64,000 bases of DNA from Anaerolineae bacterium (GTDB lineage: Bacteria > Chloroflexota > Anaerolineae > Aggregatilineales > Phototrophicaceae): assembly GCA_022841825.1 (NCBI GenBank), contig JALHQT010000005.1:186001-250000 (forward strand), given 5' to 3'. A model generated the notes under the pieces. That model was not told where the DNA came from, searched no databases, and saw only the letters and a list, made by a program, of their open reading frames with translations. A program made the position numbers and the translations under genes. The first letter of the stretch is position 1, and the number at the start of each line of letters is the position of its first letter. Below are positions 1 through 64,000 of the stretch, piece after piece.

Positions 1-1
1 C

Positions 2-346
2 ACCACCTACACGCCCACGACCAACGCGAGTGGCGTATTCTCAATCCCGAACGTTGTGCCCGGCACGCACACCATCCGCGTCAAGCACGCGCAGTCGCTC
101 GCCGTCCTGCAAAGTGTGACGCTGACCGTCGGCGCGAACGCTGCAACCTTCGCCATACTCCGGATGGGCGACGTGAATGACGACAACGCCATCGGACTGA
201 CGGACTTCTCGCTGCTGGCGACGAGCTTCAATCGCTCGTCTGGGCAGTCGGGCTACGATGCGCGCGCGGACTTCACCGGCGATGGCGCAGTGACATTGCA
301 GGACTTTTCTCTGCTTGCAGGCAATTTCAACCAGGTCGGGGGGTGA
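2..346 (+). CDS. C-terminal end of a secreted protein with a dockerin-like domain (5' truncated)
   Basis: The reading frame is open from the first bases of the window and ends at TGA 344-346, so the start lies upstream. The first ~45 residues (ending around LAVLQSVTLTV) look like the end of a carboxypeptidase-regulatory-like or Ig-like beta-sandwich, with a GVFSIPNVVPGTHTI segment. The last ~60 residues hold two dockerin type I-like calcium-binding repeats, GDVNDDNAIGLTDFSLL and ADFTGDGAVTLQDFSLL, each with Asp/Asn ligands followed by a short helix. In cellulosomal systems dockerins bind cohesins. In non-cellulolytic bacteria they are common at the ends of large extracellular proteins and their partner is often unknown. 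No cohesin is visible in this window. The domain call is firm; the function of the whole protein cannot be told from this fragment. Confidence 0.8.
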   Translation, partial: TTYTPTTNASGVFSIPNVVPGTHTIRVKHAQSLAVLQSVTLTVGANAATFAILRMGDVNDDNAIGLTDFSLLATSFNRSSGQSGYDARADFTGDGAVTLQDFSLLAGNFNQVGG

Positions 347-453
347 AAATCACCCCTGCGGAATTTACGAATTTCAGAATATCCAACGTCTGAGCGAGCG
401 AAGTTATCCATAAGATTGAATTGTGTTTTATCGCAATCAATCAGGACTCAATT

Positions 454-1041
454 ATGCTTCGCAAATTCATCGTGTTGGCAGTTTCGCTCTGCCTTCTCAC
501 CATCATCGCTGGCATTGCCAGCGCGCAGGACACCCCGCCGCCGCCCGTCGAAAACCTGTGTGACGCAGGGCAGCCATGGGATGACGGGCGCTGCAACATC
601 CCCGGTCATGAGGGCGCGTCTGCGCTGGCGTGGGAGTGCGGCTACTACATGGCGCGCGTGCTGGATGGTCGAATTGCCGCGTCGGATGTCCCCACGCAGT
701 GCGAGCATCTCGTCAAGCAGGCGCTCAACGAGCTTTGCCGCGGCACAGACATCATTGAGGAAGGCTTCATTGCCTGTATTCGCAGCGACGGCACGGGCAG
801 TGTCTATTTTGACATTAACGAGTTCGAAGGTCAGCGGCTCCCGTTCGACATTACGCTGCCAATCTTTGAAATCCGCTTCTTTGATGTGGAAGTGGAACCC
901 TCCCAATGCCCGGATGTAACAGGCTTCGAGTTGATTTCCGTCTTCGCACCTGGCTACTTTGGCATCTTCTCGGCGGACGAGCGCGCATCGCTGGGTCTTG
1001 GCGGTTGGATGTGCTTCTACGTCAACGAGCTTATGTTCTGA
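454..1041 (+). CDS. Small secreted protein of unknown function
   Basis: This 195-residue protein starts with a clear signal peptide: Lys/Arg at positions 3-4, then a hydrophobic run, ending at about residue 25 in ASAQ. I chose ATG 454 rather than the in-frame TTG at 421 because it places the charged n-region directly before the hydrophobic core. The mature part begins with a short Pro run and contains seven cysteines, which suggests disulfide bonds outside the membrane. I do not recognise a family. It is followed by a strong hairpin (1065-1085) and then by the large membrane glycosyltransferase, with no sign of co-transcription. Confidence 0.75.
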   Translation: MLRKFIVLAVSLCLLTIIAGIASAQDTPPPPVENLCDAGQPWDDGRCNIPGHEGASALAWECGYYMARVLDGRIAASDVPTQCEHLVKQALNELCRGTDIIEEGFIACIRSDGTGSVYFDINEFEGQRLPFDITLPIFEIRFFDVEVEPSQCPDVTGFELISVFAPGYFGIFSADERASLGLGGWMCFYVNELMF

Positions 1042-1064
1042 CCTTCGTACGACCAGGGAACACT

Positions 1065-1085
1065 GAGCCTGCGCAATGCAGGCTC
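1065..1085 (+). terminator. Perfect hairpin downstream of the secreted protein gene
   Basis: GAGCCTGC pairs perfectly with GCAGGCTC around a five-base loop, 24 bases after the stop codon at 1041. No T tract follows, so it is a weak intrinsic terminator at best and may instead protect the 3' end of the mRNA. The 207 bases between the two genes hold nothing else I can support apart from a TACACT (1155-1160) that could serve as a -10 box. Confidence 0.45.
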
Positions 1086-1248
1086 GTGCTCGCCTGCCAG
1101 CTTCCACTTGATCGTCCCCGATGATCCTTTTGTCCCCGTAGCGTTATTCTCGGCTACACTGTAGGATGTTAGAAGCGTAAAGACATTCTGCGCGCGCTGT
1201 CGCCCCAGGCGACGCCCTGTCGTCGCGTTGTTCATCCTGAGGTCGCCT

Positions 1249-4200
1249 GTGAAGCAACGGCTCACGATCCCATCGCACCGCGTCCTGCTGCTCGTTATCC
1301 TGCTCGCCGCGCTCACTATGCGCGTGATTGGCATCAACTGGGATCAAGGCTCCCACATGCATCCCGACGAGCGCTTCCTGACGACCATCGCCAGCGCCAT
1401 CGGTAAGCCGGACAACCTGACGAGCGAGGCGCGCAATCGCTGCCCGGATACGGCGCGTCATACCGCATACTTCGATACCCAGTGCAGCGTCTTCAACCCC
1501 AACAACATCAGCGAAGGCAGTTACGTCTACGGCACGCTGCCGCTCTTCATCATCAACCTCGCTGGGCAGGGTGCAGCCGCGCTGAATATCGGCGGGCTGG
1601 AAAATCCCAGCCACTGGGTCGGTTACGACTACATCCATCTCGTCGGGCGCTTCGTCAGCGCCATCGCCGATACCATCACCATCCTCGTCCTCTATCTGAT
1701 CGGAAAGCGGCTCTTCACCCGCAATCATGGCATTCTGGCAGCGACACTCTACGCCTTCGCCGTGCTGCCCATCCAGCTTTCGCACTACTGGACGGTCGAT
1801 GTCCAGTCGCACCTGTATGTCGCGCTCGCACTGTACGGCGCGATAGAGATCGGCTTGCGCGGGCGCTTCTGGGGCTACGCAATTTTCGGCTTGGCGCTGG
1901 CGGCGGCGCTGGCGTCGCGCGTCAATCTGTATCCGCTGGCAGGAGCGCTGCCGCTGGTCCTGCTCCTGCGCTACTGGCTGGGCTGGTACGAGCATCGGGA
2001 AGCAGGCGTAAGCGCCCTCTATCGCCAGACGGTGAGGCAGAAGGCGCTCGAAGATGGCTTGCTGACGCTTTTTGCCATCGCGCTGGCGCTCGTCGCGTTC
2101 CGCGTCTTCCAGCCTTACGCCTTTGTCGGTCCGGGCATCAATGACTGGACATTCGACCCCGAATGGTTGCGCGAGCTGCTCTCGGTCTCCGACCTGTCGC
2201 GCCTGCCGTCAGAGGGCTGGCCGCCGTCGGTGCAGTGGTTCGGGCGCATTCCGTTCGTCTACCCCTGGGTGCAGATGGTCTTGTGGGGGATGGGCATCGC
2301 ACTCGGCACCGTCGCGACCTTCGCGCTCGCCGCATCATTTGTCCTCCAGGTACGCAAACGCCGCCCAGTCTTCGCGATGGCACTGCTCGCAGTGTGGATA
2401 CTCGCCTATTTTGCGACGACGGGCGGCATCCACCAGATGACCATGCGCTACTACCTGCCGATCTACGGCGCGCTCATCCTGCTGGCGACGTGGGGTATCT
2501 TCGCGCTGCCAGCACGTTTTTCTGGCGCGGCGCTGGCGACGACCGTCGGATTGACGGGGTTATGGGCAATCGCGTTTCTCAACATCTATCTCCAGCCGTT
2601 CACACGCATCGAGGCGTCGCGCTGGATGGAAAACAACGCGCTGGCGACCATCACCTTCAGCGACGAGAGCGGCGGCATGAACCGGGCGCGTATTCCCGGT
2701 TACGCCTTCAGCTCGCCGATGCAGCCGGGTCTGCGCGGCGAGTCATATATAGGCGAACCGTTCGTGCTGCCCCCCAACCAGACTCTGCTCGGCGTCGAAA
2801 TCCGCTTCACCGATGATTTGCCCGTCGAGACGACCATTCAGCTCATTGCGGGCGAAGATTCCCAGCCGCAGAATATCGTCTATCAGACGCTGCTGACGGA
2901 CACCGCCGGGCTACCGAGCACTTTTGTGCTCACTGCCCAGGAGTTCGCCTCGCTCACATCTGGCACCTACCGCTGGCATATCGACAATGAGTGGCAGGGC
3001 GGCAGCGAGATGCGCCAGTTCATGGCGGTCACCGTCATGCGCGAAGGCGACCGCATCCTGCGCACGCCCGCGCTCTTCCGCAGCCCGTATCAGAGGACGC
3101 CGTTTATCCCGCTCAACCGCGAGCAGATTCTGGAGGTGACGGTTGATGTCGAAACCACCGCCACTCGCCTGCTCATCCCGCACCTGCTGGGAGATGTCAC
3201 GGAGTTGGAAGTCCGCGTCAACGACGAAAGCGTGCGCGCCATCCTCGACCAGAGCAGCGATACGCAACTTGGGGATCGCGTCGCGTTTCGTCTGGAACGA
3301 CCACTGACGCTGCCGACTGGGACGAACATCGCCATTCGCAGCGAAACGCCCGCCTACATTACAGGGACGGTGCTGGCGACCGAGGGTGCATGGGATGACG
3401 CGCTGCCGCTGCTCTACTGCGAGTACCGCCCCAGCGACAATGTCTTCAACGCGCTGATCGGCGGCTTGCAGCAGTACTGCGAAACCCGACACGGCTATTC
3501 GCGCGGCTGGTTCGTCGATCTGCCGCTGAATATGGCGGAGACGGACAGTGAGATGAAGATGCGGCGGATGCGGGATATTCTGGGCAAAGCCGATTTCCTG
3601 GTCATCAGCAGCAACCGCTTCTACGATGCTCAGGCGCGCGTCCCCGGTCGCTTTGCAACCTCCACCGCGTACTATGAAACGCTGTTCGATGGCGAGCTGG
3701 GCTACCTGCTCGAATTCACTGCGGCGCGCTTTCCGTCAATATTCGGCATCCCCATCGCCCATCAATCGCTGCCAAACAGCGACAATCCACGATGGATGAA
3801 CGAACTGGAGGCGGAAGAGGCGTTCACCGTCTACGATCACCCGACCGTCTTCATCTTCCGCAACAATGGCTTCAATGCGACGGCGTTCCCGGATTACGCG
3901 CCATTCGTGGTCGGGCAGCGCAGTTTCATCGACCTCGCCACTCTGCCAGAGCCGACCTATACACTGACCGACCGCGCCATCAGCGACGGCGAAGTCCGCG
4001 ACAGCCTGGCGGGGTGGATCATATTGTTCCTCGCGCTGGGTTGGGTCAGCTATCCGGTCCTGTTCGTCCTTCTGCCCGGACTGCCGCTGCGCGGTTTCGC
4101 GGTCGGGCGCGGCTTGCTCTGGCTGCTGCTGGCATTCATCGCCTGGTATCTGACCTCGCTCAACGCCGGGTTCTTCTGGACACAATCCGGCATCTGGCTG

Positions 4201-6165
4201 CTGTTTGGCGTCTGGGTGCTGCTCAATGGCGCGGTACTGGTGATTCGGCGGCGCGACATCGGCGCGTATGTGCGTGATAACCGGCGCGCCTTCGTGCTGG
4301 CGGAACTGCTCTTCCTGGGCGTACTGACGCTTGGGCTGCTGCTGCGCGCGGTCAACCCGGATTTGTGGAATGTCGGGCGCGGCGGCGAAAAGCCGATGGA
4401 TTTCGCCTATCTCAACGCCGTGCTGCGCACCCCGGTCTTCCCGCCGCCCAATCCCTGGCTGGCGAACTTCGAGATCAACTACTACTACTTCGGCTTCGTC
4501 ATCGCGGCACTGCCCATCAAGCTGGCGGGCATCGCGTCAGAAATCGGCTACAACCTCGTCATGGGGACGCTCTACGCCGTCATCTTTATGGTCTTTTACG
4601 TCGTCAGCTATGCGCTGCTGCCCGCCATGCGCGGGCTGTGGAAGGCGCTGCTGGCGCTGGTCGGCGCGATCCTGGTGATGGTCGCTGGCAACCTGGGCAC
4701 GCTGCAACTGCTGCTCGCCCCGGAACAAAATATGGACCCGCACCGCTGGTACTGGTATCCGACGCGCGTCCTTGGCGAGTCCGCCAACCGCGCAGGCGGC
4801 GCGATCAACGAGATCCCGCTTTTCTCGTTCCTGTTCGGCGATCTGCACGCGCATGTCGTCGCACTGCTGCCGACTGCGCTGATGCTCCTGACGATGATCG
4901 TGATGGTGCGTACAAAACGCTGGTGGACGTTCGTCTTGCTCGGCGCGCTTTCGGGCATGATCCTGATGACCAACACCTGGGATGTACTGCTTTATGTGCC
5001 GCTCGGCGCGCTGGCAGTATGGCTTGCCAGCAGAGACATCCAGCGTTTCATCCGCAATGGCGTCATCGTCAGCGCGGCGGGCATCCTGACGATCATGCCG
5101 TTCTTCCTCAACTTCTCCAGTGGTGCGGCAAACGGCGTCGAAGCGTGGCATGGCGACCGCTCGCTGATCGAACCCTGGTTGATCGTCTGGGGTGTCCCGC
5201 TCGGTATCGCCCTGCTCTGGATGCTGCACCGTGCGCGCCAGTGCTTTTTCCCAGCGGTTAAGGCACCGCTCGAACTGGGCATCGTCGGCGTGCTGGTGGT
5301 CGCCATCCTCGCGCCCATCCCGACAGTTGCCACCAGCATTGTCTGCGTCCTGATCATCCTGCTGGCGCTCCTGCTCGCCTGGCGCGACGACGCAGAGCAT
5401 CGGCTCGTGCACGCCTGCATCGCCATCGCCGCGACCGTGCTGCTCGTGATTGAGTACGTGGTGGTACGCAACGACGTAGGGCGCATGAACACGATTTTCA
5501 AGACCTCGTATCAACTCTGGGTCTGGCTGGCACTCGTCACCCCGATCATCATCTTCCGCCTGTTCCAGAAGCGCAGCGTTGCCCCTGCCGTCGTGGCGCT
5601 GCTCTTGATCGGCTTCGGGGTGCTGTATCCGGTCTACGCGATCCCGGCGCGTTTCAACGAAAATCTGAGTGAGACGGTCACGCTGGATGGCAACCGCTTT
5701 CTGCGCAGCATCGTCATCCCGACACGCGGCGGCTCAATCGACGCCATCGAAGACACCGCTTTGATCTACTTTATGCGGCGCGAACTGCGCGGCTTTCCGG
5801 TCATCGCGGAGTGGTACACATCCGAGTATGGCTGGAACAGCCGCATCTCGGTGCAGACCGGGCTGCCGAGCGTCGTCGGGTGGGCGAACCACATGCGCCA
5901 GCAGTATTCGGAGATGGTGCCGCTCATTCAGGAGCGCATCAGCGATATTCAGCTCATGTACAACGCGACCGACCGTGCCGAGATCGAGCGCATCATCGAG
6001 AAGTATGCGATTGAGTACATCGTAGTGGGCAAGCTGGAACTGCGCGAAGGCAACCCCATGACCTTCGCCACGCTCGCCCTGATGGTGAGCAGCGATGATC
6101 TTGAGGTTGCCTTCCAGAGCGGCGAGACAACCCTGTATCGGGTGAACCGTTCGGAAACAGGCTAA
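1249..6165 (+). CDS. Giant membrane protein: GT39-like glycosyltransferase fused to a Chlor_Arch_YYY (DUF2298) domain
   Basis: I place the start at GTG 1249 because a GAGG sits six bases upstream; an upstream TTG at 1228 is the alternative. The product is about 1638 residues. The N-terminal third resembles GT39/ArnT-type lipid-linked sugar transferases: an early loop HMHPDERF supplies the acidic pair typical of the catalytic site, followed by about ten membrane segments. A central, less hydrophobic stretch (roughly residues 455-880) is probably an extracytoplasmic beta-rich region. The C-terminal half is again membrane-spanning and carries the NYYYFG motif (Tyr 1078-1080) and an FGDLHAHV motif, both hallmarks of the Chlor_Arch_YYY family known from Chloroflexi and archaea. 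Its biochemical role is unknown; a polyprenyl-phosphate sugar transfer role is inference from the N-terminal half. Family models usually describe YYY proteins of 700-900 residues, so this is a fusion. Confidence 0.85.
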   Translation: MKQRLTIPSHRVLLLVILLAALTMRVIGINWDQGSHMHPDERFLTTIASAIGKPDNLTSEARNRCPDTARHTAYFDTQCSVFNPNNISEGSYVYGTLPLFIINLAGQGAAALNIGGLENPSHWVGYDYIHLVGRFVSAIADTITILVLYLIGKRLFTRNHGILAATLYAFAVLPIQLSHYWTVDVQSHLYVALALYGAIEIGLRGRFWGYAIFGLALAAALASRVNLYPLAGALPLVLLLRYWLGWYEHREAGVSALYRQTVRQKALEDGLLTLFAIALALVAFRVFQPYAFVGPGINDWTFDPEWLRELLSVSDLSRLPSEGWPPSVQWFGRIPFVYPWVQMVLWGMGIALGTVATFALAASFVLQVRKRRPVFAMALLAVWILAYFATTGGIHQMTMRYYLPIYGALILLATWGIFALPARFSGAALATTVGLTGLWAIAFLNIYLQPFTRIEASRWMENNALATITFSDESGGMNRARIPGYAFSSPMQPGLRGESYIGEPFVLPPNQTLLGVEIRFTDDLPVETTIQLIAGEDSQPQNIVYQTLLTDTAGLPSTFVLTAQEFASLTSGTYRWHIDNEWQGGSEMRQFMAVTVMREGDRILRTPALFRSPYQRTPFIPLNREQILEVTVDVETTATRLLIPHLLGDVTELEVRVNDESVRAILDQSSDTQLGDRVAFRLERPLTLPTGTNIAIRSETPAYITGTVLATEGAWDDALPLLYCEYRPSDNVFNALIGGLQQYCETRHGYSRGWFVDLPLNMAETDSEMKMRRMRDILGKADFLVISSNRFYDAQARVPGRFATSTAYYETLFDGELGYLLEFTAARFPSIFGIPIAHQSLPNSDNPRWMNELEAEEAFTVYDHPTVFIFRNNGFNATAFPDYAPFVVGQRSFIDLATLPEPTYTLTDRAISDGEVRDSLAGWIILFLALGWVSYPVLFVLLPGLPLRGFAVGRGLLWLLLAFIAWYLTSLNAGFFWTQSGIWLLFGVWVLLNGAVLVIRRRDIGAYVRDNRRAFVLAELLFLGVLTLGLLLRAVNPDLWNVGRGGEKPMDFAYLNAVLRTPVFPPPNPWLANFEINYYYFGFVIAALPIKLAGIASEIGYNLVMGTLYAVIFMVFYVVSYALLPAMRGLWKALLALVGAILVMVAGNLGTLQLLLAPEQNMDPHRWYWYPTRVLGESANRAGGAINEIPLFSFLFGDLHAHVVALLPTALMLLTMIVMVRTKRWWTFVLLGALSGMILMTNTWDVLLYVPLGALAVWLASRDIQRFIRNGVIVSAAGILTIMPFFLNFSSGAANGVEAWHGDRSLIEPWLIVWGVPLGIALLWMLHRARQCFFPAVKAPLELGIVGVLVVAILAPIPTVATSIVCVLIILLALLLAWRDDAEHRLVHACIAIAATVLLVIEYVVVRNDVGRMNTIFKTSYQLWVWLALVTPIIIFRLFQKRSVAPAVVALLLIGFGVLYPVYAIPARFNENLSETVTLDGNRFLRSIVIPTRGGSIDAIEDTALIYFMRRELRGFPVIAEWYTSEYGWNSRISVQTGLPSVVGWANHMRQQYSEMVPLIQERISDIQLMYNATDRAEIERIIEKYAIEYIVVGKLELREGNPMTFATLALMVSSDDLEVAFQSGETTLYRVNRSETG

Positions 6166-6196
6166 CCGCCCAGAGACACGCGGACGGCATTCTTGT

Positions 6197-6745
6197 TCAT
6201 GGCGTCGCATGCTCAGAATTGTAGATCAGCCCGACGACGCCAGAGCTGAACACCCGACACTCGATGAGCTTCAAGGTCGCGGGGATGCCGCCCCGGAAGA
6301 GGCGTTCGCCTTCACCGAGGACCACCGGGTAGAGCAGCAGCCGATACTGATCGACCAGATCGTGTTTCATCAACGTTTGCACAAGGTTGGCACTGCCGTG
6401 AACGACAAGGTTTTCGCCGCCTTCTGACTTGAGCTTGCGGACCTGCTCGACCGCATCCCCCCGGAGCACGACCGAGTTGTTCCATTCCGCCTTTTCCAGC
6501 GTATTGGAGACGACGTATTTGCGGACTCCGTTGAAGTACACGCCACCTGATTCTGCATCCGTGCGCTGGGGCCACGCTGCCGCGAAGCCTTCGTAAGTTA
6601 CGCGTCCCAATAAGAGAACATCGTTGGCGGTCGTCTCTTCGGCTTTGAAGTTCGCGATCTCGTCGTTCCAATACTTCATTGTCCACATCGGACTTTCGAT
6701 CACGCCGTCAAGGGACATGAACTCGGTCACGATCAACTTGTGCAT
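6197..6745 (-). CDS. Dihydrofolate reductase / RibD C-terminal domain family protein
   Basis: The product has 182 residues, the usual size of single-domain YyaP/YwjB-like reductases. It opens with MHKLIVTEFMSLDGVIE, typical of this family, and carries VLLLGRVTYEGFAAAWP and the nucleotide-binding ENLVVHGSANLVQTL followed by VVLGEGERLF. Such proteins share the DHFR fold and probably use NADPH, but their substrates are mostly unknown and few act as true folate reductases. An AGGAG lies just before ATG 6745. It runs leftward, converging with the YYY gene, whose stop is only about 30 bases away. A 164-base gap with a large hairpin separates it from the AAA gene upstream. Confidence 0.87.
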   Translation of the reverse strand: MHKLIVTEFMSLDGVIESPMWTMKYWNDEIANFKAEETTANDVLLLGRVTYEGFAAAWPQRTDAESGGVYFNGVRKYVVSNTLEKAEWNNSVVLRGDAVEQVRKLKSEGGENLVVHGSANLVQTLMKHDLVDQYRLLLYPVVLGEGERLFRGGIPATLKLIECRVFSSGVVGLIYNSEHATP

Positions 6746-6841
6746 AGCCTGCTCCTACTGCCTTCGCCGCTCATGTATCGAATAGTAGCATCAGGCAGGA
6801 GAAGACGCCTTAGGAAGGCAGGCTAGTTTGCCTGAGAAACT

Positions 6842-6883
6842 TCACCCCCTTAACCTGTGCTCCAACAAGGGGGCAGGGGGTGA
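6842..6883. repeat. C/G-rich inverted repeat between the AAA ATPase and DHFR-like genes
   Basis: TCACCCCCT (6842-6850) and AGGGGGTGA (6875-6883) are perfect 9-base inverted arms around a 24-base loop. A second small hairpin (CAGGC/GCCTG) lies just before it, near 6819-6834. The element sits in the 164-base gap downstream of the AAA gene and upstream of the DHFR-like gene, both on the minus strand. It could be a terminator-like structure or an unrelated palindromic repeat. It lacks the GTAG foot of the main repeat family here. Confidence 0.5.
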
Positions 6884-6909
6884 GGCTCATTGCGTGCGTC
6901 TACAGGTTC

Positions 6910-8226
6910 TTAATTCGGATACAGCGTCGGCACGCATGCGTTGACATCGACCGCCGCCGCCGCATCCGGCTGCGGCGATGATTCGCCTGCGTTCTGCTTC
7001 AGCAGCGCGTCACGCGCATCGATCTGCGATTGCAGCGACTCGAACGACTCGACCAGAATATTCAGCGGCAGCGCCCCCAGGTCGGTATCCGCGAACTGAG
7101 TCAGCGCGAAGATGACCACCTCGCGCACGAACGCCCCGGTGAACCCAACCAGACGCGGCGCGAGCGCGCGATGGTCATCCTGCCACGCATCGCCCAGATA
7201 GACCTTGAGCATCCGCTCCGCCTGCGCCTCGTCGGTCAGCGGCGGCACGATAAAGATCCGGTCGAGCCGCCCCGGACGCTTCAGCACACGCTCGTCAATC
7301 GCCTCCGGGTAGTTGGTGGTGGCGATCAGCAGCGTGCCATGCGCGTTCAGCCGGGACTCGTTGCCATCCAGCACGTTGAGCACCATCGCCTTCTGCTCCT
7401 TGTGCAGATAAGCGTCGATCTCTTCGAGCAGGATCATCGTCGGATGCTCGGCGTGCGCCGCGATGTTGAGCGCCTGGTCGATCTTGGCGAAGGTCGCCCC
7501 ATTGCAGTCGGCAGACGAGACGTAGATCACCAGATAGCCCTGCTGGAGCATCCAGGACGCCAGCGCGGTACACAGCATGGTCTTTCCGGTGCCCGGCACG
7601 CCCGCCAGCAGCAGCTTGCGGAACGGCTTGAGCTTCAGCTTGCGATAGACGCCGACGCCCCGTTCGTAAAAGCGCCGCACGTCGTTGAAGACATCCGCCT
7701 TCAGTGCCTCCGGGAGGATCACGTCGTCCAGTGCGATGCGCGGCACGAACTGATCCATCCGTCCACCGACCACATAAACCTTCTGCCCAGCATGGAGCTT
7801 GCTCTGAATCCGCCAGCATTCGGCGTCGAATTCATACCACTCTTGCAGGTGCTTCTCCGGCACACACGCCAGGGTCATCGTGTCGTAGCCCTGTTCGACC
7901 AGAAAGGAGTGGATGATCAGCGCGACGAAAGTCTCGCCTGTCGCCTCATGTGCGAAGGTCAGCGCGAACGCCCCCGAAGCGGTCACGCCATACGCGAGAC
8001 GCGGCACTTCCGGGCAGAGGACATCGGACTTGCCGACGAAGCGGAATCCCGCGCCGAAAGTCATGTCCTTGTTCATCTGCGGCAGCACGCGCGAATCGAC
8101 CACAGTCGTGTACGAGAGCAGCGTCACCCAGGTGTGTTCGGGGTGCTGCGGAATCCACTCGCGCTCGATCCACGCGCCCATCAGGTTGTGGCGACCTTGA
8201 GTCACATGCAAGGCTTGTACAGACAT
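6910..8226 (-). CDS. AAA-family ATPase with an N-terminal domain of unknown function
   Basis: I choose the third of three adjacent starts, ATG 8226, because GAGGGAAGG lies at a good distance; the product then has 438 residues. Residues 1-200 form an unrecognised N-terminal domain. The AAA core follows: Walker A GVPGTGKT at 209-216, Walker B MILLEEIDA at 264-272, sensor-1 TTN at about 303-305, and RPGRLDR at 317-323 with the arginine finger. The layout resembles BCS1/central-type AAA proteins that remodel or unfold a bound protein. The last ~30 residues are Ala/Pro-rich. It lies downstream of the carboxylase gene on the same strand, but an inverted repeat pair fills the gap between them. Its substrate cannot be inferred. 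Confidence 0.85.
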   Translation of the reverse strand: MSVQALHVTQGRHNLMGAWIEREWIPQHPEHTWVTLLSYTTVVDSRVLPQMNKDMTFGAGFRFVGKSDVLCPEVPRLAYGVTASGAFALTFAHEATGETFVALIIHSFLVEQGYDTMTLACVPEKHLQEWYEFDAECWRIQSKLHAGQKVYVVGGRMDQFVPRIALDDVILPEALKADVFNDVRRFYERGVGVYRKLKLKPFRKLLLAGVPGTGKTMLCTALASWMLQQGYLVIYVSSADCNGATFAKIDQALNIAAHAEHPTMILLEEIDAYLHKEQKAMVLNVLDGNESRLNAHGTLLIATTNYPEAIDERVLKRPGRLDRIFIVPPLTDEAQAERMLKVYLGDAWQDDHRALAPRLVGFTGAFVREVVIFALTQFADTDLGALPLNILVESFESLQSQIDARDALLKQNAGESSPQPDAAAAVDVNACVPTLYPN

Positions 8227-8364
8227 CATCACCTTCCCTCAGGTTCCTAAACCCTCTTGAACCCTCATGAGCCTATTATGATGAAAATCGATCTGGAGTC
8301 AATGATCAATGCCGTGACGAGGCGTCGGTACAACAGAATGGGAATCTCAAAATTCGTACTTTTC

Positions 8365-8388
8365 GGACAAGGCGTGCCTTGTCCCTAC
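8365..8388 (-). repeat. GTAG-foot REP-like hairpin (left half of an inverted pair)
   Basis: Read on the minus strand it begins with the foot GTAG, then GGAC. The stem GGACAAGG/CCTTGTCC is a perfect 8 bp with a four-base loop. It faces the copy at 8408 across 19 bases, in the same geometry as the pair upstream of the RAYT gene at 61.8 kb. Confidence 0.85.
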
Positions 8389-8407
8389 AAGCATTGTTGG
8401 GTTTTCC

Positions 8408-8433
8408 GTAGGGACGAGGTGTGCCTCGTCCGT
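8408..8433 (+). repeat. GTAG-foot REP-like hairpin (right half of an inverted pair)
   Basis: Foot GTAG at 8408, then stem GGACGAGG (8412-8419), loop TGTG, and CCTCGTCC (8424-8431). Compared with its partner at 8365, one stem base pair has changed A:T to G:C on both arms, so pairing is kept. Both copies lie in the 220-base gap between the carboxylase stop and the AAA start. Confidence 0.87.
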
Positions 8434-8453
8434 GCCTCCTGCAATCTTTGCCC

Positions 8454-10088
8454 TCACATCCTGAACACGCCATACTGCGTCGGTGCGCCGCCCGTCCGCG
8501 CGCAGACCGCCAGCGCCAAGCCCAGCACGCGCCGCGTCTGCGCCGGGTCAAGAATGCCATCATCCCACAGGCGCGCGGTCGAGTAGTACGGACTGCCTTC
8601 ACGCTCGTACTTGTCGAGGATCGGCTGCTTGAACGCCGCCTGCGCCTCGTCGCTCATATCCGGTTCGCCCGCCCGCGCCAATTGGTCGCGCTTGATGGTC
8701 AGCAGGACGTTCGCCGCCTGCTCGCCGCCCATCACGCTGATGCGCGCGTTGGGATACATCCACAGAAAGCGCGGCGCATACGCCCGCCCGCACATGCCGT
8801 AGTTCCCCGCACCAAAGCTGCCGCCGATGATGATCGTCAGCTTGGGGACGGCAGCATTGGCGACCGCGTGGACAAGCTTCGCGCCATCTTTGGCGATGCC
8901 TGCGTGCTCAACCGCTTTGCCGACCATGAAGCCCGTGATGTTCTGCAAAAACAGCAGCGGAATCTGGCGCGCGGTACACAGCTCGACGAAGTGCGCCCCT
9001 TTGAGCGCGCTCTCGCCAAACAAGACGCCGTTATTGGCGATGATGCCGACGAGATAGCCCTCGACGTGCGCGAAGCCCGTGACAAGCGTCGTGCCATAGT
9101 TCGCCTTGAACTCGCGGAAGCGGCTGCCATCCACGATGCGCGCAAGGAGTTCGCGCACGTCATAGGTCTCGCGGAAGCTGGTCGGCAGAATGCCATAGAT
9201 TTCGTCAATCGGATACAACGGTTCAATCGGGGATTGTTGGGGCATGGACGGGCGCACACTCGGATGCGTCCCTACGGTCTTGTCGTCGTTGAGGGTCGCG
9301 ACGATGCCGCGCAGCAGTTCGAGCGCGTGATCGTCGTCTTCCGCATAATGATCGGCGACGCCAGAGATGTGCGTATGCACGTAGGCACCGCCCAGGTCTT
9401 CCGCGCTCACCTCCTCACCCGTCGCCGCCTTGACCAGCGGCGGTCCCCCCAGGAAGATTGTCCCCGTCCCCTTGACGATGATCGTCTCGTCGCTCATCGC
9501 GGGCAGATAGGCACCGCCCGCCGTGCAGCTCCCCATCACCGCGCTGATCTGCGGGATGCGCGCGGAACTCAACTGCGCCTGGTTGTAGAAGATGCGCCCA
9601 AAGTCGTCGGCGTCGGGGAAGACTTCATCCTGCAAGGGCAGGAACGCCCCACCGCTATCGACCAGGTAAAGGCACGGCAGGCGATTTTCCAGCGCGATCT
9701 GCTGGGCGCGCAAGTGCTTCTTGACGGTCAGCGGGTAATACGTGCCGCCCTTGACCGTCGCGTCGTTGGCGAGGATCAAGCATTCAATGCCACTCACCCG
9801 CCCGATGCCCGTGATGATGCCCGCGCTCGGCACGTCATCCTCGTAGACATCCCATGCCGCCAGTGGCGAAAGCTCAAGGAATGGAGCCTGCGGGTCGAGC
9901 AGGCGGTCGATGCGCTCACGCGCCAGCAGCTTGCCCTGTTCGCGCTGGCGCTGCTGGTAGCGTTCGCCGCCGCCCTGGCGTATCTGGGCGATACGCCCGT
10001 GCAGCTCCGCAGTCAGCGCGCGGTGATGGACAGCGTTGGCACGAAAGGTCGCAGAAGTAAGGTCGATCTGACTTTCAAGAACGTCCAC
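8454..10088 (-). CDS. Acyl-CoA carboxylase carboxyltransferase beta subunit (methylcrotonyl-CoA carboxylase-like)
   Basis: This 544-residue protein moves the carboxyl group from biotin to an acyl-CoA; it is closest to the MccB/propionyl-CoA carboxylase beta group. Crotonase-fold signatures are visible: [15 protein letters not shown] near 110-124, [13 protein letters not shown] near 141-153 and the Gly-rich oxyanion loop [10 protein letters not shown] at 187-196, then in the C-lobe [16 protein letters not shown]. Start GTG 10088 is preceded by GGAGG. The alpha (biotin carboxylase/BCCP) subunit is not in the window. The gene lies 41 bases after rsmI, on the same strand. Residues 271-282 ([12 protein letters not shown]), between the two lobes, are encoded by a GTAG-foot repeat and make this linker look several residues longer than usual for the family. 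The exact acyl-CoA substrate is not resolved. Confidence 0.9.
9246..9275 (-). repeat. GTAG-foot repeat inside the carboxylase gene, in frame
   Basis: On the coding strand the unit begins at 9275 with GTAGGGACGCA and ends with TGCGCCCGTCC. The arms pair imperfectly: GGGaCGCA against TGCGCCC with one bulged base. It is read in frame as [10 protein letters not shown]. It keeps the same foot as the intergenic copies, although the stem is more degenerate. Confidence 0.75.
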
Positions 10089-10129
10089 AGTCCCTCCATG
10101 CGATTTGCGTTAGAAGTTGCGCTGTGGCA

Positions 10130-10960
10130 TCAGGACTCTTCTTCAATCCCGAATCCATAAATCGTGCGGCGATCCCAACCCGACAGCGTGGCGAGCGCCT
10201 TTGCCGCGACCTTCAAGGGTTCGCCCTCGTCCAAGCGCGCCGCCAGCGCCGCCCGTACGCGCGCTTCATCCCACGCCTGCGCCACCGGCGGCGGTGCGCC
10301 GCCGATCAGCAGCACAACCTCGCCCCGGGGCGTGTGAGACTGATAATACGCGAGGACTTCGCCTATCGGCGCGCGCGTGTACTCCTCGTGCAGCTTACTG
10401 ATCTCGCGCCCAACACACGCCGGACGCGCCGCGCCCAGCACAGCGAGCGCGGCTTGCAGCGTGTCCACCAGGCGATACGGGCTTTCGTAAAGGATCACCG
10501 TGCGCGGCTCATTCCGAATCGCCTCAAAAAAGGCGCGCAGCTCGCTCGCCTTACGCGGCGGGAAGCCGAGGAAAGCAAACGCATCAGTGGGCAGCCCACT
10601 GGCGACCAGCGCCGTGATCGCCGCGCACGCGCCCGGCAGCGCCTCTACGCGCACCCCTTGCGCCAGCGCCGCCACGATCAATTCGTAGCCAGGGTCGCTG
10701 ATGCCCGGCGTACCCGCGTCCGAGATCAGCGCGACATCGCCGCCCGCCAGAGCAGCGAAGATCGCATCCAGTTTGGCGAGCTTGTTATGCTCGTGATAGC
10801 TGGTCATCGGCGTCTTGATGTCGAAGTGATCGAGCAGCACGCGCGAGGTTCGCGTATCTTCGGCGGCGATCAGCCTGACCTCACGCAGCACCCGCAGCGC
10901 GCGCAGGGTGATGTCTTCCAGGTTGCCAATCGGCGTGGGGACGATGTACAGGGTGGCCAT
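10130..10960 (-). CDS. rsmI: 16S rRNA (cytidine(1402)-2'-O)-methyltransferase RsmI
   Basis: This 276-residue protein transfers methyl from S-adenosylmethionine to the 2'-O of C1402 in the decoding centre of 16S rRNA. The family opening MATLYIVPTPIGNLEDITLRA is present in nearly canonical form, followed by AAEDTRTSRVLLDHF and the SAM-binding SDAGTPGISDPG. RsmI belongs to the tetrapyrrole methylase fold, and the length is typical. GAGG precedes ATG 10960. It starts 15 bases after the glycosyltransferase gene and is followed 41 bases later by the carboxylase gene, so the three are probably co-transcribed; no functional link is obvious. Confidence 0.96.
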   Translation of the reverse strand: MATLYIVPTPIGNLEDITLRALRVLREVRLIAAEDTRTSRVLLDHFDIKTPMTSYHEHNKLAKLDAIFAALAGGDVALISDAGTPGISDPGYELIVAALAQGVRVEALPGACAAITALVASGLPTDAFAFLGFPPRKASELRAFFEAIRNEPRTVILYESPYRLVDTLQAALAVLGAARPACVGREISKLHEEYTRAPIGEVLAYYQSHTPRGEVVLLIGGAPPPVAQAWDEARVRAALAARLDEGEPLKVAAKALATLSGWDRRTIYGFGIEEES

Positions 10961-10975
10961 AAGGAATCACCCTCG

Positions 10976-12316
10976 TCATTTCCCGCGTTTTGTCTCGCTG
11001 CGCCACAACCGCAATGCTGCTCGGCGACCGCTGCGGCTAGCCCCACTGCTGCGCCCTTCCCCGCTGCGGCGTCGCAGCGTCAGCGGGCTGAGATAGAGCG
11101 AACCGGTGCGCGCGAGCGCCTTCGCCGTCTTCGCACCCGGCATATCATCGAACTGCGGCAACAGCCGCCGACGCACAGTCGGGATCGGCGCATGATGTGC
11201 GTAAGTATAGAGTTCCTCCGCGATCTCCCATACCGCGTTTGGCTTGCCAAGTGCGGCGGCGGCGTCTGAGCGTTTCGCCAGCCCGGCAGCGCCCTCGCCC
11301 AACCATGCTTCAACGGTGTCGGCGACCTGACGCGGGCTGGGTGCGAAAACGCCCGCGTCGTTGTTGACGATCCACTCGACATTGCCCGTCTCTTGACCCG
11401 GAATCGCGTCATAAATGATCGAAGGCACGCGCGCGATGCAGGCTTCGCAAAGCGTGGCGGGTCCCCCTTTCGTGACGAGGATGTCGGCGGCTGCCATTAG
11501 CAGGGGCATGTTCGTGACGAAACTGTAGGTCTGGGTCGGCTGATTCCACTCGCTGGTATCGAGGTTATCCTTGAGCTGCTTGTTGCGCCCGGCGATGATG
11601 GCGAGCTGGCACTTCAGGTTGCGGGCATTGATGGCGCGGCTGGTTTTGTAAAGGGGACCCATACCATCCCCGCCGCCAACCATCAGGATGGCGGGAAGAT
11701 CGGGGTCCCAGCCCAGTTCGGCACGAGCAGACGCCTTGTCCTTGAGCTTTTCGGCGAACTTGGGGTGGACAGGCAGTCCGGTAATCCGCATCTGCTCCGA
11801 CGTCAAACCCGCTTTCACGCCGCGATCATACGCTTCCTGGGTGGGGACAAGCGTGCGTTCCGCGCGGCGGTCGTACCAGAAGTAATGCGTCGAGACGAGG
11901 TCGGTCACGACCACGATGTACGGAGGGCGCGCGCCCGGCATCCGTGAATATGCCTCCATGCAAGGACGAGCCAGCACGGAATGCACATTCACGACCAGGT
12001 CTGACGGGTGTTCGCGGATCATCTGCTTCAAGCGATTTTCGCTGTAAGAATAGAACCCGCGTGAAAGCGCCCGCGCGCGCAGCCGCGTGTTCGAGAACTT
12101 ATAACCCGCCCCCCATGAAGACTTGCTGTTGTTAATCAACCAGGGATAAAACTCCGGCATTCGGGTGTAAGGAAAGCGCGTATAGTGGCGGAAGACATCG
12201 ACGATCTCCGTTTCCAGCTCGCCGGGGTAGCGGACATGCAGCGCTTCGATGATGGCTTCCGCCGCCGCGCGATGCCCGCCACCCGTATCTGACATCAAGA
12301 ACAAAATTCGCTTCAT
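10976..12316 (-). CDS. MGDG-synthase-like / processive diacylglycerol glycosyltransferase (GT28 family)
   Basis: The 446-residue product starts MKRILFLMSDTGGGHRAAAEAI, the N-terminal glycine-rich loop of MGDG synthase and UgtP-type enzymes, and has the C-terminal nucleotide-sugar site region TKGGPATLCEACIARVPSI. Such enzymes transfer galactose or glucose from a UDP-sugar to diacylglycerol on the inner face of the membrane, making glycolipids. The last ~45 residues are Arg/Ser/Gly-rich, beyond the usual fold, and perhaps a membrane-surface tail. AAGGA precedes ATG 12316. The sugar and the acceptor are not determined by the sequence; a phosphatidylinositol- or sterol-type acceptor would also be possible. 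Confidence 0.85.
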   Translation of the reverse strand: MKRILFLMSDTGGGHRAAAEAIIEALHVRYPGELETEIVDVFRHYTRFPYTRMPEFYPWLINNSKSSWGAGYKFSNTRLRARALSRGFYSYSENRLKQMIREHPSDLVVNVHSVLARPCMEAYSRMPGARPPYIVVVTDLVSTHYFWYDRRAERTLVPTQEAYDRGVKAGLTSEQMRITGLPVHPKFAEKLKDKASARAELGWDPDLPAILMVGGGDGMGPLYKTSRAINARNLKCQLAIIAGRNKQLKDNLDTSEWNQPTQTYSFVTNMPLLMAAADILVTKGGPATLCEACIARVPSIIYDAIPGQETGNVEWIVNNDAGVFAPSPRQVADTVEAWLGEGAAGLAKRSDAAAALGKPNAVWEIAEELYTYAHHAPIPTVRRRLLPQFDDMPGAKTAKALARTGSLYLSPLTLRRRSGEGRSSGASRSGRRAALRLWRSETKRGK

Positions 12317-12372
12317 TCACAGTCCTTTTGTGGAAAAATGAGCGTCGGGAATAGATGATGAGTGATGAGGGG

Positions 12373-12408
12373 ATGAGGGGACAGAAGTGCTGGTTTCTGC
12401 CCTCATCA
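12373..12408. repeat. Hairpin built from TGATGAG-type heptads after the DUF951 stop
   Basis: GATGAGGG..CAGAA (12373-12387) pairs with TTCTG CCCTCATC (12396-12408) around an eight-base loop with a two-base bulge. The left side is preceded by further seven-base-spaced copies (GATGATGAGTGATGAG, 12356-12371). It sits five bases beyond the DUF951 stop codon and resembles the structures at 26488, 32816, 52036 and 56603. It may act as a terminator or 3'-end stabiliser, although no T tract follows. Confidence 0.6.
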
Positions 12409-12413
12409 CCTGC

Positions 12414-12632
12414 TTATTCATCACGCTTTCCTAGTTGTGCTGACAAGTTCTTTTTCATCCGCTTCTTGAGTTGGCTGCGCGGCAGGAGGACGTTTCGCCC
12501 GCATCCAGCGCACTGCAATCCGATGTCCGCGCCCAGCCGCACGACCAGCCATTCATCGCTGCCGCACGGGTGCTTCTTACGAAGCTGGATGCGGTCGCCG
12601 ACGGCGAGGACATGCTCATCCACCATCGTCAT
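12414..12632 (-). CDS. DUF951 family protein
   Basis: A small protein of 72 residues from ATG 12632; a nearby ATG at 12626 and a GTG at 12659 are alternatives, and GAGGGG before the ATGs favours these. It shows the DUF951 core: LRKKHPCGSDEWLVVRLGADI and LQCAGCGRNVLLPR, with the HPCG and CxxC cysteines that suggest a small metal-binding or RNA/DNA-binding fold. The family is known mainly from Firmicutes and Chloroflexi and has no settled function. The C-terminus is Lys/Arg-rich. It follows the Uma2 gene by a few tens of bases on the same strand. Confidence 0.85.
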   Translation of the reverse strand: MTMVDEHVLAVGDRIQLRKKHPCGSDEWLVVRLGADIGLQCAGCGRNVLLPRSQLKKRMKKNLSAQLGKRDE

Positions 12633-12668
12633 TTGCCCCTCGCGCTGCGTATTCGCCACGCATCCCCA

Positions 12669-13256
12669 TCAACCCAGTGTCGGCACGGCGAATACATCGC
12701 GCATCCTGAGTGTGAAATCCGGCAGCAGCGCGCCTCCGTCCAACACATCGTCGATCTGGTAGACCTGTACCTGCGCCCGACTCTCGCGGAAGTACTGATG
12801 CAGTTCTTTTTCGCGCGGGAAGACCAACCAGACCTGATCGCTTCCTGCGTGAAGATACCGCCGCACGCGCAGCAGCACTTCCTCGATCCTGTCGTCGGGC
12901 GACATCACTTCGACCGCCAGCGTCGGCGCGCCGGGGTACGGCTGCTCCATCTGCCACGTCGCGATGATGTCCACGCCGCGAATGAACGAGACATCCGGCA
13001 CTTGTGCGCCCCTGATGCCCTTGTCTTCCTTATGCAGCAGGTAGAGCAAGCCATCCATGAAGACAAAGCCGAGGTTGTGCTTGCGGGTGAACGAGCGCAG
13101 TTCGTCGTAGATATTGCCCGCAATGAAGTGATGCAAGCCGCCGACCGGACTCATCTCGACGATCTCCCCTTCGATGACTTCGATCCGCGCTTCTGACCCC
13201 AGCGCCAGCAGTTCTTCGACCGTATGCAGTCGTTCTCCAATCACCACATCAGCCAT
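12669..13256 (-). CDS. Uma2-family (DUF820) putative restriction endonuclease-like protein
   Basis: The 195-residue product has the Uma2 layout: YTVEELLAL-like start (LHTVEELLALG), EVIEGEIVEMSPVG, then the PD-(D/E)xK-type core PDVSFIRG, APTLAVEVMSPDD and a following DQVWLVFP strand. I chose ATG 13256, which has AAGG eight bases upstream; an ATG at 13313 would add an unusual basic stretch. Uma2 proteins are very abundant in Chloroflexi and cyanobacteria and have a nuclease fold, but no proven role. A TATAAT on the minus strand (13299-13304) is a plausible -10 box. A second, distant Uma2 paralogue lies at 58752-59387. Confidence 0.87.
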   Translation of the reverse strand: MADVVIGERLHTVEELLALGSEARIEVIEGEIVEMSPVGGLHHFIAGNIYDELRSFTRKHNLGFVFMDGLLYLLHKEDKGIRGAQVPDVSFIRGVDIIATWQMEQPYPGAPTLAVEVMSPDDRIEEVLLRVRRYLHAGSDQVWLVFPREKELHQYFRESRAQVQVYQIDDVLDGGALLPDFTLRMRDVFAVPTLG

Positions 13257-13378
13257 AGGAGTGCCCTTCTCAGTTGGTAGTGGCTTCCGCCTGTGACCAT
13301 TATACCGTGCCACTACGCAGAACAGCAGTCGGTGCTACAATCAGGCGTGCAGTGTCCTTTTAAGTCACGGAGTCCCTT

Positions 13379-14023
13379 GTGTTAGGACTTTCCCCAGAAC
13401 TCATCGTCGCGCGCATCATCGCCGCGCTCATCGGTATGACCATCCACGAATTCGCACATAACTATGTGGGCTACAAGATGGGCGACCCCACCCCGCGTGA
13501 CCAGGGCAGGCTGACGCTCAACCCGCTCGTCCACATCAACCTGCTCGGATTCCTGATGTTCGTCCTGGTCGGCTTTGGTCCGCTCGGCTCTGCGCCGATC
13601 TCGCCATATCGTATGCGGGCGGATAACCGGCGCTGGCGCTGGCTGGCAGCGGTCGCGGCGGGTCCGGTCTCGAACCTGCTGGTCGCTATCGTCGTCGCCA
13701 TCATCTACAACCTGCTGCCCGTCAGCGTGCTGCGCGTCGGCAGCGTAGCCATCGTCTTGCAGACCCTCGTAATCTTCAACGTCCTGCTGTTTGTGTTCAA
13801 CCTGCTGCCCCTCTTCCCGCTCGATGGCTGGCAGGTCGCCTACACACTCCTGCCGCCCGACCTGGCGCGCTGGTGGGAACGCAACCAGATGAACACCTAT
13901 TATGTGTTCTTTGGGCTGATTTTCCTGAGCTTCGTGGGGAGCAGAGTCGGTATCCCAGATATTCTGGGCATCGTGATCGGGCAGCCGGTGCGCTTCATCG
14001 TGCAGTTGCTTTTCGGCTTGTAA
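13379..14023 (+). CDS. Site-2 protease family (M50) membrane metalloprotease
   Basis: This 214-residue integral membrane protein carries the zinc motif HEFAH (His23, Glu24, His27) within the first membrane segment and NLLPLFPLDGW near residues 141-151, whose Asp is the third zinc ligand. About six hydrophobic segments are visible and there is no PDZ or CBS domain, so it belongs to the small FtsH-independent group (SREBP/rseP-like M50B). Such enzymes cut substrates inside the membrane. GTG 13379 has GGAG six bases upstream. The following HD gene starts at the very next base, so the two are translationally linked; the protease substrate is unknown. Confidence 0.88.
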   Translation: MLGLSPELIVARIIAALIGMTIHEFAHNYVGYKMGDPTPRDQGRLTLNPLVHINLLGFLMFVLVGFGPLGSAPISPYRMRADNRRWRWLAAVAAGPVSNLLVAIVVAIIYNLLPVSVLRVGSVAIVLQTLVIFNVLLFVFNLLPLFPLDGWQVAYTLLPPDLARWWERNQMNTYYVFFGLIFLSFVGSRVGIPDILGIVIGQPVRFIVQLLFGL

Positions 14024-14548
14024 ATGCAGGTGGCGCTCTACCGGCTGCGGCAGGGCTTGCGGGCGCTGGTCGCCTTTGCGCGCCCGGTCGATGAGGCGCT
14101 GGCGGCGCAGCAGCTCACCCCTGCGCTCCTCGACCGCTTTCGCCAGATGCGGCGCAGCGAGCAGCAGCACAGCCTGCGCGTCCTGCGCGCGCTGCTCGAT
14201 GAGGGCGGCGTCTCGCCCGCGCTGGCGACCGCCGCGCTGCTGCACGACGTGGGCAAGACCTGTTATCCGATGTCGCTCTGGCAGCGCAGCCTGCCCGTGC
14301 TCGTCAAGGCGTTTTCACCCGCGCACTTGCAGCGCCTGAGTGCGGGCGATCCGCGCAGCCGCTGGGCGCGCGGCTTCGTCGTCTATGTGTATCATCCGGC
14401 GTGGAGCGCGGAGATCATCGCGGCGGGTGGCGGCGCGGCGGATGCCGTCTGGCTGGCGGCGCACCATGCGGACGATGCCGGTGCGTGGCGCGATCACCCA
14501 CTCCACAATGATCTCAAGCGCTTGCAGTACGCCGATGACCACGAGTGA
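14024..14548 (+). CDS. HD-domain protein (putative metal-dependent phosphohydrolase)
   Basis: The 174-residue protein contains the HD pattern: His49, His74-Asp75 in LLHDVGKT, His147/His148 in AAHHAD, and a late Asp171 in YADDHE. These residues bind divalent metals in HD phosphohydrolases that act on nucleotides or cyclic dinucleotides, but the substrate is not predictable. ATG 14024 directly follows the protease stop codon, so expression is almost certainly coupled. The N-terminal ~40 residues are Leu/Ala-rich helix without a known domain. Confidence 0.85.
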   Translation: MQVALYRLRQGLRALVAFARPVDEALAAQQLTPALLDRFRQMRRSEQQHSLRVLRALLDEGGVSPALATAALLHDVGKTCYPMSLWQRSLPVLVKAFSPAHLQRLSAGDPRSRWARGFVVYVYHPAWSAEIIAAGGGAADAVWLAAHHADDAGAWRDHPLHNDLKRLQYADDHE

Positions 14549-14768
14549 GCGTTAAAAACATGAAAATTGTGTTAGAATTTGGATTGTTCGATAATATTAT
14601 TCTGAAGATAGCGGCGAACGCGGTGCTTGCCGCCGCATCTGCCCAAGAAATCGCACCGCTTGTTGAAGTACCAGCAACATCTTGTTAAGGTGCGGCGTTC
14701 TTCCGAAGAACGTCGCAAGACACGCGCAGGCGTGTGCAGTTATTCGTAGAGAAGGGGAAACTCATACC
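14549..14768 (+). promoter_or_regulatory. Leader region of the LysM genes with palindromes
   Basis: The 220 bases before the first LysM gene hold a TTAGAAT (near 14573), an exact GTTCTTC-C-GAAGAAC palindrome (14697-14711), and an ACACGC/GCGTGT hairpin with a four-base loop (14720-14735). The palindrome has the size and symmetry of a repressor site, and the stacked hairpins could instead be a leader RNA structure. I see no known riboswitch. Confidence 0.4.
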
Positions 14769-15308
14769 ATGCGTCGTCTGATCCTCGTCTTCACGCTCAT
14801 CGCCATGCTTGCGCTGTTCACCAGCGGCGTGAGCGCGCAAACCACCGCGTACACCGTCCAACCCGGCGACTCGCTGACTGCTATCGCCAACCGCTTCAAT
14901 ACGACGGTCAGCGCACTGGCAGCAGCCAACAATCTGACAGTGACGACTCGCCTGCTGGTCGGACAGCGTCTCGTAATCCCGATTGCCGCGCCGCTTCCCG
15001 GCACGACTCAGAACTATACGGTCCAGCGAGGGGATACACTGGCGTCAATTGCCCAGCGGTTCAACACCACCCTCCAGAACCTCGTCAACCTGAACGGCAT
15101 CCAGAACCCCAACCGCGTCCTGGTTGGGCAGGTGCTGCGCGTACCCGCCGCGCCGCCGCTGGTCAGCCATTACACGGTACAGTACGGCGATACGCTGTTC
15201 CGCATCGCCCTGCACTTTGGGGTCAGTGTGCAATCGCTCCAGGTGAACAACGGCATCATCAACCCGAATCGCATTTACGCCGGGCAAGTGCTGCGCATCG
15301 TGCGCTAA
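14769..15308 (+). CDS. Secreted triple-LysM protein
   Basis: The 179-residue product has a signal peptide (MRRLILVFTLIAMLAL...VSAQ, cut near residue 25) followed by three LysM domains of about 45 residues each, with cores YTVQPGDSLTAIANRFN, YTVQRGDTLASIAQRFN and YTVQYGDTLFRIALHFG. LysM domains bind peptidoglycan-type GlcNAc chains. No catalytic domain is attached, so it may be a cell-wall adaptor or a helper for the next gene's product, whose LysM sequences are similar. I chose ATG 14769 because it begins the signal peptide and has AAGGGG upstream. It is followed by a 67-base gap and then the LysM-glycosidase. Confidence 0.9.
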   Translation: MRRLILVFTLIAMLALFTSGVSAQTTAYTVQPGDSLTAIANRFNTTVSALAAANNLTVTTRLLVGQRLVIPIAAPLPGTTQNYTVQRGDTLASIAQRFNTTLQNLVNLNGIQNPNRVLVGQVLRVPAAPPLVSHYTVQYGDTLFRIALHFGVSVQSLQVNNGIINPNRIYAGQVLRIVR

Positions 15309-15375
15309 CCCGTACGGCACCGCCCAAATTCCGCACCACCTTTTGCGTCGTCGTCGAAATAAGGAGATAGGCTTT

Positions 15376-16824
15376 ATGCGTCGTATTCTGCTTGTGCTGG
15401 TCGTGGCATTCCTTGCTTTGACCCTTATCCCTGCTGCATCCGCCCAGCAGGCAACCGCGCAGACCGTTCATGTGGTACAGCCCGGTGAAAACCTGTTCCG
15501 CATCTCGCTGCGCTATGGTGTTTCGATGAACGCCATCGCCGCCGCCAATGGCATCTCGAACCCGAACCTCATTTTCGTCGGTCAGCGCCTGAACATCCCG
15601 GCGGGCGGCGTCGTGCCAACCCCTCCGCCCGCGACTCCCGGCGGTCCTACGCCTGTGCCACCGACGCAGCCGCCCGCGCAGGGGGGCAGCTATACAGTCG
15701 TGCGCGGCGATACGCTCAACAGCATCGCGCGCCGCTTTGGGACGACATCAGCCGCCATCGCCAGCGCCAACGGCATCGCCAACCCGAACCGCATCTTCGT
15801 CGGGCAGGTGCTGCGCATTCCTACCGGCACCGGACCCCAGCCGACGCCGCCCCCCGGCGGTGGTACGCCTCCCCCGCCCCCGCCCAACACCGGCTTTGAA
15901 CTGGGCGGTCATATCTTCGCCTTCCAGTTCCCTGACCAGATGCGCGGCGCAGGCATGAGCTGGGCGAAGTCGCAAATCGTCTGGAACCAGGGCGATTCTC
16001 CGAGCGCTGCCGGTGGAGCAATTGAGCAGGCGCGCAGTCGCGGCTTTAAGATCTTGCTCGGCATCGTCGGCAACCCCGCACAGCTCGCCGCCAATCCGAC
16101 GCAGTACTATCAGGATTTCGCCAATTACCTGGGCGAAGTCGCGCGGCTGAACCCGGACGGGATCGAAGTCTGGAACGAGCCAAACATCGACCGCCAGTGG
16201 CCCGCCGGGCAGATCAGCGGTCAGAACTACACACAGATGTTGAGTGCAGCATTCCAGGCGATCAAGCGCGCCAACCCGAACGTGCTCGTCATCTCCGGCG
16301 CACCTGCGCCGACGGGCTTCTTCGGCAACCGCTGCACCGGGCAGGGCTGCGATGACAACGTCTTCATCCAGCAGATGGCGTCGGCGGGCGCTGGACAGTT
16401 CATGGACTGCGTGGGCGTCCACTACAACGAAGGCATCCTGCCGCCCAGCGCCACCAGCGGCGACCCGCGCGGCAGCAGCAGCCACTATTCGCGTTATTAC
16501 ACCAGCATGGTCAACCTGTACGCGGGGATCTTCCCCAACAAGCCGCTCTGCTTCACCGAGCTGGGCTATGTGACGCCGGAAGGCTACCCAGGCGGCACGC
16601 TGCCGACAGGCTTCGACTGGGGCAATGGCAACACGCTCCAGGAACAGGCGGAATGGCTCGCTCAGGCGGTCCAGTTGGCGCGCAGCAGCCGCCGTGTGCG
16701 TCTGATGATCATCTGGAACGTGGACTCGACGACGACGGGCGCAGACCCACAGGCGGGTTACGCCATCGTCCGCAACGGGCAGTGCCTCGCCTGCATTACG
16801 ATGGGCGCGGCGATGGGGCGCTAA
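15376..16824 (+). CDS. Secreted LysM glycoside hydrolase-like protein
   Basis: The start ATG 15376 follows a near-perfect AAGGAG. The 482-residue protein has a signal peptide ending near ASAQ, a LysM (VHVVQPGENLFRISLRYG), a Pro-rich linker, a second LysM (YTVVRGDTLNSIARRFG), another Pro/Gly linker, and from about residue 180 a TIM-barrel glycosidase-like domain. Two acidic residues sit at clan GH-A positions: Glu268 in VWNEPNID (acid/base) and Glu395 in FTELGY (nucleophile). The domain recalls GH5/GH39-type enzymes, but the exact family is unclear. With two wall-binding LysMs it probably cuts or remodels a wall-associated glycan. The four Cys between residues ~320 and 360 may form disulfides. 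Confidence 0.87.
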   Translation: MRRILLVLVVAFLALTLIPAASAQQATAQTVHVVQPGENLFRISLRYGVSMNAIAAANGISNPNLIFVGQRLNIPAGGVVPTPPPATPGGPTPVPPTQPPAQGGSYTVVRGDTLNSIARRFGTTSAAIASANGIANPNRIFVGQVLRIPTGTGPQPTPPPGGGTPPPPPPNTGFELGGHIFAFQFPDQMRGAGMSWAKSQIVWNQGDSPSAAGGAIEQARSRGFKILLGIVGNPAQLAANPTQYYQDFANYLGEVARLNPDGIEVWNEPNIDRQWPAGQISGQNYTQMLSAAFQAIKRANPNVLVISGAPAPTGFFGNRCTGQGCDDNVFIQQMASAGAGQFMDCVGVHYNEGILPPSATSGDPRGSSSHYSRYYTSMVNLYAGIFPNKPLCFTELGYVTPEGYPGGTLPTGFDWGNGNTLQEQAEWLAQAVQLARSSRRVRLMIIWNVDSTTTGADPQAGYAIVRNGQCLACITMGAAMGR

Positions 16825-16832
16825 CGAAATCT

Positions 16833-16860
16833 GTAGGGGCGACCCAAGGGTCGCCCCTAC
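16833..16860. repeat. Perfect 28-base GTAG-foot palindrome between convergent genes
   Basis: GTAGGGGCGACCC (13 bases) is followed by AA and its exact complement, so both ends carry a GTAG foot. It begins nine bases after the stop of the LysM-glycosidase and ends four bases before the stop of the convergent propeller gene. Given this placement it may also serve as a terminator for both genes. Confidence 0.87.
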
Positions 16861-16863
16861 CCC

Positions 16864-18105
16864 TTATCCCCTTGGCACCATGACCGCGAAACTGCGCAGG
16901 TCATTCGCAACCGCAGAAATATCCACATTCTCGCCATCAAACGCAGCGCGCCAGACGGTCAGCGGCATCAGCAGGTTCGCTTCTGTATCGGTCGCCGTCG
17001 CCGGGTCGAACGTGCCATCGACAATTGCGTTCGCCCAACCGTCGATGTTGGGGATGACGCTCAGGTAGACGCTGTTTTCACCGCGCAGGATGCGCCCGAT
17101 AGCGAACCCATCGCCGTTGAACACCAGGCTGCTCCTTCCGGGGTCGCTGGTGACGTTGACCTCATAGAGGCTGACCGCCCAACGTTCGAGGGGAGTGCCT
17201 TCACCCAGTACAGCATCCAGTCGCGCCCGCGCGTCGCCTTCGTAGTTGAGCATGGTATCGAACGCGCGCACGCTGTAATAGACGCCGCTGCCCGTCTCAT
17301 TCCAGGCAAGCTGATCCGGCACTGCATCGACCGGAATATCCGATACCGAGTTGGTCGTCAAATCCAGAATGCGGACGACGAGAGGAGCCGGCTCACCACG
17401 CACAAACGGGATGGCGGCGATGCGCGTCTCATCGGGCGAGAGCACCGCGCGGCTCACGCCGTCGAACGTGGCTAGGCTTTGCCCGTCGAGCGAGCGCACG
17501 GCGAGATTGATCCCCTGGCAGTCGGTGCTGTAGACCAGACCGAAAGGCGTCAGCGCCAGCGTCAGATGATTTCCGCCCAAACTATAGGTCTCGGATGTGT
17601 AAAGCTGATCGGTCGGCAGGGGCGACCCACCGCCACAGCCCACGCCGAACTGCACAGGAATCATGGAGGAAGATGCCGACATGGGCAGCGGTTGGATGAA
17701 GACCTGCATCTGCATCACTGCGCGTCCATCGCTGCCGACCACGAACTCGCCATCGACCGCGTAGACCAGCTCGTTCAGGTTCGTGAAGCTGAAAGGCATC
17801 CCAGCGGTCAAACCAAAGGCAATGGGGATGATTTCCCCCGTCGTGCGATCATAGACGTTCAGCGTACGGACGAAATCCTCACCATAAGCGGCGAACGCCA
17901 GGTAGGTACCATCGGGACTGGCGACCAGCTCGCCGTAGCGCTGTGCGCCTTCGGCGATGATCGCCATCGCGCCATCTTCGTCCAGCATGACGATGCGATT
18001 GTCCTGTACGCCCGTGAGATAGATGGGCGACTGTGCAAGTGTGGGCATGGCAGATACAAACAAGAGGACGATGAGAAGCGAGGGCAGAGCAAACTTCCTA
18101 AACAT
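16864..18105 (-). CDS. Secreted TolB-like beta-propeller protein
   Basis: The 413-residue protein has a signal peptide (MFRKFALPSLLIVLLFVSAMPTLAQ) and then repeating beta-propeller-like units with Asp-Gly turns such as GELVASPDGTYLAFAAYGED and LSPDETRIAAIPF. The pattern matches TolB/WD40-like lipoprotein-independent propellers that bind partner proteins or ligands outside the membrane. No catalytic motif is visible. AGGA precedes ATG 18105. The gene converges with the LysM-glycosidase gene, with a GTAG palindrome in the 39-base gap. Confidence 0.75.
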   Translation of the reverse strand: MFRKFALPSLLIVLLFVSAMPTLAQSPIYLTGVQDNRIVMLDEDGAMAIIAEGAQRYGELVASPDGTYLAFAAYGEDFVRTLNVYDRTTGEIIPIAFGLTAGMPFSFTNLNELVYAVDGEFVVGSDGRAVMQMQVFIQPLPMSASSSMIPVQFGVGCGGGSPLPTDQLYTSETYSLGGNHLTLALTPFGLVYSTDCQGINLAVRSLDGQSLATFDGVSRAVLSPDETRIAAIPFVRGEPAPLVVRILDLTTNSVSDIPVDAVPDQLAWNETGSGVYYSVRAFDTMLNYEGDARARLDAVLGEGTPLERWAVSLYEVNVTSDPGRSSLVFNGDGFAIGRILRGENSVYLSVIPNIDGWANAIVDGTFDPATATDTEANLLMPLTVWRAAFDGENVDISAVANDLRSFAVMVPRG

Positions 18106-18202
18106 AGGAACATCCTGGAAACACTCATGAACGATACGATTACCAGAGTAACCAGGTTTCTAAGCAAGAGGATCAGACGCGAGGCTAAGTTTGGCTGCGG
18201 CG

Positions 18203-18228
18203 TTCGGCGGAGGAGGCGCTCCGCCGAA
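18203..18228. repeat. Ten-base-pair perfect hairpin between two minus-strand genes
   Basis: TTCGGCGGAG pairs with CTCCGCCGAA around GAGGCG in the 138-base gap between the STAS-like gene and the propeller gene. It lies 15 bases after the stop of the former, with no T tract, and lacks the GTAG foot. Confidence 0.6.
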
Positions 18229-18243
18229 AGAAGGGGCATACCA

Positions 18244-18687
18244 CTATTCGCGTGGTCGAGCGTGAAATTCGTCGATGAAGGCGATGGCGTCGGCTTCGGT
18301 CTTGACAATCCGCTTGCGATCCTGCTGCCCGCTCACGCGCATGGTCACCGTCAGCGTAGCAGATTGGATCGCGTCCTTGGCGATGATAGCGACCGGGTGA
18401 TTTTGCAGGTCCGCCTGCTGATTGACCTGCTCGCTCTGACGAGCGGTCGAGCTGATGTTGCTGTTGGCGAACTCGGTGACATCGCGGAAATCGTAGATCG
18501 AGCCGCGCGCGGTCATGACCTTTGCTGGCTGTGCCTTGATGATACTGCCCAGCCACTGGTAGAACTCGGCAGTGACGGCAGGGGTTAGCACCCCCAGATA
18601 CTTGACGCGGAGTATCTGGCGCTCTTCGTCGTAATAAGCCGCGATGTGTTCGGAGATATAGCGCACCAGCGCAACCGTTTCGTTCAT
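18244..18687 (-). CDS. Uncharacterised small cytoplasmic protein, possibly STAS/SpoIIAA-like
   Basis: A 147-residue protein without signal peptide or membrane segments. The start could be ATG 18687 (GGAG nine bases upstream) or an upstream GTG at 18720. It shows the pattern YYDEERQILRVKYLGVLT then helix (EFYQWLGSIIKAQ) then strand VMTARGSIYDFRDV, which recalls SpoIIAA-like single-domain proteins in which a short strand-helix unit carries a conserved DFR. That assignment is tentative. It lies about 150 bases from the divergent proS start. Confidence 0.6.
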   Translation of the reverse strand: MNETVALVRYISEHIAAYYDEERQILRVKYLGVLTPAVTAEFYQWLGSIIKAQPAKVMTARGSIYDFRDVTEFANSNISSTARQSEQVNQQADLQNHPVAIIAKDAIQSATLTVTMRVSGQQDRKRIVKTEADAIAFIDEFHARPRE

Positions 18688-18802
18688 AAAAGCACGCTCC
18701 GCTGCTCTTGAGCCACTCACTTCTATAGTTATACCGCGATTCTTATGGCACGTTCATAATGAACTTGAGACGCAAACGCTGAGAAATAATCGCCGCCCAT
18801 CG

Positions 18803-18831
18803 TTCAATTCCCGCGCCGCCTGGGCTATAAT
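18803..18831 (+). promoter_or_regulatory. Likely sigma-70-type promoter of proS
   Basis: TTCAAT (18803-18808) and TATAAT (18826-18831) are separated by 17 bases, and the proS ATG follows 39 bases later. Both boxes fit the general bacterial consensus. Confidence 0.65.
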
Positions 18832-18870
18832 CGCCACAAATTCATCTCCGCATGACTGCGAGGACGCTGC

Positions 18871-20310
18871 ATGTCTAACCAACCGCTGCCTTCACCCACC
18901 CAGGACTTCTCGGCGTGGTACAACGATATTGTCTATCGCGCTGACCTGTGCGATCAGTCGCCCGTGCGCGGCTGCATCATCATCAAGCCCTATGGCTACG
19001 AAATCTGGGAAGGGATCAAGGGCGCGCTCGATATGCGCTTTAAGGCGACTGGGCACGTCAATGCCTACTTCCCGCTCTTCATCCCGATGAGCTATTTGCA
19101 GCGCGAGGCGCAGCATGTCGAAGGCTTTAGCCCGGAACTGGCGATTGTCACCATCGGCGGCGGCGAGACGCTGGCGGAGCCGCTGGTCGTCCGCCCCACC
19201 TCCGAGACGATCATCGGCGAGTCGTTCGCCAAGTGGATACAGTCCTACCGCGATCTGCCGCTGCTCATGAACCAGTGGGCGAATGTCGTCCGCTGGGAAA
19301 TGCGCACGCGCCCCTTCCTGCGCACAGCGGAATTCCTCTGGCAGGAAGGGCACACCGCTCACGCCACGCATGACGAGGCGGAAGAAGAAACGCTGCAAAT
19401 GCTGGACGTGTACGCCGATGTCGCGGTCAACGTCGCGGCGATCCCGGTCATCAAGGGCTTGAAGGCGGAGAGCGAGAAGTTCGCGGGCGCGCTGCGCACC
19501 TACTCCATCGAAGCGATGATGGGCGATAAGAAGGCGCTCCAGAGCGGCACCAGCCATAACCTGGGGCAGAACTTCGCCAAGGCGTTCAACATCCAATACC
19601 TCGACCGCAGCAACCAGCTCCAGCACTGCTGGACGACCTCCTGGGGTCTCAGCACGCGCATGGTCGGCGCGGTCATCATGGCACACGGCGACGAGAAGGG
19701 GCTGCGCCTGCCGCCCAAGCTCGCCCCGCATCAGGTCGTCATCGTGCCGATCTACAAGACCGACGACGAAAAGAGCGGCGTGATGGCTGCGGTCGAGTCG
19801 ATCAAGAAGCAGCTCGTCAGCGGCAACATCCGCGTCTGGGTGGATCGGCGCGAAGACCTGTCGCCCGGCTTCAAGTACAACGACTGGGAGATGCGCGGCG
19901 TCCCGGTGCGCCTGGAAGTCGGACCCAAGGATGTGGCGAACAACGTCGTCATGGCAGCGCGCCGCGACATGGGCAAGGAGGGCAAGCGCAGCCTGCCGCA
20001 GGAGAACCTCGCCGCAAGCGTGAGCGCCCTGCTCGACGAAATACAGGCAAATCTGCTGGCGCAGGCGACGGCGTTCCGCGATGCCAATATCTTCGACGTG
20101 AAGACCTACGACGAACTCAAGCAGGTCGTCGAGGCGGGAGGCTTCGCGCGCGGCTGGTATGCGGGTGACAGTTCCGATGACAAACGCATCAAGAACGACA
20201 CGCAGGCAACCCACCGCTGCTTCCCGCTCGAACAGCCGGGCGGCGGCGGCGAGTGCCTGCTGACAGGCAAGCAGGCGGAGAAACTCGCCCTGTTCGCCAA
20301 GGCGTACTGA
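18871..20310 (+). CDS. proS: Prolyl-tRNA synthetase, archaeal/eukaryal type
   Basis: The 479-residue class II synthetase charges tRNA-Pro with proline in the cytoplasm. The opening QDFSAWYNDIVYRADLCDQSPVRG and the motif-2 region RPFLRTAEFLWQEGHTAH are typical of the short ProS type found in archaea, eukaryotes and some bacteria. It lacks the inserted editing domain of the E. coli type. The anticodon-binding domain (from about residue 285, PHQVVIVPIYK) and the C-terminal zinc-like extension (near HRCFPLEQ through GECLLTGKQAEKLALFAKAY) are both complete. GAGG lies seven bases before ATG 18871. It appears to be a single-gene unit. Confidence 0.96.
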   Translation: MSNQPLPSPTQDFSAWYNDIVYRADLCDQSPVRGCIIIKPYGYEIWEGIKGALDMRFKATGHVNAYFPLFIPMSYLQREAQHVEGFSPELAIVTIGGGETLAEPLVVRPTSETIIGESFAKWIQSYRDLPLLMNQWANVVRWEMRTRPFLRTAEFLWQEGHTAHATHDEAEEETLQMLDVYADVAVNVAAIPVIKGLKAESEKFAGALRTYSIEAMMGDKKALQSGTSHNLGQNFAKAFNIQYLDRSNQLQHCWTTSWGLSTRMVGAVIMAHGDEKGLRLPPKLAPHQVVIVPIYKTDDEKSGVMAAVESIKKQLVSGNIRVWVDRREDLSPGFKYNDWEMRGVPVRLEVGPKDVANNVVMAARRDMGKEGKRSLPQENLAASVSALLDEIQANLLAQATAFRDANIFDVKTYDELKQVVEAGGFARGWYAGDSSDDKRIKNDTQATHRCFPLEQPGGGGECLLTGKQAEKLALFAKAY

Positions 20311-20328
20311 TGTCGCGAGTTCAGGGCA

Positions 20329-21687
20329 TTATGTCAGCTCAATGAGATTGACGATGTTACCGCGTATGGATTCACGCTTGGGTTGCTGACCGACTGCCTG
20401 AATCTCGATTGGCATTTGACGGGCGCGCAGTAAAAACAGGAAACTCGCCTGAACCTGCGCGTTCCGAATGACCGAAAAACGATAGCGCTGAAGCAGCATT
20501 GCCAGCACAATCTTCATCTCCAGCATGGCGAAGGTCGCACCGATGCAGCGACGCGGTCCGGCGCTGAAGGGAATATACTCATAAGGCGAAGGATCAATGC
20601 TGAACCAGCGTTCCGGCATAAACCGATTCGGCTGTGGGTACAGGTGAGGAAGGCGGTGCGTGAGGAAATGACTGATCATCACCGATTCTCCCGCTGCCAG
20701 TTCAAAGCTCCCCACACGGACTGGCTGAGACACTGTCTTGGTAATAAAGGACACTGGTGGAAACAAGCGCAGCGCCTCGTTAACCACCCCCTCCAACAAC
20801 TTCAACCGGCTGATCTGTTCTACCGTCGGTGGGCTGCCGTGCAGCTCACCTTCCACTTCATCCACCAGATCCGCCATGATCTTGGGATGCTGGGCTAACA
20901 GGAATAATGCCCAGCTCAGAGCGTTGGCACTCGTTTCATGCCCAGCCAGATAGAGCAGAGTGGCATTGCCGATCAACTCGGCATCCGTCATCTGCGTCCC
21001 GTCCTCGTCATGCGTCTTCATCAGCATCGACATGACATCCCGGCTCTCATCCAGATGGGCGCGTTTCTGGGCGAGTAATTCGCGAACGATCGCTTCAATC
21101 CGTCCTGCCACAGCGACTAACCGTCGAGCTGGCGAATAAGGCAGGTTCTGCGGGACGACATTCGCCAGGATGGAACTGCTCAATGCAAGCCATTCCTCCA
21201 ACAGACTGCCCAGCGCATAGCCGTTTTTGTCCAGCTCTAGCCCAAACAGAGTCTTGATGACAATGCCCATCGTCAGGGCTGTCATCTCGTCGATCATGTT
21301 GACGCGCTGTCCCGGATGCCAGCGATCGATCAACTGCTGAGTGACCGCGATCATATCCTGGGCATACCCATCCACTTCCTTCTTATGGAAAGCCGGCATA
21401 ATCAGGCGACGCTGCTGCCTGTGATGCTCGCCATTCAGGTACACCACGCCTTGGGTCAGGCGTTGTGCAGCAGTGTCGGGTGGAGGCGAGGTGGTGACTG
21501 CATGAAAGACTTTGGTGTCGCTCAAGATTTGCTGGTTGTATTCCGGTCCAACCGCAAGCACGACGCCCTGTGAGCTACCCCGACTCAGTGTGAAATCCAT
21601 CCGGCTCAACGTCCCGTGATTTGCAACCTGATGTTGGAGGCTCACCAGAGGATCACGAAAGAACTTGATCATTTCCCACAGTGCCAA
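20329..21687 (-). CDS. Cytochrome P450 (first copy)
   Basis: This haem monooxygenase has the P450 landmarks: I-helix AGHETSA, ExxR as EALR, and the haem loop FSAGPRRCIG with the axial Cys at residue 381. I place the start at TTG 21687 because AGGAGG lies exactly six bases before it; a longer GTG frame begins at 21717. The 452-residue length is normal, with no reductase fused. It resembles CYP families of class-I bacterial systems, so ferredoxin and reductase must come from elsewhere. It lies 45 bases downstream of a GNAT gene on the same strand. The substrate is not predictable. Confidence 0.92.
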   Translation of the reverse strand: MALWEMIKFFRDPLVSLQHQVANHGTLSRMDFTLSRGSSQGVVLAVGPEYNQQILSDTKVFHAVTTSPPPDTAAQRLTQGVVYLNGEHHRQQRRLIMPAFHKKEVDGYAQDMIAVTQQLIDRWHPGQRVNMIDEMTALTMGIVIKTLFGLELDKNGYALGSLLEEWLALSSSILANVVPQNLPYSPARRLVAVAGRIEAIVRELLAQKRAHLDESRDVMSMLMKTHDEDGTQMTDAELIGNATLLYLAGHETSANALSWALFLLAQHPKIMADLVDEVEGELHGSPPTVEQISRLKLLEGVVNEALRLFPPVSFITKTVSQPVRVGSFELAAGESVMISHFLTHRLPHLYPQPNRFMPERWFSIDPSPYEYIPFSAGPRRCIGATFAMLEMKIVLAMLLQRYRFSVIRNAQVQASFLFLLRARQMPIEIQAVGQQPKRESIRGNIVNLIELT

Positions 21688-21732
21688 TAAACACCTCCTC
21701 GACTCACTCCAGAGCACAACGGTTGCAGAGCA

Positions 21733-22599
21733 TTATGACAACTTCTGACTCTCAGCAAACACCCAGTCTTCCTGCTCGGCGACGACAGTATAGCCGATCC
21801 GCTGGTAAATCTTGTTGCTGGTGAGGTTGTTGCGGTCGGTGTAAAGCGCGCACCACCTGCGTCCACTCGCCAGCAGGTGCGCACTAACGGCGGCTGTCAG
21901 AGCGCCTGCGTAACCGTTGCGGCGGTGTTCAGGCGGCGTGTAGACGCCGGAAACCACCGCGCCATGCGGTGTCAGGCGGTTGACCGACGCCATCGACACC
22001 GGGCGATCCCCGACGTCCCACACCCAGATACCGCGCTCATCAGATGCTTCCATCAGTATGTCGATGTAGCGCTCGGACTCGCCGGGGCGGAATGTTCCAA
22101 AGGCATCCTCTTCAAAGCTGTCCATCCAGGTGATGAGCTGCGCGCGCTCGACCGGGTATGCCTTGCGCATGACGCCCGTGACCCCTGTCGTCGGGAGGAC
22201 GACATCCAAGCGATAGAGAAGCTGTGGCATGTCCATATGCGCCTGCTGCCCGCACCCCTGACTCCACACCTCTGCAAAGCGCTGGCAGGCGGCGGGTTCA
22301 CCCCGGATGCCGGGCAGAGCAACGCCATCCGCGAGCAACCGCTCGGCAAGCGCGGTAGCGATCGCTTCTGCGGGGGTCACCAGGTTGAGTTTACGCCCAG
22401 GGGTGAGCATTGCCGCGCCGATCACTGTGCCCCCGTCATGCACACGCCACATCTGCACCCTGCTCGAACCGCCGCGCATGGCATTGAGCGTCAGTCCAAT
22501 GGTGACGTTATTCTCGACCTCGCGCTGCATCAGAAACGCGCCTGTCGTGCTATAGAATGCACCCGGATGGGTAAAGTAGTCTATTTGCAGCGTGGACAT
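21733..22599 (-). CDS. GNAT-family N-acetyltransferase
   Basis: The product has 288 residues from ATG 22599, which has AGGAG eight bases upstream; ATG 22605 is also possible. The C-terminal half carries the acetyl-CoA site: VVSGVYTPPEHRRNGYAGAL, in which RRNGYA is the pyrophosphate-binding Q/RxxGxG/A variant, and a later CALYTDRNNLTSNKIYQRIGY typical of FR47/GNAT proteins. The N-terminal half is an unrecognised region that may be a second, degenerate GNAT fold. The acceptor is unknown. The gene lies just upstream of a P450 gene and is divergent from a DinB gene. Confidence 0.85.
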   Translation of the reverse strand: MSTLQIDYFTHPGAFYSTTGAFLMQREVENNVTIGLTLNAMRGGSSRVQMWRVHDGGTVIGAAMLTPGRKLNLVTPAEAIATALAERLLADGVALPGIRGEPAACQRFAEVWSQGCGQQAHMDMPQLLYRLDVVLPTTGVTGVMRKAYPVERAQLITWMDSFEEDAFGTFRPGESERYIDILMEASDERGIWVWDVGDRPVSMASVNRLTPHGAVVSGVYTPPEHRRNGYAGALTAAVSAHLLASGRRWCALYTDRNNLTSNKIYQRIGYTVVAEQEDWVFAESQKLS

Positions 22600-22656
22600 A
22601 GTCATTTCTCCTGAAGAAGATACAGTATTCTAAAGCTTTGTCGTGGAGAAACCATC

Positions 22657-23151
22657 ATGCGCGATCATCTCAGGATGCTCTTTAACTATACCTACTGGGC
22701 GCATAAGCGTGTCTGGACAAACTGCATTCTGCCGCTTTCGGATGAGCAGTATCGACAGCCGCTCGACTACTCTATCGGATCAATCCACAATCAGGTCGTC
22801 CATACAATGAGCGCCGAGTGGATGTGGTTGAGCCGCATTCACGGGCACAACCCGTCCGCCATGCTCAACCCGGACGACTTCGCGGATCGTGATGCCGTGC
22901 GCGCGCGCTGGGACGCGCTCGAAGCGGAGATGCGCGCCTATGTCGATGGGCTGCCCGCCGACGTTTCGTCGCTCACCTTCACCTACACGACGACTTCGGG
23001 CAAGAGCTACACGCAGCCCGTCAGCCACATCCTCTTCCAGCTCATCAATCATGGCACCGATCACCGCGCGCAGACGCTCGCGATGATCCATACGCTGGGA
23101 GGGGCGACCATTGCTCAGGATTTGATCATGTACCTGCGAGAGCTGCCATGA
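22657..23151 (+). CDS. DinB-family protein
   Basis: The 164-residue protein has the four-helix DinB/YfiT fold signature: an early LRMLFNYTYWAHKRVW, His in HNQVVHTMSAEWMW, and NHGTDHRAQTL near the C-terminus. The three histidines would bind a divalent metal. DinB-like proteins include thiol transferases using bacillithiol or mycothiol, though most have no known substrate. ATG 22657 has GGAG nine bases upstream. Its stop overlaps the start of the next gene by four bases (ATGA), so it is co-translated with a P450, which suggests that they handle the same small molecule. Confidence 0.88.
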   Translation: MRDHLRMLFNYTYWAHKRVWTNCILPLSDEQYRQPLDYSIGSIHNQVVHTMSAEWMWLSRIHGHNPSAMLNPDDFADRDAVRARWDALEAEMRAYVDGLPADVSSLTFTYTTTSGKSYTQPVSHILFQLINHGTDHRAQTLAMIHTLGGATIAQDLIMYLRELP

Positions 23152-24488
23152 CCCACGGCTTGTCACAGGCAGGTCCCGATTACACAGCGGAATTCGCGCG
23201 TGACCCCCTGGCATTTCTGCGCGCGCAGGCAGGCGAGCGCGCGGTGCGCTTTCGCCTCAATGACCTGCCGTATGTGCTGGTCAACGACGTGAAGGCGATC
23301 CATGACCTGCTCGTCACACAGTCTGACCGCTTCACGCGCACCGAGTTCACCCGCGAGGCACTGGCACCCTTTCTGGGGAACGGATTACTCACGTCAGACG
23401 GCGACCTGCATCGGCGCCAGCGACGGTTGATGCAGCCCGCTTTCCATCCCTACCGCATCGAGAACTATGCCAGACTGATGATTCGGCACATCGAGCACGC
23501 GATCAGCGGATGGGTTGACGGCATGCAGATGAATGTGACAGAAACGGTCGTCGCACTTTCGCTCGGCGTGGTGACCGAGGCACTCTTTGGCGAAGACGCC
23601 TCGGAAGCCGCGGGAGACCTGCACCAGATGCTGCACCTGATGCAGCAGGCACAGGCGGCAGAATTCGACCCGCAGCGTCATGATGCCACGCGGCGCGCCG
23701 AGTTTGAGCGCGACCTGCGCGCCGCAGTTGGCAAGATCGACCAGCGCATTCACGGACTGATCGCTCGGCGACGTGCGGGGGGAAGTGGCGGAAATGATCT
23801 CCTGGCGATGCTGCTGGCTGCGACGGACATTTCCGGCGAGGGGGGCATGAGCGATCAGCAGGTGCGTGATGAGGTGATCACCCTGTTCATCGCAGGGCAC
23901 GAAACGACATCCGTCACACTCACGTGGGCATTCTGGCTGCTCGGCAAAGATCAATCCGTCTACGACGCGCTGATCAGCGAAGTCGATGGTTCGCTCGGCG
24001 ACGGCGTGCCGACGCCCGCGCAGCTCATGAACCTGGCGCTGCCGATGCAGATCATCCGCGAGACGCTGCGCCTGTATCCAACCGCCTGGATTCTCTTCAA
24101 CCGCCTGGCGACCACTACGACGAAGCTGTCAGACATCCCCGTCATGTCTGACGAGATCGTGATGGTTAGCCCCTACGCGGTACAGCGCAGCGCACATCAC
24201 TTTGAACACCCCGACGCCTTCAATCCGGGGCATTTTGCGGAGGGGTGGGAGAAGCGGCGCGACAAGTTCAGTTACTTTCCGTTCGGCGGGGGTGCGCGCA
24301 TCTGCATTGGACAGCACTTCGCGCTGATGGAGGCATCGTCGCTGCTGGCGATGATGGCGCAGCGCTTTCGTTTCCGTCTGCTCGACCCGGAACAGGCAAT
24401 CATCCCGCAGCCGCTCACCACACTTCAGCCAGATGTGCCGATTGAAATTGAACTGGTGGCGCGCCAGGAAACGGAGAAAGGGCGATGA
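23148..24488 (+). CDS. Cytochrome P450 (second copy)
   Basis: The 446-residue monooxygenase overlaps the DinB gene by four bases. It has AGHETTS in the I-helix, ETLR as the ExxR, and the haem loop FPFGGGARICIG with Cys386. It is clearly related to the P450 at 20329 but not a recent duplicate. The last codons GGG CGA TGA fall inside a GTAG-foot repeat (24480-24505), so the repeat supplies the C-terminal Gly-Arg and the stop. No redox partner is encoded nearby. Confidence 0.92.
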   Translation: MTHGLSQAGPDYTAEFARDPLAFLRAQAGERAVRFRLNDLPYVLVNDVKAIHDLLVTQSDRFTRTEFTREALAPFLGNGLLTSDGDLHRRQRRLMQPAFHPYRIENYARLMIRHIEHAISGWVDGMQMNVTETVVALSLGVVTEALFGEDASEAAGDLHQMLHLMQQAQAAEFDPQRHDATRRAEFERDLRAAVGKIDQRIHGLIARRRAGGSGGNDLLAMLLAATDISGEGGMSDQQVRDEVITLFIAGHETTSVTLTWAFWLLGKDQSVYDALISEVDGSLGDGVPTPAQLMNLALPMQIIRETLRLYPTAWILFNRLATTTTKLSDIPVMSDEIVMVSPYAVQRSAHHFEHPDAFNPGHFAEGWEKRRDKFSYFPFGGGARICIGQHFALMEASSLLAMMAQRFRFRLLDPEQAIIPQPLTTLQPDVPIEIELVARQETEKGR

Positions 24489-24505
24489 CACGGCATCGCC
24501 CCTAC
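24480..24505 (-). repeat. GTAG-foot hairpin that supplies the P450 stop codon
   Basis: On the minus strand the unit begins GTAGGGGCGATG, and its stem GGGCGATG/CATCGCCC is a perfect 8 bp with a six-base loop. On the plus strand the left arm overlaps the TGA of the P450 gene (24486-24488). Confidence 0.8.
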
Positions 24506-24512
24506 AATCGCG

Positions 24513-26018
24513 TTATGACGAAGGCGTCGCCGTCGCCGTCGGGCGGATACGGGTAGCGGTCGCTGTCGGTGGGACATTCGTCGCCGTCGGCGGTACGGGT
24601 GTGTTCGTCGCCGTCGCAGTGGCGGTCGGCGGCACAGGCGTGTTGGTCGCCGTCGGCGGAACTGCGGTGTTGGTGGCGGTCGGCGGTATGTCAGTCGCCG
24701 TAGCAGTCGGTGGTACGGGTGTATTGGTCGCCGTCGCGGTCGGTTCTGGCGTATTCGTCGCCGTGCTCGTCGGGCTGGCGGTCGGCGTCGAAGTCGCCGC
24801 GAGCGTCGGCAGCGGCGTGTTGGTCGGCGGCAGGTTGAGCGGATTGAGTGGGATCGGCGTCGTCAGACGGAACGTCTCCAGGATGGTGGCGTAATCACGA
24901 TACGCCGCCGCCGGATCAAGCGTGACGGGCGCGGGCGTGGCATCCGCCGCTGGGGTCGCATCGGAGGGGGCTGCCGCTTCCGGCAGTGCGCTCAGGTCGA
25001 TGTCCGTGCCAGGGAAACGCAGATTCGCCACATTCACACTGCCTTCGCCGCCCAGCACCAGCGCCTGACCGCTGAATGGCTCGCCATCCGCAGTGCGGTA
25101 GGCATAACTGACCGCGAAGCCTTCGGCGGCATCGCGCGTCACGGGAGTCACGCTCAGGATCGTGGCGTTGCTCTGCTGCTGTGTCACAAACTCGCGCGCA
25201 GCTGCCTCGTCAAGGGCAGCATCGCGGGCAATCGTATCGATGCGCAGCGTCTCGCCGCTGCTGCCCGCAATGCTGCTGGTGATGCCTGGCGCATTATCCT
25301 GTACCGTCCAGGTCTGTGGATAGCGCAGAATCGTATTGGCGAACGGGTCATATTTCGCCTGCCACTCAAACGGCGCGAACGCCAGCGCGGGATTGAGCGT
25401 GAGCGTGGCGGGCAGGTTCTCCGTCAGCCAGCGCACCAGGTCTATGGCGTTGTTCGGCGCGACGACGCGCACGGAGTAGATATACTGCGAGTCGAACCAT
25501 GTCACCTGACGCGCCACATATTCCTGACGGCGGAAATCGACGTTGAAGTCGATGATCAGGCGATCCCCCTGGATCTCGCGCGTGGCTTCACTCCACTGAT
25601 TGAAGCGCGCCCAGGTTTGCCCCAGGACTTCCTGCGTGAGCTGCGCGCTGACGTCGTCGATGGAAGCGACGGGCGTGATCGGCTGCTGGATGTAAGCATC
25701 GATGACGGCGAGGTTCGCGCTGTTGTTCATGCCCACCTGGGCAATACCTGGCTGGGTGGTCGGACCCGTGATCGTCCAGCCGGTCGGCTGCGCGATGGTG
25801 TACAACCCGGTCGGATGCAGATACAACTGGTCAAGTGCAATCCCGCCGAAATCCGTGATCGGTGGCGGGAAGGTGGCACTGGGTACGGCAGTCGGATCAG
25901 GTTGATCGATAGGCTGAAGGGCGTTGTTCTGGAAGATTGGCAGGATCGTCCCGGCAATCAGGACGACCGCCATGAAGACGCCCAGGATAAGGCTGATCCG
26001 GCGGGTGTTATTGTTCAT
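24513..26018 (-). CDS. Membrane-anchored extracytoplasmic protein with a Thr/Pro/Ala-rich C-terminal tail
   Basis: From ATG 26018 the product has about 501 residues; an in-frame start at 26060 adds 14. A single N-terminal hydrophobic segment (ISLILGVFMAVVLIAGTIL) is a signal anchor or signal peptide. Residues ~40-380 hold two similar PsbP/LpqN-like segments (LYTIAQPTGWTI and ILRYPQTWTV openings), which is tentative. From about residue 395 the tail is made of TNTPVPPTATAT-type units. Such Thr/Pro/Ala tails are common in exported Chloroflexi proteins, perhaps as a wall-spanning or glycosylated stalk. On DNA level they form a degenerate repeat tract (24530-24830). Confidence 0.75.
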   Translation of the reverse strand: MNNNTRRISLILGVFMAVVLIAGTILPIFQNNALQPIDQPDPTAVPSATFPPPITDFGGIALDQLYLHPTGLYTIAQPTGWTITGPTTQPGIAQVGMNNSANLAVIDAYIQQPITPVASIDDVSAQLTQEVLGQTWARFNQWSEATREIQGDRLIIDFNVDFRRQEYVARQVTWFDSQYIYSVRVVAPNNAIDLVRWLTENLPATLTLNPALAFAPFEWQAKYDPFANTILRYPQTWTVQDNAPGITSSIAGSSGETLRIDTIARDAALDEAAAREFVTQQQSNATILSVTPVTRDAAEGFAVSYAYRTADGEPFSGQALVLGGEGSVNVANLRFPGTDIDLSALPEAAAPSDATPAADATPAPVTLDPAAAYRDYATILETFRLTTPIPLNPLNLPPTNTPLPTLAATSTPTASPTSTATNTPEPTATATNTPVPPTATATDIPPTATNTAVPPTATNTPVPPTATATATNTPVPPTATNVPPTATATRIRPTATATPSS

Positions 26019-26133
26019 GAGAAGCGAAATCTCCGGCAAAAAAGGGTTACGAAGCGGCAACCATAATAGCGCAAATGCCCCCGCTTGTTAAGCGCTCATC
26101 CTTTCGCCCTTCTATGCTCTGTTCCCCCTCTGC

Positions 26134-26139
26134 TATAAT
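26134..26139 (+). promoter_or_regulatory. Candidate -10 box upstream of rpsO
   Basis: TATAAT lies 77 bases before the rpsO start. The -35 region at the right distance (TCTATG) is poor, so only the -10 is supported. Confidence 0.45.
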
Positions 26140-26215
26140 GGCGATTATCGCGTTCGACCCGTGCGCCTGCTGCCTGGCGCATGTGGTGACATAGCCTGGC
26201 AGTGAGATTTCAACC

Positions 26216-26485
26216 ATGCCGCTTACAAAAGGTCAGAAAACCGAGCTTGTGGGCAAGTTCGGCAAGAATGAGACGGATACGGGTTCGGTCGAAGTACAGG
26301 TCGCCATGTTGACCGCCCGCATTCATCAACTCACCGAGCATCTGAAGAATCATCCGCAGGATCAACATTCGCGCGTCGGTCTGCTCAAGCTGGTCGGTTC
26401 CCGCCGCCGCCATCTGAAGTATCTGGCGCGTACCGATGAAAAGAGCTATCAGAAGCTCCTGCAGGATCTCGGTCTGCGTCGATAA
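26216..26485 (+). CDS. rpsO: 30S ribosomal protein S15
   Basis: The 89-residue protein is the normal size of S15, which binds 16S rRNA early in 30S assembly. Landmark segments FGKNETDTGSVEVQVAMLT and HSRVGLLKLVGSRRRHLKYL are canonical, the latter holding the rRNA-binding basic loop. It is followed by pnp after 339 bases, the classic rpsO-pnp order. The gap carries repeats rather than coding sequence. Confidence 0.98.
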   Translation: MPLTKGQKTELVGKFGKNETDTGSVEVQVAMLTARIHQLTEHLKNHPQDQHSRVGLLKLVGSRRRHLKYLARTDEKSYQKLLQDLGLRR

Positions 26486-26487
26486 AA

Positions 26488-26620
26488 AGTAACGAGGAAC
26501 GAGTAATGAGTAACGAGAAGTGCGCAATGTGTGGTGCGAAGCTACAAGACAGACTGTTCGCACAGCGCACTACGCACCCCGCACTTTCTTGACACTCATC
26601 ACTCATTTCTCATCACTCTA
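26488..26620. repeat. Large heptad-based inverted repeat after rpsO
   Basis: Beginning two bases after the rpsO stop, seven-base units such as AGTAACG, AGGAACG, AGTAATG run to about 26515, then GTGCGxx-type units to about 26543. After a ~13-base centre, the opposite strand order follows: TTCGCAC, AGCGCAC, TACGCAC, CCCGCAC, then CTCATCA, CTCATTT, CTCATCA up to about 26618. The two halves are imperfectly complementary and can fold into one long hairpin. It could be a terminator or an RNase-resistant 3' end. Confidence 0.65.
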
Positions 26621-26670
26621 ATCGGTAAGCTCACGACAACACCCGGCAGCGCAGGTATTGGCAAGCGTGA

Positions 26671-26689
26671 CTGAACAAGCCAGGTTCAG
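26671..26689 (+). other. Small hairpin in the rpsO-pnp spacer
   Basis: CTGAAC and GTTCAG pair perfectly around a seven-base loop. The surrounding 26621-26724 has no open frame and little repeat character, so it may be part of the pnp leader RNA. No known leader family is recognised. Confidence 0.35.
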
Positions 26690-26727
26690 CCCCGGTCGCC
26701 AGTCCCTGAGCGCGGGTGGACACACGA

Positions 26728-26799
26728 AGTACTGAGTGCCGAGTATTGAGTACTGAGCGCAAACAAGAGAACCAACTTCAGTCCTCAGTCCTCAGCACC
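26728..26799. repeat. Second heptad inverted repeat, upstream of pnp
   Basis: Five units of AGTACTG type (AGTACTG, AGTGCCG, AGTATTG, AGTACTG, AGCGCAA) at 26728-26762 are followed by TCAGTCC, TCAGTCC, TCAGCAC at 26778-26798 in the opposite sense. The arms can pair. The pnp start codon lies 26 bases beyond. Confidence 0.65.
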
Positions 26800-26824
26800 C
26801 CCAATGAATTCAGGGAGACAAAAC

Positions 26825-29101
26825 ATGAAATTCGAAACCCCAATGGGTACTGTCCATCGTTATACGGTCCAGCTTGGCGGGCAGGAACTGACCTTCGAGA
26901 CTGGTCGTCTCGCAGAACAGGCGGGCGGCGCGGTCACCGTCCAGGTCGGTCAGACCGTCGTCTTTGCGACGGCGACCATGAGCAAGCACGCACGCGAAGG
27001 CATCGACTTCTTCCCGTTGAGCGTGGACTACGAAGAGAAGATGTATGCCGCCGGGCGCATCCCTGGCTCGTACTTCCGCCGCGAAGGTCGCCAGAGCGAG
27101 AGCGCCATCCTCGTCTCGCGCGTCATCGACCGCCCACTGCGCCCGCTTTTCAGCGAAGAGATGCGCAATGAAGTCCAGGTCATTCTGACGGCGTTCAGCC
27201 ATGACCAGGAAAACCAGATCGACATGCTCGGCATCACCGCCGCCAGCGCCGCGCTCGCCATCAGCGACATTCCCTGGGATGGTCCCGTTGCCGGCGTTCG
27301 CATCGGCTTGATCGACGGCGAGCTGGTGGTCAACCCAACCATCCCCCAGATGGAAGACAGCATCCTCGACCTGCGCGTGGCAGGCACTGCCGACGCCATC
27401 AACATGGTCGAATGCGCCGCCGCCGAAGTCGACGAAGAGACGATGCTCAGAGCACTCAAGCTGGCGCACGACAGCATCCAGCCGGTGATCGCTCTGCAAA
27501 AGCAGATGGCAGCAGAAGTTGGCAAGGCGAAGTCGGAAGTCATCAAGAACACGGTTGATGCTGCGCTCCAGGAAGCCATCGCCAGCAAGACGCGCGCCGG
27601 TGTGCGCGAGGTGATGGTCGAAACGACCGACCGAGGCGACCGCAACGAACGTCTCGACGCAATCCGCGATGCACTCGTCGCCGAATACGAACAGGCGAAC
27701 GCGGCGGCTGGCGCGACCCCCATCGACCTCAAGATGGTCAAGCTCGCCTACGACAACATCATCTACGAAGAAGTCCGCCGCCGTATCACCGTCGATGGCG
27801 TGCGCCCTGATGGACGCGACAACACCACGATCCGCCCACTGGCGGCGGATGTCGGCTTGATCCCGCGTGTGCATGGCAGCGGCTTGTTCAAGCGCGGTCA
27901 GACGCAGGTCATGACCATCGCCACGATCGGCACACCGCGCGATGCGCAGTCGATTGAGACGGTCAGCCCGGAAGAATCGCGTCGCTACATGCACCACTAC
28001 AACTTCCCGCCCTACAGCACGGGCGAAACGTCGCCGCTGCGCGGACCCAAGCGCCGCGAAATCGGGCATGGCGCGCTGGCGGAAGCCGCGCTGCGCTCGA
28101 TGATCCCCGCGGAAGACAAGTTCCCCTACACCATCCGTCTGGTCAGCGAAGTCCTGTCGTCGAACGGCAGCACGTCAATGGCGAGCGTCTGCGGCAGCAC
28201 GCTGGCGCTGATGGATGCGGGTGTGCCGATTGTGCGCCCGGTCGCGGGCATTGCCATGGGCTTGGTCAAAGAGGACGACAAAGTCGCCATCCTGACCGAC
28301 ATCCAGGGTCTGGAAGACCACCTGGGTGACATGGACTTTAAGGTCGCGGGCACGACCCAGGGCATTACCGCGCTTCAGATGGACATCAAGATCAAGGGCG
28401 TCTCGGACGCGATCATGAAGCAGGCGTTGGCACAGGCACGCGACGCCCGCCTGCAAATCCTCGAAGTCCTGCTCAAGGCGATCCCGGCTCCCCGCGCGGA
28501 GATCAGCGAGTTCGCCCCGCGCATGACCACGCTCAAGATCAACCCGGAGAAGATCGGTGCGCTGATCGGTCCCGGCGGCAAGAATGTGCGCGGCATCCAG
28601 GATCGCACGGGTGTCAAGATCGACATCGCCGACGACGGCACGGTCTTCGTGGCAGGCATCGACGCGGCGACCGTCTCGCTGGCGGTTGATGAGGTGCGCG
28701 GCTTGACGGAAGATGTCGAGATTGGGCGCATCTACACCGGCAAGGTCAACCGCATCGAGCCGTATGGCGCGTTCGTCGAAATCATGCCGGGCAAGGATGG
28801 TCTCGTCCACATCTCGCAGCTCGCGGATTACCGCGTGAACAGCGTCGAAGACGAGGTCAAGATCGGCGACGAGATCATGGTCATGGTCACCGATGTTGAT
28901 CCGGGTGGCAAGGTGCGCCTGAGCCGCCAGGCAGTCCTGGCGGGCTGGACGGCGGAAGAGGCGCGTGAGCGCGACCGTCGTCCGCCGGGTGGCGGCGGCA
29001 ATCGCGGTGGAGACCGAGGTGGCGACCGAGGTGACCGAGGCGGTCGCGGCGGTGGTGGTGGTGGGTTCGGTGGAGATCGTGGCGGACGCAGATACGATTA
29101 A
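26825..29101 (+). CDS. pnp: Polyribonucleotide nucleotidyltransferase (PNPase)
   Basis: The 758-residue phosphorolytic 3'-5' exoribonuclease starts at ATG 26825 with GGGAGA upstream. Two RNase PH domains flank a helical linker; the second carries FPPYSTGET and the catalytic region DVPW-like and [12 protein letters not shown] domain ([17 protein letters not shown], near 575-590) and an S1 domain ([31 protein letters not shown]) follow. The last ~45 residues are Arg/Gly/Asp repeats ([13 protein letters not shown]), an RGG-type RNA-binding tail longer than in most PNPases. The gene sits after rpsO, as in many bacteria. A repeat hairpin begins six bases after the stop. Confidence 0.97.
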
Positions 29102-29107
29102 CCACCT

Positions 29108-29133
29108 GTAGGGGCGCACCGATGGGTGCGCCC
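29108..29133 (+). repeat. GTAG-foot hairpin just after the pnp stop
   Basis: Foot GTAG at 29108, stem GGGCGCACC (29112-29120) with GGTGCGCCC (29125-29133), loop GATG: a perfect 9 bp stem. It starts six bases after the pnp stop codon. Confidence 0.87.
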
Positions 29134-29173
29134 GAAACCCGTGTGTCGTCGCGTTTTCCGCCGATCCAAAATG

Positions 29174-29203
29174 AAGGGCGAGCCATCTGGTTCGCCCTTT
29201 GCA
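29174..29203 (+). terminator. Probable terminator of rpsO-pnp
   Basis: AAGGGCGAGCC pairs with GGTTCGCCCTT around ATCT, with one G-T pair, and a short T-rich stretch (TTTGCATTTC) follows. It may itself be a decayed copy of the GTAG-foot repeat, since the stem begins GGGCGA. Confidence 0.55.
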
Positions 29204-29213
29204 TTTCTGCGCA

Positions 29214-29219
29214 TATAAT
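29214..29219 (+). promoter_or_regulatory. Candidate -10 box of the FAD oxidoreductase gene
   Basis: TATAAT lies 46 bases before the start codon at 29266, with TTCGCC 17 bases upstream inside the terminator arm. Only the -10 is convincing. Confidence 0.4.
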
Positions 29220-29265
29220 CGTGTGAAGTCACCGAGAGCTTTCCCAACGAGACGTTATTCTAATC

Positions 29266-30639
29266 ATGCAAAAGTACATTTCCGCCACACATGCCGCCGA
29301 TAATCTCCCCCGCAGCGTCGATGTCGTCATCATCGGCGCGGGTCCTGCGGGCAGTGCTGCCGCCTGGGCGCTCGACCGTGCGCAGCCCGGCATTCGCACA
29401 CTCGTCGTCGAACGCGCGGCGACCGTCGGCGCGGGCAGCTCGCGCGCATCGCTCGAAAACTTCCGCACCTGCTGGCCCTGCGCGCCCCTCGCGCGCATGA
29501 TGCAGCGCAGCGTCCACGTCATCATGAACGCCGACGATACCCTGGGCGCCGGCGCGCGCGACACGCTCCATCCCAAGCAGCAGGGCTATCTATGGTGCGC
29601 CTTCGACGAGCGGCAGGCGGCGAACTTCCGCGCCGATGTCGCCCATCTGCAAGGCATGGGCATCGACGTGGTGAGCTATCTCGACGGCGAAGAGGTCGCC
29701 TATCGCTTCCCCTGGCTGGGAAAAAACGTCATCGCCGCAAAGTATGACCCAACGGCAGGCTGGCTCGACTCCAACGCGCTGATCGGGCGCTTCCTGGCGG
29801 CAGCGAGCGGTGCGCAGGTGCTGCTCGACGCGGGCGATGTCCGGCTGCGCATTGAAGGCAGCGCGGTTTGCGGCGTCGAGACCGCGGCGGGGTTCATCGC
29901 CACGCCGCGCGTGGTGCTGGCGGCGGGTGCGTGGTCGGTCGAGATCGGGCGCGCGGCGAACATCCGCATCCCGCTCGAACTCCGCCCCCGTCAGAGCTTC
30001 ACGACCGGTTGGCGGCACGACGCCTTCCCGGAAGACGCGCCCATGTTGATCGGTTCCGCGCCCTTCCCCCATGTCCGTCCGGAAGCGCGCAGCGGGGCGA
30101 TCTTCGGCTGGGAATACCGCTGGCACCGCAAACATGCAAAGGGTGAGGGTCTAGGGACGCCATTCAAGGCGTCCGTGCATGATGAGCACGGGGATACACA
30201 TACGCCGGATGACGCCATCGAATCGCCTGTCGCCAACCTCGACGCGCTCAAAGACCCGCGCTTTCCGTCGATCACGCTGGCGCTGCTGGCGAGGCAGTTC
30301 GGCGATCTGCCGGGCAACGGCTTTGCCGACGGGCGCTACATGCGCTCGATCTACCACAACATCGGCTACTACGTCTATCGAGACGCGACGACCGCCTATC
30401 GTACCAACGCTGATGGCAGCCGGACGCCCTATGAGAGCGAACGCGCCATCCTCGACGCACATCCCGATGTCGCGGGCTTGTTCCTGTCGATTGCCCACGT
30501 CGGGCACGGGGTGATGAGCGCGCCAGCGGCGGGCGAGATCATCGCGGCGAAGGTGCTTGGGCAGCCGCTGCCCGACCCGATCTTCGCGGACTTTGGCATC
30601 AACGTGCCCTGGGTCGCGCATGACGAGAATGCGCTATGA
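29266..30639 (+). CDS. FAD-dependent oxidoreductase of the DAO (glycine/D-amino acid oxidase) family
   Basis: The 457-residue protein opens with a Rossmann FAD site, VDVVIIGAGPAGSAAAWAL, followed by a Glu-Arg at the end of the second strand (LVVERAA). A second FAD contact region, VVLAAGAWSVEIGRAA, lies near residue 220, and the C-terminal GHGVMSAPAAGEIIAAKVL closes the FAD fold. DAO enzymes oxidise amines of small substrates; the substrate here is unknown. Residues 296-304 (LGTPFKASV) are encoded by a GTAG-type repeat copy at 30151-30176. The segment between FGWEYRWHRK and SPVANLDALK is therefore probably an expanded surface loop. Confidence 0.88.
   Translation: MQKYISATHAADNLPRSVDVVIIGAGPAGSAAAWALDRAQPGIRTLVVERAATVGAGSSRASLENFRTCWPCAPLARMMQRSVHVIMNADDTLGAGARDTLHPKQQGYLWCAFDERQAANFRADVAHLQGMGIDVVSYLDGEEVAYRFPWLGKNVIAAKYDPTAGWLDSNALIGRFLAAASGAQVLLDAGDVRLRIEGSAVCGVETAAGFIATPRVVLAAGAWSVEIGRAANIRIPLELRPRQSFTTGWRHDAFPEDAPMLIGSAPFPHVRPEARSGAIFGWEYRWHRKHAKGEGLGTPFKASVHDEHGDTHTPDDAIESPVANLDALKDPRFPSITLALLARQFGDLPGNGFADGRYMRSIYHNIGYYVYRDATTAYRTNADGSRTPYESERAILDAHPDVAGLFLSIAHVGHGVMSAPAAGEIIAAKVLGQPLPDPIFADFGINVPWVAHDENAL
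30151..30176 (+). repeat. REP-like hairpin in frame inside the FAD oxidoreductase gene
   Basis: The copy matches the RAYT-associated unit at all but two of 26 positions: the first base is C instead of G (CTAGGGAC), and the loop reads TTCAA instead of TTCAT. The stem GGACGCC/GGCGTCC is intact. It is read in frame as LGTPFKASV without a stop. Confidence 0.85.
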
Positions 30640-30696
30640 AGTTATGCGGTTGACAACGCTGTGGAAACAATAGCAAGAAGAGCTAGAATTGCGCGC

Positions 30697-32106
30697 ATGA
30701 TCCGCTTCATCACCCGTCACAAACTGCTGGCGCTGCTCGTCGTCACCGTCGCCATTCGGCTGTCGCTGTTGATCGCTCTGTATCCGTCGATTTTCGCCTT
30801 TGAGCGCACTGGGGCAATTCACGGCTCCGGTGCCTACGACACCTATGCGCTTAACCTGCTCGCCAGCGGCGTGTATGGCAAAGCAGCACCCGGAGTCCCG
30901 GATGCGCACCTGCCGCCGCTTATCAGCTATGTCACGGCTGCAATCTACGCCACATTAGGGCGCAGCGGCTTCGCGGTTGGGGTCGTCAACATCGGGTTCG
31001 ATCTCATCACGGTTGCAGCGCTCTATCACCTGACGCGGCGCTTACTCCCCCGCTATGGCGAACCAGCCGCCCTGTTGGCGGGCGCGATGTTCGCCTTCTA
31101 TCCCTATCTCATCTTCCAGAACCTCACGCTGATTGATACGCCGCTTTTCATGGCGCTGCTCTACAGTTGGCTGCTGACGCTGGTCTTGCTGCGCGAACGC
31201 GCGTCATTCGACAGCGGGGCATGGCGGCTCGCGCTGCTATCCGGCGTGCTGCTGGGGCTGATCGCCCTTGTGCGCACCAACGCGGTGCTGCTGGCTCCTG
31301 GACTGGCGCTATGGTTTCTCCTTCGCCGCAGCCTGATGCAGACGGCGGCACGACTGGGGATCGTCGCGCTCGTCTCCGCGCTGGTGATCGCCCCCTGGAT
31401 GGCACACGTCTACAGCATCTATGGTCAGTTCGTGCCGGTCGCACTCAACGGCGGCGAAAACTGGTATCAGGGCAATAATCGTTATCTCATCGCCTATTTT
31501 CGCGCGGGGTATGATGCACAGTGGATACCCCCGCCGGATGGGGTGCAACCGCCGGAGCGATTCTCACCGGAACACAGCGCCCGGCTCGCGGCGGCGGGCT
31601 GGGACTACCTGCGCGATAACCCACAGGTGATCCCGGAGCTGCTATGGACCAAGCTGCTCGTGCATTGGAGCATACCTATCACGCCTACCCGCAATCCGGT
31701 CGCAGGAGAACTGCCGCGCTTCGATTACCAGGGCGACGCCATTTCCTCGACTGACGCGCAGGGAAATCTCGAAATTGGAGGGCTGCCCCCTGGTGATCCG
31801 GTTGATCTCTACTCGTCCAGTCTGTTCGATATCGTCGGTCGAACGATTCACGTCGTCTACTTCGGCTCGTTGTTTGTGCTTGGGCTGTTTGGCATATGGC
31901 TCACACGGGATGCGTGGCGCGATGTATCACTGATCTGGATCGTCCAGATCGCGACAACCGTCACCTATGTCATGTTCCACCCCTCGACGCGCTACCGCGT
32001 CCCGACTGACCCGCTGCTTTTCATCTTCTCCGCCTGGGCGCTGATCGCGCTCTACACCTGGTGGCGCGGCGCCCGTTTGCCATCCAAACGGGTACAGCCC
32101 GCATGA
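30697..32106 (+). CDS. GT39/ArnT-like membrane glycosyltransferase
   Basis: From ATG 30697 the protein has 469 residues; a GTG at 30661 would add 12. It has about ten membrane segments with the GT39-like first loop (SGAYDTYALNLLASGVYG) and a second loop region GGENWYQGNNRYL. Such enzymes transfer sugars from polyprenyl phosphate to proteins, lipids or polymers on the outer face of the membrane. The usual acidic pair of the first loop is not obvious, so activity is not certain. The next gene, an acyltransferase, overlaps it by four bases, which suggests a shared pathway such as surface glycan decoration. Confidence 0.8.
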   Translation: MIRFITRHKLLALLVVTVAIRLSLLIALYPSIFAFERTGAIHGSGAYDTYALNLLASGVYGKAAPGVPDAHLPPLISYVTAAIYATLGRSGFAVGVVNIGFDLITVAALYHLTRRLLPRYGEPAALLAGAMFAFYPYLIFQNLTLIDTPLFMALLYSWLLTLVLLRERASFDSGAWRLALLSGVLLGLIALVRTNAVLLAPGLALWFLLRRSLMQTAARLGIVALVSALVIAPWMAHVYSIYGQFVPVALNGGENWYQGNNRYLIAYFRAGYDAQWIPPPDGVQPPERFSPEHSARLAAAGWDYLRDNPQVIPELLWTKLLVHWSIPITPTRNPVAGELPRFDYQGDAISSTDAQGNLEIGGLPPGDPVDLYSSSLFDIVGRTIHVVYFGSLFVLGLFGIWLTRDAWRDVSLIWIVQIATTVTYVMFHPSTRYRVPTDPLLFIFSAWALIALYTWWRGARLPSKRVQPA

Positions 32107-32741
32107 ACACGCCACCTCCCGCCTCGGACAGCGCGCTGGCACAGGCACTGCTCATGCCCTGGAAAGCGCGAAATGAGATCGAGCGCCTGCTCATCCTGCC
32201 ATTCGCCTGGATGAGCGCGGTCGGCGCAGGCGCAGGATGGGGCGCAGGCTGGAAGCTCTATGGCTTCCCAATCTGGCAGCTTCATCGCCGCAGTAGCGTG
32301 CAGATCGGCGCGCGTCTGAGCCTGCGCTCGACCTGGCGCAGCAACCCGCTCGGTCCCAACCGCCCCTGTATCATCAGCACGCGGACGGCGGGTGCGGAAC
32401 TCGCCATCGGCGATGACTTCGGGATGACGGGCGGTTCCATCGTCTGCGCCGAGCGCATCGAGATCGGCGGTCGCGTTAATGTCGGCTGCAACACCATCAT
32501 CACCGATACCGACTTCCACCCACTCGACCCGACTGCCCGCCAATCAGACATCAACGCGGGTGCGTCCGCTCCTATCATCATCGAAGACGACGTGTTCATC
32601 GGGATGCAGTGCCTAATCCTCAAGGGCGTGCGCCTGGGCACGGGTTGCGTGGTCGGGGCGGGCAGCGTCGTCACACGCGATGTGCCGCCGCGCGCCATCG
32701 TCGCGGGCAACCCCGCCCGCGTCCTCCGCACACTAGCGTGA
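32103..32741 (+). CDS. Left-handed beta-helix (hexapeptide) acyltransferase
   Basis: The 212-residue product starts inside the ATGA overlap with the GT39 gene. From about residue 75 it shows hexapeptide repeats of the WbbJ/LacA type: LAIGDDFGMTGGSIVCAERIEIGGRVNVGCNT in pieces, then the typical DTDFHPLDP loop, PIIIEDDVFIGMQCLILKGVRLGTGCVVGAGSVVTRD and IVAGNPARVLR. The catalytic His is that of DTDFHP. Such enzymes O- or N-acetylate sugars of surface glycans. The N-terminal 70 residues include a Gly/Ala-rich hydrophobic stretch, perhaps a membrane contact. Confidence 0.9.
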   Translation: MNTPPPASDSALAQALLMPWKARNEIERLLILPFAWMSAVGAGAGWGAGWKLYGFPIWQLHRRSSVQIGARLSLRSTWRSNPLGPNRPCIISTRTAGAELAIGDDFGMTGGSIVCAERIEIGGRVNVGCNTIITDTDFHPLDPTARQSDINAGASAPIIIEDDVFIGMQCLILKGVRLGTGCVVGAGSVVTRDVPPRAIVAGNPARVLRTLA

Positions 32742-32815
32742 TACGCGGACGTTATATCGGGCGGACACATCGAACAATGCCACAGGTTTACGTCAATAGG
32801 CTCACCACAGTCTTT

Positions 32816-32849
32816 ACTCAGTCCTCAGCACTCAGTCCTCAGTCCTGTC
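32816..32849. repeat. Heptad array touching the EamA stop codon
   Basis: Units of ACTCAGT, CCTCAGC, ACTCAGT, CCTCAGT type run right up to the stop codon of the minus-strand EamA gene (TGA at 32848-32850). They match the array upstream of pnp. Here no opposite arm is evident, so this may be half of the structure. Confidence 0.65.
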
Positions 32850-33267
32850 ATGCCTCCCACTGCACGACGACAACGCCGACGATGATGATGGCAATGCCTG
32901 CGACCTTGCGCAGGTCGAGCGTCTCGTCGCGCGCCAGCACGCCCAGCGCTAGCACCACCACCGGGTAGGCAGCCGTCACGGCGACGGCGACGGATGCGCT
33001 GGTATCGCGCAGCGCGAAGAAGAACAGCAGCGCCGCGCCCGCCGCCGCAAATCCCGCGACCAACGCATAGCGGAGGGCGCTGCCATCCAGGTTCGTCTCT
33101 GGCGCAAGGCGCGCGCCGAGGATGTAGAAGACGGGGATCAGCAGTGCGGAGGGAATATAGTACATCCATTGAACTGTCAGCGGATGGGCGCTGCCAACCG
33201 CACGCCCATTGGCGAATCCCCACACCCCCCACAGAACCGTCGAGACAATCAGCAGCAGCGTAGACAT
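32848..33267 (-). CDS. Half-size EamA/DMT-family transporter
   Basis: The 139-residue protein has about five hydrophobic segments and matches one EamA repeat: it starts LLLIVSTVLWGVWGFANGRAV and ends LRKVAGIAIIIVGVVVVQW. Most DMT exporters carry two such repeats in ~300 residues, so this one would have to work as a dimer, as small multidrug-resistance proteins do. AAAGG precedes ATG 33267. The substrate is unknown. The gene is convergent with the acyltransferase and is followed directly by a heptad repeat array. Confidence 0.82.
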   Translation of the reverse strand: MSTLLLIVSTVLWGVWGFANGRAVGSAHPLTVQWMYYIPSALLIPVFYILGARLAPETNLDGSALRYALVAGFAAAGAALLFFFALRDTSASVAVAVTAAYPVVVLALGVLARDETLDLRKVAGIAIIIVGVVVVQWEA

Positions 33268-33344
33268 CGAGCGGGCAACCTTTCAGGTAGAGATGTCGCT
33301 CTAGAGTACCGCACTCGGCTGGCAGATGCCGATGTCAACAATGC

Positions 33345-35222
33345 TCAGTCACCCGCTTCATCCTCTGGCTCATCGTCCTCTGCCTCAGCGTCATTCGGCG
33401 GTGGCGCTGCCTCGGAGACCTGAACCGGAGGCAATACGGACTGCGACGATTGCGCTGGCTCAACAGGATTTTCGCCCTCCTCCTGCATTTCACTCTGGGA
33501 TTCGAGGGCGTCTTCTTGCGCCTCTGCTGCTGCGTCGACCGCGTCTTCCTGCGTCTCCGCTGCTGCGTCGAGCGCTTCTTGCTGCGCCGCCAACGCTTCC
33601 TGCGTGAGTTCGCCTGAGGCTGTGCTGCTGTCGCCCTCATTCAGCAGACTCTCCTCAAAGGTCGCAGAATCCGATGGAGAGATCGGGTCTTTGTGCGGGT
33701 TTTCGCCCAGGTTAAAGATCGGCAGCGAAGGCAGCAACGCCTTGGAAGGCTCGTCATACCACACGAGCGGCTGGGCTTCTTCCTGCGCGGCGGCTTCGGC
33801 AGTCCCCAAGCCCAATGCGGGCCAAATCAGGAACGCGAACGCGACAAGCAGCACAAGATGGACGGGCAGCAGTATGCCGCTCAGGCGCAGAAGATCGCGC
33901 GAGGCATACGTCGCACCATCGACCTTGCTAAACATGGCAACCGGTTTAGCGCTTACGGGCAGGGTCAGGCAAAATCCTGTGGCAGCGGCGGTCATGAAGG
34001 CGAAAGTCGTCGGCGAAAAGCCCAACCCGACCGCCAGGAAAATCACCAGCGGAATAATGACCGACGCGCGTGAGCTGCGCGAGGTGATGACGAGGTGCGA
34101 AAGCAGCCCGAACAGCGCCACCAGCGAGACGACGACAATTGGTGACGAGAAAAGACTGCTCTCGAAGATGCCAAAGGCATTCTCGATCAGCCACTGCGCC
34201 CCGCCCGATTCGATCAACGCTTCCCCCAATTCCAGAGTCGCCGCCATGAAGATCAACATGCTCCAATCGACCTCCTTGATGGCACTCTTAAACGAGATGA
34301 CATTCAGGAACGGAGCGGTGAGCAGCAGCGCGCCGAGGATGGCGATGAGTGTACTGCTGACGCCGTGCAACGTCTCAGTCGCCCACAACACGACCAATCC
34401 TCCCGCAATTAGCGCCACAATACGCTCTGCTGTAGACCAACTTCTACCGGTGGCGGCATCCGATGGCATCAGCGGCGCAGCGCGGTCTTCCCGACGCATG
34501 AACTGCGCCATGATGACCACGACGGCGGCTGCGCTGCTGGCGATGGCGAACGGCAGCCCCATCACCAACCAGCGCCCAAATCCTATGTACTCCCCACCCG
34601 TCCGCCAGAGAATATCGGCGGTGATCAGGTGCGCTCCTGCGCCGATCAGCGAGGCAATCGCCGAGAGCAGGATAACCGCCGGGAAGAGCAGCGCCAGCGC
34701 TTTCTGCGCGCGTTCGTTCGGCATGAGCGTGCGCAGCGCAAGGAAGACGGGCAGCATCAGCGCCGCCCGCCCTGAGGTCGAAGGGATGAGAAAGGCTGTT
34801 GCGACCAGTACGACGGTGACAAGAATGAAGAGCTGGCGCACCGTCTTCGCGCGGCGGGTGACTGCGAACGCCAGCCGCTCAGACATACCCGATGCCTTGA
34901 TCGCCGCCGCGATCAGGAATGAGGCAAACAGCAACCATATCAGCGGGTCGCCAAGCGTCTCGAAGAACTCATTCGGCTCATCAATCCCGGTTGCTGCGAA
35001 GACAATCGCCGCCGCGAGTGCGACGTAGGTGTCGTTGATGTCAGTTAGCGTCCAGGCGATGATCGCCAGCGCGAAGGTGATGAAGGCGACCTTGGCGTGC
35101 AGGTTCAAGTCTGGCACGGCGAGGATGATCGCGCTGATTCCTGTACTGAGCAGTATGGCGAGAACCGTTCGAAACGGGATCTGCGTTCCGAATCCACTTG
35201 TGGGTATCGCATTTGCGGACAT
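33345..35222 (-). CDS. SLC13/DASS-family sodium-dependent anion permease with a long acidic C-terminal tail
   Basis: The 625-residue protein contains about 11-12 membrane segments. DASS-like signatures include the paired hairpin regions FLIPSTSGRAALMLPVFLAL and ALFGLLSHLVITSRSSRASVIIPLVIF, in which SNT-type motifs are replaced by STSG and SRSS. Transport of dicarboxylates, sulfate or similar anions with Na+ is typical of the family. From about residue 480 a soluble tail follows; it is rich in Glu, Asp, Gln and Ala, with repeating units such as QEALDAAAETQED and AVDAAAEAQED, probably a helical or disordered region unusual for this family. It lies 47 bases after a glycerate kinase gene on the same strand, so it may import glycerate or a related acid. 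Confidence 0.85.
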   Translation of the reverse strand: MSANAIPTSGFGTQIPFRTVLAILLSTGISAIILAVPDLNLHAKVAFITFALAIIAWTLTDINDTYVALAAAIVFAATGIDEPNEFFETLGDPLIWLLFASFLIAAAIKASGMSERLAFAVTRRAKTVRQLFILVTVVLVATAFLIPSTSGRAALMLPVFLALRTLMPNERAQKALALLFPAVILLSAIASLIGAGAHLITADILWRTGGEYIGFGRWLVMGLPFAIASSAAAVVVIMAQFMRREDRAAPLMPSDAATGRSWSTAERIVALIAGGLVVLWATETLHGVSSTLIAILGALLLTAPFLNVISFKSAIKEVDWSMLIFMAATLELGEALIESGGAQWLIENAFGIFESSLFSSPIVVVSLVALFGLLSHLVITSRSSRASVIIPLVIFLAVGLGFSPTTFAFMTAAATGFCLTLPVSAKPVAMFSKVDGATYASRDLLRLSGILLPVHLVLLVAFAFLIWPALGLGTAEAAAQEEAQPLVWYDEPSKALLPSLPIFNLGENPHKDPISPSDSATFEESLLNEGDSSTASGELTQEALAAQQEALDAAAETQEDAVDAAAEAQEDALESQSEMQEEGENPVEPAQSSQSVLPPVQVSEAAPPPNDAEAEDDEPEDEAGD

Positions 35223-35269
35223 GATTGAGACAATCCATTACTACAACTACAGACGAAGGCGAAATCGGT

Positions 35270-36445
35270 TCAGCTTGCTTTCTGAACCAGGCGCATCCCG
35301 ACGTTGACCTGGCGCATGACGCGCTCGGCGGCGCTGGTGAGATAGTTGCCCGCATGTTCGATGGCATTTTCGAGCGTACCCGGAGCAGGCATGATGCTGG
35401 CAAAAGCATCGATCCCGGTCGCGTAGACACTGTCTACGCCCTGCCCCAGCGTGCCTGCAATGGCGATGACCGGGGTTCCATGCATCTGAGCGCGCCGCGC
35501 GACTTCGCTGGGCACTTTGCCGTAAGGGGTCTGATAGTCGAGCGCGCCTTCAGCAGTGATCACCAGGTCTGCCCATTCCAATCGGCTGTCCAGGTCAATG
35601 TACTGCATGATGATGTCGAAACGGGGATGCAGACGTGCGCCGAGACAGGCGAACGCGCCCGCTCCCAAGCCACCCGACGCACCGCTGCCAGGCAGGTGAC
35701 GAACGTCCCTCTGGAGATCACGGGCGATCACATCGGCGTAATTGTCCAAAGCGGCGGAGAGCTGGTGGACGGTCTCCTGGCTCGCGCCTTTTTGCGGACC
35801 GAAGACCTGCGCGACCCCCTTGCTCCCGCACAGGACATTGTGCCAGTTGCATGCGACGTCGATTCGAACGCGCCGCGTCCGAGGGTCGAGTTCGCTCAGG
35901 TCGATCCGCGTCAGACGCGCAAGTTCCCCGCCGCCAAAGCCGATCTGCTGCCCCCCCTCGTCCAGCAGATTGCCACCCAGCGCCTGGATCATGCCCGCGC
36001 CGCCGTCGCTCGTGCCGCTGTCACCACAGCCCAGCAGGATCGACTCCGCACCTGCGTCCAGCGCTGCCTTGATCAGCTCGCCTACGCCCCAGGTCGTCGT
36101 CTTCAGGGGGTCGCGCTGGTCATGTGGCACAAGGCGCAGCCCAGCGGCCGCCGCCATCTCGATGACAGCAGTCTTGTGCTTCTTCCCACCCAGAAAACCG
36201 AAATGCGATGTGATGCTCTGCCCAACGGGACCCGTCACCGCCACTTCGTGCAGCCTGCCGCCGGTCAGATGGACAAGCGTCCGGGTGAAGCCTTCGCCCC
36301 CGTCGACCATCGGCACCTTCGAGATAGACACGCTGGAACAGGCGCGCATGACGCCCGTCGCAATACAGTCCGCCGCTTGTTCGGCGTCGAGGCTTTCCTT
36401 AAATCCAGAAGGCGCAATCAGCACCCGCAACATTTCCATAGCCAT
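35270..36445 (-). CDS. Glycerate kinase (GarK/GlxK family)
   Basis: The 391-residue enzyme phosphorylates glycerate with ATP; family members make either 2- or 3-phosphoglycerate. The opening LRVLIAPSGFKESLDAEQAADCIATG is near-canonical, as are VPMVDGGEGFTRTLV, LGCGDSGTSDGGAGM and the C-terminal ITAEGALDYQTPYGKVPSEVAR. Length is normal. GGAG lies eight bases before ATG 36445. An exact 12-base palindrome (36484-36495) upstream may be its operator. The SLC13 permease gene follows by 47 bases, which makes a small uptake-and-activation operon likely. Confidence 0.94.
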   Translation of the reverse strand: MAMEMLRVLIAPSGFKESLDAEQAADCIATGVMRACSSVSISKVPMVDGGEGFTRTLVHLTGGRLHEVAVTGPVGQSITSHFGFLGGKKHKTAVIEMAAAAGLRLVPHDQRDPLKTTTWGVGELIKAALDAGAESILLGCGDSGTSDGGAGMIQALGGNLLDEGGQQIGFGGGELARLTRIDLSELDPRTRRVRIDVACNWHNVLCGSKGVAQVFGPQKGASQETVHQLSAALDNYADVIARDLQRDVRHLPGSGASGGLGAGAFACLGARLHPRFDIIMQYIDLDSRLEWADLVITAEGALDYQTPYGKVPSEVARRAQMHGTPVIAIAGTLGQGVDSVYATGIDAFASIMPAPGTLENAIEHAGNYLTSAAERVMRQVNVGMRLVQKAS

Positions 36446-36483
36446 GATTTACACTCCCCAAAATCGATACACCGTGTCTATTC

Positions 36484-36495
36484 GTCGATATCGAC
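36484..36495. promoter_or_regulatory. Candidate operator upstream of the glycerate kinase operon
   Basis: GTCGATATCGAC is a perfect 12-base palindrome 39 bases before the glycerate kinase start; a related ATCGATA lies at about 36462. No dedicated regulator gene is adjacent. Confidence 0.4.
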
Positions 36496-36554
36496 TGAGT
36501 AGTGGGGGAAAAGTTGCAATTACTTTAAGGGGATGTGAAGAGGTTGCTTGACGA

Positions 36555-36584
36555 GCGAACAAGGAAGTCGAATCCCTTGTTCGC
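36555..36584. repeat. Perfect 10 bp hairpin between arsM and the glycerate kinase operon
   Basis: GCGAACAAGG (36555-36564) pairs with CCTTGTTCGC (36575-36584) around a ten-base loop. It lies about 25 bases beyond the arsM stop. There is no T tract on either side and no GTAG foot. Confidence 0.6.
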
Positions 36585-36609
36585 CCAACAGGCTGATCTT
36601 GTGGGTGTA

Positions 36610-37368
36610 CTAGCCTGGTTTGTTCGCCGTCACCCGCGCGCTGAATATGCGCGGCATTCCTTCGCTCCGCTCGACGATGCCTTCCGCATCACTCTTGTCG
36701 ACCACCTGAATTTCGACAAAACCCGCCGCCCGCATAAAGTCCGTGTACTCCTCAACGGGAAGCGCGCCTGTCACGCATTCCGCCCATTGGAGCGTGTCGG
36801 CGCGCATCTCAGGCGTGAACTCGCCTTCAGTCACGATGTCGCTGACGCTGATGCGCCCGCCCGGCTTCAGGACGCGGAATGCCTCGGCGAACACGCCTGC
36901 CTTGTCAGGCGAGAGGTTAATGACACAGTTGGACATGATCACGTCGATGCTGTTATCGACTACGGGCAGCGCTTCGATCTGCCCACGCCTAAACTCGACA
37001 TTGTGCGCGCCCAGCTTCTGCTTGTTCTCGTTGGCACGCTTAAGCATCTCCAGCGTCATATCCACACCGATTACATATCCCGTGTCCCCCACCTGCCGCG
37101 CCGCGAGGAAACAATCGATGCCGCCGCCGCTTCCCAAGTCGAGCACCCACTCGCCTGGTTTCAGGCTGGCGATGCTGACCGGGTCGCCACAGCCAAGCGA
37201 GAGGTTGACCACTTCGTCCGGCAGCGTCGCGAGATTTGCGGTGTCGTAGCCAAGCGCGTCCGCGCCGCAGTTTCCAGCAGGACCACAGCAGCTCTGACTG
37301 ACACCGGCGGCGATGCTGCCATAGCGCTCCTGCACAACTTCGTGAATAGTGACATTAGCGATAGACAT
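36610..37368 (-). CDS. arsM: Arsenite S-adenosylmethionine methyltransferase
   Basis: The 252-residue enzyme methylates As(III) to volatile or less toxic species. ATG 37368 has GAGGAG upstream and cuts off a longer, non-conserved frame that begins at 37473. The SAM motif is [16 protein letters not shown]; the three arsenic-binding cysteines correspond to Cys60 (SLGCGDP), Cys148 ([11 protein letters not shown]) and Cys198 (AECVTGALP). An N-terminal CCGPAGNCG cluster adds further thiols. It lies 144 bases downstream of arsR on the same strand, so arsenic should induce it. Confidence 0.94.
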
Positions 37369-37512
37369 TTCGTGACTCCTCTTGGATGAGTAAAACTGGT
37401 TCTTGTTCTGTGGGTCGTGCCAGCGAACATGCGCTCGTCTGAGCATCGCATCGATAGCCATCGATGAAACCACCCAAAAGACCTGAGCATTCAGTCCTAC
37501 CGTTCGCGCTGG

Positions 37513-37854
37513 TTACGACTTCATCACGTCGATACGAGCGACAGGCACGATTGCGTCCGTGTCCTCCGGCGCGAGCACGCGCTGAAGGTGATCGCAGCAG
37601 ACGGTGATATGATCGCGGTTGAGCGTGTAGAAGCGCTGCCGCCCTTCCTGGCGCACCAACACCAGGTTCGCCTCTTCCAGCACCTTCAGATGGTGGCTGA
37701 CGGTCGGCTGATTCACCTTGCCGCCCATCTTCTCGACGACTTCGCTCACGCTGCACCATACGCAGCACAGATGCAGCATGATGTCATAGCGGGTGTCATC
37801 CGCGATCGCTTTCGCAAACTGGCGCTGAGATTGAAGCATGTCTCTCGTGTTCAT
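37513..37854 (-). CDS. arsR: ArsR-family metalloregulator
   Basis: The 113-residue winged-helix repressor has the DNA-reading helix VNQPTVSHHLKVLEEANLV and wing RQEGRQRFYTLN. Cysteines in LCCVWCSVSEVVEKM, plus a later CCDHL, would form the As(III)/Sb(III) site, though their spacing differs from the E. coli ArsR CVCDL site. It is followed by arsM. The start codon sits six bases after a TATACT -10 box, with no ribosome-binding site, so the mRNA is probably leaderless. A dyad between -10 and -35 should be its own operator. Confidence 0.93.
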   Translation of the reverse strand: MNTRDMLQSQRQFAKAIADDTRYDIMLHLCCVWCSVSEVVEKMGGKVNQPTVSHHLKVLEEANLVLVRQEGRQRFYTLNRDHITVCCDHLQRVLAPEDTDAIVPVARIDVMKS

Positions 37855-37860
37855 GATTAG

Positions 37861-37890
37861 AGTATATATTGATATTCATCGATGCGTCAA
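37861..37890 (-). promoter_or_regulatory. Promoter and operator of arsR-arsM
   Basis: On the minus strand TTGACG (37885-37890) and TATACT (37861-37866) are 18 bases apart. The spacer contains an imperfect dyad, ATTGAT and ATCGAT with four bases between (37868-37883). Transcription would begin at or within a base or two of the arsR ATG at 37854. Confidence 0.7.
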
Positions 37891-37894
37891 GAGA

Positions 37895-40345
37895 TCAATC
37901 CGGTCGCAGGGACTCACCCGCGATTAGCTCCATCGTGGTCTCCCCCGGCAGCATCCATTCCAGATAAATGCGTGAGAAATTTTCCGTATCTCGCTGACGA
38001 ATCTCGACCGGATGCCAACCCTCAGCAAGCGTGATGAGTACGCTGTCGCCTTCTTCGCTGTCGGACTCGACCAGTATCTGCCCATCCACCCGCAGCGTGC
38101 CTTCCGTCATCGCGCGCAGCCCCAAGCGATACTCCCCAGCTTCCGGCGCGTAAAGGCTGCCCTGCCAGAGGACGCTGTATGGACGGGGGAGCGGGATGAA
38201 GTGCACATAACGATAGACCAGCGGTTCCAGGCGCACCATCGTCGGGTCGCCCTCCCAATCGGCATTCGGGAAGTAGCTGGCAAGCAGCCCATGCCTGCCA
38301 ACCTGCTCTCTGTAGAGCGCTTCGCCAGGGACGTCGGTGGCAAGCGAACTGCCCGGCGTGAGCCATCGCAGCGTGGTATCCGCAGGCTCAAGCTGGAGCG
38401 AGTGGTTGCCCTGCGCCAGTGTAAGCCCGAATTCTTCCCGCGTGAAAGGAACCCCGTTGATGGTGACGGTGCTCCCCGGCTGCGCGTAAAAAGTGTATTC
38501 ACCGTAAGATGGCGTGTAGAGAATACCTCGCCCACCGTCCAAGCCCTGAACAGAAGCAATATCGTCCGGCGTGAGCAAGACCGAATAGAACAAGGTATCG
38601 CGCTCATCAGGGTGCACATTCACACCGTAGTCGCGCGCGCGGATTGGCGTCACGACGGCATTCGGATACAGGCGGAGCGCTTCCGTAATGTACCACTCCT
38701 GGTCATATGCGAACATCAGCATGACGGGCGCACTGACGGTCTCACGCAGGGGCAGCGCCGCCGGGATGTCGAGGCGTCTGACCTCCGCCAGACGATCCGG
38801 CGCGACGTACTGCGTTGATAAGCCGAAATCGACGAGGTCGGGCGACGCCCACACACACGTCTCCGCGGGCAGCGCGTTGAGCCAGCGCGCGGCGGCGGTC
38901 TCAACCGCCGAAAAACTCATCCAGACCGCGAGATCACGGCGCTGCTGGTTGAAGTACACATCGTAGTTGACACCCAGCATCGGTACACCTAAAGCACAGA
39001 CCGCCACGACGCCGAGCGCGCGCAGTCCCCGACCGGAAGCGCCCAGGCGTTCGGCGTACTTCAGGACTGCATTAAGCAGCACATGCGCCGCCAGCGCAGC
39101 AAAGTACGCCACGAGCGGCAGCCCGCCGATGGTGCGCAGAGCGTGCGGCGCTTCCGACGGCAGACTCAGGATGCCCGCTGACAGGCTGGTGCCGATGAGC
39201 AGGAAGGCGAAGATGTGCTCCGGCTTGCGGATCTGCCAGATGCCGATCAGCATCCCCGCGACAAACAACGCTCCTGTCACCGGATCGAGTAACGGGGCAC
39301 CAGGCAGGTTGTGCCTGCCGTTCATATCCCCGGAAATCGTGAACATCATCAGATGGCGGCGTGCGCTTTCGAGGAGCGCCGTCGGGATTTCCGCCCGCGG
39401 AATTTCGGGGTCGGTGAAGATGCTGGTCTGCTGCACACGCACGAAGAGACGCTCTGGCTGCTTCAGCGCCGTCACGCCCAGCGGCTGTGCGAAGATCACC
39501 ACCGTCACCAAGCCGACGCAGGCTGCCAGCAGCAGCCGCCGCGCGCCCAGGCTGAGACGCCAGACCAACAGCGCATAGACACCCAGCGGCACCAGCAGGA
39601 GCTGAAACGCGCGATAGAACCAAAGCCCAAGCCCGATCATGATGCCTGTGAGCAGCACATCGCGCAGATGTGCGCTCTTGCCCAGGCGGATCAGCGCCCA
39701 AAAGGTCAGCAGAACAAACACTGTCACATCGACGCCAGTCATCCCGATCCGGCTGAAGTTGATCGACCAGCGCATCACGGCAATGATGAATGCGAAGATC
39801 AGCCCGAAGGTGTCTCCACGCAGCAGCCGCCCGACATAAAACGCGGCGACCACGGATGCCACGCCAAAGAAAGCGGAGACGATACGCATGCCCGCGATAT
39901 TGCCATCCCCAAAGATGCGCGCGCCGAGCTGAAAGAGCTGGAAGTGCAGGTACGTCGCGTTGTCCAGGATGATCGGCTTGAAGCCTGGATCGGTCAGGAA
40001 GCGGCGTGTGGAAAGCCCGTAACCGCCCTCGTCATACCAGACGCCAAAAGGCAGCAGTTCAAGTTCACTCAGGCGCAGCGCAATCGCCAGGGCGACAATC
40101 GGGATGAGCAGCCAGGGAAAAGGTGCGCGCTGGGTTTCGCGCCCGCGCGTCAGCAGCAGCATACCCGCCGTCCATGACAGAGCGCTCGCGCAGAAGATGC
40201 CCCACGACAGATCGCTGATATTGGGGCTTAATGTCAGCAACGTCACGAAGGTGTAGATCGAGACCCCTGCAAGGATTACGCCGACAGCGGTCAGAAACAC
40301 GCCCAGGTAAAGGAGCATTGTCGTGTGTCGGGGAGTTGTCGTCAT
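37895..40345 (-). CDS. Large GT39-like membrane glycosyltransferase with C-terminal PA14-like domain (copy 1)
   Basis: The 816-residue protein has about twelve N-terminal membrane segments. The GT39-like loop reads WYDEGGYGLSTRRFL, with an Asp-Glu pair that would be catalytic. A less hydrophobic middle region is followed by a C-terminal ~130-residue PA14-like domain: GLLASYFPNADWEGDPT, YSVLWQGSLYAPEAGEYRLGLRA, DGQILVESDSEEGDSVLITLAEGWHPVEIRQRD in pieces, and YLEWMLPG. PA14 domains bind sugars. It is 80 bases downstream of its paralogue at 40426, same strand; the two align over their full length, which shows tandem duplication. The product is probably a surface glycan; the specific sugar is unknown. 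Confidence 0.82.
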   Translation of the reverse strand: MTTTPRHTTMLLYLGVFLTAVGVILAGVSIYTFVTLLTLSPNISDLSWGIFCASALSWTAGMLLLTRGRETQRAPFPWLLIPIVALAIALRLSELELLPFGVWYDEGGYGLSTRRFLTDPGFKPIILDNATYLHFQLFQLGARIFGDGNIAGMRIVSAFFGVASVVAAFYVGRLLRGDTFGLIFAFIIAVMRWSINFSRIGMTGVDVTVFVLLTFWALIRLGKSAHLRDVLLTGIMIGLGLWFYRAFQLLLVPLGVYALLVWRLSLGARRLLLAACVGLVTVVIFAQPLGVTALKQPERLFVRVQQTSIFTDPEIPRAEIPTALLESARRHLMMFTISGDMNGRHNLPGAPLLDPVTGALFVAGMLIGIWQIRKPEHIFAFLLIGTSLSAGILSLPSEAPHALRTIGGLPLVAYFAALAAHVLLNAVLKYAERLGASGRGLRALGVVAVCALGVPMLGVNYDVYFNQQRRDLAVWMSFSAVETAAARWLNALPAETCVWASPDLVDFGLSTQYVAPDRLAEVRRLDIPAALPLRETVSAPVMLMFAYDQEWYITEALRLYPNAVVTPIRARDYGVNVHPDERDTLFYSVLLTPDDIASVQGLDGGRGILYTPSYGEYTFYAQPGSTVTINGVPFTREEFGLTLAQGNHSLQLEPADTTLRWLTPGSSLATDVPGEALYREQVGRHGLLASYFPNADWEGDPTMVRLEPLVYRYVHFIPLPRPYSVLWQGSLYAPEAGEYRLGLRAMTEGTLRVDGQILVESDSEEGDSVLITLAEGWHPVEIRQRDTENFSRIYLEWMLPGETTMELIAGESLRPD

Positions 40346-40425
40346 GGTTTACAGCCCAGGGAGTCAGTCACTTCAGCAGTGTAGCAAACTTCCCCGGCGT
40401 GATTTCGTAAGGAATGCCCGCATCC

Positions 40426-42879
40426 CTATTGCGGGCGCAGGTACTCGCTCGTCACCGCCTGCATGTGCGTCGTGCCCGGCATCATCCACTCCAGGTAGAT
40501 ACGGGAGAAGTTCGCCGTATCACGCTGGCGAATCTCAATCGAGTGCCACCCCTCGGTCAGGGTGATCTGAGCGTTTCCCCCGGCGACGGAGTTCGACTCG
40601 ATCAGGCGCTGCCCATCAATCGAAAGTGTGCCTTCCGTCAGCGCGCGCAGACCCAGGGTGTAACTGCCGCTGATCGGCGCGTACAACATCCCTTCCCAGA
40701 GGGCGCTGTATGGGCGGGGAAGCGGGACAACGTGGACATAGCGATAGACGAAGGGTTCCAGGCGCACCAACGTTGGCTCCCCTTCCCAATCGGCATTTGG
40801 ATAAAAGCTGGCAACCAAACCCGTCATGCCGACCGAAGCGCGATAGAATGCCCAGGGAGGCACAAACTCCGCGACTTCACTGCCAGGGATTTTCCACTGT
40901 AGGACGGTGTCTTCCGGTTCCAGACGCAGCGCATGATTGCCCTGCCATAGCGAAACGCGGAACTCTTCGCCCATGGAAGGGGTACCGTTGAGCGTGACGG
41001 TGCTCCCCGGCGGCGCGTAGAACGCATACTCTCCGTAGCGCGGCGCGTAGAGCAGCCCCTCGCCCCCTTCCAGCCCCTGCACCGACAGGATGTCCTGAGG
41101 CGACAGGAAAATCGAATAGAAGAGCACATTCTCCTGTGGCGTTGGGGCGCGGATGCCGTAGTCGCTGGCGAGGATCGGGACGACCTGCGCGTTGGGATAA
41201 AGCCGCCGCGCCTCGGCGAGGTACAAGTCCTGATCGCGGGCGAAGAGCAGCGCGACCGGATCATCGACCATCGCGCGAATCGGCAGCGCAGCAGGGATGT
41301 CCAGGCGGCTGACCTGCGCCAGTTTAGCGGGCGCGAGGTACTGCGTCGGCAGCCCATAGTCGATATTGGGCGATGCCCAGACGCGGACATCCTCATTCAG
41401 CGCTTCCAACCAGCGCGCGGCGACCGTTTCAATCGTCGAGTAGGTGATCCAGACGTTGTAGCTGCGTCGCTGCAGATTGAAGTAGACATCGTAATTCACG
41501 ATGAGCATCGGCGCGCCCAGCGCAAACGCCGTCACCACACCAACATCGCGCAGTCTGCCTGGCGATGCGCGCAGCCACTCGGCGGCGCGAACGGCAGCTT
41601 TGATCAGCATTTCCGCGCCAAGCGCTGCGAAGTAGCCCACCGCCGGAACCACCCCAATCGAACGGAGTCCCTGCGGCGCTTCTGAGGGCACCGTCAGGAT
41701 ACCAGCGGCAAGCCCGGTACCCATCAGCAGGAAAAGAAAGATATGCTCTCGCTGACGGATCTTCCAGATGCCGATCAACATCCCGCCGACGAACAGAACA
41801 CCCGTGACCGGATCGAGCATCGGCGCATCCGGCAGATTGTGGCGACCGTTACGGTCGCCCGCGAGGGTGAACATGCCCAGATGACGCTGGGTACTGGCGA
41901 GAATGACTTCGGAAATCGAGCGGTCGCCCAGGTTCTGGTTGAAGATGCTCGTCTGGTCAACACGCCCGAATAAACGCGCAGGATGATAGACCGCGACAGG
42001 TGCCAGCGGATGCGCGAAGACCAGCAGTGTCACAAGCCCCACCAGCGCCACGATGACGGTGCGTCGCCACCCAAGCTGCCAGCGCCAGATCAGCAGCGCA
42101 TAGACTGCCAACGGCAGCAGCAGAAGCTGGAAGGCACGATAAAACCATAAGCCAATGCCAATCGCCGCACCCACGCAGAGCGCCGCGCGCAGATGCCCGC
42201 TGCGACCCAGGTGAATCAACGCCCACAGCGTGAGGAGGACGAAAAAGGTCACATCGATCCCGGTCATGGCGATGCGACTGAAGTTGATCGACCAGCGCAT
42301 CACCGCCAGGATAAAGGCGAAGATCAGCCCGAAGACTTCGCCGCGCAGCTGCCGCCCGACGAAAAACGCCATCACCACTGAACCGACGCCGAACAGTGCC
42401 GAGATCAGCCGCAGACCGGCGATCTCGCCATCGCCAACGGCGCGCGACCCCAGGCTGAAGAGCGCATAATGCAGGTAGGCGACGGTGTCCTGGACGACCG
42501 GGCGAAACGCTGGGTCGGTCAGGATTCGGCGATTGTTGAGCGCCGCCATCGCCTCGTCAAACCAGATGCCGAATGGGAAGCTGTCCAGTTCGCTGACGCG
42601 CAGCCCAAAAGCCAGGAGCACGATGGGCACCAGCAGCAGGGGAAATCTGCCCTGACGCACTTCGTTCCCCCCTTCATTCCCCCGCGTCAGCAGCAGTATC
42701 CCTGCCGTCCACGCCAGGGCGCTGGCGGCATAGATGCCCCACGCAAGATCGTTGACAGTTGCGCTGAGTGACAGCAGCGAAGCAAATGTGTAGATCGAAA
42801 CCAGCGCCAACACCACGCCGGCAGCAGTCAGAAAGACTCCCAGACGAAAGCGTAGTGACGAGCGACGGGTCAGCGTCAT
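40426..42879 (-). CDS. Large GT39-like membrane glycosyltransferase with C-terminal PA14-like domain (copy 2)
   Basis: This 817-residue paralogue of the neighbouring protein has the same architecture: membrane part with WFDEAMAALNNRRIL at the catalytic loop, central extracytoplasmic region, and PA14-like C-terminus ending YLEWMMPG. Here the loop still has Asp-Glu. The two copies are clearly diverged, so the duplication is not recent. The start ATG 42879 lies only seven bases after the stop of the M32 carboxypeptidase gene, so all three probably share one transcript. Confidence 0.82.
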   Translation of the reverse strand: MTLTRRSSLRFRLGVFLTAAGVVLALVSIYTFASLLSLSATVNDLAWGIYAASALAWTAGILLLTRGNEGGNEVRQGRFPLLLVPIVLLAFGLRVSELDSFPFGIWFDEAMAALNNRRILTDPAFRPVVQDTVAYLHYALFSLGSRAVGDGEIAGLRLISALFGVGSVVMAFFVGRQLRGEVFGLIFAFILAVMRWSINFSRIAMTGIDVTFFVLLTLWALIHLGRSGHLRAALCVGAAIGIGLWFYRAFQLLLLPLAVYALLIWRWQLGWRRTVIVALVGLVTLLVFAHPLAPVAVYHPARLFGRVDQTSIFNQNLGDRSISEVILASTQRHLGMFTLAGDRNGRHNLPDAPMLDPVTGVLFVGGMLIGIWKIRQREHIFLFLLMGTGLAAGILTVPSEAPQGLRSIGVVPAVGYFAALGAEMLIKAAVRAAEWLRASPGRLRDVGVVTAFALGAPMLIVNYDVYFNLQRRSYNVWITYSTIETVAARWLEALNEDVRVWASPNIDYGLPTQYLAPAKLAQVSRLDIPAALPIRAMVDDPVALLFARDQDLYLAEARRLYPNAQVVPILASDYGIRAPTPQENVLFYSIFLSPQDILSVQGLEGGEGLLYAPRYGEYAFYAPPGSTVTLNGTPSMGEEFRVSLWQGNHALRLEPEDTVLQWKIPGSEVAEFVPPWAFYRASVGMTGLVASFYPNADWEGEPTLVRLEPFVYRYVHVVPLPRPYSALWEGMLYAPISGSYTLGLRALTEGTLSIDGQRLIESNSVAGGNAQITLTEGWHSIEIRQRDTANFSRIYLEWMMPGTTHMQAVTSEYLRPQ

Positions 42880-42885
42880 CAGCGA

Positions 42886-44388
42886 TTACAATCCGTAGAG
42901 GTCGCCGAACTTCTTTTCCAAGTACGCGATATAGGCATCGGCGTTGATCCCTTCACCGCAGACTTTACGGGTCAGCTCATCTGACGTGAACTTGCGACCA
43001 TGCACATGGATGTTGGTGTTCAACCACGTGAGCAGTGTATCAAACTTCCCCTGTTCGATTTCATGAGGAATAGCGGGGTGATCTGCCAGCGCCTTGTTGT
43101 AGTACTGTGCGGCGAGCAGGTTGCCAAGCGCATACGTTGCGAAATAGCCGACCAGCCCGTTTGACCAGTGAATATCCTGCAGGACGCCGAGGGTGTCATT
43201 CGACGGCGTGATGCCCAGGTATGCCTGGAACATTTCGTTCCATGCTTCGGGCAGATCAGCAACCTTGATCTGTCCACCGATCAAGCCAGTCTCAATCTCG
43301 AAGCGCAGCATGATATGCAGGTTGTAAGTCGCCTCGTCCGCCTCGACACGAATCAGCGTAGGTTCGACTTTGTTGACCGCGCGGTAGAAATCTTCGGAGG
43401 TTGCGCGTGCGAGCTGGGCGGGGAAATGCGCTTGCAGTTTGGGGAACGCCCACTTCCAGAAGCCCCGACTGCGCCCGATCATGTTCTCCCACATGCGCGA
43501 TTGACTCTCGTGCACGCCCAGCGAAGTGCCGTTTTCGAGCGGTCCACCCTCCAGGTTCTTGCCCACGCCCTGCTCGTACATGGCGTGCCCTGCTTCGTGC
43601 ATCATGCCGAACAAGGCGGGGTTGAGCCAGTTGGCATTGAAGCGCGTCGTGATGCGGGCGTCGCTCGAATAGCCCGACATGAAGGGGTGCACGGCGGTCG
43701 CCTGGTGTCCGCGCGCCATGTCATACCCAAAGCCCTTGACGACTTCCATCGCAAAGGCGCGCTGTTTATCGATGTCATACGACTGATGGACAAGCGCATC
43801 GCTTACGCGGTCACGCACCTTGCTGATGGCTGAGATGAGGGCAACCAGGCGCGGTTTGTGTCCCTCAAAAATCTCCCGGACGCGCGCGGTCGTGATGCCA
43901 CGTTCGTACTGCCCGATCAGCGCGTCATAGGGATGCTCCGTGTAGCCGAGGTACTCGGTGCTCTGCCGCACCAGCTCGATGATCCGCTCCAGTGACGGGC
44001 GGAAGTGGGCGAAGTCGTTGTGCGCACGGGCGTGCGCCCAGACCTCGTTCGCCTCTGACGTGACGCGCGCGAACTCGGCGACGAAGGTCGAAGGCAGCCG
44101 CGTTTGTTCGCGGTAGTCTTCCCGGACGACGCGGATCAGGCTCGCCTCGTCACTTTCGTACGGCATCCCGGCGATCTCGCTTTCGGCGGCGTCGAGCAGG
44201 CGCGCGGTCTTCTCATCGACGAACAGGTCATGCCCGATACGCGACAGGGTCGCCAGTTGGCGGGAACGCGCCGCCGCCCCACCCGGCGGCATATTGACCC
44301 GCTGATCCCAACCAAGCAGGCTCGTCGCGCGGTTGACATTGGTGACCTCGCCGAGGTGCTCCACCAGTGCCCGGAATTTTTCACCCAT
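42886..44388 (-). CDS. M32-family (Taq-type) metallocarboxypeptidase
   Basis: The 500-residue protein is the usual size for M32. The zinc site HEAGH is at His264-Glu265-His268, in FGMMHEAGHAMYEQG, with the third ligand in GVHESQSRMWEN about 25 residues on. These cytoplasmic enzymes release most C-terminal residues from peptides. The C-terminal substrate-binding motifs around IHWSNGLVGYFATYALGN are well preserved. GAGGAG precedes ATG 44388. Two glycosyltransferase genes follow on the same strand. Confidence 0.95.
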   Translation of the reverse strand: MGEKFRALVEHLGEVTNVNRATSLLGWDQRVNMPPGGAAARSRQLATLSRIGHDLFVDEKTARLLDAAESEIAGMPYESDEASLIRVVREDYREQTRLPSTFVAEFARVTSEANEVWAHARAHNDFAHFRPSLERIIELVRQSTEYLGYTEHPYDALIGQYERGITTARVREIFEGHKPRLVALISAISKVRDRVSDALVHQSYDIDKQRAFAMEVVKGFGYDMARGHQATAVHPFMSGYSSDARITTRFNANWLNPALFGMMHEAGHAMYEQGVGKNLEGGPLENGTSLGVHESQSRMWENMIGRSRGFWKWAFPKLQAHFPAQLARATSEDFYRAVNKVEPTLIRVEADEATYNLHIMLRFEIETGLIGGQIKVADLPEAWNEMFQAYLGITPSNDTLGVLQDIHWSNGLVGYFATYALGNLLAAQYYNKALADHPAIPHEIEQGKFDTLLTWLNTNIHVHGRKFTSDELTRKVCGEGINADAYIAYLEKKFGDLYGL

Positions 44389-44498
44389 GCTTCTGACTCC
44401 TCAATTCGATACGCACTCTAGAATCGTCTAAACGCCTGCATTATCACTGATCAAGGGCGCAGCGCATTGCTCTGGCTATCGATTGCGCGCGGCTTCAC

Positions 44499-45260
44499 TT
44501 ACTTCAGTCCTTTCGCCAGCAGTTCGGCGATATGCACGACGCGGCGCTCGCTCTGCTGGCGGCTCAGTCCGCCGTTCATCTGCGTCAGGCAGCTTGCATC
44601 CCCCGTAACGATCACGTCGGCATCGGCGGCGTTGATGCTGGTGACCTTTTCATCCAGCATCGCACCGCTGATGTCTGGCATCTTGACCGAGAACAAGCCG
44701 CCAAAGCCGCAGCACTGATCTGCACCCTTCAGTTCGTTCACCGTCACGCCGTCGATTTCCTGCGCCAGCGCCTGCGCCTGCGACCCCAGGTTGAGCAGGC
44801 GATAACCGTGACAGGCGTGATGAATGGCAACTTTGGTCGGCGGCAGCCGGGCACCGATGTCCGTGATGCCCAAGCCATCGACCAGATATTCGGTGAATTC
44901 CCAGGTGATGTCCGCCGCCCACAGCGCGCGGTCATGCCACTCCGGGTCGTCTTTGAAGAGTTCGGGATAGTAATGACGCACCATCGACGCGCAGCTCCCC
45001 GATGGGGCGACGATCACCTGTGCGCCCTCGAACGCGCGCAGGAACTGCTTCGCCACCTGCGCCGCATCGCCCTGGAAGCCCGCGTTGAAGGCGGGCTGCC
45101 CGCAGCAGGTCTGTGCCACAGGGAAACGCACTTCAATTCCGAGGTGTTCGAGGATTTCCACCACCGAGACACCCGTTCCCGGATAAATCATATCGACAAT
45201 GCAGGTGACGAACAGCGAAACCGGTTTGTAACGCGGGGAGGGGCGGAGATCAGCGGTCAT
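44499..45260 (-). CDS. LutA/YkgE-like (Fe-S)-binding oxidoreductase subunit
   Basis: From ATG 45260 the 253-residue product has two copies of the cysteine-rich CCG domain: PVAQTCCGQPAFNAGF with an upstream VTCIVD, and KVAIHHACHGYRLL followed by GADQCCGFGGLFSVK. This arrangement matches LutA of the LutABC lactate utilisation complex and related GlpC/HdrB-type subunits, which bind a noncubane cluster. LutB and LutC are not in the window, so it must work with distant partners. A TATAAT on the minus strand (45297-45302) lies 36 bases upstream. It is divergent from the aldolase gene. Confidence 0.87.
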   Translation of the reverse strand: MTADLRPSPRYKPVSLFVTCIVDMIYPGTGVSVVEILEHLGIEVRFPVAQTCCGQPAFNAGFQGDAAQVAKQFLRAFEGAQVIVAPSGSCASMVRHYYPELFKDDPEWHDRALWAADITWEFTEYLVDGLGITDIGARLPPTKVAIHHACHGYRLLNLGSQAQALAQEIDGVTVNELKGADQCCGFGGLFSVKMPDISGAMLDEKVTSINAADADVIVTGDASCLTQMNGGLSRQQSERRVVHIAELLAKGLK

Positions 45261-45296
45261 GATTGCGTGTATCCATTCGTTGCGGAACATCGCCCC

Positions 45297-45302
45297 ATTA
45301 TA
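45297..45302 (-). promoter_or_regulatory. Candidate -10 box of the LutA-like gene
   Basis: A perfect TATAAT on the minus strand, 36 bases before the chosen ATG at 45260. The -35 position is unclear, so only the -10 is supported. Confidence 0.45.
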
Positions 45303-45428
45303 GCCAGATGCGCGGCGGCGGGCTATGACGAAGCACGAATGGCGAAAGCGGGCAGCTTCCCGTTGCACGCCCAGGCATCTGCGCGCTATCATCTGCTCAA
45401 ACACCTTCATTCTAAGAGTGACTCTGCC

Positions 45429-46397
45429 ATGCCCTACATTACCCAACGTCAACAGACCGCCGAGTACCACGATCACTTCCGCCAGCGCGGCGCGACACTC
45501 GCCATCTTCTGCACGGGTTCACACTGGAACACCGAGGCGATCCTGCTCGCCGCACAGCACATCGGCGAGAAATACCATCTGTCGCAGGTTCCCGTCGCCG
45601 TCGCTATGACCGGCACCTACCCGCACATGCCCCAAGCGCGGCGTGCCACGTACAGCGGCGACCCACGCGCGGGTTTCCTCTCGGTGATGGCGCATCTGCG
45701 CGTGCTGACCGAAGGCGACGACGCACCGTACAAGCGTGTCGTCGCCCTGCCACATCTCGATCACCACGATCCGGTCAACGACCGCTGGGCACTGACTGAA
45801 GGCGTTGCGCATGTGGCGACCGTCATGTTCGACGCGCAGAAGTACCCGCTTGAGGAGAATATCGCCCTGACGCGCGACTACGTGGCGGCATACGGCGAGC
45901 GAGTCATGGTCGAAGGGATCATCGAGGAACTCAGCGTAGCGGGCATGAAAGACGCCGTGCAAAAGGACGACTACATCGAAAAGGCGACCGAATACATCGC
46001 GCGCACAGGTGTCGATTTCATCGTCGCCGACCTCGGCACCGAGCAGCAGTCCAACCACGCGGGCGGCGTCACATACCTCAAGGCGCGTGCACAGGCGCTC
46101 ACGCACGCGCTCGGCGGCGCGGGGCGGCTGGTGCTGCATGGCACGTCCAGCTTGCAACCCGGGCAGATGCAGGATCTGGCTGGGGATGGCGTGGTGCGCG
46201 CCAATATGTGGACACGCCTCGTCCGCGAGTCCGGGCAGGCGGCAGCGGCGCGGCTGGTGGCGCGCTATCCGCAAATCGAACGCGGCGATTTTGAGGCGAC
46301 CGAGGCGAATCAGTACCTGCGGGATAATACCGAGGTCGCAGCCGAGCGCATGGTTGAGGTGATGGAGCTGCTGGGATACGGACGGTTGGGATTATGA
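45429..46397 (+). CDS. Class II fructose-bisphosphate aldolase family protein
   Basis: The 322-residue protein has the class II zinc aldolase core: LPHLDHHDP (two metal-binding histidines), VMFDAQKYPLEENIALTRDYV, NHAGGVTYL and LVLHGTSSLQP. In well-known members the first motif is HLDHG and the last is LHGGSG; the small changes here (HHDP, HGTSS) suggest a substrate other than fructose-1,6-bisphosphate, such as tagatose-, fuculose- or another ketose phosphate. ATG 45429 begins the conserved N-terminus; the open frame continues upstream but is opposite the LutA-like gene. The kinase gene overlaps it by four bases, so kinase and aldolase likely act in sequence. Confidence 0.88.
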   Translation: MPYITQRQQTAEYHDHFRQRGATLAIFCTGSHWNTEAILLAAQHIGEKYHLSQVPVAVAMTGTYPHMPQARRATYSGDPRAGFLSVMAHLRVLTEGDDAPYKRVVALPHLDHHDPVNDRWALTEGVAHVATVMFDAQKYPLEENIALTRDYVAAYGERVMVEGIIEELSVAGMKDAVQKDDYIEKATEYIARTGVDFIVADLGTEQQSNHAGGVTYLKARAQALTHALGGAGRLVLHGTSSLQPGQMQDLAGDGVVRANMWTRLVRESGQAAAARLVARYPQIERGDFEATEANQYLRDNTEVAAERMVEVMELLGYGRLGL

Positions 46398-47902
46398 GCT
46401 TACTGGGCATTGATGTCGGCACGACCGCCTGCAAAGTCATGGCGATGTCCGCCGACGGCATCATCATCGCGGAAGCACAATGCGAGTACCCCGTCCAGCG
46501 CCCGCAGCCCGGTTGGGCACAGCAGGACGCTGCCGCCATCTGGGAGCAGATACAGGGTGTCATCCAGCGTGTGGTGGCGCAAACCCGGCATGACCCGGTC
46601 GTCGCGCTCTGCGTCGATTCGATGGGCGAAAGCGTCATTCCAGTCTCGGCAGATCGCCGCATCCTGGGACCCGCGATCATGGGCTTTGACGCGCGCGGCG
46701 AGGAGATCGTCCGCCAGCTTCAGCAGATCAGCCCCGCGCAGATGTACGAACGTTCAGGCAATGTCGCCAGCAGCCTGTTTGGGGGTCCCAAGATCGCCTG
46801 GCTGCGCGACCATCAACCGGAGTTATTCGCTCAGACCTACAAATTCCTCAACTGGGCAGACCTCGTCCCGTATCTGCTGGGCGCAGACCCGACGACCGAC
46901 TATGCGCTGGCGAATCGCTGGCTGCTGCTGGACGTGCGCGGCGAATGCTGGTCAGCGGCGACTCTGGCAGAGGTCGGGCTGCCTATCGAGAAGCTGCCCG
47001 CCGTCGCGCAGGCAGGCACACGAATCGGCGAGGTATCCGACGCGATGGCGGCGGCGCTGGGGCTGCCAAATGGCGTCCAGATCGTATTGGGCACGCACGA
47101 CCAGTGTGCAAACGCGACCGGCGCTGGGGTCTGGCAGCCCGGCATGGCGATGTATGGCATCGGAACGTTCATCTGCGTCGCACCCGCCTACCGCGCTATC
47201 CCGCCGACCGAGCGCATGCTGCCGATCAACCTGGGCGTCGAACATCACGCCCTCGATGATCTCTATGTCAGCCTCTACTACAACCTGACGGGCGGCGCAC
47301 TGCTCAAGTGGTTCCGCGATACTTTCGCGGCGGTCGAACATGCGCAGGCGCAGGCACAGGGCAGGAACATCTACGACCTGCTGCTCGCGGAGATGCCGCC
47401 CGAACCGACCGGGCTGTATGTTCTGCCGCACTTTGGGGTGACAGGTCCGCCTTATTTCGACGACCGCCCTTTCGGCATGATCGCCGGGTTGACGCTGGCG
47501 ACTTCGCGCGGCGAATTCGTCAAGGCACTGCTGGAAGGCGTGACTTACTATTTCCGGCATGGCATCGAACTGATGGCGTCGGCGGGCATCCCCATTGACA
47601 TCCTGCGCGCTGTCGGCGGCGGTGCCAAATCCGATCACTGGCTGCAAATCAAGGCGGACATCCTGGGACTGCCCCTGGCGCGCCCACGCGTGGCGGAGGC
47701 GGGGGTCTTCGGCTGCGCGATCCTGGCGGGGCTGGGCAGCGGCGTCTATCACTCGGTCGAGGAGCCGATGCGCATGATCGATATCGAGCGCGTCTTCGAG
47801 CCAGATGCGCGCAACGCAGCGCGCTATGCTGAAAACTTCGCGCGCTATCTGGAGCTGTACCCGGCGGCGCAGGCGATCAGGGATAAGGCGATTGGGCAAT
47901 GA
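46394..47902 (+). CDS. FGGY-family carbohydrate kinase
   Basis: The 502-residue sugar kinase opens with the phosphate-1 loop LLGIDVGTTACKVMAMS and has the C-terminal adenosine-side region DILRAVGGGAKSDHWLQIKADILGLPLARP followed by EAGVFGCAILAGLGSG. It phosphorylates a sugar or polyol, perhaps a pentulose or a glycerol-like compound; the exact substrate is not evident. It starts in the ATGA overlap with the aldolase. The C-terminal ~165 residues have a second copy at 51560-52075. The final residues (AQAIRDKAIGQ) are normal and no repeat touches the stop. Confidence 0.92.
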   Translation: MSLLGIDVGTTACKVMAMSADGIIIAEAQCEYPVQRPQPGWAQQDAAAIWEQIQGVIQRVVAQTRHDPVVALCVDSMGESVIPVSADRRILGPAIMGFDARGEEIVRQLQQISPAQMYERSGNVASSLFGGPKIAWLRDHQPELFAQTYKFLNWADLVPYLLGADPTTDYALANRWLLLDVRGECWSAATLAEVGLPIEKLPAVAQAGTRIGEVSDAMAAALGLPNGVQIVLGTHDQCANATGAGVWQPGMAMYGIGTFICVAPAYRAIPPTERMLPINLGVEHHALDDLYVSLYYNLTGGALLKWFRDTFAAVEHAQAQAQGRNIYDLLLAEMPPEPTGLYVLPHFGVTGPPYFDDRPFGMIAGLTLATSRGEFVKALLEGVTYYFRHGIELMASAGIPIDILRAVGGGAKSDHWLQIKADILGLPLARPRVAEAGVFGCAILAGLGSGVYHSVEEPMRMIDIERVFEPDARNAARYAENFARYLELYPAAQAIRDKAIGQ

Positions 47903-47954
47903 GGCAGAAGGATGAGCGAAAAGCATAGCGGAGGGACTTGTCAATGACAGTTGT

Positions 47955-47969
47955 TTCAGAGTCTCTGAA
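47955..47969. terminator. Short perfect dyad after the FGGY kinase
   Basis: TTCAGAG-T-CTCTGAA lies 52 bases after the kinase stop and 52 bases before the stop of the convergent membrane gene. It may be a weak two-way terminator, without a T tract; an operator is less likely at this position. Confidence 0.35.
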
Positions 47970-48020
47970 GCATGGTCTCCCCTCTACAAATTGTGCTCCC
48001 GCAAGCCATGCGCCAAAGGA

Positions 48021-49580
48021 TTACGCACGCAGCAGCGCCAGCAGCCGGTCGAGGAGCTGCGCGCCAAAGGCTCCCCAACATGCCCATAAGCGCCAATCTC
48101 GCACGAGCGGAGGGCCAGCGCCGCGCAGGAGTAATCCTGCCGAGGTCACGATCAGGATATAGAGCGCAGACTGTGCGCCCCAGGTGAAATTGGCATTCCC
48201 CGGCAGTGGGTACTCGATAAATAGGAAGCCCTGAGCGAGCGCAAGCGCAAATGTCAGCCAAGCCAGTTGCAGCGGCAGACTGCTGAATGTGCGACGGGGG
48301 AAAAGAGCAGCCGCCGCCAGCGGAAAGACAACCGACAGGAATATCGCAATCGGCAGCCACCACAGAGGTACACCCCACATCTCCAGATGAAGGACGAATG
48401 GTGCAATCTGCACGCTTTGGTCTGCGCTCTGGAGCGTGGACGTGCCTTCTGGTGTGAAGTAGAAGAGATATTGCCACCCCAGCAGCAGCGTTGCAGGCAG
48501 AACGACAGACACCGCCAGCCATAAGGGGTGTCGCTCGCGCAGCCTCAGCGCACGCACCATCACGAGCAGCACCAATGCCGGTACAAATGCCAGGGTGTAG
48601 TTGGGCTTCGTCATCGTCCCCAGGATTACCAAAAGCGCGATCCCGATCATTTGCAGGATAGAAGGGCGTCGCATCCGCTCCCAAAGCGCCACGACCCCCC
48701 AGAAGAGCAGCAGCGCCCAGGGTTTCAGGTACAAAATCGTCGGATTATGCGTGACGTTCGGCGAGATCATCGCCACGCCAAAGGGATCATCAACCGGTTT
48801 GAACCCAAGCCGGATGGGACCGATGAGCAGGATGCCAAGCGTGAGCACTGCGATCACAACATCATGCGCGCCTTGCCGGGAGAGCCAACGAAGCAATCCA
48901 AACGTCAGCAGCGCTGCCAGAAGGTAAGACAGCATAACCGTTACAAAGGCGGCATTCTCCAGCGAGAGTCCGCTTGTCTGATGCAAGGCGATTAGTGTTG
49001 CCTGATAGAGAAAGTGTGGCGGCAGGGCATTGGGATCTTCCAACGCGATTTTGGCAAACATCGTGTGACCCACGAAGTCGGACAAAAGATTGACGTTGTT
49101 GCGCATCATCGGTGCGAAGATGACGAGGGTAGCGAGCAGCAACGGACCGCGTGCGCCAAACAGCCGCCACAATCCATAACCCGCACACAGCAGCGTGATC
49201 GCCCAACTCAAGAGAATAGCAGGCTGGTGATAGAGCGGCACCTGGGGGACGGTGTACGTATGGCTCGTGTCATCTGTGAATTCGACGTCCAGCGTGATGA
49301 TGCCGCTGACCGTACAGGCTTCCTGCTCGCCCGCGCCGACCTTGCCCTCCCCATTCAGATAGACCGCGCGGATGCCCTCCAGTTCCCACCGCACATACGC
49401 ACATTGCGCAGGGAAGATCTGTCGATCCCGACTCACGAACATGGAGACGGTGGCTCCACTGCGCGTATCCGCGACCTCCACAGGCTGCGCCTGCGCATTC
49501 TGCGCAAGGAGAACGGCTGTTCCGACAAGGATGCCGGCGAGGACGACAATGAGCAGCCACTGTTTTTGCAATGCCTTCAT
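48021..49580 (-). CDS. Polytopic membrane protein, possible glycosyltransferase partner
   Basis: The 519-residue protein begins with one membrane segment (WLLIVVLAGILVGTAVLL), then a ~90-residue extracytoplasmic region with two Cys (AQCAYV and EACTV), then about ten further membrane segments. A loop KPVDDPFGVAMISPNVTHNPT lies where GT-C glycosyltransferases carry acidic residues. I recognise no specific family. ATG 49580 overlaps the stop of the GT39-like gene at 49577 by four bases, so the two are translationally linked. Both lie between the complete and truncated FGGY copies. Confidence 0.72.
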   Translation of the reverse strand: MKALQKQWLLIVVLAGILVGTAVLLAQNAQAQPVEVADTRSGATVSMFVSRDRQIFPAQCAYVRWELEGIRAVYLNGEGKVGAGEQEACTVSGIITLDVEFTDDTSHTYTVPQVPLYHQPAILLSWAITLLCAGYGLWRLFGARGPLLLATLVIFAPMMRNNVNLLSDFVGHTMFAKIALEDPNALPPHFLYQATLIALHQTSGLSLENAAFVTVMLSYLLAALLTFGLLRWLSRQGAHDVVIAVLTLGILLIGPIRLGFKPVDDPFGVAMISPNVTHNPTILYLKPWALLLFWGVVALWERMRRPSILQMIGIALLVILGTMTKPNYTLAFVPALVLLVMVRALRLRERHPLWLAVSVVLPATLLLGWQYLFYFTPEGTSTLQSADQSVQIAPFVLHLEMWGVPLWWLPIAIFLSVVFPLAAAALFPRRTFSSLPLQLAWLTFALALAQGFLFIEYPLPGNANFTWGAQSALYILIVTSAGLLLRGAGPPLVRDWRLWACWGAFGAQLLDRLLALLRA

Positions 49581-51496
49581 CTCGGCACCTCGAATGTGAG
49601 CAGCGCATACGAGTCCTGATTCGAGGGTGAAATGCGCTCACGGACACCTGTCGTGTAGTCGTACAACCCCGCGCGCACGACGTAACGTCCCGGCGCGAGA
49701 TCCGGTGGCAGAGTCAGACTCATGGGCGCGCTGATGATCGTTTCGTCCGAGGCATCCCAGCTCAGTGTCGGGCGTGCGGAGGGTCCCGGCGCGCTATCCC
49801 ACTGCGCCAGCGGTCTGGTGTCGCCGTCAGCAAGCAGGTGCAGGAAAAGCGAAAAGTTTGTCGGCGGTACGGTCTGCGCATTCCAGTAGAAGCGGAAATT
49901 CAGGGTCTCACCCGGTTGTGTTGTGCCATCCTGATCCATCCCTGTCAGGCGTATATGCTCGCCGAATGCGACATCGAGCGACTGCTCTGGGCGCGCGAAA
50001 CGCAGGACGATAACCTGTGGTCCACGCATCGCATCGTCGGCGAAGGCGCGCAGATAGAGCATCTCGTCCAGGTATTCTGCATCGGCGGGCTGCGAACGCC
50101 ACGCCTGATATTGTTCGCTGGTCACGAGCGCGTAGATGACACCCAACGCCTGCCAGTCGGCAGGTGTGCGCTGGCGCAGATCGTCCGAAATCGTCCAATC
50201 GACCCACCGCCCACCACTCAGGCGCATCCCACCCCAGAAAGGATTGAAAGTCTTCTCGTTCGCCGGATCGACCACGATGTTTCCTGCATCGAGGCTGTCA
50301 TTGAACCAGCGATGAAGCGCAACGCGGCTTTCCGGGCGCTGCCGCTCTCGAATGATGTCGAGCACCGACGGCAGCGGGATGAGCAGCAGAAGCGCGACCA
50401 CCGCCAAACCTGCCGCGCTGCGCCATTGAGGCAGCAGATTGATGACCGCTCCGAGACCCACGCCCGCCACCACACAAACCGCCAGCGTTCCCGGCAGAAC
50501 ATAGCGCGCAAACGGCGGAAATACGTAGGTGTACGACGCGGCGAGCCAGGGCGTGGCGATGATGAGGCTGGCACTCAGCAAGAGCACCCAACCCACTTTC
50601 GGCACGCGCCGCCACAGATAGGCGATCACCGCGAGCAGCACGAGGATAAGCGCAGCAGTGCCGAGTGGCTCGATAGTCTGAATGAGATTATTGTGGACAC
50701 GACCCAGATCGAGCATGTTGCTCAAGCCCTGGTCACGCACCGTTACGCCTTCTCGCTGGAAGGTGATGCCGTAACCAAGCGCCAGCCACAGCGCGACTGC
50801 CGCGGTCAGCACTACCGCGATCAGCAGCGTCGAAAGCCCACGCCTGTGATCGCGCCGCAGAAGTGCCAGGATGGCGATGCCACCAGGGAGAAGGGCAGGC
50901 AAAGCAGGATACTTGAAGATGACTCCCGCAAGCGCCGCGCCAATGCACGCCAAACTGTAGGCACGCGCCCTGTCGGGTGTATCCAGCGCAAGTACTGCCC
51001 AATAGAGTGCGAGCGAAGTACACAGGTAGACATAGGGATCGGGCAGCGCATTGATGCCGTTGACGAGGACGAGCGGCGCCGCGCCCCACAACGCCCCCGC
51101 TGCCCACCCCGCCACATTGCCTGCATCGCCAGCGAACGCTCGCCGAGCAGTCAGCGCGATGACGACGAGTGTGGCGAGATTCATAAACGTGCTGACCCAG
51201 CGCAGCGCATGCACATGTTCCGACAGTTCGGAATACCCGATGCTCACGAGCAGCGCCCGCGCTCCAGCACTCACCCACATGAAACCGGGCGGCACGCCGT
51301 CATAGTAGCCCCGGTCATCGTATTCGCCGCGCAGGTGGAGGGCAGCCAGGTAGTAGGCTGGTTCGTCGGCATGATCGACATACGGCAGGCTGTAGTCGAT
51401 GATGGCAATGCGGGCTGCCCCCGCCAGAACCACGATCAGCAAAAGGATGCTCCAGAATAACGGACGCTGGGGTGGGTGAACGGGTGCCAGGCTCAT
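49577..51496 (-). CDS. GT39/PMT-like membrane glycosyltransferase
   Basis: From ATG 51496 the product has 639 residues; a TTG at 51526 would add ten. It has about eleven membrane segments, the first loop with VDHADEPAYYLAALHL (Asp and Glu as expected for a lipid-phosphate sugar donor site) and GFMWVSAGA further on. The C-terminal ~150 residues form a soluble beta-rich domain that begins near EHIRLTGMDQDG and runs through LNFRFYWNAQTVP and LPPDLAPGRYVVRAGLYD. Its stop overlaps the next gene. Probably it modifies surface polymers or lipids. Confidence 0.82.
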   Translation of the reverse strand: MSLAPVHPPQRPLFWSILLLIVVLAGAARIAIIDYSLPYVDHADEPAYYLAALHLRGEYDDRGYYDGVPPGFMWVSAGARALLVSIGYSELSEHVHALRWVSTFMNLATLVVIALTARRAFAGDAGNVAGWAAGALWGAAPLVLVNGINALPDPYVYLCTSLALYWAVLALDTPDRARAYSLACIGAALAGVIFKYPALPALLPGGIAILALLRRDHRRGLSTLLIAVVLTAAVALWLALGYGITFQREGVTVRDQGLSNMLDLGRVHNNLIQTIEPLGTAALILVLLAVIAYLWRRVPKVGWVLLLSASLIIATPWLAASYTYVFPPFARYVLPGTLAVCVVAGVGLGAVINLLPQWRSAAGLAVVALLLLIPLPSVLDIIRERQRPESRVALHRWFNDSLDAGNIVVDPANEKTFNPFWGGMRLSGGRWVDWTISDDLRQRTPADWQALGVIYALVTSEQYQAWRSQPADAEYLDEMLYLRAFADDAMRGPQVIVLRFARPEQSLDVAFGEHIRLTGMDQDGTTQPGETLNFRFYWNAQTVPPTNFSLFLHLLADGDTRPLAQWDSAPGPSARPTLSWDASDETIISAPMSLTLPPDLAPGRYVVRAGLYDYTTGVRERISPSNQDSYALLTFEVPR

Positions 51497-51559
51497 GGGG
51501 CTGTGTGGCTCGGTTAGGATACGCAATCAACAGGCATAAACTGTACCCAATTGAACACC

Positions 51560-52075
51560 CGATTGCTTGTCCTGCCGCACGTCGGGGTCACCGGATCGCC
51601 CTACTGCGATGACCGCCCTTTCGGCATGATCGCCGGGTTGACGCTGGCGACTTTGCGCGGTGAATTCGTCAAAGGACTGCTTGAAGGCATGACCTACTAC
51701 TTCCGACATGGCATTGCGCTGATGGAATCGGCGGGCATCCCGATTGATGTGCTGCGCGTGGTGGGCGGCGGCGCGAAGAGCGACCGCTGGCTGCAAATCA
51801 AGGCGGATATCCTGGGGCTGCCGCTGGCGCGCCCGCGTGTAGCAGAGGCGGGCGTTTTTGGCTGCGCGATTTTGGCGGGCTTGGGCAGCGGCGTGTACGG
51901 TTCTGTCGAAGAGCCGATGCGCATGATCGAGGTCGAGCGCGTCTTTGAGCCGAACATGCAAAACGCCGCGCGCTACGACGAGACCTTCGGGCGCTATCTC
52001 GATCTATACCCGGCTGCGATGACGATACGAGACAAGGACATCAGGTGTCAGGCAATCAGGAAAGAATCTGCCTGA
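51560..52075 (+). pseudogene. C-terminal fragment of a duplicated FGGY kinase gene
   Basis: The region encodes about 165 residues that match the end of the FGGY kinase at 46394-47902 nearly position by position (LPHVGVTGSPYCDDRPFGMIAG vs. its LPHFGVTG counterpart, and VVGGGAKSDRWLQIKAD). Identity starts abruptly at about 51560 (no similarity before it), so the sugar-binding domain and start codon are missing. The frame is intact and the last residues (CQAIRKESA) come from a heptad hairpin rather than the kinase. It is therefore a decaying duplicate, not a functional kinase. Confidence 0.88.
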
Positions 52076-52104
52076 TGCCCTGACCACCTGACCACCTGAT
52101 GTCC
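52036..52104. repeat. Heptad hairpin joining the ends of the FGGY remnant and the histidine kinase gene
   Basis: GGACATCAGGTG (52036-52047) and CACCTGATGTCC (52093-52104) are perfect 12-base arms; between them are seven-base-spaced TCAGG and CCTGA units. The right arm ends in the first base of the histidine kinase stop codon (TAG, minus strand, 52104-52106). Confidence 0.75.
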
Positions 52105-53858
52105 TAATTTGTGAGCGGCAGCCGAACGCTGAAAGTTGTTCCGCTGCCGGGTGTGCTGACGACGGTGATTTCGCCCTGGTGCGCATCAACGATTTTTTTA
52201 ACGATGGCAAGCCCCAAGCCGCTGCCGCCATCGATGGGGCGGTGCGACTCGACGCGGTAGAAGCGGTCGAAGATGTGCGGCAGGTCGGCTTCGGGGATGC
52301 CAACGCCGCTGTCTCTGACCTCGATGGTCAGGTGGCTGTCATTGACGTCGCTACACACATTGATGCTCCCCTTTTGGGGCGTGTACTTGATGGCGTTCTG
52401 GATTAGGTTACGCATCGCACGCCCTAGCGTGTGGGAATCGTAACGAACGCGATGGGGAACGATCGCTTGCGTATAGATGATTTGCTGCTGTTTGCCCTGT
52501 GCCAGCGGCTCAAACTCAGCGACGGTCTCGGACAGGACCTGGCTGACATCGCCAGTTTGAAAGCAAAATGCATCTTCAGCCGGGGCATCTAAACGCGACA
52601 TCGTGAGCATGTCCTTGATCATCGCTTCAAGATGGTTTGCCTGAGCTTGGATGATATGCAGCCGTTCGTGCGCATTGTCGAGCGTTTGCGCGCGTAAGCC
52701 CAGGTAGACCGACGTGTTGACGATCGTGAGCGGGGTGAGCAGGTCGTGGGTGGTATCGCCGAGGAAACGCCTAAGCATATCAACGCGCGCACGCTCGACT
52801 TCAAGCTCCTGGCGCTGGCGTTCGGCATCCTTGATTGGCGTCAGGTCTTCCAGCGAAACGACGATTCTCGGCGGCTTATCGCTCAGGCGCACCCATTGAA
52901 TGCGGCAGTCGAAACGTTCTCCCCGTATGGTGTAATCGGCGGCTTCGTAGCTGAATTCCAGATCGCCACGCCAGAGCGCGATAGCAGACTCGGCGATCTG
53001 CTGCTGATTGAGCGAAAAGAACGCTTCCGCAAAGTAATGATCGAATTGGGATTTATCCTTTGCGCCATAGAGTTCGAGGGTTGCTTCATTGACCTCGATG
53101 GGTTCAAGTGCGCGAAAGATTACTTCGACTGTTTCGGGATGTGTGCGCAGGTACGCCGGGACATCTTCAATACCCTGCGCTTTAAGCGCTGCCGTCGTGG
53201 TGTTGACGATTGAGAAATCTTCTTCGCTCAGGGGGACGGCGCTGCTCTGGAAGAGCGCGCGATAGCGTTCTTCGCTCCGCGCAAGCGCGTCCGTGCGCGT
53301 CGCAAGCTTTTGCGTATCCCGCTCACGGATGATGCTGGTTATGACGATGCCGATACCGCAGATCAGGATCAGCAAAAGGGCAAAGACAAGCTCAAAGGTG
53401 ACCGGTCTGCCGCCTGTGGTTCCAATGACCAAACCGAGGAGAATACTGGCGAGGGTTGCAAGGATCGTGATACGCGCGGAGAACAGCAGGTTTACGAAGA
53501 CCACCGGCAAGACCAGCACGAAGACCGCATAGTCGGGGTGTGGGCTGAGTGAAATCGTTACACTGATCCACAGGTAATTGACCACCATGGTGGCGACTAT
53601 GGCGATTTGGACAAAGCGCGTTCGGCTGAGTGCGTAGATGAAGAACACTGCTGGCGTGCCGATGAGCGCCGCATTGATCATGATAGGTTCTGGATTAAAC
53701 AGCAGTAAAAGCGCAAAGCTGATCAGGGCAATGACCATGCCAATGAGAGATAGAAGCGCGTACAACTGCGCGCGTTGTCGTTTGGCATCGCTCACGATGG
53801 CGGGATGTGGCAGCGTGTGTTTATCAAACCAGCGGATGATCTCTGAAATTTTGAGCAT
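52104..53858 (-). CDS. Orphan sensor histidine kinase with membrane-spanning N-terminus and PAS-like domain
   Basis: From ATG 53858 the protein has 584 residues; a TTG at 53891 adds eleven. Residues ~25-195 contain six membrane segments without a large periplasmic loop, so the signal probably comes from within the membrane. A PAS-like region follows (ALFQSSAVPLSEEDFSIVN... and the IRGERFDCRIQWVRLSDKPPRI segment). The HisKA phospho-acceptor is the His of DTTHDLLTPLTIV. The HATPase domain has N box NLIQNAIKYTPQ, G1 DSGVGIPEADLPHIFDRF and G2 GGSGLGLAIVKK. No response regulator is adjacent, so its partner is elsewhere. Confidence 0.93.
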   Translation of the reverse strand: MLKISEIIRWFDKHTLPHPAIVSDAKRQRAQLYALLSLIGMVIALISFALLLLFNPEPIMINAALIGTPAVFFIYALSRTRFVQIAIVATMVVNYLWISVTISLSPHPDYAVFVLVLPVVFVNLLFSARITILATLASILLGLVIGTTGGRPVTFELVFALLLILICGIGIVITSIIRERDTQKLATRTDALARSEERYRALFQSSAVPLSEEDFSIVNTTTAALKAQGIEDVPAYLRTHPETVEVIFRALEPIEVNEATLELYGAKDKSQFDHYFAEAFFSLNQQQIAESAIALWRGDLEFSYEAADYTIRGERFDCRIQWVRLSDKPPRIVVSLEDLTPIKDAERQRQELEVERARVDMLRRFLGDTTHDLLTPLTIVNTSVYLGLRAQTLDNAHERLHIIQAQANHLEAMIKDMLTMSRLDAPAEDAFCFQTGDVSQVLSETVAEFEPLAQGKQQQIIYTQAIVPHRVRYDSHTLGRAMRNLIQNAIKYTPQKGSINVCSDVNDSHLTIEVRDSGVGIPEADLPHIFDRFYRVESHRPIDGGSGLGLAIVKKIVDAHQGEITVVSTPGSGTTFSVRLPLTN

Positions 53859-53956
53859 GTTTAGAAGCAACGTTCCAGGACTACAGTTCAAAACCTCTCT
53901 ATTCTAGACCCAGGTAATAAGAAAATATCGATAAGGCTTGTTCTAGAAACTGGGTT

Positions 53957-54526
53957 TTATTTCACCTCGACGCCGAACAAGCGCCAGATGATCCAGCGGG
54001 TGAGGGCGATGATGGCGTTATCGATGAGCCAGCGCGGGAGGCTGTCGTCGGCGCGGAAGCCAAGCTTGAGTTCGGACAAGTTCACGTCGGTGATGAGCAG
54101 ATGTGCTTGCCCATGCTCGTCGTCGATCATGACGACATTGTTGAGCAGGGCGTCCTCTTTGCGTCCGGTGATGGCGGCGATGAGCGAGGTGCGAAAGCTC
54201 TGGTTGCCAAAGAAATCGATGCTCAGGTCGTGCTGGTCGATGATCTGGTGGTTGCCGCGCGCGATTTCGGCGAACTGGTCGCGGACGCGCGCGAATTCTG
54301 CGCCATTGACAAAGCGCGCCTGCGGGTAGTAGCGCTGGAGGACGATGTAATCATCGACATCGTGTTTGCCCTGCGCAATCTCCAGGATCAGCGTGTACTG
54401 CGTCTCGTCATCCCAGGTCAGACGATGTTCGTTGAGCGCCAGAAACTGTGCTAGTGCGCGGGCAGCAGTTCGCTTGTTGCCATCGGCGAACAGGGATGAT
54501 ACGCCAGCGATGAGAACCGCGGCGCG
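53957..54526 (-). pseudogene. Decayed in-frame Doc::kinase-like fusion, copy of the adjacent module
   Basis: On the minus strand, immediately after the stop of the kinase-like gene, 190 codons are open without a usable start. The first part matches the end of the Doc protein at 55189-55593 (LFADGNKRTAARALAQFLALNEH, then IAQGKHDV), and the second matches the C-terminal two-thirds of the kinase-like protein (from DDYIV, through FFGNQSFRTSL and LPRWLIDN, to FGVEVK). Doc's last ~15 residues and the kinase's first ~90 are missing, and the junction HDV-DDYIV keeps the frame. Two small deletions before the Fic motif (two bases, then one) change a few residues but cancel. It is a remnant of a tandem duplication with a deletion. 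Confidence 0.85.
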
Positions 54527-55192
54527 TTACCTGACCTCGATCCCGAACAAGCGCCAGATCATCCAGCGCGTGAGCGCGAACAACCCATTGTCAATCAACC
54601 AGCGCGGCAAGCTGTCATCAGCACGAAAACCGAGCCTAAGCTCCGAGAGATTGACGTCAATGATTCTAAGCTGCGGCTTGCCTGCATCGTCCTCAACCAG
54701 GACGACATTGTTGAGGAGCGCACTGCCTGGTTGACCCGTGACTGCTGCGAGCAGTGAGGTTCGAAAGCTCTGATTACCGAAAAAATCGATGCTCAGGCTG
54801 TGCTGGTGGATAAGCGCGTGGTTTGCTGCGACGATTTCCGCGAATTGATCCCGCACGCGCGGGAACTCGTGCCCGCTGACGAAACGCGCAGCAGGATAGT
54901 AATCCTGAACAACGATGTAGTCATCCGCGTTATGGTTTCCATGCAGGACTTCCGTCGGTGCCAGGTAACGCGGTGCATAGCGGCGGAGCAGCTCGACATC
55001 GCGGTGGACGACTTCGTAGGTAAACGCGCCGTAGATCTTCATATACAGCGACTTGTTAGGCAGCTTGAGTACCTGCGCCTCGCCATAGCGGAAAATAGTG
55101 TGCTGGCGTCCAGCCGAAAGGACCTCGCCCAGCAGCGCAGGATCAAGGGCGAAGCCTGCTAAATACTCCAGGGCATCTGCGCGCTCCATCAT
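54527..55192 (-). CDS. Kinase-like protein of unknown family, coupled to Doc
   Basis: The 221-residue protein looks like a small protein-kinase-like fold: AQVLKLPNKSLYMKIYG could hold the ATP-binding Lys, SLSIDFFGNQSFRTSL could be a catalytic loop, and LRIIDVNLSEL takes the place of the metal-binding DFG region. None of these matches is strong enough for a family name. A C-terminal amphipathic stretch (IDNGLFALTRWMIWRLFGIEV) ends the protein. ATG 55192 overlaps the Doc stop by four bases. Fic/Doc enzymes and kinase-fold proteins often form toxin or effector pairs, so a regulatory partnership is plausible but is inference. Confidence 0.65.
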   Translation of the reverse strand: MMERADALEYLAGFALDPALLGEVLSAGRQHTIFRYGEAQVLKLPNKSLYMKIYGAFTYEVVHRDVELLRRYAPRYLAPTEVLHGNHNADDYIVVQDYYPAARFVSGHEFPRVRDQFAEIVAANHALIHQHSLSIDFFGNQSFRTSLLAAVTGQPGSALLNNVVLVEDDAGKPQLRIIDVNLSELRLGFRADDSLPRWLIDNGLFALTRWMIWRLFGIEVR

Positions 55193-55593
55193 GACTTGTC
55201 CGGCACAACATGCCCCGCCAGCCGCTCGGCGATCTGCGCGACATCGTGTTTGCCCTGCGCAATCTCCAGGATCAGCGTGTACTGCGTCTCGTCATCCCAG
55301 GTCAGACGGTGTTCGTTGAGCGCCAGGAACTGCGATAGTGCGAGCGCCGCCGTCCGCTTGTTCCCATCGGCGAACAGGTGATGATACGCCAGCGATTCGA
55401 GCAGCGCGGCTGCCTTATCGACCAGCGTCGGAAACTGCGGCTCGCCGAACAGTGAGAGCGAAGGGCGGCGCACTGCCGAGTTGAGCAGGTTGATATCGCG
55501 CACGAAGGTGTGCCCCTCGGTGATGGCATCATTGAGGTTGTAGATGTCCGACGCGCTGAGATAGCGCACCGTTTTAGCGGGTTTCGAGGGCAT
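55189..55593 (-). CDS. Doc-like Fic-fold protein (second copy)
   Basis: The 134-residue protein starts at ATG 55593, 20 bases inside the end of the preceding doc-like gene. It carries YLSASDIYNLNDAITEG, the upstream AFGEDAYP-like motif (LFGEPQFPTLVDKAAAL) and the Fic motif HLFADGNKRTAALAL. Doc proteins use this motif to phosphorylate EF-Tu; other Fic proteins AMPylate. Which applies here is not known. No Phd-like antitoxin is adjacent; instead a kinase-like gene overlaps the stop. Confidence 0.87.
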   Translation of the reverse strand: MPSKPAKTVRYLSASDIYNLNDAITEGHTFVRDINLLNSAVRRPSLSLFGEPQFPTLVDKAAALLESLAYHHLFADGNKRTAALALSQFLALNEHRLTWDDETQYTLILEIAQGKHDVAQIAERLAGHVVPDKS

Positions 55594-56095
55594 CCAGCAG
55601 CCACCGGTGTTCGCTGATGATCTGATCGATAATGCGCATGTCGCGCTCGGCATCGGCGTCAGGCGCGGGGTTGCACGGTCGAGTCGGAAGCCAGGCAGCC
55701 AAACCTTCCCAATCCAGCCGCCCCTCTGCCACGTCGATGATTTTCCCCAGCGCCTCATGCGCATCCCACGCGGCGCACGCGCCATTGACTTCGAGCATGA
55801 AGAGCGCCCCAACCGTCGCCGTGCGCTTATTGCCGTCGGTGAACGGGTGATTGCGAGCGACCGAGTGCAGCAGCGCGGCGGCTTTGTCGTGCAGGGTTGG
55901 ATAAGCGTCCTCGCCAAACGCGCTGGCAGCGGGACGCACGACGGCGGCGTCGAGCAGATCGACATCACGCACCTTCTGCTTGCCCGTCATGATCCTGGTA
56001 TTGTCCAGGATGCGCCCGTTGATATAGATCATTTCGGATAAAGTCAGGTAGCGCAAGCAATAGCCCTTGTCCGCGTTTGAACTCACCCCCTCCAT
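55574..56095 (-). CDS. Doc-like Fic-fold protein (first copy)
   Basis: From ATG 56095 the protein has 173 residues; a GTG nine bases later is also possible, and a longer open frame to 56299 lies opposite the FKBP gene end and is not supported. The core matches Doc: YLTLSEMIYINGRIL, ASAFGEDAYPTLHDKAAALLHS and Fic motif HPFTDGNKRTATVGAL. The C-terminus is extended by about 40 residues (AERDMRIIDQIISEHRWLLDA). It runs into the second doc-like gene with a 20-base overlap. Origin by ancient duplication is likely. Confidence 0.85.
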   Translation of the reverse strand: MEGVSSNADKGYCLRYLTLSEMIYINGRILDNTRIMTGKQKVRDVDLLDAAVVRPAASAFGEDAYPTLHDKAAALLHSVARNHPFTDGNKRTATVGALFMLEVNGACAAWDAHEALGKIIDVAEGRLDWEGLAAWLPTRPCNPAPDADAERDMRIIDQIISEHRWLLDALETR

Positions 56096-56148
56096 CTCCG
56101 TGTCCGTGTTCAGAGCGAGCAAAGCGAGCAGGGGTGAGATTTCCGCAC

Positions 56149-56544
56149 TCAGTATACCTTGAGCAGCTCGACCTCGAAGATGAGCGTGGCATTGGGCGGG
56201 ATGAGACCGGGCATGCCGCGCTCGCCATATGCCAGCTTGCCGGGGATGGTGAAGATGGAATGCCCACCGATTTTCATCAGCGGGATGCCCTCTTGCCATC
56301 CGGGGATGACGTTGCCGAGCAGGAACGAGATCGACTCGCCTCGGTCATACGAGCTGTCGAAGACGGTACCGTCGATCAGCGTACCTTTGTAATGCACCTC
56401 AACCTCGCTCAGGGGCGGGCAGGGTGCGCCTGTCCCTTCGCGCAGGACTTCGTGCTGCAAGCCGGACGCTGTGGTAACGACGCCGGGCTTTTTGGCATTT
56501 TCGGCGAGATATGCCATGTTGTCTTTGAGTGCTTTGGGGTTCAA
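56149..56544 (-). CDS. FKBP-type peptidyl-prolyl cis-trans isomerase
   Basis: The 131-residue protein starts at TTG 56544, with AAGGA ten bases upstream. After a ~25-residue lead it follows the FKBP fold: GLQHEVLREGTGAPC, VEVHYKGTLIDGTVFDSSYDRGESISF, VIPGWQEGIPLMKIGG and the closing YGERGMPGLIPPNATLIFEVELLKV. Active-site residues (Tyr of VHYKG, Phe-Asp of VFDSS, Trp of PGWQ, and the final FEVEL) are present. There is no signal peptide, so it acts in the cytoplasm. It helps proline-limited folding. Confidence 0.95.
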   Translation of the reverse strand: MNPKALKDNMAYLAENAKKPGVVTTASGLQHEVLREGTGAPCPPLSEVEVHYKGTLIDGTVFDSSYDRGESISFLLGNVIPGWQEGIPLMKIGGHSIFTIPGKLAYGERGMPGLIPPNATLIFEVELLKVY

Positions 56545-56602
56545 GATCGTGTGTTCCTTTCGATCATTGTTCGGTAACGAGTCATGAGGATAAAGGTGAT
56601 GA

Positions 56603-56739
56603 CGTGATGAGGCAAGAGGTGATGCGGAACGAAGACAGCAACCTGACAGCCGCCATTCATGGCGTCCCTACGTCCGATCTACTGGAGGGGCGGCATTTTT
56701 GACCTCCGCAAATATCCTCATCATCTCCTGCCTCATCAC
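56603..56739. repeat. Heptad-type hairpin with a GTAG-type repeat fragment inside
   Basis: GTGATGAGGCA (56603-56613) and TGCCTCATCAC (56729-56739) are perfect 11-base arms, with nearby degenerate GATGAGG and CCTCATC units extending the match. The right arm ends one base before the stop codon of the EEP-family gene (56740). The loop of about 115 bases includes a rearranged GTAG-foot copy at 56652-56671. Confidence 0.7.
56652..56671 (-). repeat. Partial GTAG-foot repeat with altered loop
   Basis: On the minus strand the copy begins GTAGGGACGCC and stops after the complementary GGC, so the outer part of one arm is missing. The loop reads TTCA in the orientation opposite to the other minus-strand copies at 61794 and 62186, which suggests rearrangement within the palindrome. 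Confidence 0.65.
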
Positions 56740-57717
56740 CTAAAACTCCAGCTCAATCCACGCCGGGTCGTGGTCGCTGCCGTCGCCGCCGTGTTTGCTG
56801 CGGCGGTCGATCATCGCCTTCGTCAGCGAGGGACCGAGCACCGGGCTGATCCAGATCTGGTCGAACAGATCATAGCGAGCGGGCTGCCCGCTCGGCTTAA
56901 AGCGATGCGTCCATGCCTTGCTCGCGGGCGGCGGATTGTCCTTCTTCGCCGGGCGCGACTCGTCGGGGTTGGCGAGCGCGTTGATCATGCCGACGCGCGG
57001 GTCATTGAAGGCGGCGAGCGGTTGGGAATCGGGCGTATCGTTCATGTCGCCGACGAGGATATAGGGCTGCGTGGGGTGCATTTGCAACTTGAAAATGGCG
57101 TTGATGGTCTCCGCCTGCTGTGAGCGCAGTGCGTTCGCGCGCAGGCGTTCGGCTTCCGCTGCTTCAGGGGTCGGGAATTTGAGCGGATCGACAAACTGGC
57201 TCTTGAGATGCGTATTGTAAAGCGTGAAGAGGCGCTTCTTGCGCGCTTTGTCGAGGATTTCGACTTCCAGCAGGTCGCGTGAGAAGACCTCCGAGTTAGG
57301 GGTATCGGGATGGGTCGCCTTCTGATGGGAAGTGATGCTGCCAATCGGCAGCTTGGAGAAGACGGCGACATCGATGAAGCGCGGGTCGTTGCCCTCCACC
57401 AGTATTAGATGTGGATACATGCCGCCCAGTTCTTCCTCGTTGAAGCGGCGCAGGGTGGTGATGTCTTCGACCTCCTGCGCCGCCAGCACGTCGAGATTCA
57501 TGCGTTTGATGCGCTCGACAATCGCCGCGCGTTCGGCAGCGGGCTTCGCCTTGATGAGCGTGCCCATGAACGAGCGTATTTTATAGCCCGACGTATCGCT
57601 AAAGTTATAGGTGATGGTGATCGCCTCTTGTCTGGCGGGGACATCTTCGATTTCGACCTGAAAATTGAACCGCGAAAAGAGATTGTTGAGATTAAACGTG
57701 CCGACTTTGACGCGCAT
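56740..57717 (-). CDS. Endonuclease/exonuclease/phosphatase (EEP) family hydrolase
   Basis: The 325-residue protein has no signal peptide. Its EEP landmarks are KVGTFNLNNLF (metal-ligand Asn), LAAQEVED (metal Glu), LYNTHLKSQ, LVGDMNDTPDS (catalytic Asp-Asn) and the closing GSDHDPAWIELEF (His of SDH). EEP enzymes hydrolyse phosphodiester or phosphomonoester bonds in DNA, RNA or lipids; the substrate is not predictable. ATG 57717 has GGAGG seven bases upstream. A heptad repeat arm touches the stop codon. Confidence 0.9.
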   Translation of the reverse strand: MRVKVGTFNLNNLFSRFNFQVEIEDVPARQEAITITYNFSDTSGYKIRSFMGTLIKAKPAAERAAIVERIKRMNLDVLAAQEVEDITTLRRFNEEELGGMYPHLILVEGNDPRFIDVAVFSKLPIGSITSHQKATHPDTPNSEVFSRDLLEVEILDKARKKRLFTLYNTHLKSQFVDPLKFPTPEAAEAERLRANALRSQQAETINAIFKLQMHPTQPYILVGDMNDTPDSQPLAAFNDPRVGMINALANPDESRPAKKDNPPPASKAWTHRFKPSGQPARYDLFDQIWISPVLGPSLTKAMIDRRSKHGGDGSDHDPAWIELEF

Positions 57718-57946
57718 AGAAAACCTCCAGGCGATTGCAGGGTAATCATCATTTGCCCACTATACCCCTGAAACGCTTCTGAAGCGCACGCCATGCAATG
57801 AGGCTGGGTCGGGTGAAGGATGCCGCGTGGTGGGTTTGGGGGTAGGCGTCTTTATCAAGCTGCCTGATTCGTCACGCAATTGCGCACATTAAATGTGGGC
57901 TTCACCTTGAGTTGAAACGCTTCTCGCGACGTAGAAGGCACGAAAT
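57718..57946. other. Gene-free interval with short palindromes
   Basis: These 229 bases between the EEP gene start and the end of the AT-richer membrane gene contain CGCTTC-T-GAAGCG (about 57774-57786) and CACATT-A-AATGTG (57885-57897). I see no open frame or RNA gene, and no GTAG foot. Either palindrome could be an operator for the EEP gene, but there is no further support. Confidence 0.35.
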
Positions 57947-58687
57947 TCATTCGACTGGTGGGTGCCACGAGCTTTCGTATAACATGCTATCGCGATTTGC
58001 TGCCGGACTATCACAGGCTGGCGTGTAGGGACCTCCACAACCGCTGGCACTATCAATTACATTATCCCACGAAAGAGAAATGGGACCCGCCTGTATCAGT
58101 TGATAACTACGAGCTTCTCCAAAATCATAGGTGACTCTGTAAGTGATCGGGATATCTGCTGGCTTTTCTGTCTGTAAGTATGAAACCAAGTCTTCCGAAC
58201 AGATAATATCATAGTTGCTATAGTCCACCAACATAAGAATGATGGCTTGCGTAGCACAATTGCTGCGAACTTCGGTTACCCATTGTGCGCGATGAACTAC
58301 AGACCCCGTTACGCCGACTTCTCGATAAGGCAACAAAATCAGGTAACCAATTGCGACAAATGGAATGCCGAAAGCCAATGCATTCCAAAACAGGGGCGTA
58401 AGCCCACTATAACTGGTATTCCTTAACTCGGATCTAATTTCTGCGAAAGAGGTGAACGCTTTTACCATTGCCCCAGCGAACATTCCAAGCGGTGCAACAT
58501 AAAGAAGCAATGGGAAACAGTAGTAGATCGCTACAATTGGCCCACCGTTGGGAATGGTAATGATGGAAATAATGAGTGCCGCACCTGTCAGGCTTAACAA
58601 TGCTCCAATGATTGCACTGCGGAGGAGCGCTAGCATCACTTGAATCATGTTTCCAAGTCGCGGCTTGATGTACTGTGCAAGCTGCAT
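57947..58687 (-). CDS. Polytopic membrane protein of unknown function, AT-richer than its neighbours
   Basis: The 246-residue protein has four to five hydrophobic segments in its first ~150 residues (AIIGALLSLTGAALIISIITI, IYYCFPLLLYVAPLGMFAGAM, FWNALAFGIPFVAIGYLILL) and a soluble C-terminal part with several Cys (CATQAI, DIICSEDL, SGCGGP, PACDSP). I do not recognise a family. The coding sequence is clearly AT-richer than the rest of the window, which points to recent transfer. No Shine-Dalgarno is visible at ATG 58687, and a downstream Met is possible. Confidence 0.65.
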   Translation of the reverse strand: MQLAQYIKPRLGNMIQVMLALLRSAIIGALLSLTGAALIISIITIPNGGPIVAIYYCFPLLLYVAPLGMFAGAMVKAFTSFAEIRSELRNTSYSGLTPLFWNALAFGIPFVAIGYLILLPYREVGVTGSVVHRAQWVTEVRSNCATQAIILMLVDYSNYDIICSEDLVSYLQTEKPADIPITYRVTYDFGEARSYQLIQAGPISLSWDNVIDSASGCGGPYTPACDSPAANRDSMLYESSWHPPVE

Positions 58688-58751
58688 TTACGATAAGGCT
58701 CCGATCATCTCGACAGTTCCGAACAAACTCATGGAACAAACATAAGGGTCA

Positions 58752-59387
58752 TCACTCCCCCAACTGCCCCTCCACCAGTCGCACGATTTCGAGAAGGTTG
58801 GGCAGCGGATCGCGCCAGAGGACGGCGACGGGCAGTTTGAGATCGGGCAGCATGGCGAAGGCGTAATTGCCCTCGCGGTCTTCGGTTGCCGGCTTAAACA
58901 GCCCTTCGTCCGTGCGCTGGTAGAAGGTCGCCGCCTTACGCTGCGGGTCGATGATGACGTACTCGTTGACGCCTGCGGCTTCGTATTCGCCCAGCTTGGT
59001 GCCGTAATCGCGCGCCACGCTCTCCGGCGAGACGATCTCGATACACAGGTCTGCGCCGCTGCCCATGAAAGTGTCGGTCAGGTGGATCAGTCGCTCGTGG
59101 AGGATGACCATGATGTCTGGCTCACGTCCGCTCTTCGATCCGGTCTTCATGGCAAAAGGGGATGCCTGCACGACGCCGATTGGGCGTTCTGACAGATATG
59201 CATTGAAGAACATGATGAAGAACTGCGACAAATTGCTGTGGCGCAAGCGGACTGGCGACATCTGTATCACTACTCCGTTTTCCAATTCCGTGAAGGTATC
59301 GTCGTAATCGCGCAACCAGTCCTCGAAGGACACCCCGGTGGCGAGAATAGTCTCCTGGTTTTCCAACGGATGTTCATGCACAGCCAT
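58752..59387 (-). CDS. Uma2-family (DUF820) endonuclease-like protein (second copy)
   Basis: From ATG 59387 the product has 211 residues. Uma2 landmarks: FTELENGVVIQMSPV, GREPDIMVILHE, the core GADLCIEIVSPESVARDYGTK with Asp, Glu and the following Lys, and NEYVIIDPQRKAATFYQR. The PD-(D/E)xK fold suggests nuclease ancestry, but cellular roles are unknown. It is divergent from the PcrA helicase gene, with 70 bases between the two starts. It is only distantly related to the Uma2 protein at 12669. Confidence 0.88.
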   Translation of the reverse strand: MAVHEHPLENQETILATGVSFEDWLRDYDDTFTELENGVVIQMSPVRLRHSNLSQFFIMFFNAYLSERPIGVVQASPFAMKTGSKSGREPDIMVILHERLIHLTDTFMGSGADLCIEIVSPESVARDYGTKLGEYEAAGVNEYVIIDPQRKAATFYQRTDEGLFKPATEDREGNYAFAMLPDLKLPVAVLWRDPLPNLLEIVRLVEGQLGE

Positions 59388-59457
59388 CGCAAAATGCCCT
59401 CGTCTCTCGCACATCTGTTAGAATTATACCGATCTTTCCCCACACGGAGCAGACGGC

Positions 59458-61731
59458 ATGGCGGATTTACTGGCGGGGCTGAACCCGCAGCAGCGTGAGG
59501 CGGTGACGACAATCGAGGGACCGGTGCTGGTGCTGGCGGGTCCCGGCTCCGGCAAGACACGCGTGCTGACGCATCGCATCGCGCATCTGGCGAAGGATCA
59601 TCGCGTCTACCCCGACCGCATCCTCGCCGTCACCTTCACCAACAAAGCCGCCGCCGAAATGCGCGAACGCTCCGAGCGGCTGATGGGCGGCAAGCTCGAC
59701 GGCTTGCAGATCGGCACCTTCCACGCCATCTGCGCGCGGCTGCTGCGCCGCGAGGCGGACAATACCCCCTACGGACGCGACTACGTGATCTACGACACCG
59801 ACGATCAGAACAATGTGATGCGCGGCATCCTCAACGAGCTGAACGCCGACAGCAAGAAGTTCACGCCGGGGCGCGTACTGAACGCCATCTCGTCCGCCAA
59901 GAACGAGCTGGTCAATGCCGAAGCCTTCGCAGACCTGCCGACCAAGGATTACTTCAGCGAGCTCGTCCGCCGCGCCTACCCGCTCTACCAGCGCGCGCTC
60001 GTCGCCAACAACGCGATGGATTTCGACGATCTGCTGATGCAAACGGTCGTCCTGCTGCAAACGCATGAACCCACGCGCGAGAAGTATCAGCGGCGCCTGG
60101 AGTATGTGCTGGTGGATGAGTTCCAGGACACGAACCAGGCGCAGTATACGCTGGTGCGCCTGCTGAGTGCGCCGCAGCAGAATGTCTTCGTCGTCGGCGA
60201 TGAAGACCAGGGGATCTACGCTTTTCGCGGGGCGGATTACCGCAATGTGCATCAGTTCAAGGCAGACTACCCGCAGGCGCATGTGATCCTGCTGGTGCAG
60301 AACTACCGCTCGACGCAGATCATCCTCGACGCGGCGCGGGCGGTCATCGACGAGAACCGCAACCGCACGCCCAAGGCACTCTTCACCGACCGCCAGGGCG
60401 GCGCGCGCATCACCCTGCGCGAGGCGTACAGCGAGAGCGAAGAGGCGGAATACATCGCCGAGCGCATCCGCGACGGACGCCGCCGCGATGGGCGGGACTA
60501 CAAGGACTTCGCCATCATGTACCGCACCAATGCACAGTCGCGCGCGCTGGAAGACGCGATGGTGGCAGCGCACATCCCGTACCGGCTGGTCGGCGGAGTC
60601 GGCTTCTATCGCCGCGCCGAGATCAAAGACCTGATCGCCTACCTGCGCCTGATCCACAACCCGAACGACAGCGTCAGCTTCGAGCGCATCGTCAATGTCC
60701 CCGCGCGCGGCGTCGGCAAGACCTCGGTCGAAAAGTTCAAGGAATGGTCAGCACTGCGCGGAATCGGCTATGGCGAGGCGCTCGGCGGGATGATGCAGGG
60801 CGAGGCGTCGCCGATCACCGGGCGCGCTGTGAAAAGCTTGATCGAGTTCGGGCATCTGCTGGCGCACTGGCGGGAGCTGGCAGGACAAGGCGACCTGACG
60901 CATGTCTTCGACAGCATCGTCGAGCGTACGGGCTTCACCATCCACCTCAACAGCATCAGCGACTCGCCCGACCAACTGACCGAGCGGATGGAGAACGTGC
61001 AGGAACTGCGCGCAGTCATTGAAAGCAAGAAAGACCTGGCGCTCGGCGATTTTCTGGAAGACGTCTCGCTGGTTGCCGAAGTTGATCAACTGACCGATGA
61101 GAACGACAGCGTGACGCTGCTGACGCTGCATTCGGCGAAGGGGCTGGAGTACCCGGTCGTCTTCCTGGCGGGGATGGAAGATGGCTTGCTGCCGCACTCA
61201 CGGTCGTTCGACGAGCGCGAGGCGATGGAGGAAGAGCGGCGGCTGCTCTACGTCGGCATCACGCGCGCCAAAGACCAGCTCTACATGACCTACGCCTTCC
61301 GCCGCATGATCTTTGGCGAGAGCAGCGTGAGCGAGCCGTCGCGCTTTCTGAGTGATGTGCCTGCGCATCTGCTGGAAGGTGTTTCGACACAGGTCAAGTC
61401 GATGCAGGAGCGCGATGGCTACAAACGCATGGTGACGTGGGACAGCGACTCTGGCGATTGGGGCAGTGTTGATCGCTCACGCAGCGGCGCGTCGGCGAAG
61501 ATCCTGCCGTTCCCCGGCGCATCGGCGATGCGCAAACCGCCGCCCGCCCCGCCCACCCATCCAGCGACGCCTTATCGCGTGGGGCAGCGCGTGCGCCACG
61601 CCAAGTTCGGCGATGGCGAAATCCTGTCGCTGGAATTCATGAAGGATGATGTCGAGGTGACGGTGCGCTTCGACAGCGAAGGCACCAAGCGGCTGTCGAC
61701 GGCATTCGCGCGGCTGGTGATTTTGGGGTAG
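59458..61731 (+). CDS. pcrA: PcrA/UvrD-family superfamily 1A DNA helicase
   Basis: The 757-residue ATP-driven 3'-5' helicase unwinds DNA during repair and replication restart. Landmarks: the Q motif LNPQQREAV, Walker A LAGPGSGKTRVL, motif II VDEFQDTNQAQY, motif III GDEDQGIYAFRGAD, motif IV YRSTQ, and near the C-terminus motif V TLHSAKGLEYPVV and motif VI LLYVGITRAKDQLY. The closing region RVGQRVRHAKFGDGEILSLE is the C-terminal Tudor-like domain of PcrA. ATG 59458 has GGAG eight bases upstream. The gene ends 63 bases before a pair of GTAG repeats. Confidence 0.96.
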   Translation: MADLLAGLNPQQREAVTTIEGPVLVLAGPGSGKTRVLTHRIAHLAKDHRVYPDRILAVTFTNKAAAEMRERSERLMGGKLDGLQIGTFHAICARLLRREADNTPYGRDYVIYDTDDQNNVMRGILNELNADSKKFTPGRVLNAISSAKNELVNAEAFADLPTKDYFSELVRRAYPLYQRALVANNAMDFDDLLMQTVVLLQTHEPTREKYQRRLEYVLVDEFQDTNQAQYTLVRLLSAPQQNVFVVGDEDQGIYAFRGADYRNVHQFKADYPQAHVILLVQNYRSTQIILDAARAVIDENRNRTPKALFTDRQGGARITLREAYSESEEAEYIAERIRDGRRRDGRDYKDFAIMYRTNAQSRALEDAMVAAHIPYRLVGGVGFYRRAEIKDLIAYLRLIHNPNDSVSFERIVNVPARGVGKTSVEKFKEWSALRGIGYGEALGGMMQGEASPITGRAVKSLIEFGHLLAHWRELAGQGDLTHVFDSIVERTGFTIHLNSISDSPDQLTERMENVQELRAVIESKKDLALGDFLEDVSLVAEVDQLTDENDSVTLLTLHSAKGLEYPVVFLAGMEDGLLPHSRSFDEREAMEEERRLLYVGITRAKDQLYMTYAFRRMIFGESSVSEPSRFLSDVPAHLLEGVSTQVKSMQERDGYKRMVTWDSDSGDWGSVDRSRSGASAKILPFPGASAMRKPPPAPPTHPATPYRVGQRVRHAKFGDGEILSLEFMKDDVEVTVRFDSEGTKRLSTAFARLVILG

Positions 61732-61793
61732 CGAAAGCGTATTTTTGTGTTTTCCTGACCCATATGATGGTAGAGGTCGACAAGAGAGAAGCA

Positions 61794-61819
61794 ACGGACG
61801 CCATGAATGGCGTCCCTAC
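61794..61819 (-). repeat. GTAG-foot REP-like hairpin upstream of the RAYT gene (left half of a pair)
   Basis: On the minus strand: foot GTAG, stem GGACGCCA/TGGCGTCC (perfect 8 bp) and a four-base loop, followed by a terminal GT. An identical unit extended to 30 bases recurs inside the RAYT gene (62183-62212). Confidence 0.92.
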
Positions 61820-61832
61820 AACCGACGATCCT

Positions 61833-61858
61833 GTAGGGACACCATTCATGGTGTCCGT
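61833..61858 (+). repeat. GTAG-foot REP-like hairpin upstream of the RAYT gene (right half of a pair)
   Basis: Same unit as at 61794, opposite orientation, 13 bases away. One stem pair is changed from G:C to A:T on both arms (GGACACCA/TGGTGTCC), a compensatory change that keeps the hairpin. Confidence 0.92.
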
Positions 61859-61897
61859 CTCTCGCATGACGAACCTGGGAAAGGTGATCTGAAAACG

Positions 61898-62431
61898 ATG
61901 CAGCCCTTACCGCAGCGTAAATCACCGCGTTTACACGGATATGATTATCGCCGGGAGGGTGCCTATTTCGTGACGATCTGCACGCATAATCGCGTGGGGT
62001 GCTTTGGTGAGGTTGTAGGGGAACAGATGGCGCTAGCAACCCTGGGCGAGATTGCGCACAGCGAAATTCTGACCATTTCTCATCATTGGACACAGGTCGA
62101 TATTGATGCGTTTGTGGTCATGCCCAACCATATCCATATGATTGTCGTGATCGACCAGGGTAAGGCAGCGAACGCCATGAATGCAACGGACGCCATGAAT
62201 GGCGTCCCTACAGGCAAGCCGCCTACGTTGGGAGAAATCGTTGGCAAGTACAAAGCTGGTGTCACACGGAAAGCGCGCGAACGTCGCGTCATCGAAGATG
62301 GTTATCCGTTGCGGCAATCTCGGTACCATGACCATGTCATCCGCAACGAGGCAGATTTAGCGCGCATTCTGAATTACGTTGAATTCAACCCTGCCCGATG
62401 GGCGGAAGACACATTCTTTTCCGCGAGATGA
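61898..62431 (+). CDS. REP-associated tyrosine transposase (RAYT), IS200-like Y1 fold
   Basis: From ATG 61898 the protein has 177 residues. The family opening RLHGYDYRREGAYFVTICTHNR is clear; the metal-binding HUH pair lies in VVMPNHIHMIVVI; the catalytic Tyr is that of QSRYHDHVIRN, and the closing LARILNYVEFNPARWAED is typical of RAYTs. Known RAYTs bind and cut REP sequences next to a GTAG tetranucleotide at the hairpin foot. Copies of such a hairpin flank the gene: an inverted pair ends 40 bases before the start and one begins one base after the stop. Another copy is read in frame inside it as residues 97-105 (TDAMNGVPT), in the linker after the HUH motif. Confidence 0.9.
   Translation: MQPLPQRKSPRLHGYDYRREGAYFVTICTHNRVGCFGEVVGEQMALATLGEIAHSEILTISHHWTQVDIDAFVVMPNHIHMIVVIDQGKAANAMNATDAMNGVPTGKPPTLGEIVGKYKAGVTRKARERRVIEDGYPLRQSRYHDHVIRNEADLARILNYVEFNPARWAEDTFFSAR
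62186..62211 (-). repeat. GTAG-foot hairpin inside the RAYT gene, in frame
   Basis: The unit is the same 26 bases as the copy at 61794, in the same orientation. A partial duplicate (AACGCCATGAATG, 62171-62183) lies directly before it. Translation is TDAMNGVPT. Confidence 0.9.
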
Positions 62432-62432
62432 T

Positions 62433-62458
62433 GTAGGGACGCCATTCATGGCGTCCGT
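62433..62458 (+). repeat. GTAG-foot hairpin one base after the RAYT stop
   Basis: Foot GTAG at 62433, stem GGACGCCA/TGGCGTCC, same sequence as the other RAYT-linked copies. It starts one base after the TGA at 62429-62431. Confidence 0.92.
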
Positions 62459-62488
62459 TACCATCGCCCGTAGGTCAACCGTCACGCT

Positions 62489-63727
62489 TCAATCCCCCGC
62501 GCTCGCCGCCGCCATACGTTCCCGGCGCATCCCGCGCAGCGCCCCGAAGATGACTAGCGCGGCAATCCCGGTGATCAGCGTGGTCGCCGCCGTGACGGCG
62601 AACAGGAAGCCGTAACCAAACTGTTCGACCCAATTGCCCGCGAAAAGCGTGACCCCGAAGAACCCCATGCTCCACGCCGCCGTGCTGACGCTGCTGACCA
62701 TGCCGATATGTTCTTCGGGCACGTAGTCGAGCAGCAGCGGATTGTAGAGCGGCGACATCGTGTTGCGCAGACCGAGCGCCAATGCATAGGCGACGATGGT
62801 CGGCGCGATGGGGAGCGGTAGACTGAGCAGGAAGAACGCGCCCGTCGTGGCGAGCATGGCGACGACCAGCGCGTGGGTCTGCCCCAGGCGGCGCGCGCTA
62901 TACGGCACGCCCAGCGTGATCACCAGCATGGCGAGCGAACCGAGCGAGAAGATCTGCCCGATCATGTCGTCCGCAAGCCCGAAGGTGTCGCGGAAAAAGA
63001 GATTGTAGTAGGGGATCGATAAGCCAGCTCCGACGCCGAAGATCAGCATCGGCAGGCTCATCAGCAGGATGGGCATCCAGGGCGTGCGTGTGGGCGCGCG
63101 CCTCACCTCGGCGGACGGGCTTTGCCGCGCCTCCGGCAGCATGACGAGCGGGATCAGGCTGAGCGCGACCACCCCGGCGGCAATCAGCAGGCTGGCAGCA
63201 TAGGCATCCCGGCTTTCTGGTCCGCCGAGCCAGGGCAGGAGATTGGCGAGCACGCCAGGCAGGCTGCCCCCCAGGGTGTTGGCGATAGAGATGCAGAGCG
63301 CGACGACGATGAATTGCAGCGAGAAGACGGAGGTGTACTGCTCGCTTTTGACCAGCTTGCCGACCATCGGGATGCCTGCGATGAAGACGGTGGTGTAGCC
63401 CGCGCCCATCAGCACACGAACGCCGTATTGCCAGCCGAAGCTCGCGCCCAGTGTCATGCCGACCATGCCCGCCGTGATCATCACCGCTGCGATCATGAAG
63501 GTGCGGCGCGCGCCCAGACGTGTGACGAGCAGCCCGGCGGGCAGGCTGAAGAGCAGCGCGCCCAGGCGCTGCGACCCATTGATGATCGAAATGGTCTCCA
63601 GATTGAAGCCGCTGCTCCGGTAGAAGAAGTTGAGAAACACATCCATCATGCCGTAGACACCCATGTCGATGAGTGCGGTCGCGGCAATGAAGAGGATGAC
63701 ATTCCGAGAGGACAAGAGGCGACGCAT
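62489..63727 (-). CDS. Major facilitator superfamily transporter
   Basis: The 412-residue protein has twelve predicted membrane segments. The MFS loop 2-3 signature appears as LPAGLLVTRLGARRTFMIA, and the matching loop in the second half as LGVPYSARRLGQTHALVVA. The short central loop (PEARQSPSAEVRRAPTRTPW) separates the two six-helix halves. Substrate and direction are unknown; a drug- or metabolite-efflux role is common in such families. AGGA precedes ATG 63727. The C-terminal residues are Arg-rich. It is transcribed toward the RAYT gene. Confidence 0.9.
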   Translation of the reverse strand: MRRLLSSRNVILFIAATALIDMGVYGMMDVFLNFFYRSSGFNLETISIINGSQRLGALLFSLPAGLLVTRLGARRTFMIAAVMITAGMVGMTLGASFGWQYGVRVLMGAGYTTVFIAGIPMVGKLVKSEQYTSVFSLQFIVVALCISIANTLGGSLPGVLANLLPWLGGPESRDAYAASLLIAAGVVALSLIPLVMLPEARQSPSAEVRRAPTRTPWMPILLMSLPMLIFGVGAGLSIPYYNLFFRDTFGLADDMIGQIFSLGSLAMLVITLGVPYSARRLGQTHALVVAMLATTGAFFLLSLPLPIAPTIVAYALALGLRNTMSPLYNPLLLDYVPEEHIGMVSSVSTAAWSMGFFGVTLFAGNWVEQFGYGFLFAVTAATTLITGIAALVIFGALRGMRRERMAAASAGD

Positions 63728-63888
63728 GTGGAGTCCTGTGGGGAGAATGAGCAGCGAGCCTATTGTCGCAGAAACAGTAGGGCAAAATCAATTTGGAGAT
63801 GTCCTGCCTGTGATGCACACTCTTGTATCCACAAACGGCGGCAGGGTGCTAAAATCCGGTTAGTGAATTGGAATGTGTCTCATAATCG

Positions 63889-64000
63889 ATGTCCACACGT
63901 CACCTCCTCAACCTCGCGTCTGACCATCTGCGCAGCCTGCCGATTCTGATCCTCTATCTGACCGACGGCTGCAACAGCCGCTGCATTACCTGCGATATCT
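63889..64000 (+). CDS. Radical SAM protein, N-terminal part (truncated by the window end)
   Basis: The frame from ATG 63889 runs off the window after 37 codons. It contains LYLTDGCNSRCITCD, a CxxxCxxC site that binds the 4Fe-4S cluster used to cleave S-adenosylmethionine. The preceding sequence (HLLNLASDHLRSLPILI) is a helix leading into the first strand of the barrel. Which radical SAM subfamily it belongs to cannot be told. It is divergent from the MFS gene, 161 bases away. Confidence 0.82.
   Translation, partial: MSTRHLLNLASDHLRSLPILILYLTDGCNSRCITCDI

Follow-up and report, generated by a model that had tools for sequence, protein, structure and literature searches.

Background

Intragenic REPs inserted in frame are an already known kind of element (PMC3733652, PMC6006769). 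According to the part of PMC3733652 covered here, palindromic repeats carrying the GTAG tag, a tag linked to the REP-associated tyrosine transposases (RAYTs), lie within open reading frames (ORFs) of several species without breaking the frame, O. terrae having the highest number. These intragenic REPs are single or dimeric, occur in unrelated proteins, sometimes as two inserts in the same ORF, and their tolerance is attributed to linkers or loops; Chloroflexi are listed among the phyla with GTAG repeats. The transposase genes themselves may also be hosts: in 2018 REPs were described in frame inside tnpAREP genes of subclass 2.4, between the HuH and Y motifs (PMC6006769, in the part covered). 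The first-described Rickettsia palindromic elements are longer, about 150 bp, while RPE-4 and RPE-6 are CGTC-tagged, CGTC repeats being without a known transposase in the portions of PMC3733652 and PMC10969869 covered. A term search of PMC2817692 gave no match.

In this work, we describe a REP copy lying in frame within a DAO-family FAD oxidoreductase gene, in a window (the whole stretch of DNA analysed) of 64,000 nucleotides from a genome of 5.9 Mb, hereafter G000, and compare it with the other copies of its family and with the RAYT-like gene they adjoin. The relevant features are collected in Table 1.

Table 1. Position of the REP copies and associated genes within the window
Feature	Position	Strand	Remarks
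DAO-family FAD oxidoreductase gene, host of the insert	29266..30639	+	457 aa; Pfam DAO 3.3e-32; 34 orthologue rows align
Approximate extent of the 14 codons absent from orthologues of the commonest length	30148..30189	+	from codon alignment and lengths; ends depend on the alignment
REP copy in the DAO-family gene	30151..30177	+	in-frame peptide LGTPFKASV; CTAG foot, not GTAG; 7-bp stem
Degenerate REP-like palindrome, not adjoining the RAYT-like gene	56648..56667	+	2 mismatches to the stem pattern
Consensus REP upstream of the RAYT-like gene	61793..61819	-	half of a tail-to-tail dimer
Second half of the upstream dimer	61833..61859	+	variant stem GGACACC/GGTGTCC; spacing 40
RAYT-like (REP-associated tyrosine transposase-like) gene	61898..62431	+	NCBIfam REP_Tyr_transpos E 5.6e-18
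Consensus REP inside the RAYT-like ORF	62185..62211	-	in frame, (A)TDAMNGVPT; 22 residues past the start of the MPNH motif
Consensus REP just downstream of the RAYT-like gene	62433..62459	+	pattern match

Results

The repeat unit and its family

The unit in the DAO-family gene, CTAGGGACGCCATTCAAGGCGTCCGTG, differs from the RAYT-linked unit, GTAGGGACGCCATTCATGGCGTCCGTT, at 2 of 26 bases, as claimed in the initial annotation, or at 3 of 27 when the last base is counted. The in-frame reading of the peptide, with no stop, also holds within the DAO-family ORF, whose start was set at its first ATG. The hairpin stem, reported as intact, was slightly overstated: a T-to-A change removes the closing A-T pair, leaving 7 bp against the 8 of the consensus. 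The first base is changed as well, turning the GTAG foot of the family into CTAG. Predicted folding energies of this copy and of the consensus are nearly equal (-15.1 vs -15.2 kcal/mol). The REP is directly followed by another small inverted repeat (GTGC...GCAC; 30174-30191), for which folding alongside the REP is predicted; this may be due to chance.

Four matches to the unit, allowing up to 3 mismatches, are found in the window, and none in any of 100 shuffled versions; at the same threshold the whole of G000 contains 102 copies, and a reversed-pattern control none. Scoring 63 stretches around listed copies (100 of the 102), together with the copies of the window, gave 118 copies under a looser definition. 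The GTAG foot is found at the start of 105 of them, 29 tail-to-tail dimers are formed, and the consensus stem of 8 bp falls inside the 5-13 bp range of the GTAG-tagged REP superfamily, with which the family agrees in tag, stem, copy number, dimers and RAYT association.

Length of the site in DAO-family orthologues

The orthologue set comprised 34 rows, some partial, corresponding to 31 distinct proteins 51-63% identical; the length count excludes the window's own copy (L016), L060, which is limited to 71 residues, and hits L037-L045, which are weaker. At the site of the insert the window protein has 88 residues, and the orthologue rows have 60 (n=6), 71 (9), 72 (4), 73 (3), 74 (11) or 75 (1). 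The initial annotation had held that orthologues with a loop of equal length and unrelated nucleotide sequence would speak against an insertion; none of the 34 rows reaches 88, all being 13-28 residues shorter. Compared with the commonest length, the window protein has 14 residues more at this site, and the REP accounts for 9 of them.

Given a loop that varies naturally in length and relatives as distant as these, the DAO gene alone is insufficient as proof of insertion, and the length comparison is, by itself, only suggestive. The distance of the relatives also makes the insertion junction unreadable in the DNA at this site. Two further genomes of the genus are rich in REPs, G002 and G013, and a close orthologue of the enzyme is absent from both (best E 2.6e-15 and 2.9e-15, respectively). 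An AlphaFold2 model for which 12 rows were used (11 of the 15 orthologue loci plus the window protein) has a low mean pLDDT of 61, with residues 261-318 below 50, and the two listed solved DAO homologues do not align across approximately profile positions 240-360, where the insert lies.

The variation of the loop, from 60 to 75 residues, is what would be expected if an ordinary variable host loop contained GC-rich codons which happen to form a palindrome. This coincidence is, in our judgment, extremely improbable, given the negative shuffles, the 102 copies against none in the control, and the occurrence of the unit in 22 other ORFs.

REP copies in other genes

A copy was called coding when the hexamer coding score exceeded 0.2 on both sides and a single ORF of at least 100 aa was present. 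By this definition, 23 ORFs with coding-like flanks contain 38 of the 118 copies in frame. Of 3000 random 27-mers drawn from the same stretches, 2154 were called coding, and their frames were near-uniform; REPs are therefore depleted in genes, yet numerous there. A Pfam family could be assigned to 17 of the 23 ORFs, that of the DAO enzyme included. Hosts include GMP synthase (GuaA), Fmt, PrmC, MurB, AnmK and PhnI, as well as a biotin carboxylase, an aconitase-family (LeuC-type) enzyme and an amino-acid kinase/aminotransferase ORF; one of the six ORFs without a Pfam family (L111) is a second RAYT-like gene. Some ORFs contain several copies: five are found in a 1540-aa ORF (L115:861-5480) and three in an 833-aa one (L105:1471-3969).

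Six of the 23 hosts, GuaA, Fmt, MurB, PrmC, the LeuC-type enzyme and AnmK, were compared with solved homologues, and all feature extra residues at the REP, which in PrmC fall between its two domains. For four of them, relatives were also aligned. LeuC relatives are 13 residues shorter at the site in 26 of 29 rows, the others having 61, 50 and 43 residues; the one with 61, equal in length to that of the window genome, carries an unrelated insert elsewhere. MurB relatives are 11 residues shorter in 28 of 29 rows and 12 shorter in the remaining one, GuaA relatives 10 shorter in 24 of 29, and AnmK relatives at least 10 shorter, 2 of the 29 rows (L270, L272) missing the site. The GMP synthases of the nearest REP-bearing species, G002 (L155) and G013 (L156), are only 6 and 7 residues shorter and have odd loops of their own, 4 and 3 residues, respectively, above the usual length, in which no REP sequence is found.

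The empty sites of LeuC and MurB are near-uniform in length among relatives, and these two cases of a like insert make a strong case for reading the extra residues of the DAO-family enzyme, too, as inserted. The length apparently inserted differs from gene to gene (33, 39 or about 42 nt).

It might be proposed that the translated peptide, or the hairpin formed in the mRNA, has acquired a selected role in the host gene. The hairpin of the DAO copy indeed stays nearly as stable as the consensus by predicted energy, and divergence is not significantly higher in coding copies than in the rest (mean 2.34 vs 2.20 mismatches, p 0.52). Equal divergence, however, fits a recent insertion too; moreover, the hosts are functionally unrelated, the relatives compared lack the insert, and both the foot and one base pair are gone from the DAO copy. 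A selected role is accordingly regarded as improbable, and the inserted peptide probably has little function.

The RAYT-like gene and its relatives

The putative transposase gene of the window is named RAYT-like because its scores are under the curated cut-offs: 65.2 bits against 80 for the NCBIfam model NF047646 (REP_Tyr_transpos), and 16.5 bits (E 0.0093) against 23 for Pfam Y1_Tnp. Similarity to the solved TnpArep has an E value of 0.0078. The catalytic Tyr of this ORF is presumed to lie where it does in the family. Consensus REPs lie on both sides of the gene and also inside it, the internal copy (Table 1) being absent from the initial annotation.

REP copies are unevenly distributed among the 15 genomes of the genus: 40 are found in G002, 13 in G013, one each in G006 and G009, and none in ten genomes. 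Outside G000, 22 copies, a part of those present, were examined, and 1 of them was called coding by a score trained on G000 loci. Relatives of the RAYT-like gene are found in 8 of the 15 genomes and, among the matches listed at an E value of 1e-25, in at least 43 of 400 genomes of the phylum. Five members of the genus have RAYT-like genes, yet no copy of the REP of the window.

In 31 of 47 full-length, open RAYT-like genes, that of the window included, the linker following the HUH motif contains a perfect hairpin with 8 or more base pairs; the 47 genes, being related, do not count as independent, and the GTAG foot is missing from a few of the hairpins. Altogether 36 such hairpins fall in the linkers and 2 elsewhere; of 2350 codon shuffles, 47 had one in the linker. 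Eleven further loci were left out, being fragments, frameshifted or stop-containing copies, repeats of genes already counted or, in one case, motif-less. The linker hairpin is often of the type GTAGGGGCG...CGCCCCTAC, in frame; examples are found in L284, L290, L294, L275-L277, L281, L291, L304-L306, L319 and L330. The feet are mostly read in the two frames favoured by the host-gene copies (see below), GTA in 20 of 25 forward and xCT-ACx in 20 of 28 reverse instances, and the three tail-to-tail dimers measured within linkers have a spacing of 1 mod 3.

Reading frames and dimer spacing

The consensus unit is free of stops in four of its six frames. The 38 coding copies are read as TDAMNGVPT in 19 cases, VGTPFMASV in 15 and NGRHEWRPY in 4, the fourth frame being unused: two frames out of four account for 34 copies (binomial p 6e-7, assuming equal chance for the four frames). 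When one copy per ORF is considered, the bias is 19 of 23 (p 0.0026). A comparable regularity is seen in the dimers. Coding tail-to-tail dimers have a spacing of 40 (n=6), 37 (4) or 39 (1), and the others of 39 (n=14), 40 (3) or 38 (1). A spacing of 1 mod 3, which puts both halves into the two favoured frames, is found in 10 of 11 coding dimers versus 3 of 18 others (Fisher p 2.6e-4). All frame and spacing statistics are to be read considering that the coding score was trained on the same loci, that the two halves of a dimer do not count as independent observations, and that thresholds were set by us.

Landing at host CTAC/GTAG sequences was considered as the main rule, and rejected. CTAC in coding DNA is mostly found in the Tyr frame (698 of 854), reverse copies lie mostly in another frame (19 of 23), and MurB and the DAO enzyme show no such coincidence; frame counts of GTAG and CTAC in coding DNA fail to predict the observed REP frames. 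In two hosts the REP foot does coincide with host residues: in LeuC with a conserved position, the Tyr of RDYT, and in GuaA with a Pro-Thr common to the two nearest relatives.

Host copies and RAYT-linker feet use the same two frames, and a 1 mod 3 spacing is shared by host and linker dimers, not by most of the others; both observations are consistent with the possibility that the transposase gene itself keeps the family translatable, since a source copy in its linker would have to stay stop-free and harmless. Copies leaving the linker would then arrive in other genes ready for read-through. We consider this suggestion tentative and rather unlikely, and tolerance of the peptides alone could give the same pattern of frames and spacing.

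Discussion

The unit within the DAO-family gene is a real member of a repeat family, and its reading as an in-frame REP insertion is supported. The family, the open frame, the residues in excess of every orthologue row, the empty sites of relatives and the recurrence of this pattern in many genes are documented directly in the sequences and their alignments; the route followed by the copies has to be deduced. We consider it highly probable, on the whole, that a GTAG-type REP, dispersed by a RAYT, was inserted in frame in the DAO gene, copies breaking the frame having been removed by selection.

On this account, the insertion would have added about 14 codons, 9 of them belonging to the REP, to an already variable stretch, the ORF staying open. 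The RAYT-like transposase may have moved the REP copy as single-stranded DNA, and purifying selection would have removed inserts which shift the frame, add a stop or encode a badly tolerated peptide. The survivors would be mostly those read as VGTPFMASV and TDAMNGVPT, along with dimers whose spacing keeps both halves in these frames. Several points stand against this explanation: the DAO loop varies and its relatives are distant, the DAO copy is without the GTAG foot and one pair, the RAYT-like protein scores under the cut-offs, coding copies are rare among those examined in the other genomes, five members of the genus have RAYT-like genes and no copy of this REP, and GTAG and CTAC frame counts fail to predict the REP frames.

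RAYT-driven movement is what we infer for these copies. A true REP insertion could also have arisen without a RAYT, through recombination between repeats or a template switch from one repeat to another. No 3' flank common to the whole family is apparent in the base counts of the copies, the inserts differ in length among genes, and the foot falls on host residues in LeuC and GuaA, as microhomology would give: all of this is compatible with recombination. On the other hand, 105 of 118 copies keep the GTAG foot, a tag which the covered part of PMC3733652 links to RAYTs, and a RAYT-like gene is present with REPs on both sides. A few shared 3' flanks point in the same direction. The 12-mers common to flanks of different copies (40 of 349 were covered on the 5' side and 40 of 76 on the 3' side) mostly correspond to the dimer partner and spacer; L077, L098 and L106, however, share the same 3' word directly after the REP, as if co-copied with flanking DNA from one source, and L074 and L117 form a second small group with common 3' words. 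Recombination between repeats is, in our opinion, rather unlikely, and dispersal by a RAYT is preferred.

With predicted translated REPs in 23 ORFs, including those of usually essential enzymes, this single genome is a good system to study the entry of short mobile palindromes into proteins. Biased frames and shifted dimer spacing together provide a measurable signature of selection, applicable to any REP-rich genome, and point to a testable link with the REP carried by the transposase gene. Annotators may recognise in such inserts the origin of odd short insertions seen in enzymes that are conserved elsewhere along their length. In the parts of the literature examined, neither the frame bias nor a difference in spacing between coding and intergenic dimers was found described; bias, spacing phase and host lineage are presented as new here, although the first two may already have been published.

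Comparison with known systems

The likeness to Rickettsia palindromic elements, put forward in the initial annotation, is a fair analogy, as these too are palindromes found in frame in genes for unrelated proteins (PMC3733652, PMC10969869, in the parts covered). The family described here differs from them in its GTAG tag, in its length of about 27 bp, and in having copies which adjoin a RAYT-like gene.

The pattern of a REP within a RAYT gene is already known from the covered part of PMC6006769, and the gene of the window is likened to subclass 2.4 by its features. As in that subclass, the REP lies between HuH and the presumed Y, the frame is kept, and hairpins with a double foot are found in the genes of many RAYT-like relatives. 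Unlike the three consecutive G-C pairs of subclass 2.4, the bottom of the stem in the G000 family is GGA/TCC; furthermore, the DAO case concerns a host gene, and that of subclass 2.4 a transposase gene.

A nearer precedent than the Rickettsia elements is provided by the intragenic GTAG-tagged REPs of PMC3733652. In the part of that paper covered, as here, short GTAG palindromes, single or dimeric, lie in frame in unrelated ORFs. The emphasis there is on genes of DNA synthesis and repair, whereas the hosts identified in this genome are mainly metabolic and cell-wall enzymes, and the copies described here belong to another host lineage and have another stem sequence.
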